DNA from: Methylobacterium goesingense
Lineage (GTDB): Bacteria; Pseudomonadota; Alphaproteobacteria; Rhizobiales; Beijerinckiaceae
Direction of reading: 5' to 3'
Length of the DNA stretch: 64,000 bases
Assembly: GCF_022179225.1 (NCBI RefSeq)
Contig: NZ_BPQL01000036.1
Location: forward strand, 1 to 64,000
Position 1 is the stretch's first letter; every line of letters begins with the position of its first letter. Positions 1 through 64,000 of the stretch are shown piece by piece. Under the pieces are notes generated by a model. The model ran no database searches, was not told the DNA's origin, and worked only from the letters and a program-made list of their open reading frames with translations. The position numbers and the translations under genes were made by a program.

Positions 1-61
1 CGCGCCGGCGTCTTTCGTTCAGGGGGCCGGATCGCGCGGCGCGGCCGACGCGGATTGGTCG

Positions 62-85
62 GCTCGCGGAGGGTTCTCCGCGAGC
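62..85 (-). terminator. Hairpin downstream of glgB
   Basis: A 9-bp perfect inverted repeat (positions 62-70 paired with 77-85, 6-nt loop) lies 10 bases beyond the glgB stop in the direction of transcription. No T-run follows it on the minus strand, so it is at best a weak or factor-assisted terminator or an mRNA 3' end stabiliser. Bases 1-61 show nothing I can assign. Confidence 0.4.
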
Positions 86-94
86 GCGAGTTTG

Positions 95-5656
<5,562 letters not shown>

Positions 5657-5828
5657 CGCGTCGTTGCCTCATGCGTCGAGTTCAAGGGCGTTTTCGGCGT
5701 TTCCGCAGCGACCCCTCGCGAGAGGTGACTTTGCGTACCGTCCACTGCGTGGGTAGGCGCCGACACTGAGGCGACACCGCGACGATCCTCACGGATCGCC
5801 GGGCTTTTTGCTGACACGGGCACGCGCT

Positions 5829-9209
<3,381 letters not shown>

Positions 9210-9363
9210 GAGGTCTCCATTCCGTTCGTTCGTGCGCTCGGCTGCCCGCGACGCGGACGTTGCGCCGGCCATGGCCGGGAGCGCAGGCGTGGCGCGGGAG
9301 GTCTGGCCCTCCCGCGCGTCGTCGGTTCGGTCGCGGCCGCCGTGCAGGCGGACGGCGCCCGCT

Positions 9364-12300
9364 TCAGCCAGTCCGCTTGAGGACAGCATACGGCAGACGC
9401 GCGAAGGCCTGTCCGAGTTCGATCCGGCCGTCATCCGAGACGACCGCGTCACCCGTCACGAGATCGGTCCAGGTCGATCCCGGCGTCACGGACAGGTGGG
9501 TTCCGGCGAACGCCTCGCCGGACCAGACCGCCTCCCCGAGGAAGCCGGAGACCAGGCGCGGTACCGCCACCACGAGGTCGCCCTCCCCGGTCGTCGCATC
9601 CGAACGTGTGAATGCGATGACATGCGCCGCCTTTTCGCCCGAAGCGGGCAGCGCCTGATAGTCCGCGTCCGCGTAGAAGCTCGGGCGCGCCGCGCGGTCG
9701 GCGAGCAGCCGCGCGAGGGTCGCCTGCTTGACGCGGCCGTCGGTCCAGCGCGGCAGGACGTCGGCGGCGGCAGCCCCTTCCTCCAGGGCGCGGGTCAGGG
9801 CCGGGTAATCCACCGGCCGGCGGTTGTCGGGATCGACGAACGAGAAATCCCAGAACTCCGTGCCCTGGTAGGTGTCGGGCAGGCCCGGCAAGGTCGCCTT
9901 GAGCACGGTGCGGCCGAGGCCCGCGATCATGCCGAGATGGGCGAGCCGCCGCGCGAAGGGCCGCAGCCGCGCCAGGAACTCCGAACCCGGAGCGATCAGC
10001 GCGGCGAAGAGAGCGTGGACCGCGCCCTCGTAGGCCTCGTCGACATTGACCCAGCTGGAGCGCCGCTTGGATTCGCGCAGGGCCTTCTCGGCGTAGGCAT
10101 CGAGGCGTGCCCGGAAATCCTCGATCGCGGCGGGCTCGTCCCGGTCCAGCAGTTCCAGCGGCCAGGCGCCGAGAATGGCCTGGAAGAACATCCACTGATC
10201 GTTGGCGTCGGGGGCCGGCTCCTTCTCGACAAGGCTGAGATGATGCCCGGCGAGCGAGGTCCAGATCTCCCAGGCCTCGGCCCAGTCCTCCGGCATCTCG
10301 GACAGCGCGAGCAGGCGCGAGCGCGCATCCTCGCCGCGCTTGGTGTCGTGGGTCGCCGTTGTGATCATCGCATTCGGCCAGTCGCGGGCACGTGCCGCCT
10401 GGAGCGCGTGGAAATGCTCCGCGTCGATGCCGTACTCGCCAGGATCGCCGCCGACCTCATTGAGAGCGAGGAGTTCGGCGAACCGGTAGAACAGAGTGTC
10501 CTCCAGGCTCTTGGCCATGACCGGGCCGGTGAGCTGCTGGAACCGGCGGCGGAAGCGCAGGATCACCTCCGGGTCGGGCCGGCCCGGACCCGTCACGTCG
10601 ATGCGCCCCAGCATGGCGTCGGCGGCGAAATCGTGCACGGAGCGGTCGGGCAGCGCGCTCCAGCGCTTGGCCTTCTTCACCGCTGTCTCGATGAGGCGGA
10701 TGTCCTCGTCCTCGACGTCGCTCTCGTCGAGGTCGCCCGGCAGGTAGCTGCGATAGGTCGGGAAGCGGGCGATGATCTCGATCAGCGCGCGGCGGATGGC
10801 GTTCACCGAGAAGTCGCGCGTGCGCCGGTCGGCGTCCGCCACCGCCTTGAGGTCGGAGGTCATCACCTCCAGTTCGGAGGCGAAGCTGATCTCAAGGATC
10901 TCCGCCTTGGCGGCGCGGAGCATGAACTTGTAGGGCTCGTCGAACTCCGTCCGGCTCTCGTAGAGCCGGGCGATCTCGATCCGCTTCGTCTGGTCCACCA
11001 GGATGCCGTCGAGCTGGTTCAGCACGTCGTAGCCGGTGGTGCCGGCCACCGGCCAGGGGCGCAGGCGCTCGCCGGGTTCGAGGATCTTCTCCACCACCAC
11101 GTAGAAGCCCGGGCCGATTGCGGCCTGGAGGGCGCGGGCGTAGCCGAGCGGGTCGGCCAGACCGTCGATGTGGTCGATGCGCAGGCCGTCGATCCGGCCC
11201 GCCTCGATGTGGCGGAAGATCGTGGCGTGCGAGCGCTGGAAGACGTCGGATTGCTCGACGCGAAGACCGGCAAGCCCGTTCACATCGAAGAAGCGGCGAT
11301 AGTTGATGTCGCTCGCGGCGATCCGCCAATGGGCGAGGCGGTAGGATTGCTGCTCGAGCAGGCGGTGCAGGGGGCCGAAGCTGTCGGGATGACCCTTGGC
11401 CCCGTTCAGGAGGCGCAGGGTCCGGTTAATGGCCTCGGCTATGGCGGGCGACGCCTCCACCGCTTCGACCAGCCGCTCCTTCAGGGTCTCTGCCTCTTCG
11501 GGGAAGCCGCGACGGCGCTCCTCGTTGGTATCCTCGCCCATCAGGCGCAGGCGCTCGGAGATGCCGAGCACCTCCAGGGCCGCCGCATCCTCAATGTCGC
11601 CGAGGGCGGCGAGGGAGCGGTTTAGGATCGTCGGGTATTGCAGCGGGCAGATCGGGAATTCGTGCTCGTAGTGCCAGACGCTGAACGCGCCCTTGCGAGT
11701 ATCGAACTTCAGTTCGAGCGTGCCCTTCTCCAGGGCCTCCCCGTAGCGGTCACCGAGGAACGGCACCACCAGGTTGTTCTTGGCGCCGAGCCGCGACCAG
11801 TCGATGTCGAAGGCGTTGGCGTGGGGCGAGAGGCCGCCCCATTCGAGCACCGAGAGCCACCAGGGATTGTCGGCGCCGCCGACTCCCATGTGGTTGGGCA
11901 CGATGTCGAGGAGGAACTTGAGCCCGGCCCCGTGGAGCGCGTCCGAGAAGCGGACGAAGGCTTCCTCGCCGCCGAGTTCCGGGTTGATCGTCGAGTGGTC
12001 AACGATGTCGTAGCCGTGGGTGGAGCCCGGCCGCGCCTTCTGGATCGGGGAGGCGTAGACGTGGCTGATCCCGAGCTTGACGAGGTAGGGGACGATCTTT
12101 TCGGCGTCCGCGAAGGTGAAATCCTTGTGGAACTGTAAACGATAGGTGGCGCGCGGCGGGACCGTGGCGAGGCGGGCGGCACCGGAGCGCGGACCACGAT
12201 CCTCGGCCGACAGCGAGGCGGCGAGCTTAGCCAAGGGACCACCGGGCGCCGCGATGCTCTCCAGGGTTCGGTCGAGCTTCCGGCGCCAGTTCGGATAGCC

Positions 12301-14265
12301 TTCGGTCGAGCCCGGCACATTGGCCTGGGACAGTTCGGAAACCACGTCCTCGTATTGCACGGCCGTCAGCATCGAGGGCGCGCGGCCGAGATAGCGCGCG
12401 GCTGCCTCGAAGGGCGCGGCGTCCGGCACGTCGTAGGTCGGCAGCAATTGCTCGCCGGCCAGCGCCTCGGTGAGCCGGGCGCGCTCGTCCACCCGCTCGC
12501 GGCGCTCCGAATCGGCCCGCTCGGAATCGTAGAGGCCCAGCGCCTGCCGGGTGTCGGTGTCGACGCCGCGCCACCAGCCCACGAAGGTGGGCAGGTCGTG
12601 CGTCGTGATGGCGGTGAGCGCATCGCGCGGGTAGGCCGCCGGCGGCTTGAAGCGGGCCCCCTGCTCGCGCTCGAAGGCGAGGATGCGGTAGCTGAGGATG
12701 CCGGCCTGCATCAGGGCGTCGGAGAACCCTTCCGGTGCCGTGCCGAGATCCTCTGCGATGACGAGGCACTTGGCCCGATGGCTCTCCAGGCGCAGGACCG
12801 CGAGCATCGGTTCGAACGGCATCGCCACGTAGGCGCCCTCCTTGGCCGAGCGCCCGACCGGGATCAGGAACAGGCGCGCGAGCTGGAAGGCGTGGTCGAT
12901 GCGGATCGCGCCGGCATGGCGCATGTTGGCGACCACGAGGGCGCGGAAGGCCGCGAGGCCGTCCCGCTCCATCTCGAGGGGGTGGAAGGCGGGCAGGCCC
13001 CAATCCTGGCCCTTCGGGGCCAGCAGGTCCGGCGGCGCGCCGATGGAGACGCCGTTGGCGAAGCGCTCGGGATGCGACCAGATTTCGGAGCCGCCGCGAT
13101 CCGCGCCGACGGCGAGGTCGCGGTAGAGCCCCAGCCGCATGCCGGTGCCGAGCGCGGTGTTCGAGGCCTCCTCAAGCTGCCGGTCGGCGAGGTACTGGAG
13201 CCAGACATGGTAGGTGACGACCTCGGCGTGTTCCTGCGCGAAGGCACGCACGGCGTCGGTGCCATTGCGGCGCATGTCCTCCGGCCAATCGCCGAGCCAC
13301 TGGGCGCCCTTGGCCTGGAAGTGCTCGGCCAGTGCCTCGAAGGTAGCGTGCGCCTCGAGGTCCTCGCCACCGGCGGCCCGGAAGCTCGCAAAGCCCGCGT
13401 CGCTGCCCTGGCGCGCCGCGGATTCCTGCCAAAGCGCTCGCAGCACCGGCGAGAGCACGCCCCAAATGCCCGCGTGATCGACCAGCTTGGCCTCGCGAAG
13501 CGCCTCGACGCGCTCGGACATGGACGCAAGCAGCGCTTCCGCCTGCGATCCGATGAAGCCCGGCAAAGCGCCGGGCTCGATGAACAGCGTCTCAAGGAAG
13601 AGACGCGAGGACGGCGAGTAGGGCGAGATCTTGGTGCGGTCAGTGGCAAAGAGCGCATGGACCGGGCTCAACCCGAGGAACGACGCACCGCGCAGGCCGG
13701 CGTCGCGGGCCGCCCGGCCGGCATCCGCATAGGAGCCGATGCCGAGATTGTCGGGGGAGCGCAGGCCGTAGAGCTGGGCCGCGAGGCCCCAGTCGCGGGC
13801 GCCCTCGTCGGCGTAGGCGCGCGGGCGCCAGCAGCGCTGCGGCGCGGCGATGACCCAGGCCTCCGCGCGGCGCTCGCCCAGGTGCACGCCGAGCCGGTGA
13901 TAGCCGGGGGTGAGCGGCGGCAGTTCGAAGCTGTCGCCCGAGATTGCCACGCGCCCCTCGCGGTGATGGCCGCGCTCGTCCGTCAGGCGCCAAGACAGGG
14001 TGCCGGTGGCCCCCGCATGCTGGATCGGCACCGTGATGGCGCGCCGAGCCTCGGCCGGTAGCAGCGGCGGGATCAGCCCGCCGCGTACCGCTTCAACCTC
14101 GGCGAGACGCGCGGCGATGTCTGCTTCGGATTCGACGGGAAAGCCGAGGGCCGCGATCATGCCCCGCCTGACGTCGAGGGAGGTCTCGACGGGTTGCCCG
14201 AAGGCGTCGGTGTAGCCGGCGGCGACGCCGAGGAGGTCGGCGAGGCGTTCGAGGTCGCGGCTCAT
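9364..14265 (-). CDS. 4-alpha-glucanotransferase / malto-oligosyltrehalose synthase fusion (MalQ-TreY)
   Basis: One 1633-aa frame encodes two enzymes (residues numbered from the GTG one codon upstream). Residues 1 to about 690 are MalQ-like (GH77): D458 in IRIDHAFQ, E506 in VIAEDLGT and D558 in TTHDLPTF. It disproportionates malto-oligosaccharides. From about 705 to the end is TreY (GH13_26), opening with ATYRLQFHKDFTF and carrying D1032 in GLRIDHIDGL, E1060 in VVVEKILEPG and D1308 in TATHDTKRG. It converts the reducing end of a glucan chain to a trehalose unit. A short linker joins them, with no stop or frameshift. The ATG at 14265 overlaps the treZ stop by one base (TGATG); a GTG lies one codon upstream. 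The next trehalose-releasing enzyme, TreZ, is therefore translationally coupled to this one. Confidence 0.95.
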   Translation of the reverse strand: MSRDLERLADLLGVAAGYTDAFGQPVETSLDVRRGMIAALGFPVESEADIAARLAEVEAVRGGLIPPLLPAEARRAITVPIQHAGATGTLSWRLTDERGHHREGRVAISGDSFELPPLTPGYHRLGVHLGERRAEAWVIAAPQRCWRPRAYADEGARDWGLAAQLYGLRSPDNLGIGSYADAGRAARDAGLRGASFLGLSPVHALFATDRTKISPYSPSSRLFLETLFIEPGALPGFIGSQAEALLASMSERVEALREAKLVDHAGIWGVLSPVLRALWQESAARQGSDAGFASFRAAGGEDLEAHATFEALAEHFQAKGAQWLGDWPEDMRRNGTDAVRAFAQEHAEVVTYHVWLQYLADRQLEEASNTALGTGMRLGLYRDLAVGADRGGSEIWSHPERFANGVSIGAPPDLLAPKGQDWGLPAFHPLEMERDGLAAFRALVVANMRHAGAIRIDHAFQLARLFLIPVGRSAKEGAYVAMPFEPMLAVLRLESHRAKCLVIAEDLGTAPEGFSDALMQAGILSYRILAFEREQGARFKPPAAYPRDALTAITTHDLPTFVGWWRGVDTDTRQALGLYDSERADSERRERVDERARLTEALAGEQLLPTYDVPDAAPFEAAARYLGRAPSMLTAVQYEDVVSELSQANVPGSTEGYPNWRRKLDRTLESIAAPGGPLAKLAASLSAEDRGPRSGAARLATVPPRATYRLQFHKDFTFADAEKIVPYLVKLGISHVYASPIQKARPGSTHGYDIVDHSTINPELGGEEAFVRFSDALHGAGLKFLLDIVPNHMGVGGADNPWWLSVLEWGGLSPHANAFDIDWSRLGAKNNLVVPFLGDRYGEALEKGTLELKFDTRKGAFSVWHYEHEFPICPLQYPTILNRSLAALGDIEDAAALEVLGISERLRLMGEDTNEERRRGFPEEAETLKERLVEAVEASPAIAEAINRTLRLLNGAKGHPDSFGPLHRLLEQQSYRLAHWRIAASDINYRRFFDVNGLAGLRVEQSDVFQRSHATIFRHIEAGRIDGLRIDHIDGLADPLGYARALQAAIGPGFYVVVEKILEPGERLRPWPVAGTTGYDVLNQLDGILVDQTKRIEIARLYESRTEFDEPYKFMLRAAKAEILEISFASELEVMTSDLKAVADADRRTRDFSVNAIRRALIEIIARFPTYRSYLPGDLDESDVEDEDIRLIETAVKKAKRWSALPDRSVHDFAADAMLGRIDVTGPGRPDPEVILRFRRRFQQLTGPVMAKSLEDTLFYRFAELLALNEVGGDPGEYGIDAEHFHALQAARARDWPNAMITTATHDTKRGEDARSRLLALSEMPEDWAEAWEIWTSLAGHHLSLVEKEPAPDANDQWMFFQAILGAWPLELLDRDEPAAIEDFRARLDAYAEKALRESKRRSSWVNVDEAYEGAVHALFAALIAPGSEFLARLRPFARRLAHLGMIAGLGRTVLKATLPGLPDTYQGTEFWDFSFVDPDNRRPVDYPALTRALEEGAAAADVLPRWTDGRVKQATLARLLADRAARPSFYADADYQALPASGEKAAHVIAFTRSDATTGEGDLVVAVPRLVSGFLGEAVWSGEAFAGTHLSVTPGSTWTDLVTGDAVVSDDGRIELGQAFARLPYAVLKRTG

Positions 14266-16067
14266 CACTTCACACCCGTCAGGAAGACACCCGTCCAGGA
14301 CGGGAGTTCGATCGATCCGTTGCCCGAGCCGCTCGACCAGACGATCTGGCCGTCACCGCGCTCCGCAGTGAAATCCTCCGTGCCGACATTGGCCACGAAC
14401 CGCAGCCAGCCGCCCTCGTAGGTCCAGGTGCAATCCACCACGTCGGGGCGCGGCAGGGTCGCCTTGGCACCGAGGTAGCGGGTCCGCGTCAGCGGCACGA
14501 CTGACTGATGGCGAATCTGAAGGAGGTTGCGCGTGTCGGCCAGCACCGAGCGATGCGGTGGCGCGGCGCGCTCGGCCCAGTCGATTCGCGAATCCGCGAA
14601 GGTCTTCGCCTCGGTGGGATCAGGGATCACCGAGGTGTCGTCCGCGAAGGCCGCGAAGCTCTTGAACTCACGGCGCCGCCCCTCGCGCACCGCCTTGTTC
14701 AGGTCCTCGTCCGGCGCGAAATCCACGAAGAACAGGAACGGCGCCGAAGCCGACCACTCCTCGCCCATCCACAGCATGGGGATCTGCGGGCTGAGGAGCA
14801 GGCCCGCCCGCGCGAGGGCGAGCTTGGCGGGGTCGCAGAGCGCGCTCAGGCGCTCGCCCAGGGCCCGGTTTCCGACCTGATCATGGTTCTGCAGAAAGGT
14901 GACGAAGGCGGAGGGCGGCAGGTGGCCGGAGGGCTCGCCGCGCGGGTGGTTGTCGAGGGTCGGGAAGGGCTCACCCTGATAGGCGAAGCCCTCAGACAGG
15001 CAGCGCGCGAGGTGCTCGACGGGCCGGTCCGCGAAGCTCGCGTAGTAGCCGGCATCCTCACCGGTGAGCAGCACGTGCCAGCAATGGTGGAGATCGTCCG
15101 CCCACTGGGCGTTGTGCTGGATCGCCTGTCCCTGCGCGTCGCGTTCCAGCCAGCGGGCCTGGTTGGCCTCGTTCTCCAACACGAGGTGGATGTGGCGCCC
15201 CGGCAGGCGCGCCCGGACCGTCTCGGCGAGCTCCCCGAGGAAGTGCCGCTCCGAATCGTCCAGGATGGCATGCACAGCGTCGAAGCGGATGCCGTCGAAA
15301 TGATACTCTTCCAGCCAGTAGAGGGCATTCTCGATGAAGAAGTCGCGCACCACCCGGCCGCTGGTCTCGCCGTCGAAGTTGATGCCGGCGCCCCAGGGGG
15401 TCTGGTGTCGCTCGGTAAAGAACGTCTTGGCGTAGGCGTTGAGGTAGTTCCCGGCCGGGCCGAAGTGGTTGTAGACGGCGTCGAGGAAGACCATCAGCCC
15501 GAGGCCGTGGGCCGTGTCGATGAGGTGCTTGAGGTCCTCCGGCCGTCCGTAGGCAGCATCCGGCGCGTAGGGCAGCACGCCGTCGTAGCCCCAGTTGCGC
15601 GTGCCCTTGAAGTCGGCGAGGGGCAGAAGCTCGATGGCGGTGACGCCGAGGTCGCGCAGATCCTCGAGCTTGCCTTCCAGGGCTGCGTAGGTGCCCTCCG
15701 GGGTCGCGGTGCCCACGTGGAGTTCGTACAGGACCGTCTCCTCCCAGGGACGACCCGTCCAGGCGGCATCCGCCCAGTCGTAGGCGCGCGGGTCGATGAC
15801 TTCGCTGAGGCCCGAGACGTCGTCCGGCTGGAAGCGGGAGACGGGGTCGGGCACCACGAGGTCGCCGTCGATCCGGTAGCCGTAGCGGGCGCCGCCGCGA
15901 ACCCCCGGCACGGTGACCCGCCGCCAGCCTTCGCCGGCCTCCGGGATCGCATGATCCGCCCCGTCGATCACCAGGGTGACGTCCTTGGCGGTGGGTGCCC
16001 AGAAGGCGAACCGGACCCCGTCCTTCACCACTTCGCTGCCGAAGGCCATGCTGTGGGCGCGCCGCAT
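14265..16067 (-). CDS. treZ: Malto-oligosyltrehalose trehalohydrolase TreZ
   Basis: This 600-aa GH13_10 enzyme cleaves trehalose from the maltooligosyl-trehalose made by TreY. An N-terminal CBM48/E-set domain (about 8-85) precedes the barrel. Catalytic residues are D263 in DGIRFDAVHA, E298 in LVLENEAN and D396 in FLQNHDQVGN. The ATG at 16067 gives the typical opening MRRAHSMAFG; the frame continues a further 19 codons upstream to 16124, but that stretch is basic and not family-like. The gene heads the treZ / malQ-treY pair and shares one base with the start of the next gene. It is separated from glgX by a small gene on the other strand, so it probably has its own promoter in 16068-16302. Confidence 0.95.
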   Translation of the reverse strand: MRRAHSMAFGSEVVKDGVRFAFWAPTAKDVTLVIDGADHAIPEAGEGWRRVTVPGVRGGARYGYRIDGDLVVPDPVSRFQPDDVSGLSEVIDPRAYDWADAAWTGRPWEETVLYELHVGTATPEGTYAALEGKLEDLRDLGVTAIELLPLADFKGTRNWGYDGVLPYAPDAAYGRPEDLKHLIDTAHGLGLMVFLDAVYNHFGPAGNYLNAYAKTFFTERHQTPWGAGINFDGETSGRVVRDFFIENALYWLEEYHFDGIRFDAVHAILDDSERHFLGELAETVRARLPGRHIHLVLENEANQARWLERDAQGQAIQHNAQWADDLHHCWHVLLTGEDAGYYASFADRPVEHLARCLSEGFAYQGEPFPTLDNHPRGEPSGHLPPSAFVTFLQNHDQVGNRALGERLSALCDPAKLALARAGLLLSPQIPMLWMGEEWSASAPFLFFVDFAPDEDLNKAVREGRRREFKSFAAFADDTSVIPDPTEAKTFADSRIDWAERAAPPHRSVLADTRNLLQIRHQSVVPLTRTRYLGAKATLPRPDVVDCTWTYEGGWLRFVANVGTEDFTAERGDGQIVWSSGSGNGSIELPSWTGVFLTGVK

Positions 16068-16302
16068 CAGGCAACCGTCTTTCGTATCTGGAGTCCACCG
16101 GGATCGTGTGAGCTTGCGCCGCACCTTCCAGAAGCCGGCGCGCCGCCCGTTGTTCCCTGCTCCGTCACGGTCGAGGTAAGGCGTGGCGCGGATGCGACAA
16201 CCGGCGGACGGAAAGGTTTTGTGCGGTGCACGCGGAATCCCTCAATGGTCCGGCGCTTGCGTCGCCACGCCGACTTTCGCGACGCATCCCGGAGTGATCC
16301 GC

Positions 16303-16512
16303 ATGAGCGAGCCGATCGAGTCCCTTGTCCTGGCCCGGGCCAAGCTGAACTTTGCGCGCAAGGGCCACGGCGAGCGCTGCTGGGACGCGGATTTCACGGA
16401 TTCCGAAGCCCTATGCGGTGCAACCTTCCTGCCGCTGAGCGAGGCGGAACGCCAGGAATTCCTCGACCAGGCGCGCCACGAACTGCGGCGCGAACCGCAG
16501 GTCGAAGGCTGA
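16303..16512 (+). CDS. Small conserved-looking hypothetical protein (69 aa)
   Basis: I do not recognise a family. The 69-aa product is soluble and charged, with two cysteines and a Trp in an N-terminal half (ERCWDADF) and a Glu/Arg-rich C-terminal helix. I chose the ATG at 16303 because GGAG lies nine bases upstream; the open frame before it is unlikely to be translated. It is the only plus-strand gene in the glucan block. It runs between the divergent treZ start and the convergent glgX stop, ending seven bases before the latter. It could be a regulator or simply an inserted small gene. Confidence 0.6.
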   Translation: MSEPIESLVLARAKLNFARKGHGERCWDADFTDSEALCGATFLPLSEAERQEFLDQARHELRREPQVEG

Positions 16513-16519
16513 GGCGCGT

Positions 16520-18619
16520 TCAGCGCGCGTAGGCCGAGGCCGGGCGGGCGCGCAGGACGTAGATGGCCCGCGTGTCGAGGCGCACCCCGGCTCCGGGCGG
16601 GAATAGCGCCTGGCCCCCCGGCACTGCGCCCGTTGGTTTCGTCGTGTCGAAGATCAGCGTCCAGGGGCCGCCGACGACCGGGGCGAGGGTGAAGTCGCAC
16701 GGGGCCTCCGCCGCGTTCACCAGGATTAGGAGCCGGTCCGCATCCGGCAGGTCGTTGCCGATCTGCATGCCGAAGGCCTGGCGCTCGCCGTCGCCCCAAT
16801 CCCCGTCGGCCATCTCGGTGCCGCCCGGCGCCAGCCAGTGCACGTCGCGGAACGGTCCCTCCCCCACGAGAGCACCTGTGAGATAGTCCCGCCGCCGCAG
16901 GGCGGGCTGCTCGCGCCGCAGGCGCGTCAGGTTGCCGACGAAGGCGGTGAGGCTCGGATCCGGGTCTGTCTCCCAGTCCATCCAGCTCGTGGCGTTGTCC
17001 TGGGCGTAGGCGTTGTTGTTGCCGCCCTGGCTGCGCGAGCGCTCGTCGCCCATCAGCAGCATGGGCACGCCCTGGGCGAGGAACACGCTGGCGAGGAGGT
17101 TGCGCTTCTGGCGCGCGCGCAGGGCCAGGATGGCCGCATCGTCGGTCTCGCCCTCGAAGCCGTAATTGCGGGAGAGGTTGTGGCCGTGCCCGTCGCGATT
17201 GTCCTCGCCGTTGGCCAGATTGTGCTTCTCCTCGTAAGCGACCACGTCCGCCAGGGTGAAGCCGTCATGGGAGGCGGCGAAGTTGATGCTGGAGAGCGGC
17301 CAGCGCCCGGAGGCGGCGAAGATCTCGCGCGAGCCGGACAAGCCCTGCGTGACCTTGGCGAGCGTGCCACGGTCGCCGCGCCAGAAACCCCGCAGGCTGT
17401 CGCGGAACTGATCGTTCCACTCGCTCCAGCCGCGCGGATAGCCGCCGAGCTGATAGCCGCCCGGGCCGATGTCCCAGGGCTCGGCGATCATCTTCACCCG
17501 CGCGAGGACGGGGTCCTGCGCGACCGCCTGGAAGAACGCGGCCTTGGCGCTGAAATCGTGCGGGGCACGGCCGAGGCTGCTCGCGAGATCGAATCGGAAG
17601 CCCGCCACGCCGTAGGCGGTCACCCAGTGGCGCAGGGAGTCGAGCACCGTCTGCATCACGCGCGGATGGTCGAGGTTGAGGGTATTGCCACAGCCGGTGC
17701 AGTCGACCTCTTCGCGGGGATTGTCGGGATTGAGTTTGTAGTAGCTCGCATTGTCCACGCCGCGGAACGACAGGGTCGGCCCCGAATGGTCGGCCTCCGC
17801 CGTGTGGTTGTAGACTACGTCGAGGATGACCTCGATCTCGGCGGCGGCGAGTTCGCGGATCGCGGCCCGCAGGCCGCCGATGCCGGCGGGTCCGCGATAA
17901 CGCGGATCGGCCGCGAAGTAGTTCAGGGGCGAGTAGCCCCAGAAGTTCACCAGCCCCTTCTCCACGAGGAAGCGGTCGTCCGCGAAGGACTGGATCGGCA
18001 GGAGTTCGATCGCGGTAACGCCGAGCTTGAGCAGGTGCTCGATGATGGCCGGGTGGGCGAGCGCCGCGTAGGTGCCCCGTGCCGCCTCCGGAACGTCCGG
18101 ATGGGTCTGGGTCAGCGCCTTGACGTGCGCCTCGTAGATCACGGTCTGCGAGAGCGGGCGGCGCACCGGGCTCACCGCGAGGTCCGGCACTTCCGGTGGC
18201 GTGACGATGCCGCGCGGCATGAAGGCGGCGCTGTCGCGGCGGTCGATCTGGTCGGCGCGCTGGAGACCTCGGCGGTGGCCGTAGAGGGAATCGTGCCAGC
18301 GAATGCGGCCCTGAATGTCACGGGCATAGGGGTCGAGCAGGAGCTTGGCCGGGTTGAACCGGTGGCCGCGCGCCGGGTCCCAAGGCCCGTAGACCCGGTA
18401 GCCGTAGAGCTGGCCCGGGAATACGCCGCGCAGGTAGCCATGCCAGACGTCGTCGGTGCGGCAGGGCAGACGGATGCGCCGTGTCTCGTGCCGTTCGCCC
18501 GGATCGAACAGGCAGAGATCCACCGCCGTGGCGTGCTGCGAAAACAAGGCGAAGTTCACGCCCCGCCCGTCAAATTGCGCGCCGAAGGGTGCCGGCACGC
18601 CGTCTTCGACGCCGATCAT
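16520..18619 (-). CDS. glgX: Glycogen debranching enzyme GlgX
   Basis: This 699-aa GH13_11 isoamylase-type enzyme hydrolyses alpha-1,6 branches of limit dextrin in the cytoplasm. It feeds linear oligosaccharides to MalQ and TreY. A CBM48 domain occupies about 8-110. The triad is D344 in VAGFRFDLAS, E380 in MIAEPWDIG and D452 in FAASHDGFT, followed by the family motif DVVAYEEKHN. I chose the ATG at 18619; a TTG six codons upstream is possible but neither start has a clear ribosome site. otsA ends 66 bases upstream on the same strand, so otsA and glgX are probably co-transcribed. Confidence 0.95.
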   Translation of the reverse strand: MIGVEDGVPAPFGAQFDGRGVNFALFSQHATAVDLCLFDPGERHETRRIRLPCRTDDVWHGYLRGVFPGQLYGYRVYGPWDPARGHRFNPAKLLLDPYARDIQGRIRWHDSLYGHRRGLQRADQIDRRDSAAFMPRGIVTPPEVPDLAVSPVRRPLSQTVIYEAHVKALTQTHPDVPEAARGTYAALAHPAIIEHLLKLGVTAIELLPIQSFADDRFLVEKGLVNFWGYSPLNYFAADPRYRGPAGIGGLRAAIRELAAAEIEVILDVVYNHTAEADHSGPTLSFRGVDNASYYKLNPDNPREEVDCTGCGNTLNLDHPRVMQTVLDSLRHWVTAYGVAGFRFDLASSLGRAPHDFSAKAAFFQAVAQDPVLARVKMIAEPWDIGPGGYQLGGYPRGWSEWNDQFRDSLRGFWRGDRGTLAKVTQGLSGSREIFAASGRWPLSSINFAASHDGFTLADVVAYEEKHNLANGEDNRDGHGHNLSRNYGFEGETDDAAILALRARQKRNLLASVFLAQGVPMLLMGDERSRSQGGNNNAYAQDNATSWMDWETDPDPSLTAFVGNLTRLRREQPALRRRDYLTGALVGEGPFRDVHWLAPGGTEMADGDWGDGERQAFGMQIGNDLPDADRLLILVNAAEAPCDFTLAPVVGGPWTLIFDTTKPTGAVPGGQALFPPGAGVRLDTRAIYVLRARPASAYAR

Positions 18620-18685
18620 ATTGTCCGATGCGATCAAGTGGTGGTGTCGTCCCAGGGTTGGGCGCCGGGGGGCGACGCCGAAGGT

Positions 18686-20107
18686 TTATTCCGCAGCGGC
18701 TGCGGTACGGGGCGGCTCGCGCTCGATCGTGCGGAAATTCTCGAGTTCCGACATGAAGTTGCGCGCCCACCAGTCGACATCCTCGCGCGTCATGCGCTCA
18801 AGCATCGGCTTCCACCGCTCCAGGCGCTCGCCGCGCGGCATGTAGAGTGCCGTACGGATCGCCTCCGCGACCTCGAAGCGGTCATACGGATTGACCAGCA
18901 GGGCCTCAGGCAATTGCCGCGCCGCGCCCGCGAACTTCGAGAGCACGAGCACGCCCGGATCCTCGTCGGACTGCGCGACGACGTATTCCTTGGCCACGAG
19001 GTTCATCCCGTCGCGCATGGGCGTGACCAGCCCGACGCGGGCAGCCCGGTAGAGGCCGGCGAGGACCGGGCGCGGATAGGCCTTGGTCACGTACTGGATC
19101 GGCGTCCAGTTCGGCTCGCCGAGGGTGCCGTTGATATGGCCCACCGTCTCGTTCACCTCGCGGCTGAGTTCCTCGTATTCGGGAACCTCGGTGCGCGATT
19201 TCGGCGTGATCTGAATATAGACGACGTTGCTGCGCTGGTCGGGGTTTGAGGCGAAGAAGCGCTCCACCGCCTCCATGCGCTCGGGCACGCCCTTGGAATA
19301 GTCGAGCCGGTCGACGCCGATGAGGAGCTTGCGCGTACGCAGGCCCGCCATCGTCTCGCGGACGGTCCGGTTCGAGCCGGCATTCTCCGCCGCTTCCTTG
19401 AAGCCTGCCACATCGATGCCGATGGGGAAGCTGCGGATGCGGGTGCGGCGCCCGTCCACCATCAGGGAGCCGCCACCGAGCGGGATCGCCCGCAGCTCGT
19501 CGATGAGATTGCGGGTGAGGTTGTGCACGTCCGGATCGGTCTGCAGGCCGATGAGGTCGTAATCGGCGATGCCACGCAGAAGATCGCCGCTGGCCGGAAG
19601 CGTGTTGAACACGTCGGCCGCCGGCCACGGAATGTGGTGGAAATAGCCGATCGGGTTAGCGATGCCGAGCCCGCGAAGCTCCGAGGCTAGGGGCAACAGG
19701 TGGTAGTCGTGCACCCAGATGATGTCGTCGGGCTCGACCAGGTTCGCGAGCGCCCGGGCGAAGATGCGGTTGACCCGCTGGTATCCGGCATAATCGGAGC
19801 GCGAAAAGGCCCCGAGGCCGAGCCGGTAGTGCATGATGGGCCACAGCGCACGATTGGCGAAGCCGCTGTAATATTCCCGGTGATCCTGGGGTGACAGATC
19901 GACCACCGCGTAACTGACGCGGCCGCGATCGATCAGTTTCGGCTCGGTCGAGGGGTCCTCGACCACGTTCCCGCTCCAGCCGAACCAGAGCCCCTCATAG
20001 GCGGTGAACGCCTCCTTCACGGCCACGGCGAGCCCACCCGCCGCCACGGCCTTGCCCCCTTCCTCGGGGATTGCGACGCGGTTCGATACGATGACGAGAC
20101 GTGCCAC
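18686..20107 (-). CDS. otsA: Alpha,alpha-trehalose-6-phosphate synthase OtsA (UDP-forming)
   Basis: This GT20 glycosyltransferase of 473 aa joins UDP-glucose and glucose-6-phosphate. Family motifs are present: the opening RLVIVSNRV, the glycine loop [43 protein letters not shown] and the nucleotide-binding [16 protein letters not shown] prefer the GTG start at 20107 because GGAG precedes it at about eight bases and it matches the usual N-terminus; an ATG seven codons upstream lacks a ribosome site. No otsB phosphatase is fused to it or adjacent. It is the first gene of the minus-strand glucan block and is divergent from the stress membrane operon across a 411-base spacer. Confidence 0.95.
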
Positions 20108-20518
20108 GAAGCCGGCTCCGGTCCGCATGGGCCGAGCGCGGGAATTGCGCGCGGCATGACTGATACATTGGGTGAACGCGCGGAAGCCGAGCGCGATCCG
20201 TCCGCGCAGCCAAGCGCGTTCGGCCCACCCGGGTCAAGGCCTGAAAGTTCGCGGTTCACGGCAAAGAGTCCCATTCTGGGCCATGTCGTGCCTTGACGGC
20301 GCGCGATTCCGGGCCGTTCGACGATCCCACCGGCGGCCGGACGCGTCCAATCCGTGTCGGGTTCTGGATGGATCCAGGCGCGGTGACGTGAGCGCGCCCG
20401 ACGCGCCCGCGCGAGGGCCCCGCAAGTGGGTTCGGCACAAGCGGAACCGCGCCTCTCCCGCAGATGTTGAAACGTCGCAACACCCTGCGTTTCCCAATCC
20501 GTTCCGAGGAGTATCACC
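20108..20518. promoter_or_regulatory. 411-base divergent intergenic region between otsA and the membrane-protein operon
   Basis: No gene-like frame with a ribosome site is visible. On the plus strand it contains the EcfG-type box listed separately. On the minus strand, toward otsA, there is a poorer candidate, GGATC-N16-CGTT, at 20175-20199 (one mismatch in the -35 half). That would place the otsA start about 65 bases downstream. The rest shows nothing I can assign. Confidence 0.5.
20443..20468 (+). promoter_or_regulatory. Candidate EcfG (PhyR-controlled general stress) promoter
   Basis: The sequence GGAAC (20443-20447), 17 bases, then TGTT (20465-20468) matches the alphaproteobacterial EcfG consensus GGAAC-N16/17-CGTT at every position but one. 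Transcription would begin near 20476 and leave a leader of about 43 bases before the GTG at 20519. The downstream genes encode membrane-anchored helical proteins of types often induced by general stress, which agrees with this reading. Confidence 0.55.
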
Positions 20519-20995
20519 GTGACCGCATCTCAATCCCCAGGCCCCATGGGCGCGGAGCCGGCGAACCCGACGGCGGACTGGAAGGCCCTGCGCGGCGACG
20601 TCGAGGGGATCGCGGACGTGGCGGCCGAGCGCGGCCGCAGCTTCGTCGATGCGGCGCGTGCCCACGCCACCGACTACGTTGACCAGCGCAAGGGCGACGC
20701 CGCCCGCTCGGTCACCGATCTGGCCAAATCCGTGCGCGAGTCGAGCAAGACCTTCGAGGCGCAGCCGAACATCCGCGCATTCTTCGACAGCGCCGCCGAC
20801 GGCCTCGAGCATCTCGGAACCTCGATCGAGCAGCGCAGCTTCTCGGAGTTCTACGAAGATGCCGAGGCCTTCGCCCGCAAGGCGCCGGTCGCGGTGGCAG
20901 TGGCGACCTTCCTCACCGGCTTCGTGGTGGCGCGCTTCATCAAGTCGACCAGCGTCGCTCCGGTCACCGAACCCTATTCCGACCACCGTCTCTGA
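20519..20995 (+). CDS. Membrane-anchored helical protein, probably stress-related (158 aa)
   Basis: No specific family is assigned. Residues 1 to about 115 are predicted amphipathic helix rich in Ala, Asp, Glu and Arg. A single membrane segment (APVAVAVATFLTGFVVARF) sits near the C-terminus, leaving a short tail. This tail-anchored layout is like YqjD/ElaB-type proteins. The GTG start is supported by GAGGAG eight bases upstream. It is the first gene of a tight five-gene operon (holin-like, DUF3618, microprotein, DUF883-like) behind the EcfG-type box, and the next gene begins 13 bases later. Confidence 0.8.
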   Translation: MTASQSPGPMGAEPANPTADWKALRGDVEGIADVAAERGRSFVDAARAHATDYVDQRKGDAARSVTDLAKSVRESSKTFEAQPNIRAFFDSAADGLEHLGTSIEQRSFSEFYEDAEAFARKAPVAVAVATFLTGFVVARFIKSTSVAPVTEPYSDHRL

Positions 20996-21008
20996 GGCCC
21001 GGCCAACC

Positions 21009-21404
21009 ATGACCACCGGTCCGCAATCCAGCATCCAGGGCCTGATCGGCGACGCCCTGCGGGAAACCAACGAACTCGCGCGGAAGGAGATCGCCCTCTT
21101 CCGCAACGAGATGACAAGCAACGTGCGGGCCCTGTTCATCGGGCTCGCTCTCCTCGTCGGCGCCGCCGTGTTCGGCGTCGTCGCTCTCTTCGTCCTCGTG
21201 GACGCCCTGGTGAAGTGGCTCGCCACGGTGGTTCACTCCGAGGCCCTCTCGGCCCTGATCGTGGGTGGCGTCCTTCTCGTGGTGGCGGTGGCCCTGGCGC
21301 TGATCGGCCGGAATGCCATGTCGCTGTCCACCCTGGCCCCGGTGCGGACCACCCGCCAGGTCCGTCAGGATGCGCGCACGCTGTCGGAGAGGGTGTCGGG
21401 ATGA
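21009..21404 (+). CDS. Phage holin-like / YqjE family membrane protein (PF07332 type)
   Basis: This 131-aa protein has an N-terminal amphipathic helix (about 1-36, with ETNELARKEIALFRNEM typical of the family). Two membrane helices follow: FIGLALLVGAAVFGVVALFV and ALIVGGVLLVVAVALALI. The basic tail is probably cytoplasmic. The family is called holin-like on structural grounds, but chromosomal members pair with YqjD-like proteins and are linked to envelope stress. I chose the ATG at 21009; the frame extends upstream only as an overlap with the preceding gene. Its stop overlaps the next start (ATGA at 21401). Confidence 0.85.
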   Translation: MTTGPQSSIQGLIGDALRETNELARKEIALFRNEMTSNVRALFIGLALLVGAAVFGVVALFVLVDALVKWLATVVHSEALSALIVGGVLLVVAVALALIGRNAMSLSTLAPVRTTRQVRQDARTLSERVSG

Positions 21405-21706
21405 CCGAGTCGTTGAACGAACTTGAGAAGGACATCGAGGCGAGCCGTGCCCGCCTCGACCAGACGATCGACCAGATCCAGGAGCGGCTCTCGGTCTCCA
21501 GCATCGTCGACGAGATGCTCGGCAATGCCCGCCGCACGCCCCTCAGCGGAGCGTATGACGGCGCCCTCGAGGCGGTGCGGCGCAACCCGGTCCCGGTGCT
21601 GCTCATCGCGGCCGGTGTGGGCTGGCTGATCCACCGCATGTCGTCGGACGCCAAAGGCCCCGCCGTGGCCCGCCGGGCGCGCCTCGCCGTGGATGGGCTG
21701 CCGTGA
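21401..21706 (+). CDS. DUF3618 family membrane protein
   Basis: This 101-aa protein opens with the DUF3618 signature (LNELEKDIEASRARLDQTID), a helix of about 45 residues. A membrane segment near NPVPVLLIAAGVGWLIH is followed by a short basic tail. Rhizobial relatives are often named nutrient-deprivation-induced proteins; the biochemical role is unknown. It overlaps the holin-like gene by four bases (ATGA) and is itself overlapped by the following 29-codon frame (GTGA), so three genes are translationally chained. Confidence 0.85.
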   Translation: MTESLNELEKDIEASRARLDQTIDQIQERLSVSSIVDEMLGNARRTPLSGAYDGALEAVRRNPVPVLLIAAGVGWLIHRMSSDAKGPAVARRARLAVDGLP

Positions 21707-21792
21707 CCAAGACCGGCGCCGACCGCGTCTACGACCCCGACCGCCCGACCCAGCATCCCGCCAAGACGCTGTCGCCGGAGACGCAGATCTGA
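21703..21792 (+). CDS. 29-aa microprotein overlapping the end of the DUF3618 gene
   Basis: A GTG at 21703 overlaps the DUF3618 stop as GTGA and opens a frame of 29 codons ending in TGA at 21790-21792. The peptide is hydrophilic and basic/acidic (begins VTKTGADRVYDPDRPTQ, read with initiator Met) and has no membrane segment. The same overlap arrangement joins the two upstream genes, so a real small gene is plausible. It is too short for ordinary gene calling. I cannot assign a function. The call rests on the overlap geometry and on its position before the DUF883-like gene. Confidence 0.5.
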   Translation: MTKTGADRVYDPDRPTQHPAKTLSPETQI

Positions 21793-21854
21793 GCTTCGTC
21801 CGACCCCCAAGATCCGGTCTCCGAGAGACCCCAGCCGACCACCAGGAGTGTTCC

Positions 21855-22604
21855 ATGAGTTCCACCCAGAAGCCGGGCGACGAGCATCGCTCCCTGCCCG
21901 AGGATATCGCCCTCGCCGCCGGCATGCCGCGCGGCCATCAGGTCGAAGGTTCGCTGCACGAAGTGCCGTCCCCCGGCACCTATACGGCCTCGACCCACAG
22001 TGCCGGCACGCAGACACACAGCATCCACGCCGAGGGTTCCTCCGCCGATGCCCTGAGGTCACAGGCCGGAGAGGCTCAAGCCCGCGCTGTCGACGCGGCG
22101 AACGACCTGAAGGAGCGCGCGAGCGCGACCGCCCACGATGTCCGCGACCGCGTCACCGATACCGTAGAGGACCTGCGGGAGCGTGCCTCGGACGCCTATG
22201 ACGACGCCCGCACCTGGGTCTCCGACACCCATGATGCAAGCCGGCGCCGCATCGGCGAACTCGGTGAGCGCGGCAGCGCCCGCATTCAGGAAAGCCGCTC
22301 GGCTGTCGAGGATTTCGTCACCGAGCACCCGCTGCTCGTCGGCGTGGTCGGCCTCGCCGCCGGCCTCCTCATCGGTGCCCTGCTGCCGCGCACTCGCACC
22401 GAGGACCAGAATGTCGGTCCCTGGGCAGACGAGGTTCGCGATCAGGGCATCCGGTACGCCCGGGACGTCACGCATCGCGGGCGCGAGTTCGTGGCGAGTG
22501 CTCTCGATCCCGACAACCTGAACGCGGCCGTGCAGCGGGCCACGGGTTCGGATACGCCGCACGCCACCGCGCAGGCGGATGCATCGGCACCCCGGACGCA
22601 CTGA
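21855..22604 (+). CDS. DUF883/YqjD-like membrane-anchored protein (249 aa)
   Basis: A polar N-terminal region of about 70 residues is followed by a long helical stretch with repeated Asp/Arg/Glu heptads (for example DLKERASATAHDVRDRVTDT). A hydrophobic anchor rich in small residues, LLVGVVGLAAGLLIGALLP, precedes a charged C-terminal tail of about 65 residues. YqjD/ElaB proteins of this kind anchor in the inner membrane and in E. coli bind ribosomes in stationary phase; that role is only inferred here. CAGGAG lies upstream of the ATG. It closes the five-gene operon and is followed by a strong hairpin. Confidence 0.8.
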   Translation: MSSTQKPGDEHRSLPEDIALAAGMPRGHQVEGSLHEVPSPGTYTASTHSAGTQTHSIHAEGSSADALRSQAGEAQARAVDAANDLKERASATAHDVRDRVTDTVEDLRERASDAYDDARTWVSDTHDASRRRIGELGERGSARIQESRSAVEDFVTEHPLLVGVVGLAAGLLIGALLPRTRTEDQNVGPWADEVRDQGIRYARDVTHRGREFVASALDPDNLNAAVQRATGSDTPHATAQADASAPRTH

Positions 22605-22634
22605 GTTTTAGGCCACCTTCGCGATACGATTCGG

Positions 22635-22667
22635 GAGGACGGCACCGCTTGGTGCCGTCCTCCTTTG
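22635..22667 (+). terminator. Strong hairpin terminator after the membrane-protein operon
   Basis: A 12-bp perfect stem (22635-22646 with 22651-22662) with loop GCTT is followed by CTTT. It lies 30 bases after the DUF883-like stop and before the RBBP9-type gene. Confidence 0.8.
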
Positions 22668-22733
22668 CGTTCGCCGGGATGGTGCCTGGCCGCCCTCTCG
22701 ACGCTACGGGAGCGAGCCGTTATCGGAGATCGC

Positions 22734-23285
22734 ATGAAGATTGCCGATTGCGAGATCCTCATCCTGCCGGGCTATGCCGGGTCGGAGGATGAACACTGGC
22801 AGGCCCGCTGGGCCGAGCGCCTGTCCACCGGTCGGATCGTTCAGCAGGACGACTGGCACGCCCCCGACGCGGCCTCCTGGCAGGATCGCATCGTGGCGGC
22901 GGTGACGGCCGCGACTCGCCCCGTCGTGCTCATCGCCCACAGCCTCGGCGTGGTGGCGACCATTCAGGCGGCGCCGCGCTTTCCCGCCGGCATCGTGCGC
23001 GGTGCCCTGCTGGTGGCCGTTCCCGACGTCGAGACGACGCCGGACCTGCCCGCCAGCGTCAAGGCCTTCGCGCCGCTTCCGCGCGATCCCCTGCCCTTCC
23101 CGGCCCTCCTCGTCGCCAGCCGCAACGATCCTTACTGCAGCTACGAGCGGGCGGAGGATTTCGCCCATGCCTGGGGCGCCGTGGTGGTGGATGCCGGCGA
23201 ATCCGGACACATCAACGTGGCCAGCGGCCACGGTCCCTGGCCGGAGGGCCTGATGCGCCTCGCCGGCTTCATGAAGACGCTCTGA
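22734..23285 (+). CDS. RBBP9/YdeN-family alpha/beta hydrolase
   Basis: This 183-aa serine hydrolase of the RBBP9/YdeN family has the family opening ILILPGYAGSEDEHWQARW. Nucleophile S70 lies in IAHSLGV. A probable acid is the Asp in SRNDPYCSY, and a probable catalytic His lies in SGHINVASGHGPW. The substrate is unknown. CGGAG lies upstream of the ATG at 22734. It is transcribed separately from the operon before it, after the hairpin, and converges on ycjF with an 18-base spacer. Confidence 0.88.
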   Translation: MKIADCEILILPGYAGSEDEHWQARWAERLSTGRIVQQDDWHAPDAASWQDRIVAAVTAATRPVVLIAHSLGVVATIQAAPRFPAGIVRGALLVAVPDVETTPDLPASVKAFAPLPRDPLPFPALLVASRNDPYCSYERAEDFAHAWGAVVVDAGESGHINVASGHGPWPEGLMRLAGFMKTL

Positions 23286-23303
23286 TCCCGGCTCGTCTCC
23301 GGT

Positions 23304-24335
23304 TCAGGGCTTCGGGTCCGATTCCAGCGGCTTGAGGAGTTCGCCTGCGACATCCGTCAGGCGCGGCGGCGCTTCGCGCACGAAGGGCAGCGGGCGGCAC
23401 ACTGCCATCGCGGCGAGGCCGAAACGGGCCGTCATCAGGCCGTTCAGCACACCCTCCCCGAGTTTGGCGGAGACCCGCGCGGCGATGCCGAGTCCGAGCA
23501 CCTGCTGAATCATGCTCTCGCCCACCGCCATGCCGCCGGTCACCGTGAGGTGCGCGAAGGCCGAACGGGCGAGGCGCAGGAAGCCGAGAAAGCCCGGCCG
23601 CCCACCGTAGATCGTGGCGATCCGGCGCAGGAGCCGCACGGCCGCGAACACCACGAAGGCCACGTCTACGATCGCGCGCGGGCTCAAAGCCGTCACGGCC
23701 GAGACCTGCTTGGCCGCCGACGCGATGGCGTTGCGGGCCTGGCGGTCGAGGGGCGCGAGCAATTCGTGCTCGGCAAGCCCGATGCGGTCGTCGACGTCCA
23801 GGATGGCGTCGCCGAGGGTGTCGAGGCGGGCCCGGCCACCGCTCAGCGCCGCGCGGTCGGCGTAGAGGGCGGTCAGGTCGCGCACCACACCCTGCGCCGA
23901 GGAATGGTCGCGGGTGGCGATGGCTTCCACAGCCTTCGCCCGGACCCGCTCGATCTGGCGCTCCCGCCAGATTCCGGAGAGTTCGCGGGCGAGGATCGCC
24001 AGGAACGCCACCGCCGCGATCGCCAGCAGCACCAGAGCGACGGCCCCCAGCCAAGGCGCGGCGCTGAACAGGTCGGAAATCAGGCGCTCCACGGAGAGTC
24101 CGACCCCGAGGGAGACGAGGCCGCCAAGGGCGACCAGGAGCAGGCTGAGCCAGGGCGCGCGGCTCTTCGGTGCCACCGGCACCGCGACCCCGTCGGCGGC
24201 CTCGACGATCTCGAAGGGCTCCTCGACAATCCGGACCTGCGAGGGGGGCGCGGGCGGCGGCACCACGCCCTCGCCGGCCTCGGGCGGTGTCGCGGACGGG
24301 ATGCGGAAGGCACGTGGGCGGTTGGTCGAACTCAT
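23304..24335 (-). CDS. YcjF-like inner-membrane protein (TIGR01620/DUF697)
   Basis: This 343-aa protein has a Pro-rich cytoplasmic N-terminus (about 1-60) and two membrane helices (about 62-83 and 93-117). A long helical region and a C-terminal DUF697-like hydrophobic domain (about 225-300, with GGMAVGESMIQQVLGLGIAARVS) follow. YcjF proteins occur next to the P-loop protein YcjX in many proteobacteria and are tied to envelope or heat-shock stress; the exact function is unknown. It starts 22 bases after the ycjX stop, so the two form an operon. GAGGAAG precedes the ATG. Confidence 0.88.
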   Translation of the reverse strand: MSSTNRPRAFRIPSATPPEAGEGVVPPPAPPSQVRIVEEPFEIVEAADGVAVPVAPKSRAPWLSLLLVALGGLVSLGVGLSVERLISDLFSAAPWLGAVALVLLAIAAVAFLAILARELSGIWRERQIERVRAKAVEAIATRDHSSAQGVVRDLTALYADRAALSGGRARLDTLGDAILDVDDRIGLAEHELLAPLDRQARNAIASAAKQVSAVTALSPRAIVDVAFVVFAAVRLLRRIATIYGGRPGFLGFLRLARSAFAHLTVTGGMAVGESMIQQVLGLGIAARVSAKLGEGVLNGLMTARFGLAAMAVCRPLPFVREAPPRLTDVAGELLKPLESDPKP

Positions 24336-24357
24336 GGCGAGGACTTCCTCTCGGACA

Positions 24358-25797
24358 TCAGGCGAGCTTGTCGCCGATGAGGAACTGCATGGCGCGGTCG
24401 AGGCGGATCTGTGGAAGATCGCCGGGGCGGCCGAGCGCGTCCGGCTTCACCACGGGCGGCCGGAAGCGCGGAAAGCGCAAGGAGCCCGCCGGGACGGCGC
24501 CCTCCAGCACCGCTTCAGGGCGCGGCGGCAGCTCGCCGGGGAAGATCGCGGCCTCGCTCAGGCCGTCGAAGACCTCGTCGCCGACGCTCTCGCCCGCCTC
24601 CGGCGTCCCCGAGACCGCGCGCAGAATCGCGTCGCCGTCGTGGATCGTGGTCTCGCGCGTCGCCCGCACGGAGGCAAGCGCCACGGTGCCGACGCGGGCA
24701 CCGGCGGCCTCCGTGCGCCGCATCGCCCGCGAGACCAGCAGGCGCAGGAGCGCATCGAGACGGTCGTGACTGGTCTGGTGCAGGTGGTCGGCCTTGGTGG
24801 CGGCGAACAAGATGCGCTCGGCGCGCGGCGCGAACAGGCGCGACAGCAGGGTGTTGCGCCCGATTCGGAAGCTGAGGAGCACCGAATCCAGCGCCTCCTC
24901 CAGTTCCGCCAGGGCGGCGGGTCCGGCATCGACGGCGGCCAGCACGTCCACAAGGACGATCTGCCGGTCGACCCGCTGGAAGTGGTTGCGGAAGAACGGC
25001 TCCACCACCTTCGCCTTGTAGGCCTCGAAGCGCCGCTCCATCAGCCCGGCGAGGCTGTTCGGCGTCAGGGTTTCGGGCAGGTTGTCGAGTGGCGCGAAGG
25101 TGAGCGCCGGCGAGCCTGCGAGGTCCCCCGGCATCAGGAAGCGGCCGGGCGGCGTCGTGGCGACCGATTCCGGGCCCGCCCGCAGAGCCGACAGGTAGGT
25201 CTTGAACGCGGTGCTGGCGTGCTCGGCCACCACCTCGTCCAGGGGGGCCTGCGGGTCGAGTGTCTTCAGGGTTTCGAGCCAGGGCGCCGCCATGGCGCCG
25301 CGCCCGCTGCGCCGCGTGCCCGCGATCGTGGCCCGCGACCACGCCGTGTAGGTCTGGTCGATGAGGGCGAGGTCCAAGAGCCATTCGCCGGGATAATCGA
25401 CCACGTCGAGCATCAGCGTGGCGGGACCTGAGCGCCAAGACCCCGCGCGCTCGTACTCGATGGCGAGGCGAAACTGGCTGATCCGGTCGGTGGAGCGGGG
25501 CCAGTGCCGCTGCTCCGTCAGGGCCGCGTAATGCTCCTCGTAAGGGAAGCGCGGGATGTCGTCGTCGGGCTGCGGTACCAGCCGGGCGCGGCGCAGCCGG
25601 CCCTCATGGGCCGGGGCGAAGGCCGGGAGCGCTTGCGCCTCGACGAGGTGGTGGATCAGCGCAGTGGTGAACACCGTCTTGCCCGAGCGGGCGAGACCGG
25701 TGACGCCCAAGCGCAGGGTCGGCTGGATCAGGAGGTCGCTCGACGCCTCGGCGAAGGCCTTGACCGCGGAACCGGCGCGCGCGGCGAAGCTGTTCAT
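24358..25797 (-). CDS. YcjX-like P-loop NTPase (DUF463)
   Basis: This 479-aa predicted nucleotide-binding protein has a Walker A motif, GVTGLARSGKT, at about 31-41. A family-typical DVVDYPGEWLLDL stretch serves as Walker B/switch, and a later NKxD-like region reads FAATKADHL. The E. coli homologue is a stress-regulated GTPase-like protein that partners with YcjF. I chose the ATG at 25797, preceded by AGG at suitable spacing; the open frame runs a further 30 codons upstream without family support. It is the first gene of a two-gene operon with ycjF. Confidence 0.9.
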   Translation of the reverse strand: MNSFAARAGSAVKAFAEASSDLLIQPTLRLGVTGLARSGKTVFTTALIHHLVEAQALPAFAPAHEGRLRRARLVPQPDDDIPRFPYEEHYAALTEQRHWPRSTDRISQFRLAIEYERAGSWRSGPATLMLDVVDYPGEWLLDLALIDQTYTAWSRATIAGTRRSGRGAMAAPWLETLKTLDPQAPLDEVVAEHASTAFKTYLSALRAGPESVATTPPGRFLMPGDLAGSPALTFAPLDNLPETLTPNSLAGLMERRFEAYKAKVVEPFFRNHFQRVDRQIVLVDVLAAVDAGPAALAELEEALDSVLLSFRIGRNTLLSRLFAPRAERILFAATKADHLHQTSHDRLDALLRLLVSRAMRRTEAAGARVGTVALASVRATRETTIHDGDAILRAVSGTPEAGESVGDEVFDGLSEAAIFPGELPPRPEAVLEGAVPAGSLRFPRFRPPVVKPDALGRPGDLPQIRLDRAMQFLIGDKLA

Positions 25798-25923
25798 GGC
25801 AACCTGTCGATCGGGCGGAGGAAGGGGTACGCGGCACGCCGGCCGCAGGGGTGGCGCTGAAGTGGCGCGGGCCGAGCGCAACCGCAAGACTGCGCCGACG
25901 AGGCGGAAGTGTCAGGCGAAAGG

Positions 25924-27189
25924 TCAGGGCGTTGGCTCCGGCGCACCGCCCGCCGCCAGGGTCGTGGCGTCGAGGCGCGCGATCGCGGCCTCCACCAGGG
26001 CGGGCGCGGCGCGCAGGCTCCCCAGTTCGACACCCGACATGGCGCGCATGACGGGCGCCAGATTGGCAAGCGGACGACCGGCGGGGTCGAACAGTCGGAG
26101 GTCGTCTTCCATCTTCGCCCCGACGCTGCCGGCGATGCGGGCCGCATAGTTGCGGATGCGCGTCTCATCGTTGGCGCAGAGGGGCGCGGGCACGCTGAGA
26201 TCGAGGAGCGGCAGGCTCGGAAGACCGGCGGCGATGGCCGGCAGCGCGGCGGATTCCGCCGCGAAGCGGTCCGCGAGGCTCGGCGTTTGTCGGGTTCGCG
26301 CGGCGGATGGCTTCGGCGCCGGGTTGCCGAGCACCGCCCCCGGATCGACGAGGAGCACCGATGGACTGGCGATCACCGTCGAGGGCTTCACCAGCAGTTC
26401 CGAGGGCCGCACCAACAGGGCGCCCTTCGCCGGAGCGGATGCGGGGGCGCTGGCGGGTTTCGGCGCGACGCTCGCGACGCCGGCCGGCGGCCGACGCGCG
26501 CCCATCCGGGCCAGGGGCGACCAGGGCTGGACGCGTAAGGGACCGCCCCGGGCCGCGAGGGCGGCGCGGGGAACGCCGCCGCGCGGATTGCGGGCGAGGA
26601 ACCGGGCCCGCAGGGTCCGTCCGATCCCCCGCGGCGCGAGATCCGCCGAGACCTTCGGCGACGGGCCGCGCGCGGCCAGCGGTGTGCCGCCGGCCCGGCA
26701 TTCCGCCGGGGCCCAGCGCCGGACGATGGCGAGCGCGGTGCGCCGGCCCAAGGCACGGTAGTAGCGCCGCAGGAGCTGGGCCGCCGCATCGGCGCCGTCG
26801 GCGGCGGTGGCAAAGCCCGTATGGCCCTCGGCATCGCCGCCGAGTTCGCCGTTCCAGCGCGCCCGCTTGATGCACCAGTAATTGTTCAGCTTGACGCAGC
26901 GGGCGACGAAGCCCGGTTCGGTCTGCGCGTAGCGCGCCACCAGGGCGAGGGAGGCGGGTCGCAGGTTCTCGCCCGTCTCGATGCGCCAGTTCGAGACGGC
27001 GCGGGCCTCCGGCTGGAACACCGGGAACGGGGCGGGCGCCGCCGTCACGCCGGGCAGGGCCGCGCGAAGCGGCGCGATGTCCGGCCCGATCCGCCGAACC
27101 CCGTCTTCGAGGCGCGGCAGCAGCGACGTGAGAACGAGGAGCGTGGTCAGGAGCACGGGATCTGCGAAGCTTGCCGGGAGCCCAGGCAA
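25924..27189 (-). CDS. Hypothetical protein with an N-terminal hydrophobic segment and a lysozyme/virion-like helical domain
   Basis: I do not recognise a named family. The 421-aa product opens with a hydrophobic stretch (DPVLLTTLLVLTSLLP) that could be a membrane anchor or signal. The region about 65-165 contains NNYWCIKRARWNG, GFATAADGADAAAQLLRRYY and AIVRRWAPAEC. Its spacing recalls the small domain found in phage structural and peptidoglycan-associated proteins (NNPGN... / ...IIxRWAP). The C-terminal half is rich in Ala, Pro and Arg, with low-complexity segments. The only long start is TTG at 27189, with GGAG about 11 bases upstream; a GTG 11 codons later is the alternative. It lies between ycjX and a SixA-like gene on the same strand. 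Confidence 0.55.
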   Translation of the reverse strand: MPGLPASFADPVLLTTLLVLTSLLPRLEDGVRRIGPDIAPLRAALPGVTAAPAPFPVFQPEARAVSNWRIETGENLRPASLALVARYAQTEPGFVARCVKLNNYWCIKRARWNGELGGDAEGHTGFATAADGADAAAQLLRRYYRALGRRTALAIVRRWAPAECRAGGTPLAARGPSPKVSADLAPRGIGRTLRARFLARNPRGGVPRAALAARGGPLRVQPWSPLARMGARRPPAGVASVAPKPASAPASAPAKGALLVRPSELLVKPSTVIASPSVLLVDPGAVLGNPAPKPSAARTRQTPSLADRFAAESAALPAIAAGLPSLPLLDLSVPAPLCANDETRIRNYAARIAGSVGAKMEDDLRLFDPAGRPLANLAPVMRAMSGVELGSLRAAPALVEAAIARLDATTLAAGGAPEPTP

Positions 27190-27257
27190 CGGCCGAGCTC
27201 CGCGAAGGGTTCAATCCGCGTCCGCCGAGCGCGACCGTCACGCGGGTTGCGCCGGAT

Positions 27258-27773
27258 CTATTCCGCCTCGAGATCCTTGGGCGCCACGAACCGCTCCAGG
27301 CGTCCGCTCCCGGCCTTCAGCGCGTCCCAGCTGTCCGCCTCGAAGTCGATGACCGCGATCGCCGCCGTCGGAAACTCGTAGCCGAGGCGCTTGCGCCCGG
27401 GCTTGTCCCCGGCACCCACCAGATATAGCGCAAGATCCTGGAGGCCGGGGTTGTGGCCGATCATCAGCAGGCTCGCCGCCGTCTTCGGCGCACCCCGGGC
27501 CACCGCCAGCAGGGCCGTCTCGGGGGCCTCGTAGATCGAGGACACGATCTCGGGCTGCGGACCGGTCAGGGCGGGCTGCACCCCTTCCCAGGTCTGGCGG
27601 GTGCGCAGGGCTGGCGAGACTACGACCGCATCCGCGCGCAGGTCCTCAGCCGCCAGATAGGCGCCCATGCGCGGCGCATCCCGCTGGCCGCGCGCGTTCA
27701 GGGGACGGTCGAGGTCGCTCACGCCCGGCGGGCGGTCGGATTTGGCGTGACGCAGGAGAATCAGGCGGCGCAT
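27258..27773 (-). CDS. SixA-like histidine phosphatase
   Basis: This 171-aa protein belongs to the histidine phosphatase (phosphoglycerate mutase-like) superfamily, SixA branch. The catalytic His lies in the N-terminal LLRHAKSD motif and the second His in MIGHNPGLQDL. SixA proteins dephosphorylate phosphohistidine on HPt or PTS proteins. A stand-alone HPt gene lies about 10 kb away, but no link is shown. I chose the ATG at 27773; the frame extends 67 codons upstream into the end of the aldo/keto reductase gene region without family similarity. Confidence 0.88.
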   Translation of the reverse strand: MRRLILLRHAKSDRPPGVSDLDRPLNARGQRDAPRMGAYLAAEDLRADAVVVSPALRTRQTWEGVQPALTGPQPEIVSSIYEAPETALLAVARGAPKTAASLLMIGHNPGLQDLALYLVGAGDKPGRKRLGYEFPTAAIAVIDFEADSWDALKAGSGRLERFVAPKDLEAE

Positions 27774-27811
27774 ACGGAACCTTGCGGATATGACGGGCAC
27801 GCGGCCCGGTT

Positions 27812-28792
27812 TCAGGCGAAACCGACGACCGGGTGCGGGGTATAGGGGGCTTCGAGGGCCCGCATTTCGTCGGAGGTCAGGGCAAGATTCAGGGCCGCGA
27901 CCGCGTCGGTGAGGTGCTGGGGCTTCGAGGCACCGATGATCGGTGCCGTGACGGGCGCCTTCTGGAGCACCCATGCCAGGGCGACCTGGGCGCGCGGCAC
28001 GCCCCGCGCGGCCGCGATGGCCGAGACCTGGCCGACGATGGCCCGGTCGGCGGCCTCGGCGGAGGCGTAGAGGTGCCGGCCGACCTCGTCGCTGTCCTGG
28101 CGGGCGCTGCGCACCTCCCAGTCACGGGTCAGGCGGCCGCGCGCAAGGGGGCTCCAGGGCAGCACGGCGATGTCCTGGTCGATGCACAGGGGCAGCATCT
28201 CGCGCTCCTCCTCGCGGTGGAGCAGGTTGTAATGGTCCTGCATCGTCGCGAACCGGGTCCAGCCGTGGCGGTCGGCGGTGAAGAGCGCCTTGGCGAACTG
28301 CCAGGCGAACATCGAGGATGCGCCGATGTACCGTGCCTTGCCGGCTTTCACCACGTCGTGCAGCGCTTCCAGGGTCACCTCGATCGGCGTGCCGTAATCC
28401 CAGCGGTGGATCTGGAACAGGTCGACGTAATCGGTGCCGAGGCGCTTCAGGCTGGCGTCGATGGAGGCGAAGATGGCCTTGCGTGAGAGGCCGCCGGCAT
28501 TGGGTTGGCTCTTCAAGGGGAAGTAGCACTTCGTGGCCAGCACGATCGCGTCGCGGTCGGCGAAGTCGCGGAGCGCCCGGCCAACGATCTCCTCGCTGGT
28601 CCCGTCCGAGTAGGCGTTGGCCGTGTCGAAGAAGTTGATGCCGAGGTCGAGGGCCTGACGGATCAGCGCGCGGCTCTCCTCCTCGCGCAGGGTCCAGGGA
28701 TGCGGACCGCGCTCGGGCACGCCGTAGGTCATGCAGCCGAGGCAGAGGGGCGAAATGTCGAGGCCGGTGCGGCCCAGTTTCTTCGTGATCAT
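27812..28792 (-). CDS. Aldo/keto reductase
   Basis: This 326-aa NADPH-dependent TIM-barrel oxidoreductase of the aldo/keto reductase superfamily lies in a branch close to YajO/IolS-type enzymes. The catalytic Asp and Tyr lie in NFFDTANAYSDGTSE, the Lys in LATKCYFP and the His in FQIHRWDYG. The cofactor region near the C-terminus reads TAPIIGASKPQH. The natural carbonyl substrate cannot be read from sequence. The ATG at 28792 gives the standard opening (ITKKLGRTGLDISPLCLGCM). It lies 38 bases upstream of the sixA-like gene on the same strand. Confidence 0.92.
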   Translation of the reverse strand: MITKKLGRTGLDISPLCLGCMTYGVPERGPHPWTLREEESRALIRQALDLGINFFDTANAYSDGTSEEIVGRALRDFADRDAIVLATKCYFPLKSQPNAGGLSRKAIFASIDASLKRLGTDYVDLFQIHRWDYGTPIEVTLEALHDVVKAGKARYIGASSMFAWQFAKALFTADRHGWTRFATMQDHYNLLHREEEREMLPLCIDQDIAVLPWSPLARGRLTRDWEVRSARQDSDEVGRHLYASAEAADRAIVGQVSAIAAARGVPRAQVALAWVLQKAPVTAPIIGASKPQHLTDAVAALNLALTSDEMRALEAPYTPHPVVGFA

Positions 28793-28876
28793 CGGACGAT
28801 CCGCTCGGAGTGACGATGCGCGGGCGACCCGTCCTATCTGGTCCCGCGCGGATGCGGAGGCCAGGGGCGAACCGCC

Positions 28877-29734
<858 letters not shown>

Positions 29735-29951
29735 CTCGTTGTTCCGGCTCAAGGCATTGGGTTAGGCGCGACGGGATGCGCTCGCAAGCACTCCGCCGTG
29801 TCGCTGGCCGCAGAGTCGGCGCCAGCGCGAACTATGTGGATGACGGCGACGCTTCGAGCATGCGCGCGAGGTGTCATCGATATATCGTCGAAACCGCCGT
29901 TGCGATGGTGCATGGTCTGGCCTGCAGACGGCCCGGAGGCGCTTGGCATCG

Positions 29952-30869
29952 ATGGAGAGCGTTGCCCAGGGCATGGCCTGTGTGCTGTTCTGCGACGTGG
30001 TCGGCAGCACCCGGCTTTACGAGCGGCTCGGAGACGCCGCCGCGCATCGGATCGTCGAGGAGGGCCTGCGCGACACGTCGCGGGAGATCTGCGCCCATGG
30101 CGGACAGGTCGTCAAAACCATCGGCGACGAGATCATGGCTGTATTCCCCGACGCGGTGAGCGCCTGGGATGCGGCGGTCACGATCCAGACCCGCCAGGAA
30201 TCGGTCGTGCGATCCGTCGGAGCGACGCCCGAAAGCGCCATCCAGTACCGGATCGGGTTCCATTTCGGCGGCGTGATCCGGTCGGCCGACGATTACTTCG
30301 GCGCGACCGTCAATGTCGCCGCCCGCATGGCCTCTATCGCCAAGGCCGGGCAGATCATGACGACAGCCGCCACGGTCGAGGGGCTGCCGCTTCCCTACCG
30401 GATGACCGCCCGTCTGCTGGCGGCAGCCTATGCGAGGGGCCTCGGAGAGGACGTCGCGGTTGCCGAGGTGCTGTGGCAGTTCTCGTCCGAGCATACCGTG
30501 ATGCCGTCGATCCCTCTCGCTCCCCGCGCGAGCCCGACCGCGCTGGCCACGCTGCGCCTCACCAGCGGCGACCGGCGTTGGACCTTCGCGCAGGACAGCG
30601 CACCGATCTCGATCGGTCGGGCGGAGGGCAACGACGTCATCGTCACCCAGGCCCGTGCCTCCCGGCACCACGCCACGATCGAACGGCAACGGGATCGGTG
30701 GGTGCTGATCGATCACAGCACCAACGGCACGTTCGTCCATCCGGTCGGTGCTCAGGAGTTTTCGATCTGCCGCGAGGCGTTGGTGCTTCATGCCGCGGGA
30801 AAAATCGGGTTCGGGCGATCGTCCCACCTCGGCGGCGATGACGAGATCGACTTCGTCATCGGTTCCTAA
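29952..30869 (+). CDS. Class III adenylate cyclase-like protein with a C-terminal FHA domain
   Basis: This 305-aa protein has a nucleotide cyclase homology domain at about 1-185. Metal-binding D15 lies in FCDVVGST and D59 in KTIGDEIMAVF. K55 fits adenine selection, and the transition-state Asn and Arg lie in ATVNVAARM. After a linker, an FHA phosphothreonine-binding domain (about 215-300) shows ISIGRAEGNDV, ASRHHATIE and STNGTFV. No membrane segment is seen, so it is a cytosolic cyclase probably targeted or tuned by phosphorylated partners. I chose the ATG at 29952, with GGAGG about 12 bases upstream. It is divergent from the MoxR gene and converges on the next gene with a nine-base gap. Confidence 0.88.
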   Translation: MESVAQGMACVLFCDVVGSTRLYERLGDAAAHRIVEEGLRDTSREICAHGGQVVKTIGDEIMAVFPDAVSAWDAAVTIQTRQESVVRSVGATPESAIQYRIGFHFGGVIRSADDYFGATVNVAARMASIAKAGQIMTTAATVEGLPLPYRMTARLLAAAYARGLGEDVAVAEVLWQFSSEHTVMPSIPLAPRASPTALATLRLTSGDRRWTFAQDSAPISIGRAEGNDVIVTQARASRHHATIERQRDRWVLIDHSTNGTFVHPVGAQEFSICREALVLHAAGKIGFGRSSHLGGDDEIDFVIGS

Positions 30870-30878
30870 GGCTCAGCG

Positions 30879-31529
30879 TTACAGAGTCTTCCCGTCGTGC
30901 CAGACGCAGTTCGAGGCGAGGATTCCGAGATTCACGTCCGATTTCTGCGGCTGGGGCAGCGTCTTGCCGTCCATCGCGAGGTCGATCTTGATCTCGACCT
31001 GTCCCTTTTGTTCGTTCTGGCGCCGGGAGAAGTAGCAATATTGCTGGAAGGGCTGCTCCTCGTTCGCCCGGAAGTTCCAGCCGGTGACGATCTGGCCGTC
31101 CATGTAGGGCACCTGCTTGAACACCGTAAAGGTGGTGTTCACCGGGGCCTTCGAGGCCGGCGCGGCATCGTTGCCGAGTTGCGCCTTGGTCGGGGTCGGC
31201 GCGGAGGCGGCCTTCGGCACCGTGCCCTCCAGCTTGAGCACGTTGTCCGTGAGGGTGACCTCGCCCTTGGTCTTCAGGGTGACGTCGGCGAGCGCGCGCT
31301 GCATGGCGGCGGCGATCTTCTCGGCCGCCGAGTCGAACTGGTTCATGTAGGCGTAGCCGTAGGAGGCGGCCCCGATGCCGATCCCGGCAAGGAGCGTGAA
31401 GGCGCCCGCTCCGAGGGCGCGGAACAGGAAGGCCCGCGCGGAAACGATGCGCGCCTCCGCCCGCAGGCGCCCGTTGACGTTCTGCGCGAGAACGACGTTC
31501 TCGGGCGTACCCGGCGCGTGGATGCTCAT
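30879..31529 (-). CDS. Hypothetical single-pass membrane protein, partner of the upstream gene (216 aa)
   Basis: I recognise no family. A basic N-terminus (about 1-32) is followed by one membrane helix (FRALGAGAFTLLAGIGIGAASYGYAY). The rest is probably periplasmic, with a helix (about 65-80), an Ala/Pro/Thr-rich linker and a C-terminal domain holding two Cys (QYCYFSRR and LASNCVW) that could pair. The ATG overlaps the stop of the upstream membrane gene by four bases (ATGA) and GGAGG precedes it, so the two proteins are made together and likely form a complex. Confidence 0.75.
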   Translation of the reverse strand: MSIHAPGTPENVVLAQNVNGRLRAEARIVSARAFLFRALGAGAFTLLAGIGIGAASYGYAYMNQFDSAAEKIAAAMQRALADVTLKTKGEVTLTDNVLKLEGTVPKAASAPTPTKAQLGNDAAPASKAPVNTTFTVFKQVPYMDGQIVTGWNFRANEEQPFQQYCYFSRRQNEQKGQVEIKIDLAMDGKTLPQPQKSDVNLGILASNCVWHDGKTL

Positions 31530-32779
31530 GCGCCGCCTCCGGCGCTGGCGGTCTGGGCCGGAGGACGGCCGATCGGGATGACCGCGCCGCTCGGCGCCTG
31601 GGCGGGCGCGGGCGCCACTACCGGAGCCTGTGCCGGACTAGTCGCCGGGGTCGGGATCGGCGCCGCATCATCCGGCGCGGGCCGGACCTGATTGAGGGCC
31701 ATCTCCTGGCGCAGGGCGCCAGTGATCGAATCCAGCATGTAGGGCGTGGCGGCGAGGTCGACGGTGGCGCCGAGGTCGTCCTCGTCCATGAAGGTCTTGC
31801 GCACCGAGACGGCACAGAGGGCGAGGATCGTCGAGGCGAAGGCGGCACAGAGGGCCGGCACGAACACGAAGATGCGCAGGAATGCGTGGACCTGGGCCTC
31901 GTTCACGTCGATCGGGTCGACGCCGTAGACCATGGCGGTGAAGGAGTGCAGCTGCGAGCGGTTGACCGAATTGCGATAGGTCTGCTCGGCGTCCGCGACC
32001 TTGCGCTCGGCGGCCCCCCGGTCGAGTTCGCCGCGCGCCTTGCGGGCCTCCTCCAGGAGCTTCGTCACGGCGCCCCGGTCCGTCCCCGCCTTGGCGACGC
32101 TGGCGTTCAGCGTCGCGGTCCGCGGGTCGGTCACGCACTTCATGTTGGAGTAGCGCTGGCCCCGGCTGTTGGTGCCATAGACGCGCTCGCAGCGCTGCGG
32201 CGGCAGGCCGGCGAGCTGGCTCGCGTTTTCGGCCGCGCGCTTCTCGATCTGGTCGAGTTCGGTCGTGTACTGGGCGACCCGGGCGTCGGCGGCGGCGACG
32301 CGGTTGTCGATGGTGGCGCGGTCGGCCTGCGCGTCCTTCAGGGCGGTCTTGGCCTTGGCGGCATCCATCAGACGGGGATGGAACATCATCTCGCCGAGCT
32401 GCGAGACGGACTTCGTGGTGACGCCGGCCGCGAACACGATGCCGACGATCGCCAGCATGCGGATGAAGTAGGACCGCTGCGTCCGGGCCAGGATGCCGAG
32501 CGGCACGCGGCACAGCTCCACCGCCGCGTAGACCAGCGGCGCGAGCAGCATGAAGTAGAAGGCCTTGGAATCGCCGTCGCTGTAGACCCCGGCGAACAGC
32601 CAGGCGCCCCAGAGCGAGGCGCCGATGACCATGAACTCGACCAGGTAGGCGATGCCCACGTAGCCCCACTTGATGCGGTAGCCCTTCTCGACGTGACGTT
32701 CATGGGTCCAGCGGTCGGATTCCCGGCGCCATTCGCGGGCTTCTCGCTGCACGTCCCGGTTGGGGGGCGTCTTGGGCAT
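31526..32779 (-). CDS. Hypothetical multi-pass membrane protein with a periplasmic coiled coil (417 aa)
   Basis: I recognise no family. The layout is clear: a charged N-terminus (about 1-40), three membrane helices (around VGIAYLVEFMVIGASLWGAW, FYFMLLAPLVYAAVELC and FIRMLAIVGIVFAAGV) and then a long Ala/Arg/Glu/Lys-rich coiled-coil region (about 135-270). Two Cys lie within that region (PQRCERVYG and NMKCVTDP). A fourth membrane helix (FLRIFVFVPALCAAFAST) and a Pro/Ala-rich cytoplasmic tail follow. I chose the ATG at 32779; the frame upstream of it is implausible. A TTAA-N7-TTAA box lies 36 bases upstream, suggesting CtrA control. It heads a two-gene operon with the overlapping 216-aa gene. 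Confidence 0.8.
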   Translation of the reverse strand: MPKTPPNRDVQREAREWRRESDRWTHERHVEKGYRIKWGYVGIAYLVEFMVIGASLWGAWLFAGVYSDGDSKAFYFMLLAPLVYAAVELCRVPLGILARTQRSYFIRMLAIVGIVFAAGVTTKSVSQLGEMMFHPRLMDAAKAKTALKDAQADRATIDNRVAAADARVAQYTTELDQIEKRAAENASQLAGLPPQRCERVYGTNSRGQRYSNMKCVTDPRTATLNASVAKAGTDRGAVTKLLEEARKARGELDRGAAERKVADAEQTYRNSVNRSQLHSFTAMVYGVDPIDVNEAQVHAFLRIFVFVPALCAAFASTILALCAVSVRKTFMDEDDLGATVDLAATPYMLDSITGALRQEMALNQVRPAPDDAAPIPTPATSPAQAPVVAPAPAQAPSGAVIPIGRPPAQTASAGGGA

Positions 32780-32814
32780 GGGGCACTCGTGTCTCGATAC
32801 GCGACGAAGCGCGC

Positions 32815-32829
32815 TTAACCGTCCGTTAA
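32815..32829. promoter_or_regulatory. Perfect CtrA-type box (TTAA-N7-TTAA)
   Basis: TTAA at 32815-32818 and TTAA at 32826-32829 are separated by seven bases, exactly the CtrA consensus of alphaproteobacteria. The flanks extend the symmetry to CTTAA...TTAAG. It sits 36 bases upstream of the membrane-protein gene starting at 32779 and 211 bases upstream of the Kef-type gene on the other strand. It is AT-rich against a GC-rich background, which makes chance occurrence less likely. Confidence 0.5.
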
Positions 32830-33039
32830 GAGGTCGCTTATGCGCGTATTGTGCCGTTTTTGCGCCGCATCGGGCGTGCTGACCAGTACGGCGTCCCCAC
32901 CCAAAGGTCGCAGCCGGCGATTTTCCCCGTCCGATGTGTCTGCGTGGTTGCGCCGGGGCGCCGCCCGCGCCCATGGTCCGGACGAGGAACGCGCCGCGGC
33001 AGGCCCGCGCGATCCCGATCCAGGAGACCTCGCGCACCG

Positions 33040-34896
33040 ATGAACGACCTTCACGCCGGCTCCTACAAGGAAGCGATCCTGTTCCTGGTCACCGCTGGCG
33101 TGGTGGTGCCCCTGTTCCATCGCCTGCGCATCTCGCCGGTGCTTGGCTTCATCGGCGCGGGCGCTCTGCTGGGGCCATTCGGACTCGGCCGCTTCGCCGA
33201 GACGCATCACTGGGTTTCCACCTTCACGATCGCGAACCGGGCCGAGATCGCGCATCTGGCCGAGTTCGGCGTGATCTTCCTCATGTTCATGATCGGGGTC
33301 GAGCTGTCCTGGGAGCGCCTGCGAACCTTGCGCCGCCTCGTCTTCGGCCTCGGCTCGATCCAGGTGCTGGCCTCGTCGGCGATCATCGGCGGCATCCTGA
33401 TGGCCCTCTCGGTGCCGATGGCCGCTGCCATCATCGTCGGCCTCGGCCTCGCGCTGTCCTCCACCGCCATCGTGCTGCCGGTGCTGGCCGACCAGAAGCG
33501 GCTGAACACGCCGGCCGGCCGCGCCAGCTTCGCGGTCCTGCTGTTCCAGGACCTCGCGGTGGCGCCCGTGCTCTTCGCCATCGCGGTGCTGGGGCGCAAC
33601 GACGGCGGCAACATGGGCGCCGCCCTCGCGCTCGCTCTGGGCCAGGCGGTGGTGGCCGTCGTCGTCATCGTGGTGGTGGGCCGCCTCGCCCTGAGGCCGC
33701 TGTTCCAGCTCGTCGCCCGCACGCGCTCGCCCGAGCTCTTCATGGCGGCCTGCCTCCTCGTCATCATCGGCACCTCGGTCACGGCCGCCGCCGCCGGGCT
33801 CTCGATGACCCTCGGCGCATTCGTCGCCGGGCTTCTGCTCGCCGAGACCGAGTATCGCCGCGCGATCGAGGCGACGATCGACCCGTTCAAGGGCCTGCTG
33901 CTCGGGGTGTTCTTCGTCTCGGTCGGCATGAACCTCGATCCGGCGCACCTGATGTCGGCCCCTGGGGCCGTACTCGGGCTCGCCCTCGCTCTCATGCTCA
34001 TCAAGGGCGCGGTGATCGTCGTCGCCGCGCGCGTCATGCGGCTCTCGAAGGCGGTGGCGGTCGAGGCGGCCCTGTTGCTGGGTCCTGGCGGCGAGTTCGC
34101 CTTCGTGCTCATCGGCGGGGCGCTGGCGGGCGGGCTCGTGCCGGAAGAGGTGGGCCAGGCCGCCCTCATCGTGACTACGGTGACGATGATCGCGATTCCC
34201 GCCCTCGCGGTGCTCGCCCGGCGGCTAGGCCGGCGCCTGTCCGCGAAGCAGCTCGGACGCGCCCGGGCCGAGCCGATCCCCGACCGGCAGCAGAACCGCG
34301 TCATCATCGCGGGCTACGGCCGGGTCGGACGGCTCGTGGGCGAGATGCTGGCGCGCCACAAGATCCCCTACCTCGCCCTTGATGCCGACGCGGCCCGCGT
34401 CTCCGAGCATCGGCGCCTCGGCAATCCGGTCTATTTCGGGGATTCCGCCAATCCCGAACTCCTGCGGCGCTGCGACATCGCCAATGCGCGCGCCCTCGTG
34501 GTGACCCTCGACACGCCCCGCGCCGTCGAGGCGGTGGTGGAGGCGGCGCGGGCCGAGCGGCGCGACATCACCATCGTGGCCCGCGCCCGCGATGCCCGGC
34601 ACGCCTCGGCGCTCTACGAGATGGGCGTCGACGACGCCGTGCCGGAAACCATCGAGGCGTCGCTCCAGCTCTCGGAGGCCGTGCTCGTGGATGTCGGCGT
34701 TCCGATGGGTCTCGTGATCGCGTCGATCCACGAGCGCCGCGACGAGTACCGGGCGATGCTGCGCCGAAAGGAGACCGAGGTCCGCCCCGCCTTCCGGGCC
34801 CGCCGCACGGTGGGCAAGGGGACGGAGGCCAAGGCCACGGAAGGGCGCGAGGCTGCCCCCAAGGACGATGCCAAGCCGGCGATCAAGAGCGCCTGA
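33040..34896 (+). CDS. Kef-type cation:proton antiporter (CPA2) with a TrkA-N domain
   Basis: This 618-aa inner-membrane transporter has a CPA2 domain of about 12 helices (about 8-395), beginning AILFLVTAGVVVPLFHRLRI and including the exchange-site region LLFQDLAVAPV. A cytoplasmic Rossmann TrkA-N/RCK domain (about 420-540, VIIAGYGRVGRLVG) binds nucleotide. A charged Lys/Ala-rich tail ends the protein. Such proteins exchange K+ (or Na+) for H+ and protect against electrophiles or pH stress. AGGAGA precedes the ATG at 33040; the frame extends 63 codons upstream without similarity. It is divergent from the two-gene membrane operon. Confidence 0.92.
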   Translation: MNDLHAGSYKEAILFLVTAGVVVPLFHRLRISPVLGFIGAGALLGPFGLGRFAETHHWVSTFTIANRAEIAHLAEFGVIFLMFMIGVELSWERLRTLRRLVFGLGSIQVLASSAIIGGILMALSVPMAAAIIVGLGLALSSTAIVLPVLADQKRLNTPAGRASFAVLLFQDLAVAPVLFAIAVLGRNDGGNMGAALALALGQAVVAVVVIVVVGRLALRPLFQLVARTRSPELFMAACLLVIIGTSVTAAAAGLSMTLGAFVAGLLLAETEYRRAIEATIDPFKGLLLGVFFVSVGMNLDPAHLMSAPGAVLGLALALMLIKGAVIVVAARVMRLSKAVAVEAALLLGPGGEFAFVLIGGALAGGLVPEEVGQAALIVTTVTMIAIPALAVLARRLGRRLSAKQLGRARAEPIPDRQQNRVIIAGYGRVGRLVGEMLARHKIPYLALDADAARVSEHRRLGNPVYFGDSANPELLRRCDIANARALVVTLDTPRAVEAVVEAARAERRDITIVARARDARHASALYEMGVDDAVPETIEASLQLSEAVLVDVGVPMGLVIASIHERRDEYRAMLRRKETEVRPAFRARRTVGKGTEAKATEGREAAPKDDAKPAIKSA

Positions 34897-34929
34897 GCGG
34901 GCGGAAGTACCGGCTCCCAGGTCGGCGGG

Positions 34930-35448
34930 TCAGAGCAGGCGTCCCTGTCCCCGCGCGGGCATGACGGGTTTCGGAACCGCGCCGGGCACGGACGCCTTGG
35001 GCCCGCCCGCAGGCTTGGGGGGCGGGGCCTTCGGGTGCGGCCGGATCGCTTCGGGAGGCTTGGCCGCGCGGGGCCGGGCGCGTCGGGCCGGCGGTTGGAG
35101 CGCCGGGTCCGTCCCCGGCGCGTAGCTGCACCGGTAGACGATCTCATCCGGCGGGCCGAGGCCGGTATCGAGGGGGATCGCCACGGTGTCGTCCTGGAAG
35201 CGCCACTTGCGCGTGCCCTTGTCCCAGTAGAGCCAGACCGTGGTCGGATGCCCCTGGATCGCGAAGATGGCGGCTTTCTTCGACACGGCACGGATCGTCC
35301 GGGGCTCGTACATGCCCTTGGCGCGGTAGGCCTCCGCAAAGGAGGCAGGCTGGCGGTCGATGAAGGTGTTGCGCACCACCTGAATCGTTGCGCCCGGCTC
35401 GGACAGGAACCGCTTGAAGTCGCTCAGCGAGCGCAGCACGGGCGCCAT
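34930..35448 (-). CDS. Hypothetical protein (172 aa)
   Basis: I do not recognise a family. Residues 1 to about 115 look like a compact alpha/beta domain (LSDFKRFLSEPGATIQVV, then TTVWLYWDKGTRKWRFQDD). The last 55 residues are Pro/Arg/Lys-rich and probably disordered. No signal peptide or membrane segment is visible. I chose the ATG at 35448, with GGGAG about seven bases upstream. It converges on the Kef-type gene with a 33-base spacer and is divergent from the VWA gene. Confidence 0.7.
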   Translation of the reverse strand: MAPVLRSLSDFKRFLSEPGATIQVVRNTFIDRQPASFAEAYRAKGMYEPRTIRAVSKKAAIFAIQGHPTTVWLYWDKGTRKWRFQDDTVAIPLDTGLGPPDEIVYRCSYAPGTDPALQPPARRARPRAAKPPEAIRPHPKAPPPKPAGGPKASVPGAVPKPVMPARGQGRLL

Positions 35449-35697
35449 GACGCTCACTCCCAACTCTACTCGAAGACCATGCGCCCTGACATTTTGTCCT
35501 GACCTGCACGCGACTGTGCGAGGACAATGTTCGATTCCGATGACAAGTCCCGCTGCCGGGAATGTCACGGGCAAGGGGATATCAACAGGATTCCCGGGTT
35601 ATGCCCAGTTTAACGTATGTGAGTGGGCCGAGGCCTATGCCGGGGGCGGCGTGGCCGCGGGCTTGACCCGGCCAGCGGCTTCCCGCGTTGTCGCCCC

Positions 35698-36873
35698 ATG
35701 CTGCTCCAGTTCTTCACCGCCCTGCGCGAGGCCAAGGTCCCCGTCACCCTGCGGGAATTCCTGACGCTTCTCGGCGCCCTCGACCGAGATCTCGCCGAGA
35801 AGCGCGTCGAGGACTTCTACCTCCTCGCCCGCACCGCCCTGGTGAAGGACGAGCGCAACCTCGACCGGTTCGACCGGGTCTTCGGCACCGTCTTCAAGGG
35901 CATCGAGTCCTTGGGCGAGGCGATGGCGCCGGCCGCGATCCCCGAGGAATGGCTGCGCAAGCTCGCCGAGAAGTACCTCACCGATGCCGAGAAGGCGGAG
36001 TTGCAGGCGCTCGGCTGGGACAAGCTGTTCGAGACCCTGAAGCAGCGCCTCGCCGAGCAGCAGGAGCGCCACCAGGGCGGCAGCAAGTGGATCGGCACCG
36101 GCGGAACCTCGCCGTTCGGCGCCTACGGGTACAACCCGGAGGGCGTCCGGATCGGTCAGGACGGCAACCGGAACTTCCGCGCGGTGAAGGTTTGGGACAA
36201 GCGTGAGTTCAAGGATCTCGACGACACCGTCGAGCTCGGCACCCGCAACATGCGGGTGGCGCTGCGCCGCCTGCGCCGCTTCGCCCGCACGGGTGCCGCC
36301 GACGAACTCGATCTCGACGGCACGATCCGCGAGACGGCGGCCAAGGGCTACCTCGACGTGAAACTCCGGCCTGAGCGGCGCAACGCCGTGAAGGTGCTGT
36401 TGTTCCTCGATGTCGGCGGTTCGATGGATTGGCACGTGGCTCTCGCCGAGGAGCTGTTCTCGGCCGCCCGCTCGGAGTTCAAACACTTCGAGCACTTCTA
36501 CTTCCACAACTGCCCCTACGAGCGGGTCTGGCGGGAGAACGAGCGCCGGCACGACGAGACCCTGCCGCTCCTCGACTTGCTGCGCACCTACCCGCCGGAT
36601 TACCGCGTGGTGTTCGTCGGAGACGCCTCCATGAGCCCCTACGAGATCGCCATGGCGGGCGGCTCGGTGGAGCACTGGAACGAGGAACCGGGCGAGGTCT
36701 GGTTGAACCGCATCCTCGAGCGGTTCCCGAAGGCGGTCTGGCTGAACCCGATCCCGCCGGAGCACTGGCCCTACACCCAGTCGATCGCCATGGTCCGCCG
36801 CCTCATGGGCGACCGGATGTTTCCGCTCAACCTCGAGGGCATCGACGGGGCCATGCGGAGCCTCGTCCGCTGA
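35698..36873 (+). CDS. CoxE-like VWA domain protein
   Basis: This 391-aa protein of the VWA/CoxE-like family (PF05762 type) has a helical N-terminal region (about 1-110), a linker and a C-terminal VWA domain from about 225. The metal site reads FLDVGGSMD: the first MIDAS serine is Gly, as is usual in this branch. The family-typical FVGDASMSPYEIAMAGGSVE follows. These proteins pair with MoxR ATPases to mature or remodel target enzymes. The likely partner is the MoxR gene at 28877-29734. The ATG at 35698 gives the standard opening MLLQFFTALREAKVPV. Confidence 0.9.
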   Translation: MLLQFFTALREAKVPVTLREFLTLLGALDRDLAEKRVEDFYLLARTALVKDERNLDRFDRVFGTVFKGIESLGEAMAPAAIPEEWLRKLAEKYLTDAEKAELQALGWDKLFETLKQRLAEQQERHQGGSKWIGTGGTSPFGAYGYNPEGVRIGQDGNRNFRAVKVWDKREFKDLDDTVELGTRNMRVALRRLRRFARTGAADELDLDGTIRETAAKGYLDVKLRPERRNAVKVLLFLDVGGSMDWHVALAEELFSAARSEFKHFEHFYFHNCPYERVWRENERRHDETLPLLDLLRTYPPDYRVVFVGDASMSPYEIAMAGGSVEHWNEEPGEVWLNRILERFPKAVWLNPIPPEHWPYTQSIAMVRRLMGDRMFPLNLEGIDGAMRSLVR

Positions 36874-36937
36874 ACGGGACTATGCGGACCATTGCCCGTC
36901 GAGGTGCGACCCGAGTGACAGCGGACACGAAGCCTTC

Positions 36938-37390
36938 ATGCCGGATCGATTGCCGCAGGGCGGGTTTGCCCCCCTCGTTCCCGAACTCGATGTGCGCGAT
37001 CTCGCTCGCAGCCTCGCCTTCTGGTGTGACGGGCTCGGCTTCACACGCGCCTACGAGCGACCCGAGAACGGCTTCGCCTATCTCGAATGCGAGGGCGCGC
37101 AGGTGATGCTGAACGCGATCAATGGGAACTGGATCACAGCCCCCCTGACGCCGCCGTTCGGACGTGGGATCAATTTCCAGATCGCGGTGCGCTCGACAGC
37201 GCCGATCCTGTCGCGGCTCATTGCGCTAGAATGGCCGCTGTTCCGGCCCTTGCACGAGGCGTGGTACCGTGCCGGTGAGGCGGAGGTCGGGTACCGGCAG
37301 TTCCTCGTGCAGGATCCGGACGGATACCTGCTCCGCTTCGGCGAAAGCCTCGGCCTGCGCCCGCTCAGCCCTGCCGGGCTGGGGTCGTGA
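36938..37390 (+). CDS. VOC/glyoxalase-bleomycin resistance family protein
   Basis: This 150-aa single vicinal-oxygen-chelate domain protein has two beta-alpha-beta-beta-beta modules. It begins with FAPLVPELDVRDLARSLAFW and ends with QFLVQDPDGYLLRFGESLG. Family members bind bleomycin-like drugs or act as metal-dependent lyases or dioxygenases; I cannot say which applies. The ATG at 36938 has no strong ribosome site. Its last 26 bases overlap the 3' end of the ferredoxin gene on the other strand. Confidence 0.88.
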   Translation: MPDRLPQGGFAPLVPELDVRDLARSLAFWCDGLGFTRAYERPENGFAYLECEGAQVMLNAINGNWITAPLTPPFGRGINFQIAVRSTAPILSRLIALEWPLFRPLHEAWYRAGEAEVGYRQFLVQDPDGYLLRFGESLGLRPLSPAGLGS

Positions 37391-37685
37391 CGCTGAGACC
37401 GTCCAGTTCCGGGGTGATGCGGATCTGGCAGCACAGGCGCGAGGTCGGCTTCACGTCTGAGGCGAAGTCGAGCATGTCCTGCTCCATGTCCTCGGCGGGT
37501 CCGACGATCGCGGCCCATTCGCCATCCACGTAGACGTGACAGGTCGCGCAGGCGCAGGCGCCTCCGCACTCGGCATCGATGCCCGGGACGTTGTTGCGGA
37601 TCGCCGCTTCCATCACGGTTGATCCCACGTCGCCCTCCACGGTCCTGGCCGTTCCGGTATGGTCGACGTAGGTGATCTTGGGCAT
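37365..37685 (-). CDS. 2Fe-2S ferredoxin (adrenodoxin/putidaredoxin type)
   Basis: This 106-aa electron carrier has the adrenodoxin-type ligands C40, C46, C49 and C86 (C-x5-C-x2-C, then 36 residues to the fourth). An extra Cys at 44 and another at 85 are not needed for the cluster. It is likely to serve a cytochrome P450, Rieske oxygenase or Fe-S assembly system, none of which is adjacent. CGGAG precedes the ATG. It converges with the VOC gene and overlaps it by 26 bases at the 3' ends. Confidence 0.93.
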   Translation of the reverse strand: MPKITYVDHTGTARTVEGDVGSTVMEAAIRNNVPGIDAECGGACACATCHVYVDGEWAAIVGPAEDMEQDMLDFASDVKPTSRLCCQIRITPELDGLSVTTPARQG

Positions 37686-37943
37686 CGTGGGCTCCGGGCT
37701 CGGACAACGCGTAGATGGCCGGTTGTGCGGCGCGAGACTGCCTTGAAGGGGCAGGCCTGCGATTGCAAGCGCGCTTGCCGACCGGGTGACGATTCATGGC
37801 CTTACGCCGGAGCGGCGGCGCCGTTCCATCATCCAGCCGCGACGCGACGTCCGGCCCCCGGCTCCGGGGGCCTCACGAGACGCCGAACCGATTGCGCGTC
37901 CGGCCACGAGGGCCCCGGTCCGGCGGGCGTTTCCGGCAAAACA

Positions 37944-38300
37944 TCAGGCCGGCACGGCCAGCACCGCGAGGGTATCGGTCACGGCGTCGGCCAGGGCCTC
38001 CTCCGCGCCCGCCTCGGCTCCATCGCGCAGCGCATCCTCGATGTCGGCCGCGATGCTGGCGACCCTGTCGGCCCCCACGCCCAGCGCGGAGCCCTTCAGG
38101 GTATGGGCGAGATCGGCGCGTTCGGAGGCGGGACGGTCGCGCGCCAGGATGCCGGGTAGGAGAGTGCGGCACTGCCCCGCGAAGAGGTCGAGCAGCTCGC
38201 GGGCGAGCTCGGCGTCGCCGAAGGTCTGACGATCGAGGTGCGCGCGGTCGAGGAGCGCGGCTTCCCCACTGGGCGCGTCCGGCCCCTGTCTGTCCTGCAA
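37944..38300 (-). CDS. Stand-alone histidine phosphotransfer (HPt) protein
   Basis: This 118-aa helical HPt domain has the phospho-acceptor H66 in AHTLKGSALGVGA. It relays phosphate between hybrid kinases and response regulators; no kinase or receiver gene is adjacent. The frame has no ATG at a sensible place. The start is taken as TTG at 38300, supported by a strong GGGGGAG about seven bases upstream. It is divergent from the giant polar protein gene, so the 275-base spacer probably carries promoters for both. Confidence 0.8.
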   Translation of the reverse strand: MQDRQGPDAPSGEAALLDRAHLDRQTFGDAELARELLDLFAGQCRTLLPGILARDRPASERADLAHTLKGSALGVGADRVASIAADIEDALRDGAEAGAEEALADAVTDTLAVLAVPA

Positions 38301-38575
38301 GACCGTCTCCCCCTTCGCGGTGCCCGTCCCGTCTATCCACAGCGGAGGCGCCGCCTCATTCGCTTCCGCTTAAGCGTTGAGGCATCATGCAGAAAGAGGA
38401 CGGTGCGGTTCGAGCCCTCGGCTTGGTAACCATTCCGTTAAGGTTTTTTGGGCGCAGCGGCAGGCTCGGGTATCCGGGCTCCGTGCCGATGTCTAAAGTT
38501 ACCTGGTTAATTGGTAAAAGTAACCTTGATCGCCGGGCGCGGCCGGCGATCGGGATACGCGTGACGAGGCGTTGA

Positions 38576-41500
38576 ATGGCCACCGAAAAGAAGCTCAAGG
38601 ATCCGGCCGAGGCGGCTCTGTCGGCGATCGAGCAGGCTCTCAACCTCGACGCGTTCGCGCCCGGACCGGACGCGTCCCGCGTCGAGCCGCGCCTGCCGGA
38701 TGTCGCGGACGCCGACCCCCTGCACGACCCGAGCGGCCGCCTCGCCCCGCCCCGCCTCGATCTCGACCAGCCCCTCGCTTCGGACCTGCCGCCGCCGGAC
38801 CGCACCCGCCCCCGCCGCGAGGGCGGCCTTCTCCCGCCCGACCGCTCGATGGTCGCCAACGACGACCGTCAGAACATCGGCATCCTGCAGCAGACGCTGC
38901 GCGTCCGCCCCACGCGCGCGCCCTACCTCATCGCCGCCGCCGCCGGCGCGCTGTGGATTGCCGGGCTCCTCGCCCTGGCCTGGAGCCAGTCCGGGGGAGA
39001 CCTGCGGGGATTCTTTCAAGGGCTCACGGCGATCCAGGGCGCCGTCGCGGCGACCACGCTGGTCGGCCCCGTCGTCCTCTTCGCCATCATGGCGATGCTC
39101 GCCGTGCGTGCCCAGGAGATGCGCATGGTCGCCCGCGCCGTCGGCGAGGTCGCCATCCGCCTGGCGGAGCCCGAGAACTTCTCGACCGATGCCGTGCTGA
39201 CCATGTCGCAGACGGTGCGCCGCGAAGTCGCCGCCGTCGGCGACGGCGTCGAGCGGGCGCTGGCCCGGGCCGGCGAACTGGAGACCCTGGTGCGCGGCGA
39301 GATCGCCACCCTGGAGCGAGCCTATTCCGACAACGAGATCCGCATCCGCTCCCTCGTCGACGAACTCGTCGCGCAGCGCGAATCCATCGTCGCCAATGCC
39401 GAGCGGGTGCGGGGCGCCATCGCGGGCACGCATCAGAGCCTGACGGCGGAACTCGACGGCGCGGCCGAGCGCATCGTCTCGGCGGTCAACGGCGCGGGTG
39501 ACCGGGTCACCGGCGCGCTCGACGCACGCGGCGAGGCCATCACCTCGGCGTTGGGCACACGCGGCGACGCCATCACGGCCGCCCTCGGCGAGGCCGGCGA
39601 CCGGGTGGTCGAACTGGTCTCGGGCCGGGGCGACGATCTCGTCCAGCGCCTCGCCTCCACCAGCGACGGCGTCCGCGACAGCCTCGCCGACGTCGGCACC
39701 GCCCTCACCCAGTCCCTGGAGACCCGCGCCGGCGAAGTCACCCGCGCCTTCGAGCGCACCGGCGGCATCCTCACCAGCACCCTGGCGGAGAATGCCGGGC
39801 AGGTCGCCCGCACCCTGGCGCAGACCGGGGCAGAGGTCATCGAGGCCCTCAACCGCCAGGGCGGCGACGTGCGCCAGACCTTCGAGGATTCCGCGCGCAG
39901 CCTGGAGACCGCGTTCCTCTCCCGCGGTTCGGAACTGACCCAGCAATTCGCCTCCACCGGTGGCGAGATCACCGCGCGCTTCGCCGAGACGGGCGACGCC
40001 CTGCGCCTGCACTTCGCCGAGACGGGCGCCGCGCTGACCCGCGACATCGCTGTGCGCGGTGAGGCGCTCCGCAGCGAACTCGAGACCGCCGGCACCGGCG
40101 TGTCCGACCTCATCGAGACCCGGGGCCGCGAAGCCCAGGCGGGCCTCGCGCTGGCCGCCAGCGGCGTCATCGCGAACTTCAGCGCCCAGGCCGACGACGT
40201 CCGGGAGGAACTCGTCCGCTCCGTCGAGGGCATCGCCACCGGCATCGACGCCCGCGGCGGCGCCCTGGCCGAGCGCATCGAGAGTGTGGCGGCGCGCCTG
40301 CACGACACCATCGCGGTGCGCGGCGCGGAGGTCTCCGACCGTCTTGAGATCCACGGTCGCGAGACCGAGGCTGGCCTGGAACGGGCCGCCGGCACCATCG
40401 TGGAGACTTTCGGCGCCCGCACCGAGGCGCTGCGCGACGCCCTCGTGGGCTCCGTGGAAGACGTCGCCCTGCGCCTCGACCAGAGCGGCGGCGCGCTGGC
40501 CGACCGCATCGACCTCGTGGCCAACCGCCTGCGCGAGACCATCACGATCCAAGGCGGCACCGTCACCGAGCATATCGGCGCCAGTGGCCGTGAGGCCCAG
40601 GCCGCCCTCGCCCTCGCGGTCGGAGCCGTGGTCGAGAGCTTCGGCGGCCGGGCCGTCGCCGTGCGCGACGACCTGATCGGGTCCATGAGCCGGATCACCA
40701 CGGACCTCGACACGCAGGGCGGCGCCCTGGCGGCGCGCATCGAGTCGGTCGCGACGCGCCTCCACGACACCATCGCGGTGCAGGGCACCGGCCTCGAGAG
40801 CAGCCTCGACGCTACCGGAACCCGGATCGGCGACCTCGTTGCCCTGCGCACCCGCGAGGCGAGCGAGACCGTCGACGGTGCCTTGGCGGCGCTGGGACGC
40901 GGCTTCGAGACCCGGGCCATCGACGCCGTCGAGGCCCTGAGCGCCGCCGCCGCCGCCTTGAGCGCGGCCATCGCCGGCCGGACCGCCGAGGCGGCCGACA
41001 CCTTCCGTCGCAGCGCCGAGGAGACCACCGTGGTGCTGGGCGCCAGCACCACCGAGGCGGCGCAATCCCTGCGCCGGGCCTCTGCCAGCGCCACCGGCGA
41101 GCTCGAGGCCCGCACCGTCGAGGCCGTGCAGATCTTCGAGCGCCGGCTCGCGGCGACCGCTTCGGACCTCGCCGCCCGCACGGCCGAGGCCGCCGAACTC
41201 CTGCGCCAGGCCTCCGACGGCGTCGGCGAGAGCGTCGGCGCCCGCGCGGAAGCCTCCATCGAGGCCCTCCGCCGGACCCTCGACGCGGTCAACGCGGAAC
41301 TGTCCCGCCGGGCCGACGAGGCCGCCGGCACCATCACCCGCGCGGCGGACGGCCTCGGCGGCGATCTCACCGCTCGCATCCGCGACGTCGAGACCACCTT
41401 CGGCGACCATGGCCGCACCCTCGGCGACCTCATCGCCGCCCAGGCGAACGAGGCCCAGACCCTGCTGGCCAGCACCGGCCGCGATATCGTCCTCGCGGTG

Positions 41501-44500
41501 ACCGCGCAGGGCGCACGGGTCAACGACCACCTCAACCGCACCGGCGCGACCTTCGCCGACACCACCGACAGCCGGACCCAGGCCCTCGACCGAGTGTTGA
41601 ACGACCGCCTCTCGGCCCTGCAGGACACCCTCGCGCGCGGCGACATCCTGGCCGACCGGATCGCGCGCGACACTGCCGCCCTCACGGATTCGGTCTCGGG
41701 CCGCCTTGAGGAGATGGACCGGGTCATCACGGTGCAGGGCAAGGCGGTCGCCGAGACCCTCGCAGAGCGGACCCGCGAGGCCAGCGCCATGGTGGAGAGC
41801 CAGCTCGGCGCCCTCGAGGAGCGCTCCGTGCGGCGCTCGGCCGAGATCGGCGAGACCTTCGCCAACCTCGTGGCCCAGATCGACGGCCACCTCGGCAGCC
41901 GCGCCACCGCCCTCAACGAAGCCCTGATCGTGCGTACCGCCGAGATGGGACGCGTCATGGTCGAGAGCGGCCGCGACCTCGTACAGACCCTCGACGCCCG
42001 CGCCGACACCATGGCGCTCGATATCGCGGCGCGCAGCGCCAGCCTCGGCGACACCCTCGGCGAGCGCACCGCCGAGATCGGCCGCCGCCTCGACGAACAG
42101 ACCCTGGAGCTCGCCCGCCGCCTCGACGAGGGAGCCGGGCGCTTCGATGCGGGCGTTCTCGGCCGCCTGGAGGCGATCGGGACCGCACTGGAGGAGCGCA
42201 GCCGCCTCATCGAGGAATCCTTCGGCTCCCAGGCCTTCGAGGCGATCCGCCTCATCGAGAGCCGCACCCGCGCGGTGGACGAGGATCTCGCCAACCGCAC
42301 CCGCGAACTCGTGGACATGATCGTGGACCGGACCGGCGGCGCGAACGAGGCCCTGGACGGCCAGGCGCGCGCGATCCGCGAGGCCTTCGCGGCCCGCGCC
42401 GACGAACTCGTGCGCCTCATCGACGAGCGCACGGCGGCCATGGGCCACGAGCTCGACGAGAAGGGCCGGGCCGTGTTCGGCGCCCTCGGGGGCCGCATCA
42501 CCGAGCTCGCCCGCCTGTTCGACCTCGGCAGCAGCTCGCTCGGCAAAGTGCTGGAACAGCGCGGCGAATCCATCCTCGGCCGCCTGCGCGAGATGGTCAC
42601 GGAAGCCGACCGCCAGCTCGGCGAGGGCGAGGGCCGCCTCGGCAACACCCTCGACCGCCGCACAGCGGATATCAGCTCCCTTCTCGACGAGGGCGTGCGC
42701 ACCGTCCACCAGCTCCTCGACGACCGCACGGGCGAGATCCGCGCCCTGCTCGACACCCATGCGGGCGTCGTCAGCGCCGACCTCAAGGACCGGATCGCAC
42801 CCCTGCACGAGACCCTCGACCAGCGCGGACGCGCCCTGGTCGACACCATCGCGGCGAGCCTCGGCAGCGCCACGGAGGCGGTGGAGGCCCGCACGCGGGC
42901 CCTGGCAAGCCTCTTCGACGAGCGCATCGACCATCTCGACGAGGTCGTCGAGCGGCGCGGCAGCGGCCTGTCCGACGCGATGGAGGCGCGCACCCGCGCG
43001 CTGACCGAAACCCTCGACGAGCGCCTGAACGCCCTCGGCGAAATCGTGGACCAGCGCGGCGCCCGCCTCGTCGAGACCGTGGAGGACCGTACCCGCGCCC
43101 TGACCAACACCTTCGACCAGCGCGTCGGCATCCTCGACGAGCTGGTGGACCGGCGCGGCGAGCGCCTGGCCGAGACCGTGGACCATCAGGCCCGGCGCCT
43201 CGCCGAGACTTTCGACCAGCGCGTCGGAGCGCTCGACGAGATCGTGGAGCGTCGCAGCGGCGAGATGGCCGAGGCGGTGGATGCCCGCACCCGGGCCCTG
43301 GCACGCCTGTTCGATCACCGCATCGGTGTCCTCGGTCAACTCGTGGACGGCCGTGGCGCCCAGCTGACCGACGCCCTCGACAGCCGCACCGAAGCCCTTG
43401 GCGTCCTGTTCGATCAGCGCATCGGCGCCCTCGACGAGATCGTCGACGGCCGTGGCGCACAGCTCGGCCAGACCCTGGAAGCGCGGTCCCAAGGCCTGCG
43501 CGCCCTGTTCGACGAGATCCTGTCGGCCCTCGATGGCCTGATCGATAGCCGTGCCGACGCCCTGACCGACCGGGTCGATGCCCGGACGCAGCGCCTCGTC
43601 GCGCTGTTCGACGAGCGCCTCGGCGCCCTCGACCAGCTCGTCGATCACCGCACCGGCACTCTCTCGGACGAGGTCGATGCCCGGGCCCAGGCCCTGGTCT
43701 CACTCATCGACACCCGGGTCGGCGCCCTCGACCGCGTGGTCGACGAGCGCGCGGGTGCGCTGCACAGCCAGGCCGAGACGGCCTCGCGCGCCATGGTCTC
43801 GCTGTTCGAAGATCGCTTGCGCGGCCTCGACGGCTTCCTCGACGACCGCGCGGGCAACCTCGCCGCCGAGACCGAGGCGCGCACCCGCGCCTTGGCGGCG
43901 ATCTTCGACGAGCGCCTCGCCGCCCTCGAAGCCCTCGTGGACGGCCGGGTCGGCACCCTGGCGGACGGCGTCGCCGAACGGACCCGCAACCTCGTCTCGG
44001 TCTTCGACGCCCGCATCCAGGGACTGGACGCGGCCATCGACGGACGCGCGGACCACATGGCCGAGCAGACCGAAGCCCGCACCCGTGCCCTGGTGGGGAT
44101 CTTCGACGAGCGGCTTTCCGCCCTCGAAGCCCTGGTGGACGGCCGCGCCGGCAGCCTCGCCGACCGCGTCGCCGAGCGGACCCAGTCCCTCGTGACGACC
44201 TTCGACGAGCGCCTGCGCGCCCTCGACGATGCCGTCGACCACCGGTCCGGTGCGCTGGCGGCCCAGACCGAGACGCAGGTCGCGGCCCTGACGGGCTTCT
44301 TCGACGAGCGCCTCGGCAACCTCGAGCGCCTCGTGGAGGGCCGCACCGGCACGCTCACGGAGCATGTCGAGGCCCGCACTCAGGACCTGGCGACGGTCTT
44401 CGACCAGCGCCTGGCAGCCCTCGACAGCCTCGTCGAGGCGCGGGCCTCGGCCTTCGCCCGCACGATCGACACGCAGGGAACCGCCCTCGCGGAAGCCGTG

Positions 44501-46870
44501 GACGGCCGCGCGGCGGCATTCACCAGCCGCATAGACAACCGCATGAAGGTGTTCGCCACCCTCGTGGCCTCGCGCGGCGATGCCCTCGCCACGGCCTTCG
44601 ATGACCGTCAGGACGCCTATGCGGCCCTGGTCGACGAGCGCACCGCCACGATGCTGTCGGCCTTCGATGAGCGTGTCGGCCGCCACGCGGCCCTGGCCGA
44701 GGCCCATGCCCAGGCCCTCGCCGCCGCCCTCGACCAGCGCAACGAGGCCGTGGCCGCGCTCATCGACAGTCGCAACGGCGCGATGACCGAAGCCTTCGAT
44801 CGTCGCTCGACGGCGCTGGCCAGCCTCGTCGAGGCGCGCGGTCAGTCCCTCGCCCGCCGCCTCGCGGAGAGCGCGGAGACGATCACCCGCGCCATCGAGG
44901 AGCGCGGTGGCACCCTCGTGGAGACCCTGGACGGGCGCGGCGACGCCGTGGTGACCGCGCTGACCGACCAGTCCGAGCGCCTGCGGGCGATCGTGGAGGG
45001 ACCGGCGGCGCAGCTCGTCGAGGCCCTGGCCCTGCGTGGCGACGCCATAGAGCAGGCCCTGCGCGAGAGCGGAGCACCCCTGGTCGAGGCGATCCAGGCG
45101 CGGACCGAGGCCCTTGCGGCCCAGTCCCGCGCCTCGGCGGAAGCGCTGCTCTCCGTCATCGACGGCGGCGCGTCCCGCGCCATCGCCTCGCTCTCCAACG
45201 CCAACGAGCAGATGAGCCGTGAGCTCGTCTCGGTCGTGGAGCGCATGGACGGCGCCAACGACGCCCTGCGCAGCCTGCTCTCGGGGACGGGTGAAAATCT
45301 CGGCCGCATCGAGGCGGGCCTGTCCGGGCGGATCGCCGAAATCCGCGACGCGCTCTCGGCCGTCACCAGCGAGACGGCGCGGGCCAGCGCCGGGGTCGCC
45401 GAGCAGGTCGACCTTCTGAAGGGCGTGGCCGAGGGCGCCCTGCGGGATGCCGCCGACCTCGCGGCCTCCCTGGACGAGCGCGGCCGTACCCTGGGCGAAC
45501 TCGGCCGCAGCCATGCCGGCACCCTCACGCAGGCCGCCGGCCAGCTCGAGGGCGCGGCCAGCCAGCTCGAGGGCGCCGAGGGACGCCTGTCCGAGCGCCT
45601 GGCGACCCGTGAGGCCGCCATCGCCGACGTGCTGTCGCGCATCGAGGAGCGTTCCGGCACCCTGGAGGCACAGACCGCCCGCTTCGACGCGACGATCGCC
45701 GAGACACTGCGGGCGGCCGAGGAGCGGGCCCGTGCCCTCGGAACCACCCTGTCGGAGACCGCCGCCGGTGCCGGCGCCAGCGTCGCCCAGGCCTTCGAAG
45801 GTCTGCGCGCCGGGGCCGACAGCGAGAGTACCCGGACCGCCGAGGCGGTGCGGGCCGCGATCGAGGCCGCGTCGCAGCAGATGTCGGCGGTTCTCGAATC
45901 CGCCTCGGGCCGCTTCGGCGACTCGGTCTCGACCCTGCGCGAGATGGCGGCCGAGATCCGGCGCGAACTCGACGCCACCCGGGCCGATCTGCAGCGCGGC
46001 GTGTTGGAGATCCCCCGGGAGACCCAGGACGCCACCGGCGAAATGCGCCGCGTGGTCTCCGAGCAGCTGAAGGCGCTGGGCGAGCTCTCGACCCTGGTCC
46101 AGCGCTCGGGTCGAGCCGTCGACGCCGTGGCACCCCAGATCTCGGAGCCCCGGCGCCCCGAGCCCGCGAAGGCGGCGCCCGCCCCGGTCAAGGCCAACGC
46201 GGTCGTCAACCCTGCGGCCAAGCCCGCGCCTCAGGCGAAGACCGCCCCGGAGGTCAAGCCCGCGACCGAGGCGAAGCCCGCCGCATCGCCGGCCCGCCCG
46301 GGCCAGTCGATCAACGTGGTCTCGGCGCCCGCCGCCACCCGCAACGCCGAGGTGCTGCGTCCGGGCAACGGCGCCCGTGCCGACCAGCGCGGCGGCGACA
46401 ACCGCGGCTGGCTCTCGGACCTGCTCACCCGAGCCTCCCTCGACGACGAGCCGGAGGCCGTGCCGAGCAATCGGGCGCCCGCCCAGGCCCCTGACGACGC
46501 GCAGCGGAACGCGGCCGAGCGGGGCCGTACCGCCCTGGAGACGATCTCCAGCGATATCGCCAAGATGATCGATCACCAGACGGCGGTGGATCTGTGGACG
46601 CGCTATCGCCGGGGCGAGCCGAACCTCTTCGATCGCCGGATCTACACCGCGCAGGGTCGCCAGACCTTCGAGGAGGTCCGTCGCCGCTACGCTGCCGACG
46701 CCGATTTCCGCCGCACGGTGGACCGCTACGTCGGCGAGTTCGAACGCCTGCTCGGCGATGTCTCGAAGAACGACCGCGACTCCTCGCGGGCGGATGCCTA
46801 CCTCACCTCCGAGACGGGCAAGGTCTACACGATGCTGGCCCATGCCAGCGGCCGCTTCGACGGCGCTTAA
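38576..46870 (+). CDS. Giant apolipoprotein-like coiled-coil protein, probable growth-pole ring protein (GPR/RgsE, TipN-like)
   Basis: This 2764-aa protein has an acidic, Pro-rich N-terminus (1 to about 110) and two membrane helices (about 114-136 and 152-176). About 2200 residues of Ala/Arg/Asp/Glu-rich helix with 11-residue-based repeats follow (three 77-residue units, then twenty 33-residue units). An Ala/Pro/Lys-rich linker leads to a conserved C-terminal domain (from about 2670, DLWTRYRRGEPNLFDRRIYT, ending near YLTSETGKVYTMLAHASGRF). This layout matches GPR of Agrobacterium and RgsE of Sinorhizobium, which organise unipolar growth, and resembles Caulobacter TipN. The identity is inferred from architecture. 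GAGG precedes the ATG. A terminator follows. Confidence 0.85.
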   Translation: MATEKKLKDPAEAALSAIEQALNLDAFAPGPDASRVEPRLPDVADADPLHDPSGRLAPPRLDLDQPLASDLPPPDRTRPRREGGLLPPDRSMVANDDRQNIGILQQTLRVRPTRAPYLIAAAAGALWIAGLLALAWSQSGGDLRGFFQGLTAIQGAVAATTLVGPVVLFAIMAMLAVRAQEMRMVARAVGEVAIRLAEPENFSTDAVLTMSQTVRREVAAVGDGVERALARAGELETLVRGEIATLERAYSDNEIRIRSLVDELVAQRESIVANAERVRGAIAGTHQSLTAELDGAAERIVSAVNGAGDRVTGALDARGEAITSALGTRGDAITAALGEAGDRVVELVSGRGDDLVQRLASTSDGVRDSLADVGTALTQSLETRAGEVTRAFERTGGILTSTLAENAGQVARTLAQTGAEVIEALNRQGGDVRQTFEDSARSLETAFLSRGSELTQQFASTGGEITARFAETGDALRLHFAETGAALTRDIAVRGEALRSELETAGTGVSDLIETRGREAQAGLALAASGVIANFSAQADDVREELVRSVEGIATGIDARGGALAERIESVAARLHDTIAVRGAEVSDRLEIHGRETEAGLERAAGTIVETFGARTEALRDALVGSVEDVALRLDQSGGALADRIDLVANRLRETITIQGGTVTEHIGASGREAQAALALAVGAVVESFGGRAVAVRDDLIGSMSRITTDLDTQGGALAARIESVATRLHDTIAVQGTGLESSLDATGTRIGDLVALRTREASETVDGALAALGRGFETRAIDAVEALSAAAAALSAAIAGRTAEAADTFRRSAEETTVVLGASTTEAAQSLRRASASATGELEARTVEAVQIFERRLAATASDLAARTAEAAELLRQASDGVGESVGARAEASIEALRRTLDAVNAELSRRADEAAGTITRAADGLGGDLTARIRDVETTFGDHGRTLGDLIAAQANEAQTLLASTGRDIVLAVTAQGARVNDHLNRTGATFADTTDSRTQALDRVLNDRLSALQDTLARGDILADRIARDTAALTDSVSGRLEEMDRVITVQGKAVAETLAERTREASAMVESQLGALEERSVRRSAEIGETFANLVAQIDGHLGSRATALNEALIVRTAEMGRVMVESGRDLVQTLDARADTMALDIAARSASLGDTLGERTAEIGRRLDEQTLELARRLDEGAGRFDAGVLGRLEAIGTALEERSRLIEESFGSQAFEAIRLIESRTRAVDEDLANRTRELVDMIVDRTGGANEALDGQARAIREAFAARADELVRLIDERTAAMGHELDEKGRAVFGALGGRITELARLFDLGSSSLGKVLEQRGESILGRLREMVTEADRQLGEGEGRLGNTLDRRTADISSLLDEGVRTVHQLLDDRTGEIRALLDTHAGVVSADLKDRIAPLHETLDQRGRALVDTIAASLGSATEAVEARTRALASLFDERIDHLDEVVERRGSGLSDAMEARTRALTETLDERLNALGEIVDQRGARLVETVEDRTRALTNTFDQRVGILDELVDRRGERLAETVDHQARRLAETFDQRVGALDEIVERRSGEMAEAVDARTRALARLFDHRIGVLGQLVDGRGAQLTDALDSRTEALGVLFDQRIGALDEIVDGRGAQLGQTLEARSQGLRALFDEILSALDGLIDSRADALTDRVDARTQRLVALFDERLGALDQLVDHRTGTLSDEVDARAQALVSLIDTRVGALDRVVDERAGALHSQAETASRAMVSLFEDRLRGLDGFLDDRAGNLAAETEARTRALAAIFDERLAALEALVDGRVGTLADGVAERTRNLVSVFDARIQGLDAAIDGRADHMAEQTEARTRALVGIFDERLSALEALVDGRAGSLADRVAERTQSLVTTFDERLRALDDAVDHRSGALAAQTETQVAALTGFFDERLGNLERLVEGRTGTLTEHVEARTQDLATVFDQRLAALDSLVEARASAFARTIDTQGTALAEAVDGRAAAFTSRIDNRMKVFATLVASRGDALATAFDDRQDAYAALVDERTATMLSAFDERVGRHAALAEAHAQALAAALDQRNEAVAALIDSRNGAMTEAFDRRSTALASLVEARGQSLARRLAESAETITRAIEERGGTLVETLDGRGDAVVTALTDQSERLRAIVEGPAAQLVEALALRGDAIEQALRESGAPLVEAIQARTEALAAQSRASAEALLSVIDGGASRAIASLSNANEQMSRELVSVVERMDGANDALRSLLSGTGENLGRIEAGLSGRIAEIRDALSAVTSETARASAGVAEQVDLLKGVAEGALRDAADLAASLDERGRTLGELGRSHAGTLTQAAGQLEGAASQLEGAEGRLSERLATREAAIADVLSRIEERSGTLEAQTARFDATIAETLRAAEERARALGTTLSETAAGAGASVAQAFEGLRAGADSESTRTAEAVRAAIEAASQQMSAVLESASGRFGDSVSTLREMAAEIRRELDATRADLQRGVLEIPRETQDATGEMRRVVSEQLKALGELSTLVQRSGRAVDAVAPQISEPRRPEPAKAAPAPVKANAVVNPAAKPAPQAKTAPEVKPATEAKPAASPARPGQSINVVSAPAATRNAEVLRPGNGARADQRGGDNRGWLSDLLTRASLDDEPEAVPSNRAPAQAPDDAQRNAAERGRTALETISSDIAKMIDHQTAVDLWTRYRRGEPNLFDRRIYTAQGRQTFEEVRRRYAADADFRRTVDRYVGEFERLLGDVSKNDRDSSRADAYLTSETGKVYTMLAHASGRFDGA
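40124..40816 (+). repeat. Three tandem 231-bp (77-residue) repeats within the giant coiled-coil gene
   Basis: Three consecutive units begin with GREAQAG, GRETEAG and GREAQAA (residues about 517, 594 and 671). Each ends just before the next Gly-Arg-Glu. Within each unit the order is a hydrophobic Ala helix, RxxLVxSVE-like, GGALAxRI, then DTIAV/ETITI. 77 residues is seven 11-residue turns, the apolipoprotein-type period. Confidence 0.85.
42884..44863 (+). repeat. Twenty tandem 99-bp (33-residue) repeats within the giant coiled-coil gene
   Basis: From residue 1437 the protein is an uninterrupted series of 20 units of exactly 33 residues. The consensus is roughly EARTRALxxxFDERLxALD followed by xLVDxRxGxLxxxV. 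No unit has an insertion or deletion. The last four units (17-20) drift from the consensus. DNA identity between units is only partial, so these are old, selected protein repeats and not a recent slippage array. Confidence 0.9.
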
Positions 46871-46910
46871 GGCGCGCGCCGTACGACCCGAGCACCATCG
46901 ACGAAAGCAA

Positions 46911-46938
46911 CCCCGCCTCCCCCCGAGGCGGGGTTTTT
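46911..46938 (+). terminator. Rho-independent terminator after the giant gene
   Basis: A 9-bp perfect GC stem (46911-46919 with 46925-46933), loop of five C, then TTTTT. It lies 40 bases after the stop and 20 bases before the convergent DUF1489 gene end. Confidence 0.9.
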
Positions 46939-46958
46939 CATGGGCGGTGTTCGGTCGC

Positions 46959-47411
46959 TTAGATGAGCCCGAGGCCGGCGAGCTCGCGGCGCAGGGATTC
47001 CGGCATCTCGGCGAGGCCCCCGGCGGTGCGGGCGTCAAGATCGGCCGGGGCGTCGTCCGCCTTCAGGTAGCGCCAGCCCTGGAAGGGCCGGCACGGGCGT
47101 GGCGAGACCGCTGTGACGACGGGGTCGAGGATCAGGCGGCAGCGGCCGATGCCGTCCGCATCCGTGAAGGGCGTGATCGTTCGGATGGATTGCCGGCAGA
47201 GTAGCGTGCCCTTGATCACCCAGTAGATCGAGCCCTGGCCGGCGATATCACCGGCGCGCGTCGGGACCATGCGGGTGGTGTGCACGGGAGCGGGATCGCG
47301 GCCCGCGCGGCGTGCCTCGTCGGCATTGCGGGCGATGCGCTCCTCCAGCTCGCCGATGCTGGCCGGACCGACGCAGAGCTTCAGGAGATGGAGGGGCGCA
47401 CGAGCGGACAT
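46959..47411 (-). CDS. DUF1489 family protein
   Basis: This 150-aa cytosolic protein of the alphaproteobacterial DUF1489 family has the typical opening LHLLKLCVGPASIGELE. A conserved WVIKGTLLCRQ is followed by PCRPFQGWRYLK. Its function is unknown. AAGG precedes the ATG. It lies 77 bases downstream of the CheZ-like gene on the same strand and converges on the giant gene's terminator. Confidence 0.88.
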   Translation of the reverse strand: MSARAPLHLLKLCVGPASIGELEERIARNADEARRAGRDPAPVHTTRMVPTRAGDIAGQGSIYWVIKGTLLCRQSIRTITPFTDADGIGRCRLILDPVVTAVSPRPCRPFQGWRYLKADDAPADLDARTAGGLAEMPESLRRELAGLGLI

Positions 47412-47488
47412 GGCGGCCTTGTAGCAGCCGCACCGGCCGCGCGCTCGGGCTGCGGCAGCGGCGCGACCCCGCGCCGCTGAGAGCGGGA

Positions 47489-48706
47489 TCAGGAGAACAG
47501 GGCGCGCTTCTCGTCGTCCGAAAGGGCGTCGATCTCGGCGAACGCGCTGGCGATGTCGGTCTGAGCCGGGGCGGCGGATGCGGCCATCTTGAGGGCGACC
47601 GGGTCCGCCATTGGGGCGGGCTCGGAATCCTCATCCGGTTCGTGGGTGGTCGCTTCCGCCGCAGGGGCCGGAACCGGCGCTTCGGCGGACGGGGCGGGAT
47701 CAAACCCGGACTCGGGATCGTCGGTCTCGGCGTGGGCGGCGACTGTTTCCCGTGCGAGATCGTCGGTCGGCGTCGCGACGACATCGCCTGTCGGTTCCGT
47801 CAGGATATCGTGGAGCGGCTCTGCGTCCGTTTCCGGGACTTCCACAGCCGGCGCCTCCGCCTCGGTGAAGTCGGCCGGCTCGGGCTCGGGCTCGACTCGG
47901 GGCGTTGCGGCGGATGCAACCGGCGGGACCGCGTCCGTGGCTTCGAGAAACACGATGTCGTCGTCGACGGAGAGGTGCTCCGGCAGCTTCGAGACCGCGA
48001 CGGGGGTATCGGCCTCGCCCGAGGACACCTCCCCGTCGATGTAGCGGTCCACGTCGCTCTGGCAGAGGTCGGTGGGCAGGGGCTCGCCCTGGGATTCGCC
48101 GGGTGCGGGAGGGACCGTTTCCAGAGCATCGCCCCAGATCGCCATCATGGCGGCGAGGCGCTCCTCGAGGTAGCGCAGGGTGTGTATGATCCGCGCCGTG
48201 CGCTGCGCCGTCAGATCCTGGAAGGAGCAGGCGGTGTAGATGCTGGTGGCGCGCCGGTCGAGTTCGTCGCAGATCTCGGCGTCCGAGCCGGATTCGCGCA
48301 GGATCCAGGCAGCCTCCTGCACGTGCTCGGCGGAGCTGAGGATCTCGGAGGTGGCGCGCTCGGTGGAGCGCACGATGGCGTCGAGGGCGGCGGAGGCGCC
48401 CCCGAGGCGGCTCTGGTCGTGATCCGGAGCGCTGATCGCGGCGATTTCCGCCTTCGTCCGGGCGATGGCGTGGGCCATGTCCATCAGATCGCCGCGCACC
48501 CGCCCGATCTGGTCCTGTTCCCGCTCGCCGGTGACGGCCTTCTCCAGCCGTGCGATCGCATCGAGCAGGATGCCGGTGTCGTGCGCGCGGTTGCGGCGCA
48601 GATACGCGTCGAGGAACCAGCGCCCCCGCTCGCTCTCGCTCATCGCGGCCTCGATGCGATCGTATTCCGACACGTCGATCGACGTCAGCGATTGGGAACT
48701 CGACAT
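47489..48706 (-). CDS. CheZ-like protein phosphatase domain protein
   Basis: Residues 30-195 of this 405-aa protein form a long helical hairpin. Its motif ACSFQDLTAQRTARII corresponds to the CheZ active site, with D164 and Q168 in the DxxxQ positions. CheZ-type enzymes speed dephosphorylation of CheY-like receivers. The C-terminal 200 residues are acidic and Pro/Ala-rich, mostly disordered, ending with a short helix (IDALSDDEKRALFS) that resembles a receiver-docking tail. No chemotaxis genes are adjacent. I chose the ATG at 48706, with AAGGA ten bases upstream. A CtrA-like box lies 79 bases upstream. Confidence 0.8.
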   Translation of the reverse strand: MSSSQSLTSIDVSEYDRIEAAMSESERGRWFLDAYLRRNRAHDTGILLDAIARLEKAVTGEREQDQIGRVRGDLMDMAHAIARTKAEIAAISAPDHDQSRLGGASAALDAIVRSTERATSEILSSAEHVQEAAWILRESGSDAEICDELDRRATSIYTACSFQDLTAQRTARIIHTLRYLEERLAAMMAIWGDALETVPPAPGESQGEPLPTDLCQSDVDRYIDGEVSSGEADTPVAVSKLPEHLSVDDDIVFLEATDAVPPVASAATPRVEPEPEPADFTEAEAPAVEVPETDAEPLHDILTEPTGDVVATPTDDLARETVAAHAETDDPESGFDPAPSAEAPVPAPAAEATTHEPDEDSEPAPMADPVALKMAASAAPAQTDIASAFAEIDALSDDEKRALFS

Positions 48707-48784
48707 CACGCACACGTCCTTGGCGAGGCTGCGGCCGGCAAGCGATCGCTGGTTTCCAAGCGACCGGAGATTGACAGCATCACT

Positions 48785-48799
48785 TTAACGCCGGCTTTA
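48785..48799. promoter_or_regulatory. Near-consensus CtrA-type box upstream of the CheZ-like gene
   Basis: TTAA (48785-48788), seven bases, then TTTA (48796-48799) differs from TTAA-N7-TTAA at one base. It lies in the 149-base divergent spacer between the CheZ-like gene and the MFS gene. Confidence 0.3.
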
Positions 48800-48855
48800 C
48801 GCTGCCATCGCCTGGGACGATCGATTCACAGGCCTCCTCATCATCGCCCGGTCGC

Positions 48856-50088
48856 GTGTCCGATACACTTCCACCGCATCCGGAGCCGAAAGCCTTTCGC
48901 CTCTCGGTTCTCTACGCCGTCATCTTCGTGGAGATCGGGATCGCGATGCCGTTCATGCCGGTCTGGCTGAACGCGCTCGGGCTCGATGCCGCGCTGATCG
49001 GCCTGCTGGTCGCGCTGCCCATTGCGATCCGGATCGTGGCGACGGCGCCGCTGGTTGGGCTGATCGACCGGGGCATTGCGGCGCAGCGCATTCTGCTCGT
49101 CGGCAGCCTCGTCCTGGCGGCGACCTATGCGCTGATGCCGGCCGGCGCTGCGATAGGCTGGCCGCTGCTGGCGCTCCTCATCGCCCTCAACGCGGTGGCT
49201 GCCGCCCCCCTCGTCCCGAGCATCGACTACATGACGCTCGGCGCCGTGCGCCGGAATGCCCGGCTCGACTATGCCCGCATCCGGATGGCGGGTTCCATCG
49301 GCTTCCTCCTCGCCAACCTCGCGGGCGGGGCCGTGTTGAGCGCGATGGGCGAGCGGCTGGCGGTGCCGCTCATCCTCACCGGTCTGGCGCTCCTCGCCGC
49401 CACCGTCGCGCTGGTCGCCCGCGTCGATGGACCGGCGGCGCCCTCCCGCGACCCGGCTGCCGGGCGTCCGCGCCTGCCGGGCGTGCTCTGGCTCTCCATC
49501 GGGGCGGCGGCGCTGATCCAGTCGAGCCACGCGGCGATCTACGCCTTCGGCAGCATCCACTGGAGAACGCACGGGATCGGGACGGCGTGGATCGGGACGC
49601 TCTGGGCCATCGGCGTCGCCTCGGAGATCGTGCTGTTCGCACTGATCGGCCGTGCGCCGGCGCGCTGGCGCGGCCCCTTCGCCCTGCTCGCCCTCGGGGG
49701 CGGGGCGGCCTTGGTGCGGGCGCTCGGCATGGCCTTTTTCGGCGACCGGCTCGGACCGGTCGTCGTCCTGCAGGTGCTGCACGGGCTGACCTTCGGGGCG
49801 ACGCAGCTCGGCGCCATGGCGGCGGTGTCGCGCTTTGCGCCGGAGGGTGCGCGCGGGCGGGCTCAGGGCACCGTGAGCTCGGCGGGCGCGCTGGCTTCGG
49901 CGAGCGCGACCTTGCTCACGGGCACCGCCTACAGTGCCGGGGGCGGCCCCCTCGCCTTCGCGCTGATGGCGCCGCTCGCCCTGTGCGGCCTGTGCCTCGC
50001 GGCACGCGCCGCGCGGGCCGCCCGCGCTTTCGGCCTTCACACCACCACGTTTGTGGGCCAGCACCCGCAGCATCCCGATCGATCTTGA
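48856..50088 (+). CDS. MFS transporter (MFS_1-like)
   Basis: This 410-aa inner-membrane transporter of the major facilitator superfamily has about 12 helices. It opens FRLSVLYAVIFVEIGIAMPFMPVWL, resembling the LacY/nucleoside-type MFS_1_like group. The loop between helices 2 and 3 carries a short basic motif (GLIDRGIAAQR). The substrate is not predictable. The start is GTG at 48856; no in-frame ATG lies before helix 1. It is divergent from the CheZ-like gene and ends 30 bases before the Mla-type operon. Confidence 0.88.
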   Translation: MSDTLPPHPEPKAFRLSVLYAVIFVEIGIAMPFMPVWLNALGLDAALIGLLVALPIAIRIVATAPLVGLIDRGIAAQRILLVGSLVLAATYALMPAGAAIGWPLLALLIALNAVAAAPLVPSIDYMTLGAVRRNARLDYARIRMAGSIGFLLANLAGGAVLSAMGERLAVPLILTGLALLAATVALVARVDGPAAPSRDPAAGRPRLPGVLWLSIGAAALIQSSHAAIYAFGSIHWRTHGIGTAWIGTLWAIGVASEIVLFALIGRAPARWRGPFALLALGGGAALVRALGMAFFGDRLGPVVVLQVLHGLTFGATQLGAMAAVSRFAPEGARGRAQGTVSSAGALASASATLLTGTAYSAGGGPLAFALMAPLALCGLCLAARAARAARAFGLHTTTFVGQHPQHPDRS

Positions 50089-50118
50089 CCCTCCGGTAAC
50101 CGTGATCGGTGATGCGTG

Positions 50119-51285
50119 ATGGGGATATGGAGCGCGGCCCCTTTGGCTAGAGCCGAGACCAGGACCCACCCCGACACCGCCGACGCCGCCCTCCTCGAGG
50201 GCGGGCGCGTCGGGCTGTCCGGGCGTTGGACCGCCGACCAGGGCGCGGCCGTGGAGGACGCCGCCGCGCGCATTGCCGGCAGCGCCGCCGGCGCGCCGAT
50301 CCTCGTCGACCTCAGCCAGGTCAGCCGCCTCGACACCCTGGGCGCCTGGGTGCTGGAGCGGACCCGCGCCGAGATCGAGGCCGCCGGGGGGCGCCTCGCC
50401 TATGCGGGGGCCGCCCCCGAGCACCGTATCCTGCTCAGCGAGGTGAAGCTGCGCGCGGCCGAGCCGGCGCCGGCGCCGCGCGGGCGCCTCTACGGTTTCC
50501 TGGAGGATCTGGGCAAGCGGGTGGTCGGCGCGAAATCCGACCTCGTCACGGGCCTGGCCTTCTTCGGCGAGGTCGTCACCGCCTGCATCCGGGTCGCGGC
50601 CCGGCCCGGCACCTTCCGGGGCACCGCCCTGGTCAACCAGATCGAGCAGGTCGCCTTCCGGGGCGTGCCGATCATCGTGCTGATCTCGTTCCTCGTCGGC
50701 GGCATCGTCGCCCAGCAGGGCATCTTCCAGCTCCAGCGCTTCGGCGCCCAGAGCTTCGTGGTGAACCTGATCGGCCTTCTCATCCTGCGCGAGCTCGGCG
50801 TGCTCCTCACGTCGATCATGGTGGCGGGCCGCTCCGGCTCGGCCTTCACCGCCGAGATCGGCTCCATGCGCATGCGCGAGGAGGTCGATGCCCTACGCGT
50901 CATGGGCCTCGACCCGATCGAGATCCTGATCGTGCCGCGCATCCTCGCCCTGGTGATCGGCCTGCCGATCCTTACCTTCCTGGCCTCCCTGGCGGCGCTC
51001 GCGGGCGGCGGCCTCACGGCCTCCCTCTACGGCGGCATGACGGTGGACGCCTTCCTGGCCCGGCTCCAGGCGGCGGTGTCGCTCCACCATGTCGCCGTCG
51101 GCCTGATCAAGGCGCCCTTCATGGCGCTGATCATCGGGATCATCGCGACGATCGAGGGTTTCGCGGTGGAAGGTTCGGCCGAGTCGCTCGGGCGCCACGT
51201 CACGGCCTCAGTTGTGAAGTCAATCTTCATGGTCATCGTCCTGGACGGATTGTTCGCCGTCTTCTTCGCCGCCATCGATTTCTGA
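50119..51285 (+). CDS. MlaE-type ABC transporter permease with an N-terminal STAS domain
   Basis: This 388-aa protein joins an MlaB-like STAS domain (about 20-115, with ILVDLSQVSRLDTLGAWVL) to an MlaE permease domain (about 130-388). The permease domain contains VGGIVAQQGIFQLQRFGA and GRSGSAFTAEIGSMRMREEVDALRVMG split over the conserved cytoplasmic loop. It is the membrane part of a phospholipid importer/exporter that keeps outer-membrane asymmetry. I chose the ATG at 50119; a GTG one codon earlier is possible. It heads an operon with MlaF-, MlaD- and lipoprotein-type genes. Confidence 0.92.
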   Translation: MGIWSAAPLARAETRTHPDTADAALLEGGRVGLSGRWTADQGAAVEDAAARIAGSAAGAPILVDLSQVSRLDTLGAWVLERTRAEIEAAGGRLAYAGAAPEHRILLSEVKLRAAEPAPAPRGRLYGFLEDLGKRVVGAKSDLVTGLAFFGEVVTACIRVAARPGTFRGTALVNQIEQVAFRGVPIIVLISFLVGGIVAQQGIFQLQRFGAQSFVVNLIGLLILRELGVLLTSIMVAGRSGSAFTAEIGSMRMREEVDALRVMGLDPIEILIVPRILALVIGLPILTFLASLAALAGGGLTASLYGGMTVDAFLARLQAAVSLHHVAVGLIKAPFMALIIGIIATIEGFAVEGSAESLGRHVTASVVKSIFMVIVLDGLFAVFFAAIDF

Positions 51286-51304
51286 GGCGCCCGTTCCGAC
51301 AACC

Positions 51305-52162
51305 ATGACAACTCTGTCCGCCATACCAATTCATGCCGCGCAGCAAGCGCCTGTCCATGGCGAGACGGCACGCGCGGGCGCGCCTGAGCCGATCATCCGC
51401 GTGCGCGACCTTGTCGTCGGGTTCGGCTCGAAGATCGTGATGAAGGGGCTCAACCTCGACATCCGGCGCGGCGAGATCCTGGGCTTCGTCGGGCCGTCCG
51501 GCCAGGGCAAGTCGGTGCTGACACGGACCATCCTGGGGCTCGTGCCCAAACGCGCGGGTACCATCGAGGTGTTCGGCGAGGACGTGGATGGCCTCACCGT
51601 GGCGCGCCGCCGCCAGATCGAGCAGCGCTGGGGCGTGCTGTTCCAGCAGGGCGCGTTGTTCTCGGCGCTCACCGTCAAGCAGAACATTCAGATGCCGATG
51701 CGCGAGCACCTGAACCTGTCCGAGCGCCTGCTCGACGAGTTCGCGCGCCTGAAGATCGAGATGGTCGGCTTGAAGCCGGATGCCGCCGACAAGCTGCCCT
51801 CGGAGCTCTCCGGCGGCATGATCAAGCGCGCGGCGCTGGCCCGGTCCCTGGCCCTCGACCCCGAGATCCTGTTCCTCGACGAGCCGACCTCCGGTCTCGA
51901 TCCGATCGGCGCCGGCGAATTCGACGACCTCGTGGCGACCCTCAAGCAAACGCTGGGCCTGACCGTGTTCATGGTCACCCACGACCTCGACAGCCTCTAC
52001 ACCGCCTGCGACCGCATCGCCGCGCTCGGCGACGGTCAGATCATCGCGCAGGGCACCATCGCGGAGATGCTCGAGAGCGACCATCCCTGGCTGCGCTCCT
52101 ACTTCCACGGCAAGCGCGGCCGCGCGGTCGTCCCGCAGGGAGGCCGCCATGCACAGGCCTGA
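51305..52162 (+). CDS. MlaF-type ABC transporter ATP-binding protein
   Basis: This 285-aa ATPase has Walker A GPSGQGKS at 63-70, signature LSGGMIKRAALARSLAL and Walker B ILFLDEPTSGLDP. The D-loop and H-loop read VMVTHDLDSL. It energises lipid transport by the MlaE-type permease encoded 19 bases upstream. An N-terminal extension of about 25 residues before the first strand is not conserved. The stop lies 59 bases before the MCE protein gene. Confidence 0.94.
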   Translation: MTTLSAIPIHAAQQAPVHGETARAGAPEPIIRVRDLVVGFGSKIVMKGLNLDIRRGEILGFVGPSGQGKSVLTRTILGLVPKRAGTIEVFGEDVDGLTVARRRQIEQRWGVLFQQGALFSALTVKQNIQMPMREHLNLSERLLDEFARLKIEMVGLKPDAADKLPSELSGGMIKRAALARSLALDPEILFLDEPTSGLDPIGAGEFDDLVATLKQTLGLTVFMVTHDLDSLYTACDRIAALGDGQIIAQGTIAEMLESDHPWLRSYFHGKRGRAVVPQGGRHAQA

Positions 52163-52221
52163 CGCGCTGGGTGCGGCCTCGCACCGCGCGGTCCCCATCC
52201 CGCCAAGGTATCGCTGATCCC

Positions 52222-53304
52222 ATGGAGACTCGTGCCAACTACGCCCTCATCGGCGCCTTTACCCTTGCGGTCCTTGTGGCGGCCTTCGGCTTCGTGTTCT
52301 GGCTCCAGGGCGGCTCGCGCAGCCAGGTCCGGCAGGCCGTGCGCATCGTGTTCTCGGGCAGCGTCGGTGGCCTCGCCAAGGGATCGACGGTGGCCTTCAA
52401 CGGTATCAAGGTCGGCGAGGTGATGGACGTGCGCCTGCTGCCGCAGGACCCGCGCCGCGTCGTCGCCGTGGTCGAGGTCGAGCGGACCACGCCCCTGCGC
52501 GCCGACACCCGCGCGCGCCTCGATTCGGCGATGCTGACCGGCGTCTCCACGATCTCGCTCTCGGGCGGCAACGCGGACTCGCCCGTCCTGCCCCCGGGCT
52601 CGGGCGACCAGATGCCGACGATCTTCGCGGATTCCTCCGATATCCAGGACATGATGGCGGCCGCCAAGCAGATCGCCCAGCGGGCCGACGACGTGCTTCA
52701 GCGGCTCGACAAGGTGGTGGCCGGAAACGAGGGGGCGATTACGCGCACGCTCGCCAACGTGGAGTCGTTCTCGAAGACCCTCGCCGAGGCGGGCCCGGCG
52801 GTGAGCGGCCTCGTCAAGGCCATCGACGGGCAGAAGCTCAACCGCGTCATCGACAATGCCGACCGCTTCTCCGGAGCGCTGGCGGCCGGGAGTCCCGACA
52901 TCGAGGGGGCGCTCAAGGACGCGCGTGCGCTGGCCGCCAAGCTCAACGCCTCGGCCGACCGGGTCGATTCCGTGCTGAAGGGCGCCGAGGGCTTCCTCGG
53001 CTCGGCCTCGGGCTCGGCCGGCACCAGCACCTTCACGGAGGTGCGCGAGGCCGCGATCTCGGTCCGCGACGCCGGCAAGGCGTTCCGGACCCTCAGCGAA
53101 AACCTCGACAAGCGCACCTCGAACATCGCCACCAGCTTCAACCGCCTCAGCGGCACCGGCCGCCGCGAGGTCGAAGCCCTGTCGACGGACGGGCAGCGCA
53201 CGCTCAACACCCTAAACCGGACGGTCAAGAGCCTGGAGCGGGACCCCTCCCAGGTGATCTTCGGCGGCAAGCCGTCGTTGCCGGAATACAACGGTGGGCG
53301 CTGA
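52222..53304 (+). CDS. MlaD-family MCE domain protein
   Basis: This 360-aa periplasmic lipid-binding protein has a single N-terminal membrane anchor (YALIGAFTLAVLVAAFGFVFWL). One MCE domain (about 35-120, including GSVGGLAKGSTVAFNGIKVG) is followed by a long helical C-terminal region (about 140-330) that could form a tunnel or bridge. I chose the ATG at 52222, which gives the family opening METRANYALIG. No MlaC gene is present; a lipoprotein gene follows instead. Confidence 0.93.
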   Translation: METRANYALIGAFTLAVLVAAFGFVFWLQGGSRSQVRQAVRIVFSGSVGGLAKGSTVAFNGIKVGEVMDVRLLPQDPRRVVAVVEVERTTPLRADTRARLDSAMLTGVSTISLSGGNADSPVLPPGSGDQMPTIFADSSDIQDMMAAAKQIAQRADDVLQRLDKVVAGNEGAITRTLANVESFSKTLAEAGPAVSGLVKAIDGQKLNRVIDNADRFSGALAAGSPDIEGALKDARALAAKLNASADRVDSVLKGAEGFLGSASGSAGTSTFTEVREAAISVRDAGKAFRTLSENLDKRTSNIATSFNRLSGTGRREVEALSTDGQRTLNTLNRTVKSLERDPSQVIFGGKPSLPEYNGGR

Positions 53305-53407
53305 ACTGTGGTCCACCGGGCCATGCGTGCTGCGGCGCACGGCACCAATCGCCCGGGCCGGTAGTTTACGGCCACGCTGCGCGTCGGCGCGGCGACGGGT
53401 TTCCGGA

Positions 53408-54001
53408 ATGCGTATGTCTCACTACAGAACGGCCCCCGCGCTCGTCGCGATGCTCCTCGCGGCCACCCTCGGCGGCTGCGGCGGCGGCGCGGTGCCGCTG
53501 ACCTTCGATCTGGCCGCCCTGCCGCCCAACGGCCGGGTCGGCACCTCCGCGCGCTCGTTCAGCGTGGCCGAGCCCGTGGGCATCCAGCCCTTCGAGGCGG
53601 ACCGCATCATCGTGCGTGAGCCGGGCGGAGCACTGTCCTTCCTCGGCGGTGGCCAATGGGCCGATCGCCTGCCGCGCTTGATCCAGACGCGGCTGATCCA
53701 GAGCCTCGAAAACTCGGGTCGCCTGAAATCCGTGAGCCGCCCCGGCGACAAGGTGGTCTCCGAGTTCCAGCTCATCAGCGAGATCCGCGCCTTCGACATC
53801 GCGGCCGGCACCGGCGAGGCGGTGGTCGACATCTCCGCCAAGATCATCGCCGAAGGCACCGGCAAGGTCGTGGCCGCCCGCATCTTCACCGCACGGGTAC
53901 CGGTGCCGAAGGTCGATGCGGGGACCGCCGCCGTGGGCCTCGACGCGGCGCTGGCCCGCGTGCTCGCCGATATGGTGGCCTGGGTGAATTCGGGGCGCTG
54001 A
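53408..54001 (+). CDS. ABC-type transport auxiliary lipoprotein (PqiC/ABC_trans_aux type)
   Basis: This 197-aa lipoprotein has a signal peptide with lipobox LGGC (Cys about 24 residues in). A domain of the ABC_trans_aux type follows (LTFDLAALPP..., with WADRLPRLIQTRLIQSLENSG). It probably links the inner-membrane MCE complex to the outer membrane. The ATG at 53408 is followed six bases later by another in-frame ATG; either may be used. It ends five bases before the convergent XRE-cupin gene. Confidence 0.88.
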   Translation: MRMSHYRTAPALVAMLLAATLGGCGGGAVPLTFDLAALPPNGRVGTSARSFSVAEPVGIQPFEADRIIVREPGGALSFLGGGQWADRLPRLIQTRLIQSLENSGRLKSVSRPGDKVVSEFQLISEIRAFDIAAGTGEAVVDISAKIIAEGTGKVVAARIFTARVPVPKVDAGTAAVGLDAALARVLADMVAWVNSGR

Positions 54002-54006
54002 GCCCC

Positions 54007-54636
54007 TCACTCCATTACGGCGGCCTTCATGATCACCACCATGATCGCCTTGGCCGGCTCCGATCCGATGCAGCGCACGGTGTGCGGACGGTCGCACCGG
54101 TAGCGCAGGGTCTCGCCGGCGCGAGCGCGCTGGGTCGTGCCCGCCACCTCGACCTCGAGCGTGCCGGCGGTGACCGTCAGCGATTCCACCGAGCCGCGCT
54201 GGTGCGGATCGGAATCGAGCTGCCCGCCCGGATCGGCGGAGACCTCGTACCATTGCAGCCACTCGACGGTCTTGATCCAGCCGACGATGCCCAGACGCAC
54301 CTTGCCGTCGTCCGAGACCAGGATCGGCGTGTCCGCCCGCGAGGTCTTCTCGATGAAGGGTTCCTCGTCGCTCGTGGCCAGCACGCGCTCGATGGAGACG
54401 TCGAGGGCCTGGCTCAGGCGCCAGATCGTGGCGAGCGTCGGATTGGTCTCGTTGCGCTCGATCTGACTGATGATCGATTTGGCGACGCCCGACTGCTCGG
54501 CGAGTTCGGACAGGGACAGGTTGTAGGCCTTGCGCAGGCGCTGGATCGTCTTGCCGAGCTGGCCGGAGAGAACCTGCGCGCCGTTCAGAATTTCACGCTG
54601 CCGCCCGCGTTCGGGCGTCGTCAACTGGTTGTCCAT
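54007..54636 (-). CDS. XRE-family regulator with a C-terminal cupin domain
   Basis: This 209-aa transcription factor has a helix-turn-helix domain at about 22-78 (LSLSELAEQSGVAKSIISQI). A cupin sensor domain follows at about 125-200 (LTVTAGTLEVEVAGTTQRAR, then YRCDRPHTVRCIG). Relatives often regulate small-molecule catabolism or transport. No obvious target lies adjacent except possibly the thiD gene upstream, which is on the same strand. The ATG at 54636 gives a short Gln-rich leader before the helix-turn-helix domain. Confidence 0.9.
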   Translation of the reverse strand: MDNQLTTPERGRQREILNGAQVLSGQLGKTIQRLRKAYNLSLSELAEQSGVAKSIISQIERNETNPTLATIWRLSQALDVSIERVLATSDEEPFIEKTSRADTPILVSDDGKVRLGIVGWIKTVEWLQWYEVSADPGGQLDSDPHQRGSVESLTVTAGTLEVEVAGTTQRARAGETLRYRCDRPHTVRCIGSEPAKAIMVVIMKAAVME

Positions 54637-54722
54637 TGGTCCCGAGATCCGCGCATCCGTTCCATTAAGCGGACGCTTGTACGGTACTTCAAACGCAAAC
54701 GGGACGGCGGCGCAAGGCTGGG

Positions 54723-55529
54723 TCAGGTCCAGAGGGCGTGGAAATGGTGCACCGGTCCGTGCCCGCGCCCCACCGCGACGCCGTCGGCTCCCGCGATCGC
54801 CGCCGAGACGTAGCGCTTGGCCTGGGCCACCGCCTCGACCATGGATAGCCCTCGCGCCAGCCCGGCCGCCACCGCCGCCGAGAGGGTGCAGCCGGTGCCG
54901 TGGGTGTTGCGAGTCTCGATGCGTGGCGCGGCGAAGCGGCGGAGCGTGCCGTCGCTGCTCATGAGGTGATCGACGCTCTCGCTGCCGACCCCGTGCCCGC
55001 CCTTCACCAGCACCGCGCGGGCGCCGATGGCGAGGAGGCGCCGGCCCTGTGCCACGGCGGCGTTCTCGGTCTCGGCGACGGGTTCACCGATCAGGGTCGC
55101 GGTCTCGGGCAGGTTCGGGGTGACGAGGTCGGCGAGCGGCAGGAGGTGTCGACGCAACGCCTCCACGGCCGCCTCGGAGATCAGGCGGTCGCCCGAAGTG
55201 GCGACCATCACGGGGTCGAGCACGATCGGGATCCTGCCGGCATGGCGGGCGAGCCCGGCCGCCACCGCCTCGATGGTGGCCACCTGGGACAGCATCCCGA
55301 TCTTGACCGCCGTGACGGCGAGGTCCGAAAATACGCTCTCGATCTGCGCGGCAACGAAGTCGGCCGGCACGTCGTGGATCGCCTGAACCCCTTGGGTGTT
55401 CTGGGCCGTCAGGGCGGTGATCACGCTGGCGCCGTAGACCCGCAGGGCCGCGAAGGTCTTCAGGTCGGCCTGGATGCCGGCCCCGCCGCTCGAATCGGAA
55501 CCCGCGATGGTGACGGCGATCGGTGTCAT
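54723..55529 (-). CDS. thiD: Hydroxymethylpyrimidine/phosphomethylpyrimidine kinase ThiD
   Basis: This 268-aa ribokinase-fold enzyme phosphorylates HMP and HMP-P for thiamine synthesis. The substrate loop [20 protein letters not shown] opens the protein and the anion-hole motif [14 protein letters not shown] lies near the C-terminus. GAGGAC precedes the ATG. It lies 27 bases downstream of thiE on the same strand, so the two share a transcript. No TPP riboswitch sequence was recognised upstream of the pair. Confidence 0.95.
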
Positions 55530-55556
55530 GGGGTGTCCTCGGAGCTTTGAGGGAGC

Positions 55557-56267
55557 TTAAGCCGCGACGCCCCGCGCGGCGAGGGCCGAATCCACCCGGT
55601 CCCGCAGATCGCGCGCGCAAGCCTCGACGGAATCCCCGGAGAACAGCGAGGCGATCACCGCGATCCCGTCCGCCCCGGCCCGGATCACGGACGCCGCATT
55701 GCCCGCGTTGATGCCCGCGATGGCGCCGAGGGGGAACGCGGCCCCCCGTGCGAGTCGTCCCCGGAAGACGATGCGGGCGAGCCCGTCGAGCCCCACCGGC
55801 GGATCGGGATTGTCCTTGCTGGCCGTCGCGAACACCCCCCCGATGCAGGCATAATCGACCGGCAGACGGTAGAGTTCGTCGGCCTGGGCTGCGGTCTTCA
55901 GCGTGAGGCCGATGATCGCCCCGCGCCCGAGCAGGCGGCGCGCATCGGCCGGGTGCAGATCGCCCTGGCCGAGATGCACGCCCTCGACCCCGGCGGTCAG
56001 CGCGAGATCGACCCGGTCGTTGACGAGGAGCGGCACGCCCCGGCCCGCGATCGCGCCGTGGATCGCCCGGATGCGGGCGAGCGCCGCGCGGGCATCCGCG
56101 ATGAATTTCTCCCGGTACTGCAGCAGCGTGCAGCCGCCCTGCACGGCCTCGGCCGCCATCGCGGCGAGCCGCGCGCCGTCGTGGCCCGACACGCCGGTGT
56201 CGATGAGGCCATAGAGCCGCAGGTCGACCGCCGGCCCCGGGCCGCCCGCTTCCTTCTGTCCGATCAC
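55557..56267 (-). CDS. thiE: Thiamine-phosphate synthase ThiE
   Basis: This 236-aa TIM-barrel enzyme couples HMP-PP and thiazole phosphate. Motifs include LLQYREKF (pyrophosphate binding), [30 protein letters not shown] and [10 protein letters not shown]. The start is GTG at 56267, with AGGAAGG about eight bases upstream; no ATG lies before the conserved region. It precedes thiD and is divergent from the acetyltransferase gene. Confidence 0.93.
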
Positions 56268-56421
56268 GCGGCGCCTTCCTAAACGTCGTGGCAGGGATGT
56301 TGGGTCTTGCCGCCTCAGTCTAGGGCCCCTGCGGCCCGGTCGGAAGATGGGCGCGAGGCCGGGAGCCCCTGGCGTCGTGCGGCGTTACCGCCGCACCCTT
56401 CCTCGGAGACACTGCCCGCGC

Positions 56422-57000
56422 ATGGACCAGACACCCAAACAGAAGATGCTCGCCGGCGAGCTCTACGATCCGGACGATCCGGAGCTTCACGCGGACCACC
56501 GGACCGCGCGGGACTGGATGGCGCGCTACAACGCCGCCGCCGCCGAGACGCCCGCGATCCGCCGCGACCGCCTGCGGGAGCGCTTTGCGTCCGTCGGCGA
56601 CGGCACGGTGGTGCGGCCGCCCTTCCACTGTGATTTCGGGCTGCACATCAGCCTCGGCGCGCATGTCTTTCTCAATTTCGGCTGCGTGATCCTGGATTGC
56701 GCCCCCGTGAGCATCGGTGACCGGACCCAGATCGGTCCCGGCGTGCAGATTCTGACGCCGGACCATCCTCGCGAGCCGGGGCCGCGCGAGGCGGGCCTGG
56801 AATTCGCCCGGGCGATCCGGATCGGTCGCAACGTCTGGATCGGGGGCGGCGCCCTGATCCTGCCGGGCGTCACCGTGGGTGACGACGCCATCGTGGGCGC
56901 CGGCAGCGTGGTGACCCGCGACGTGCCGGCGGGCGCCACGGTCGCGGGCAACCCGGCGCGGGTCCTGGCCGCCCGCGTCGCTCCGGCGCGGGAGGCTTGA
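56422..57000 (+). CDS. Sugar O-acetyltransferase (maltose/galactoside acetyltransferase family)
   Basis: This 192-aa left-handed beta-helix protein has the family N-terminal domain (MLAGELYDPDDPEL) and hexapeptide repeats. The catalytic His lies in ILTPDHPREPG. The CoA-binding end reads IGGGALILPGVTVGDDAIVG, then AGNPARVL. It transfers acetyl from acetyl-CoA to a sugar hydroxyl; the acceptor is unknown. I chose the ATG at 56422 on family length; the open frame continues 25 codons upstream. Confidence 0.9.
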   Translation: MDQTPKQKMLAGELYDPDDPELHADHRTARDWMARYNAAAAETPAIRRDRLRERFASVGDGTVVRPPFHCDFGLHISLGAHVFLNFGCVILDCAPVSIGDRTQIGPGVQILTPDHPREPGPREAGLEFARAIRIGRNVWIGGGALILPGVTVGDDAIVGAGSVVTRDVPAGATVAGNPARVLAARVAPAREA

Positions 57001-57096
57001 CCGGGGCGGGTCGGTTTTTCGCGTTCATCGCGCGCCCGCAATGTGCGATGAGCAGCCGCGAAGCGATGGGCGAGCAGCGGGCGAGGATCGGGCAGC

Positions 57097-58095
57097 GTGA
57101 CCACGGCGCAGGAGACCGAACGGGCGGCGGACTCCGCGCTCTCCAATCCGTCCGCCGTGGGGCTCGTGGCCGTCATCGTCGCGGCGACCGACGGTGAGCC
57201 GCGTGCCCTGACCGTGCAGGTCGGCGGCCAGGCCCGGGGCCGTTCCGACGGCCTGCCCGCGGGGCCGCTCGTGCCCGAGCACCCCACCCTGGAGCGGGGC
57301 CTGCGCGCCTGGGTGGAGCGTCAGACCCACCAGCGACTCGGCTACGTTGAGCAGCTCTACACCTTCGGCGACCGCGACCGGCAGGGCGACGACGGCGGTG
57401 GCCTGCACTCGCTCTCGGTCGCCTACCTCGCCCTGGTGCGCGAGCTGCGGCCGGCCGGCCTCGCCGAGGCCGCCTGGCGCAACTGGTACCACTACCTGCC
57501 CTGGGAGGATTGGCGTGCCGGGCGGCCGAATTCCCTCGGCGAGATCGAGGCCAAGCTTCTCGCCTGGGCGGAGTGCGCCGGCGACCCGAAGCAGCGCCGT
57601 CGCCGCGAGGACCGTCTAGGCCTGACCTTCGGACTCTGCGGCGGCGCCTGGAACGAGGAGCGCGTGCTGGAGCGCTACGAATTGCTGTTCGAGGCCGGGC
57701 TGATTCCCGAGGCGCAGGGGCAGTCCGGCGAGGCGCACGACGCGGATCTGACCGTGACGGGCCAGCCCATGGCCCTCGACCACCGCCGGGTGCTCGCGAC
57801 CGCGATCGGGCGCCTGCGCGGCAAGATCAAGTACCGCCCCGTGGTCTTCGAACTGATGCCGCCGACCTTCACGCTGTTCCAGCTCCAGCGCACGGTGGAG
57901 GCGCTGTCGGGCACCAACCTGCACAAGCAGAACTTCCGCCGGCTCGTGGCCCAGCAGGGGCTGGTGGAGGAGACGGACGGCGTGACTTCCGGGGCGACGG
58001 GGCGCCCGGCCCGCCTCGTCCGCTTCCGGCGCGAGGTCCTGCTGGAACGCCCCGCCCCCGGCTTTCGCCTGCGGCCCGCGCGCCGGCCGGCCTGA
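57097..58095 (+). CDS. NadQ/NrtR-type (COG4111) regulator of NAD biosynthesis
   Basis: The N-terminal half of this 332-aa protein is Nudix-like (about 20-170), but the Nudix box is degenerate (TLERGLRAWVERQTHQRLG lacks the REx2EE core). It probably senses a NAD-related ligand without hydrolysing it. The C-terminal winged-helix domain (about 235-315) contains FELMPPTFTLFQLQRTVEAL, then TNLHKQNFRRLVAQQGLVE. COG4111 proteins in Rhizobiales (NadQ) are reported regulators of nadABC. The nadA-nadB-nadC genes start 161 bases downstream, with a palindrome between. The start is GTG at 57097, preceded by GAGGA. Confidence 0.82.
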   Translation: MTTAQETERAADSALSNPSAVGLVAVIVAATDGEPRALTVQVGGQARGRSDGLPAGPLVPEHPTLERGLRAWVERQTHQRLGYVEQLYTFGDRDRQGDDGGGLHSLSVAYLALVRELRPAGLAEAAWRNWYHYLPWEDWRAGRPNSLGEIEAKLLAWAECAGDPKQRRRREDRLGLTFGLCGGAWNEERVLERYELLFEAGLIPEAQGQSGEAHDADLTVTGQPMALDHRRVLATAIGRLRGKIKYRPVVFELMPPTFTLFQLQRTVEALSGTNLHKQNFRRLVAQQGLVEETDGVTSGATGRPARLVRFRREVLLERPAPGFRLRPARRPA

Positions 58096-58162
58096 TCGCG
58101 GTGGCGCCGGCGCAGGCCGGATGACAGTTGCGCTGCAGCGTCATTCTCGCATCGCAAAAACG

Positions 58163-58182
58163 TTATGCTCAAAGCCTGCATA
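58163..58182. promoter_or_regulatory. Upstream imperfect operator half-pair before nadA
   Basis: TTATGCTCAAAGCCTGCATA shares the left arm ATGCTCA with the perfect palindrome at 58224-58240. Its right arm keeps only TGCAT. The two sites are 61 bases apart, close to six helical turns. Confidence 0.4.
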
Positions 58183-58223
58183 TCTAGACAAGCCGCCGCA
58201 GCCCGCCTACGTTAGTCGGCACA

Positions 58224-58240
58224 ATGCTCAGTTTGAGCAT
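58224..58240. promoter_or_regulatory. Perfect 7-3-7 palindrome before nadA, probable NadQ operator
   Basis: ATGCTCA-GTT-TGAGCAT is a perfect inverted repeat that ends just before the nadA ribosome site (GAGGA at 58245-58249). Its position would let a bound regulator block transcription or initiation of nadABC. A NadQ-type gene lies immediately upstream. Confidence 0.65.
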
Positions 58241-58256
58241 AAGTGAGGACGCGTCA

Positions 58257-59282
58257 ATGGCGGCGACCAGTCTCCCGATCGGCAGCAATCGCGTGGGTGT
58301 TCCGAGCGGCCTTCCCCTGCCGCACATCTATGAGCGCGTCAGCCGGTACGTGCCGGCCATCGAGTGGCCGGCCCTGGCCGACGACGTGGCGGCAATCCTC
58401 GAACTGAAGAAGACCCGCAACGCGGTCATCCTGGCCCACAACTACCAGGCGCCGGAGATCTTCCACACGGTGGCGGACATCGTCGGCGACAGCCTGGCCC
58501 TGGCGCGCGAGGCCGTAACGGTCGATGCCGACGTCATCGTGCTGGCGGGCGTCCACTTCATGGCCGAGACCGCCAAGCTCCTGAACCCGGGCAAGACGGT
58601 GCTGATTCCCGACACCCGCGCCGGCTGTTCCCTCGCCGATTCGATCACGGCGGCGGATGTGCGCGGCCTGCGGGCGAAGTATCCGGGCGTTCCGATCGTC
58701 ACCTACGTCAACACCTCGGCGGCGGTGAAGGCCGAGTCGGACCTGTGCTGCACCTCCGGCAACGCGGTCGAGGTGGTGCGTTCGCTCAACGCGCCCCGCG
58801 TTCTCATGATCCCGGACGAGTTCCTGGCCCAGAACGTCCAGGCGATGGTGCCCGAGGTCGAGATCCTGACCTGGGCCGGGCATTGCGAGGTGCACGAGCA
58901 ATTCACCCCCGCCGATATCCGCGAGGTGCGCGAGAGCTACCCTGGCGTCACCGTCATCACCCATCCGGAATGCCCGCCGGAGGTGGTGGCCGAGGCCGAC
59001 TTCTCGGGCTCGACCGCGATGATGATGAACTTCGTCCTGGAGAAGCGTCCGAAGCAGGTGGTGCTCGTGACCGAGTGCTCGATGGGCGACAACATCGCGG
59101 CCGCCAATCCCGACATCGAGTTCATCAAGCCCTGCAACCTGTGCCCGCACATGAAGCGCATGAGCCTGAAGAATATCCGCCACGCCCTGGAGACCATGAC
59201 GCACGAGGTCACGGTTGAGCCGGAGCTCGCCGAGCGCGCCCGGATGGCGGTGGAGCGCATGCTGGCGGTCCGCACCCGATGA
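58257..59282 (+). CDS. nadA: Quinolinate synthase NadA
   Basis: This 341-aa 4Fe-4S enzyme condenses iminoaspartate with dihydroxyacetone phosphate to quinolinate in de novo NAD synthesis. Cluster cysteines are C114 in [10 protein letters not shown]200 in [11 protein letters not shown] and the C283/C286 pair in [12 protein letters not shown] chose the ATG at 58257, preceded by GAGGA; an in-frame ATG at 58224 lies inside the operator palindrome and has no ribosome site. The stop overlaps the nadB start by four bases (ATGA). Confidence 0.95.
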
Positions 59283-60823
59283 ACGCGCACGCTCCCCTCG
59301 CCTTCGCGCTCCCGGGCGCCGACCGCATCGTCGTCGTGGGCGCCGGCATCGCGGGCCTCGCCACGGCGCTCCGCCTCGCGCCCCGCCCCGTCACGCTGGT
59401 CACGGCCGCGCCCCTGGGCACCGGCACCGCCACGGGCTGGGCGCAGGGCGGCATCGCCGCCTCCATGGGGGCGGACGACGCGGCCGCCCTCCACGCCGCC
59501 GACACCCTGGCGGCGGGCGCCGGCCTGACCGAGCCCGATGTGGCGACCCGCGTCGCCGCCGCCGGACCGGCGCTGATCGATTGGCTGGTCGGCCTCGCCG
59601 CTCCCTTCGACCGGGACGCCGCCGGAGCCCTCGCCCTGGGGCTCGAGGCCGCCCATTCCCGCCGCCGCATCGTGCGGGCCGGCGGGGATTCCACCGGCCG
59701 GCTCGTGCTCGAGACCCTGGTGCGCGTGGTGGGCCGGACGCCCTCCATCACCGTGCTGGTCGCCTCGGCGCGGGAACTCCTGCGGGACGCGGGCGGCGCG
59801 GTGGCCGGCCTCGTCTGCGAGCGAGAGGGCGCGCGCTTCCCCCTGCCGGCCCGCGCCGTTGTGCTGGCCACGGGCGGCACCGGTGCGCTCTACGCCGCGA
59901 CCACGAACCCGCGCGGCGCCACCGGGCGCGGCCTCGCCCTGGCCCTGCGGGCAGGCGCCACCGTGCGCGACATGGAGTTCGTGCAGTTCCATCCCACCGC
60001 CATCGCCACCGGTGCGGACCCGATGCCGCTGGCCACCGAAGCCCTGCGCGGCGAGGGCGCCCGTCTCATCGACGAGACCGGTGCTCCCGTGATGGCGGGG
60101 ATCGCCGGCGGCGATCTCGCCCCCCGGGACGTGGTGGCACGCGGGATCTTCCAGGCGCTATCGCGCGGCGCGGGCGTGTTCCTCGATTGTCGGGGCGAGC
60201 TCGGGGCCCGCATGGCGACGCGGTTTCCCACCGTGGCGGGCCTCTGCGCGCAGGCCGGCATCGACCCCCACCGGCAGGCCATCCCGGTGCGCCCGGCGGC
60301 CCACTACCACATGGGCGGCATCAAGGTGGATGCCTGCGGCGCCAGCACGGTGCCGGGCCTGTTCGCCTGCGGCGAGGTCGCCTCGACGGGCCTGCACGGG
60401 GCCAATCGGCTGGCCAGCAACTCGCTCCTCGAAGCCATGGCCTTCGCGCCCTGGATCGCCGAGGCCGCAAGCGCCCTGCCCGCCCCGGGGCATGCCCTGG
60501 CTCAGCCGGAGCGGGCGCGCGGCGCGATCGATCTCGACGCCCTGCGCGGCGTCATGGACCGGCAGGTCGGCGTCGTGCGCGCGGCGGAGGGCTTGGCGGA
60601 TGCGCTCCGTCAGCTGGCGCCGGCCGCACGGGCCGGCGGAGACGCGGCGTTGACCGCCTTCGCTATCGCGGCTTCGGCCGCCTCGCGCCGCGAGAGCCGC
60701 GGCGCCCACTGGCGTAGCGATCACCCCGCGCAGGAGCCCGCGCGCCACACCGAGGTGACGCTGGCCGAGCTTCAGGCCCTCGCCGAGGCGTACGCGCCCG
60801 ATCGTGACGTCGTCGCGGCCTGA
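59279..60823 (+). CDS. nadB: L-aspartate oxidase NadB
   Basis: This 514-aa FAD enzyme oxidises L-aspartate to iminoaspartate, the substrate of NadA. The FAD-binding motif [15 protein letters not shown] is followed by [15 protein letters not shown]. The capping domain includes FVQFHPTAI, and the active-site region reads [13 protein letters not shown] followed by [14 protein letters not shown]. It overlaps nadA by four bases, giving coupled production. A hairpin follows before nadC. Confidence 0.95.
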
Positions 60824-60830
60824 CACGGAG

Positions 60831-60855
60831 GGGGCGGGCCGGCACGGCCCGCCCC
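60831..60855 (+). other. Intercistronic hairpin between nadB and nadC
   Basis: A 10-bp perfect GC stem (60831-60840 with 60846-60855) with a five-base loop begins five bases after the nadB stop. No T-run follows, so it is more likely an mRNA stability or processing element, or a partial attenuator, than a full terminator. Confidence 0.55.
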
Positions 60856-60888
60856 AATGACGCAAAGACTTCGACCGAAGGACGATCC

Positions 60889-61752
60889 ATGACCGACCGC
60901 ACCGAGCTTGCCCCCCTGCCCCGATTGATGGTGGAGCCCATCGTGCGCGCGGCCCTGCTGGAGGATCTCGGCCGGGCCGGCGACATCACCACGGATGCGA
61001 TCGTCCCGGCGAGCGCCCGTCTGGAAGGCGTCATCGCCGCGCGGCAGGACGGGCTCATCTCGGGCGTCGACGCGGCGGTGATCGCCTTCGGGCTGATCGA
61101 CCCGGCCGTCGCCGTGACGGTCGAGCGCGGCGACGGCAGCCGGGTCAAACCGGGCGACGTGGTGATCCGCCTTGCCGGTCCGGCCCGCGCCATCCTAACC
61201 GCCGAGCGGGTCGCCCTGAACCTGTTGTGCCGGATGTCGGGGGTCGCAACCGCCACCGCCTCCCTGGTCGACGCGGCGCGGCCGCACGGGAAGGCCCGCA
61301 TCGTCTGCACCCGCAAGACCACCCCGGGCCTGCGTTCCCTGGAGAAGCACGCGGTCCGGGCCGGGGGGGGCTCGAACCACCGCTACGGCCTCGACGACGC
61401 CGTGCTCATCAAGGACAACCACGTGGCGGTGGCGGGCGGCATCGTGCCGGCCATCGCGCGGGCCCGGGCCTATGCCGGGCACCTCGTGAAGATCGAGGTG
61501 GAGGTCGACACCCTGGAGCAGCTCGAACAGGCACTGTCGGTGGGCGCCGACGCCGTGCTCCTCGACAACATGACTCCCGATCAGCTCGCCCGTGCGGTGG
61601 CGATGATCGACGGGCGGGCCATCGCGGAGGCCTCCGGCCGCATCAATCGCGAGACCGTGGGGGCGGTCGCGGCCTCCGGCGTGGACCTGATCTCCTGCGG
61701 CTGGATCACCCACAGCGCACCGATCATCGACCTCGGCCTCGACGCGGTCTGA
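60889..61752 (+). CDS. nadC: Nicotinate-nucleotide diphosphorylase (carboxylating) NadC
   Basis: This 287-aa phosphoribosyltransferase converts quinolinate and PRPP to nicotinate mononucleotide. Conserved pieces include LLEDLGRAGDITTDA, NLLCRMSGVATATA, RIVCTRKTTPGLRSLEK, VLIKDNHVAV and KIEVEVDTLEQL. AAGGA precedes the ATG. It is 65 bases after nadB, across the hairpin, and completes the nadABC set. Confidence 0.95.
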   Translation: MTDRTELAPLPRLMVEPIVRAALLEDLGRAGDITTDAIVPASARLEGVIAARQDGLISGVDAAVIAFGLIDPAVAVTVERGDGSRVKPGDVVIRLAGPARAILTAERVALNLLCRMSGVATATASLVDAARPHGKARIVCTRKTTPGLRSLEKHAVRAGGGSNHRYGLDDAVLIKDNHVAVAGGIVPAIARARAYAGHLVKIEVEVDTLEQLEQALSVGADAVLLDNMTPDQLARAVAMIDGRAIAEASGRINRETVGAVAASGVDLISCGWITHSAPIIDLGLDAV

Positions 61753-61822
61753 TCGCGCGCCCGGCGTACCTCCCACGCGGGCGATACGGCCAAGGTGCCA
61801 CGGTGTTGCCACGAAATCACGA

Positions 61823-61847
61823 CGCCCCGGCAACCGACGCCGGGGCG
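61823..61847 (+). terminator. Hairpin downstream of nadC
   Basis: A 9-bp GC stem (61823-61831 with 61839-61847) with a seven-base loop lies 70 bases after nadC. There is no T-run, so termination is uncertain. Confidence 0.45.
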
Positions 61848-61965
61848 GGAATAGAGCTTGGCTTTGAAGGGCGAGCGTTTACGTCTTGGGCAGACTTCGC
61901 GCCGTAACGTGCGTCGAGTTTTCCTAGTCCGCTCCACAGATTTCGTTCGCCTTCGAGAGGCTCTG

Positions 61966-62628
61966 ATGCGCCGTTTCGCCCCCGCCCTGACCGGGCTCCT
62001 CTGCGCGCTGGGCGCATGGGCTTCGCCCGTGGCCGCCTACGAGATCGATCCACTCACACGCCAGCCACTCGACAACGCCCTGGTCATCCGGGTTCGCCCG
62101 CAGGCCACGCCGGTGGCCCTGCCCACCGCCAACGCCTCGCTGCCCGCCGATCCGATGGCGCCGTCCTCCGCCGTGCCTCAGATGTCGGCGATCCAGCGCG
62201 AGGAAGTCGCCTATGCGGGCGGCTATGCGGCCGGCACCATCGTGGTCTCCACCGCCGAGCGCCGCCTGTACTACGTGCTGGGTGACGGCAAGGCCCTGCG
62301 CTACGGCGTCGGCGTCGGCCGCCCGGGCTTCACCTGGGGCGGCGTGCAGACCATTACGATGAAGCGCGAGTGGCCCGATTGGCGTCCCCCGGCCGAGATG
62401 CTGCGCCGCCGCCCCGACCTGCCGCGCTTCATGAAGGGCGGCATCGAGAACCCCCTCGGCGCCCGCGCCATGTATCTCGGCAACTCGATCTACCGTATCC
62501 ACGGCTCGAACGAGCCGGAGACCATCGGCACCGCCGTGTCCTCGGGCTGCATCCGCATGACCAACGACGACGTGGCCGACCTCTACACCCGCGCCAAGGT
62601 CGGCGCGAAGGTCATCGTCCAGCGCTGA
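61966..62628 (+). CDS. L,D-transpeptidase (YkuD domain)
   Basis: This 220-aa exported protein has a signal peptide of about 24 residues (hydrophobic core ALTGLLCALGAWA, ending PVAAYE). The YkuD domain (about 90-220) carries catalytic H179 in YRIHGSNEPETIG and C195 in VSSGCIRM. Such enzymes form 3-3 peptidoglycan cross-links or attach proteins to the wall, and in polar-growing Hyphomicrobiales they are linked to pole growth. GAGAGG precedes the ATG at 61966. A terminator follows the stop. Confidence 0.93.
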   Translation: MRRFAPALTGLLCALGAWASPVAAYEIDPLTRQPLDNALVIRVRPQATPVALPTANASLPADPMAPSSAVPQMSAIQREEVAYAGGYAAGTIVVSTAERRLYYVLGDGKALRYGVGVGRPGFTWGGVQTITMKREWPDWRPPAEMLRRRPDLPRFMKGGIENPLGARAMYLGNSIYRIHGSNEPETIGTAVSSGCIRMTNDDVADLYTRAKVGAKVIVQR

Positions 62629-62658
62629 TCGGCGCGAACCCAAGGCAGGTAACGACGA

Positions 62659-62685
62659 GGGGTCGGCGGAAACGCCGGCCCCTTT
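62659..62685 (+). terminator. Terminator after the L,D-transpeptidase gene
   Basis: A 10-bp stem (62659-62668 with 62673-62682, one G:U pair) is closed by a GAAA tetraloop and followed by TTT. It lies 30 bases after the stop and 12 bases before the convergent DUF6460 gene end. Confidence 0.75.
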
Positions 62686-62697
62686 CGCGTTGGAAAC

Positions 62698-63057
62698 CTA
62701 TTTCGACACCGCGAAGAACCGCGACAGCAGCCAGAGCGGCACCACCACCACGGCGCCGGCCAGGATCCAGCGGCCGAAATCGTGGAAGGTGGCGAGGCCG
62801 AGGTCGATCAGGGTCCGCACCGCGTCGTAAGCGTGCCAGAACAGGAGGCCCGGGGTGACGCCGAGGGTCGCCATCACGGCGCCGACCAGCACCGACAGGA
62901 ACAGCAGCTTCATGAACACGGCGGCGGGCGAACCGCCGAGGAAGCGCCGCAAGGCCGAGCGCCGGCCCTGATCCGGGAACGGTGCGCCGGCATAGGGTTG
63001 GCCCGGATAGGGCGAGGGACGGCGCGGATCGTGTTCGGGGGTCATGCCGGAGGTCAT
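62698..63057 (-). CDS. DUF6460 family membrane protein
   Basis: This 119-aa protein has a Pro/Arg-rich cytoplasmic N-terminus. A conserved RRFLGGSPAAVFMKLLFLS stretch is followed by two membrane helices (about 57-78 and 92-115; the second includes WILAGAVVVVPLWLLS). Its function is unknown. I chose the ATG at 63057 because AGGAAA lies about seven bases upstream; a second ATG four codons in has no ribosome site. It is divergent from the esterase gene. Confidence 0.75.
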   Translation of the reverse strand: MTSGMTPEHDPRRPSPYPGQPYAGAPFPDQGRRSALRRFLGGSPAAVFMKLLFLSVLVGAVMATLGVTPGLLFWHAYDAVRTLIDLGLATFHDFGRWILAGAVVVVPLWLLSRFFAVSK

Positions 63058-63303
63058 GCGATGTTTCCTGGGAACGCCCGGCCCATATCGCGGCGGCGCG
63101 CTTGAGCCTCTTCTCAACCCGCCGATCCCGGCGGAACCGTGACGCGGACGCCACAGGACGGGAGGAAACCCAATTGGGCCTGAGGCGTTGGGCGATTTCG
63201 CACAAGGCACGGATGGCACCGATGCCCGCGCGGTCCCATTCTAGGGTCTGGAGTCGGATGCGCGCGTCGCGACGGCCGACCTGTCAATGAAACGAACGGA
63301 TTC

Positions 63304-64000
63304 ATGATCGACCACGCCCTGTTCGATCCGGCGATGATCGAACCGGAAACCAAGCGCCTGAATGCCGAGATCGTGGCCGCCCATGCCGCGCAGGGCGACC
63401 CGTGGTCCATCCCGATGACGGAGGTCCGCGCGCGCCGTCGCCAGGGTACGCAGGCTTCCCCGGCCATGCCCCGCAGCGCCCGGGCCGAGACCCTGACCAT
63501 CGACGGGCCCGGTGGTCCGCTGCAGCTGCGCGTCATCCGCCCGAACCCCAAGAAGTGGGCCAAGCTGCGCGGCGCCTACCTGCATATCCATCGCGGCGGC
63601 TGGGTCTGGGGGTCGGCCGACGAGCAGGACCCCTGGCTCGAGCGCATCGCCGACGTCTGCGGCTTCGTCTGCCTGTCGGTGGAATACCGGCTGGCGCCGG
63701 AGCATCCCTATCCGGCCGCCCTAGAGGATTGCGAGGCGGCGGCCCTCTGGCTCGCCGGTCCCGGCAAGGCGGAGTTCGGCGTCTCCGCGCTGACCATCGG
63801 CGGCGAATCGGCGGGCGCGCAGCTCGCCGTGATGGTGCTCCTGCGCCTGCGCGACACGCACGGCCTGCCCCGCGCCTTCCGGGGTGCCAATCTCAACGCC
63901 GGCTTCTTCGATCTCGGCCTGACGCCCAGCGTGCGCAACTGGGGCGCGGAGCGCCTCGTGGTGAACACCGAGGACCTGACGCGCTTCGCCGACGTCTACG
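63304..64000 (+). CDS. Alpha/beta hydrolase of the HSL/esterase family (3' end outside the window)
   Basis: The first 232 codons are present. Motifs are the oxyanion loop in YLHIHRGGWVWGS, where the usual HGGG reads His-Arg-Gly-Gly, then VEYRLAPEHPYPAALEDC, and nucleophile S169 in GGESAGAQLA. The catalytic Asp and His should lie beyond the window end. Family members hydrolyse short acyl esters or lactones. The ATG at 63304 is the only good start near the conserved region; its ribosome site is weak. Confidence 0.85.
   Translation, partial: MIDHALFDPAMIEPETKRLNAEIVAAHAAQGDPWSIPMTEVRARRRQGTQASPAMPRSARAETLTIDGPGGPLQLRVIRPNPKKWAKLRGAYLHIHRGGWVWGSADEQDPWLERIADVCGFVCLSVEYRLAPEHPYPAALEDCEAAALWLAGPGKAEFGVSALTIGGESAGAQLAVMVLLRLRDTHGLPRAFRGANLNAGFFDLGLTPSVRNWGAERLVVNTEDLTRFADVY

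Follow-up and report, generated by a model that had tools for sequence, protein, structure and literature searches.

Among the closest described systems, GPR of Agrobacterium tumefaciens (Atu1348) is reported to have 2115 aa, two membrane helices near the N-terminus, a 1700 aa helix and apolipoprotein-like domains, and was placed in the PF01442 family (PMC8262873). RgsE is its homologue, and RgsE homologues are reported from all Rhizobiales families (PMC7327166). GPR/RgsE is described at the growing pole (PMC8262873, PMC7327166, PMC9938171), including the new pole in Brucella abortus for RgsE (PMC9938171), and rod shape is lost when the protein is removed or depleted (PMC8262873, PMC7327166). 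The C-terminus of GPR is reported to be essential in Agrobacterium (PMC8262873), and Rgs proteins and MreB have been suggested to be mutually exclusive (PMC7327166). TipN, a polar protein of 882 aa with disordered termini, has been called analogous to GPR (PMC13170164). In PMC8262873, the terms hendecad, heptad, residue repeat and HPt are absent.

The gpr gene and its product

The window, that is the whole stretch of DNA analysed, comprises 64,000 nucleotides of Methylobacterium goesingense (Beijerinckiaceae, Rhizobiales, Alphaproteobacteria), and genus, family, order and class below are those of this organism. Its ORF at 38576-46870 is a well-supported GPR/RgsE orthologue, filed through family-wide orthology and compared with GPR, RgsE and TipN by description. 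The gene and its parts are:

38576..46870, + strand: gene filed as gpr/rgsE orthologue, 2764 aa, ATG start, no internal stop; PF01442, E = 5.6e-81
38927..39100, + strand: two transmembrane helices, residues 118-136 and 157-175 (Kyte-Doolittle, 19-residue window)
39380..45232, + strand: hendecad rod, residues 269-2219 (1951 aa), with a one-residue slip at 1019/1020 (11-state register model)
42833..44455, + strand: 33-residue super-repeat in the rod, about residues 1420-1960 (lag identity)
46532..46867, + strand: conserved C-terminal domain, ~112 aa, predicted all-helical with low confidence

The product runs from ~117 N-terminal residues through two membrane helices, the rod and a Pro-rich linker to the small C-terminal domain; the Pro-rich stretch C-terminal to the rod is seen directly in the translation, and the long helix is rich in Ala, Leu, Arg and Glu. 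PF01442 matches in 17 stretches with 271 bits against a cut-off of 90, and PF07464 (ApoLp-III; E = 2.7e-12) also exceeds its Pfam cut-off. A GPR/RgsE protein was taken to have at least ~1700 residues of PF01442-type helix, two N-terminal transmembrane helices and a C-terminal domain conserved in single copy across the order. Here the rod has 1951 residues, the helices lie at the residues listed above, and the domain has one copy at home and a match in 190 of 199 order genomes; from a single-copy orthologue with two helices, long rod, linker and C-terminal domain, we infer GPR/RgsE. At least two N-terminal hydrophobic segments were found in 35 of the 39 order relatives read, and the bulk of the protein would be cytoplasmic, by analogy with what is described for RgsE (PMC7327166).

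An earlier note, made from the DNA letters, had described a 2764-aa ORF with two N-terminal membrane helices, an 11-residue-based helix and a conserved C-terminal domain, and each of these parts was recovered: the frame is complete on the + strand, the two hydrophobic segments lie at residues 118-136 and 157-175, the helix has an 11/3 periodicity over residues 231-2440 with a register over 269-2219, and the domain is single-copy and widespread. The note was also right that the protein is longer than its Agrobacterium counterpart (2764 versus 2115 aa), but this length is ordinary for the genus, in which the whole genes read (n = 23, this one included) span 2033-3561 aa. Its proposal of a GPR/RgsE protein is well supported: the architecture and the PF01442 match speak for it, as do the conserved single-copy C-terminal domain and the lack of MreB. 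Its interpretation overall is partly supported. Two antisense ORFs overlie gpr (38507-43648, − strand, 1713 aa; 43700-47038, − strand, 1112 aa) and are most likely by-products of G+C-rich repeats. The best explanation overall, to which we assign a probability of about 0.82, is a GPR/RgsE orthologue with a hendecad coiled-coil rod that would act as a polar scaffold, an HPt phosphorelay being its least certain step.

The HPt neighbour and the promoter region

The other features of the window near gpr are:

37365..37685, − strand: 2Fe-2S ferredoxin, third gene of the conserved block (PF00111)
37944..38300, − strand: divergent single-domain HPt gene, 118 aa, phospho-acceptor His at residue 66 (AHTLKG); PF01627, E = 6.6e-11
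38425..38443, no strand assigned: promoter footprint GGTAACCATTCCGTTAAGG, with GTAACCAT and TTAA unchanged in 23 aligned genus members
38466..38474, + strand: second conserved promoter element TCGGGTATC, with GGGTATC unchanged in 23 genus members
47489-48715, − strand: CheZ-like gene; PF04344, E = 2.8e-4, 21.3 bits, below the Pfam cut-off of 30.7
48785-48800: CtrA-like box TTAACGCCGGCTTTAC before the CheZ-like gene, one mismatch
50116..54001, + strand: MlaE/MlaF/MlaD-type lipid transporter and auxiliary lipoprotein, near gpr in many relatives
61858-62628: L,D-transpeptidase YkuD, E = 1.7e-23, about 15 kb from gpr

The divergent HPt gene to which the earlier note drew attention is confirmed by PF01627, and its neighbourhood proved far better supported than the sequence alone could show. 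A search over the 199 order genomes gave an HPt match in 158, and positions were counted from 150 of these, one place per genome, with gene starts taken from frame lengths and therefore approximate. Among the matches listed, 145 HPt places are in genomes with a GPR match, 129 of them with both genes on one contig; the HPt gene is divergent and within 3 kb of the gpr start in 118 of the 129 (median 444 bases), and the divergent pair is present in 39 of the 40 families with both on one contig. The other 11 among the matches listed comprise six HPt genes on the same strand as gpr at distances of about 0.2 to 4.2 kb, three divergent ones with overrunning frames and two divergent ones whose gaps measure 3.2 and 7.2 kb. 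A further set, referred to as the Rhizobiaceae set, consists of 80 loci kept from a scan with a Rhizobiaceae sequence, with titles including Mesorhizobium, Hoeflea, Pararhizobium, Phyllobacterium and Brucella pseudogrignonensis; Agrobacterium and Sinorhizobium are not represented among these 80. In this set, the ferredoxin gene is present in 72 of 72 loci and HPt lies beside gpr in 66 of 72; it was not found there in L135, L137, L142, L152, L158 and L160, in L142 lying about 5 kb off. The ferredoxin gene is kept without a detected HPt in L152 (Brucella pseudogrignonensis), L158 and L160 (Falsochrobactrum). In several families HPt was thus not detected next to gpr. Because it was not found there in these six loci, and 45 GPR-bearing order genomes have no HPt among the matches listed, it cannot be obligatory. 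Across 160 loci, the phospho-acceptor His is present in all 126 HPt matches. Outside the order, HPt and Mla genes lie near the domain in 5 of 16 loci and Mla genes alone in one more.

A rival account, to which we would give slightly less than an even chance, is that HPt is a bystander: gpr, hpt and the ferredoxin gene would have no functional link, and their proximity would be a relic of old gene order or the result of a shared promoter region. Neighbour counts in 40 order loci (ferredoxin 37, HPt 32, MlaF 16, VWA 7, DUF1489 3, glyoxalase 2, NhaP 2), which are lower bounds for the far genes because the flanks differ in length, bear on it in two ways. Ferredoxin, with no obvious polar role, belongs to the same block (37/40 in the order and 72/72 in the Rhizobiaceae set), and the six Rhizobiaceae-set loci without HPt beside gpr are also in agreement with a bystander; on the other hand, other near neighbours have been lost over the same distances, with DUF1489 remaining in 3 and VWA in 7 of the 40 loci as against 32 for HPt, and the His is invariably kept. 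The stronger proposal, that gpr and hpt have formed a functional pair since ancient times, in which a CtrA-controlled phosphorelay gates the assembly or release of a polar ring of quantised-length hendecad rulers, is tentative and on balance doubtful; it would draw on a divergent block kept in 39 of 40 order families (among the matches listed) and in some neighbouring class groups, which the lineages of L152 and L160, among others, would have lost. The conserved HPt neighbour suggests a candidate, testable control of growth. No HPt-GPR link was found in the literature searched, which is not all print.

The CtrA consensus is TTAA-N7-TTAAC. In the window, within the footprint GGTAACCATTCCGTTAAGG, which is almost unchanged in the promoter alignment (23 genus members, window included), the CtrA-like site at 38426-38441 has two mismatches to it, a level at which 15 sites were seen in the window and 5 are expected by chance, so that the site is weak on its own. 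Among order loci, a CtrA-like site with at most one mismatch precedes gpr within 500 bases in 8 of 14, representing six families, against 0.3 expected from shuffles; this statistic covers the 14 of 39 loci with a recognisable N-terminal motif, three of which belong to the window's genus and have a site with two mismatches. For CtrA and the gpr gene, the literature searched yielded no paper beyond PMC9022086. Elsewhere in the window, a one-mismatch CtrA-like site readable on either strand (32814-32830) lies just before a Na+/H+ exchanger gene at 32851.

The earlier note had also drawn a CheZ-like gene with a CtrA-like box and an L,D-transpeptidase 15 kb away into a possible polarity system. The gene, a sub-cut-off PF04344 match, and its one-mismatch box are present, but a CheZ-like match occurs in just 11 of 40 order loci, where its place varies; the YkuD gene lies at the distance described. 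Both genes are probably incidental to gpr. The MlaEFD-type transporter near gpr in relatives (L044-L065; L081-L160) is mostly on the opposite strand, and in the window it is on gpr's strand.

The 11-residue register of the rod

The hydrophobic period of the rod is 3.663 residues (~11/3), and periodicity at 11/3, taken over residues 231-2440, has a power of 63, compared with at most 11 in 200 shuffles. An 11-state register model, trained on 13 members including the window's, assigned a register to residues 269-1019 and, after one slip of a single residue, to 1020-2219, which amounts to ~177 consecutive 11-residue units; on 5 shuffled rods, the model found no block. Hendecad positions 1 and 8 are hydrophobic at frequencies of 0.95 and 0.92 (charged 0.01), and at position 5 Gly, Ala, Thr and Ser predominate (charged 0.04), giving core positions 1, 5 and 8 with a 4-3-4 spacing. 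The 1951 residues contain 3 Pro, 5 Lys, 223 Arg and no Cys or Trp, with a net charge of -106. Within the super-repeat, identity is 0.45 at lag 33, 0.28 at lag 11 and ~0.05-0.06 at lags 10, 12 and 34, and when the 33-residue array was searched by sequence against the PDB, no match was better than E = 0.011. In order relatives, the period is 3.656-3.666 in 19 of 20 loci (L041-L060; L056 has 3.624), and 11 of the 20 have an unbroken register block of more than 1000 residues. Some relatives keep the register less strictly, the longest blocks being 160, 374 and 386 residues in L056, L058 and L080 as against 1200 in the window; this counts against the best explanation.

Length differences in the rod mostly follow the same unit. 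Indels in multiples of 11 make up 21 of 23 in the rod versus 1 of 34 outside it in eight genus pairs sharing no protein, 18 of 19 versus 0 of 34 between the window and its seven nearest relatives, and 60 of 71 versus 0 of 101 in 21 overlapping pairs; even the closest relative read, at 95% identity, has a rod that differs by 33 residues. Since aligners tend to place gaps in phase with repeats, the alignment-free register is the stronger evidence. At a larger scale, L227 (residues 808-1810) and L228 (residues 923-1506) have ~358-residue tandem blocks in the rod, apparently three copies versus two, atop the 11-residue units. An NCBIfam search matched no TipN or GPR model; ZorA, SMC and SpiroCoCo were far below their cut-offs and were set aside, their matches reflecting coiled coil.

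Exchangeable apolipoproteins have Lys-rich, Pro-punctuated 22-residue amphipathic helices. It is improbable, in our estimation, that the rod is such an apolipoprotein-like helix, lying on or moving phospholipid in step with the Mla-type transporter. The Apolipoprotein A1/A4/E family PF01442 is above cut-off, as is PF07464; MlaF lies within 4.5 kb downstream of gpr in 54 of 64 Rhizobiaceae-set loci, Mla genes are near 6 of the 16 loci outside the order (L195-L199, L206), and a lipid role for GPR is argued in PMC8262873. However, each 11-residue unit has two positions that are strongly hydrophobic and one with mostly small residues, which makes a narrow stripe, the rod is a polyanion, and Pro-punctuated, Lys-rich 22-residue helices are not what its 3 Pro and 5 Lys provide, so that a coiled coil suits it better than a lipid-binding helix. 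Judged by its residue pattern, the rod looks like a hendecad coiled coil tolerating length change mainly by whole units, and the apolipoprotein label would then reflect a shared 11-residue periodicity.

The C-terminal domain, MreB and comparison with known systems

The C-terminal 118 aa have one copy in the home genome, and each of the 190 order genomes with the domain has one match. Within the genus, 96 of 99 genomes have it (G446, G448 and G530 gave no match), and the profile matches 90 of 240 class genomes, 3 of these being members of the same family as the window. Identity between the window's domain and the 36 aligned loci of the Rhizobiaceae set is 55-64%. Because its AlphaFold2 model has a mean pLDDT of 63.8 and Foldseek gave no PDB match at E <= 0.001, no fold is claimed. 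Of the nine order genomes that gave no match, HPt-centred regions were read in four (L191-L194, families f37 and f23), and each has a 1663-1732 aa frame beside HPt and ferredoxin with a rod period of 3.647-3.666 and no significant match to the domain; the remaining five are 67-90% complete. Because the C-terminus is reported as essential in Agrobacterium (PMC8262873), the L191-L194 genes offer natural tests of its role; that these four do without a recognisable domain weighs against the best explanation.

MreB is, to judge from profile matches, absent from the home genome, whose best PF06723 (MreB) match has E = 9.1e-15; MreC gives a partial match below cut-off, and PopZ is present. Above 100 bits, PF06723 matches 24 of 199 order genomes, two of these matches being fragments, and 23 of the 24 have the GPR C-terminal domain; their frames measure 452-1498 aa, compared with a median of 1826 aa in 166 order genomes outside this set (189 of 190 frames used, one cut frame left out and some others cut by contig ends). 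The difference has p = 1.6e-6 by genome (23 versus 166) and p = 0.005 by family (10 versus 40), and it is not claimed as causal because it is confounded by ancestry. The idea that rod length followed MreB loss was rejected, the tree giving just 2 independent pairs on well-supported branches.

Our working model is that the scaffold would sit at the growing pole with its anchor in the inner membrane. There the hydrophobic and small residues that make up the hendecad stripe may hold rods together in a coiled coil, nearly straight or right-handed and ~290 nm long (at 0.15 nm per residue). Rod length would change by whole 11- or 33-residue units, because, as proposed, only those keep the stripe continuous. 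The C-terminal domain may join rods or dock the wall-synthesis machinery, and growth would thereby be confined to a pole in an MreB-less cell. As its least certain step, the HPt protein would probably take part in a phosphorelay expressed with, or acting on, the GPR scaffold.

The protein is thus of a known kind, and what is new here is the near-unbroken 11-residue register, the conserved HPt neighbour and the CtrA-like boxes in six families. For the control of GPR and the working of its giant helix, the conserved HPt is a concrete candidate regulator, and the long register, with length changing in steps of 11, recasts "apolipoprotein-like" as a testable structural prediction, a hendecad coiled coil. 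Natural comparisons of what the parts do are offered by the shorter GPR genes of genomes that have MreB and by GPR-like genes that lack the C-terminal domain.

A TipN-type polarity landmark in place of a growth-ring scaffold is very unlikely: although the domain's spread through the class and the 715-1030 aa frames with one or two membrane segments and coiled coil in 11 of 16 loci outside the order, near TipN in size (882 aa; PMC13170164), speak for it, the window's protein is three times longer, comes from a genome without MreB and has a rod of 11/3 period, as against a rod period of 3.56-3.60 in 14 of those 16 loci. Compared by description, TipN of Caulobacter crescentus is much shorter (882 versus 2764 aa); domains related to the C-terminal one of GPR occur throughout the class. 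The suggested exclusion between Rgs proteins and MreB (PMC7327166) contrasts with the 23 of 24 MreB-bearing order genomes that carry the GPR C-terminal domain here. RgsE of Sinorhizobium meliloti (SMc00190, 2089 aa) is described with the same architecture (PMC7327166). GPR Atu1348, compared by description and not by residues, is shorter than the window's protein (2115 versus 2764 aa), and it likewise has two N-terminal membrane helices, a ~1700 aa PF01442-type helix, a Pro-rich region near the C-terminus and a C-terminal region needed for function (PMC8262873).
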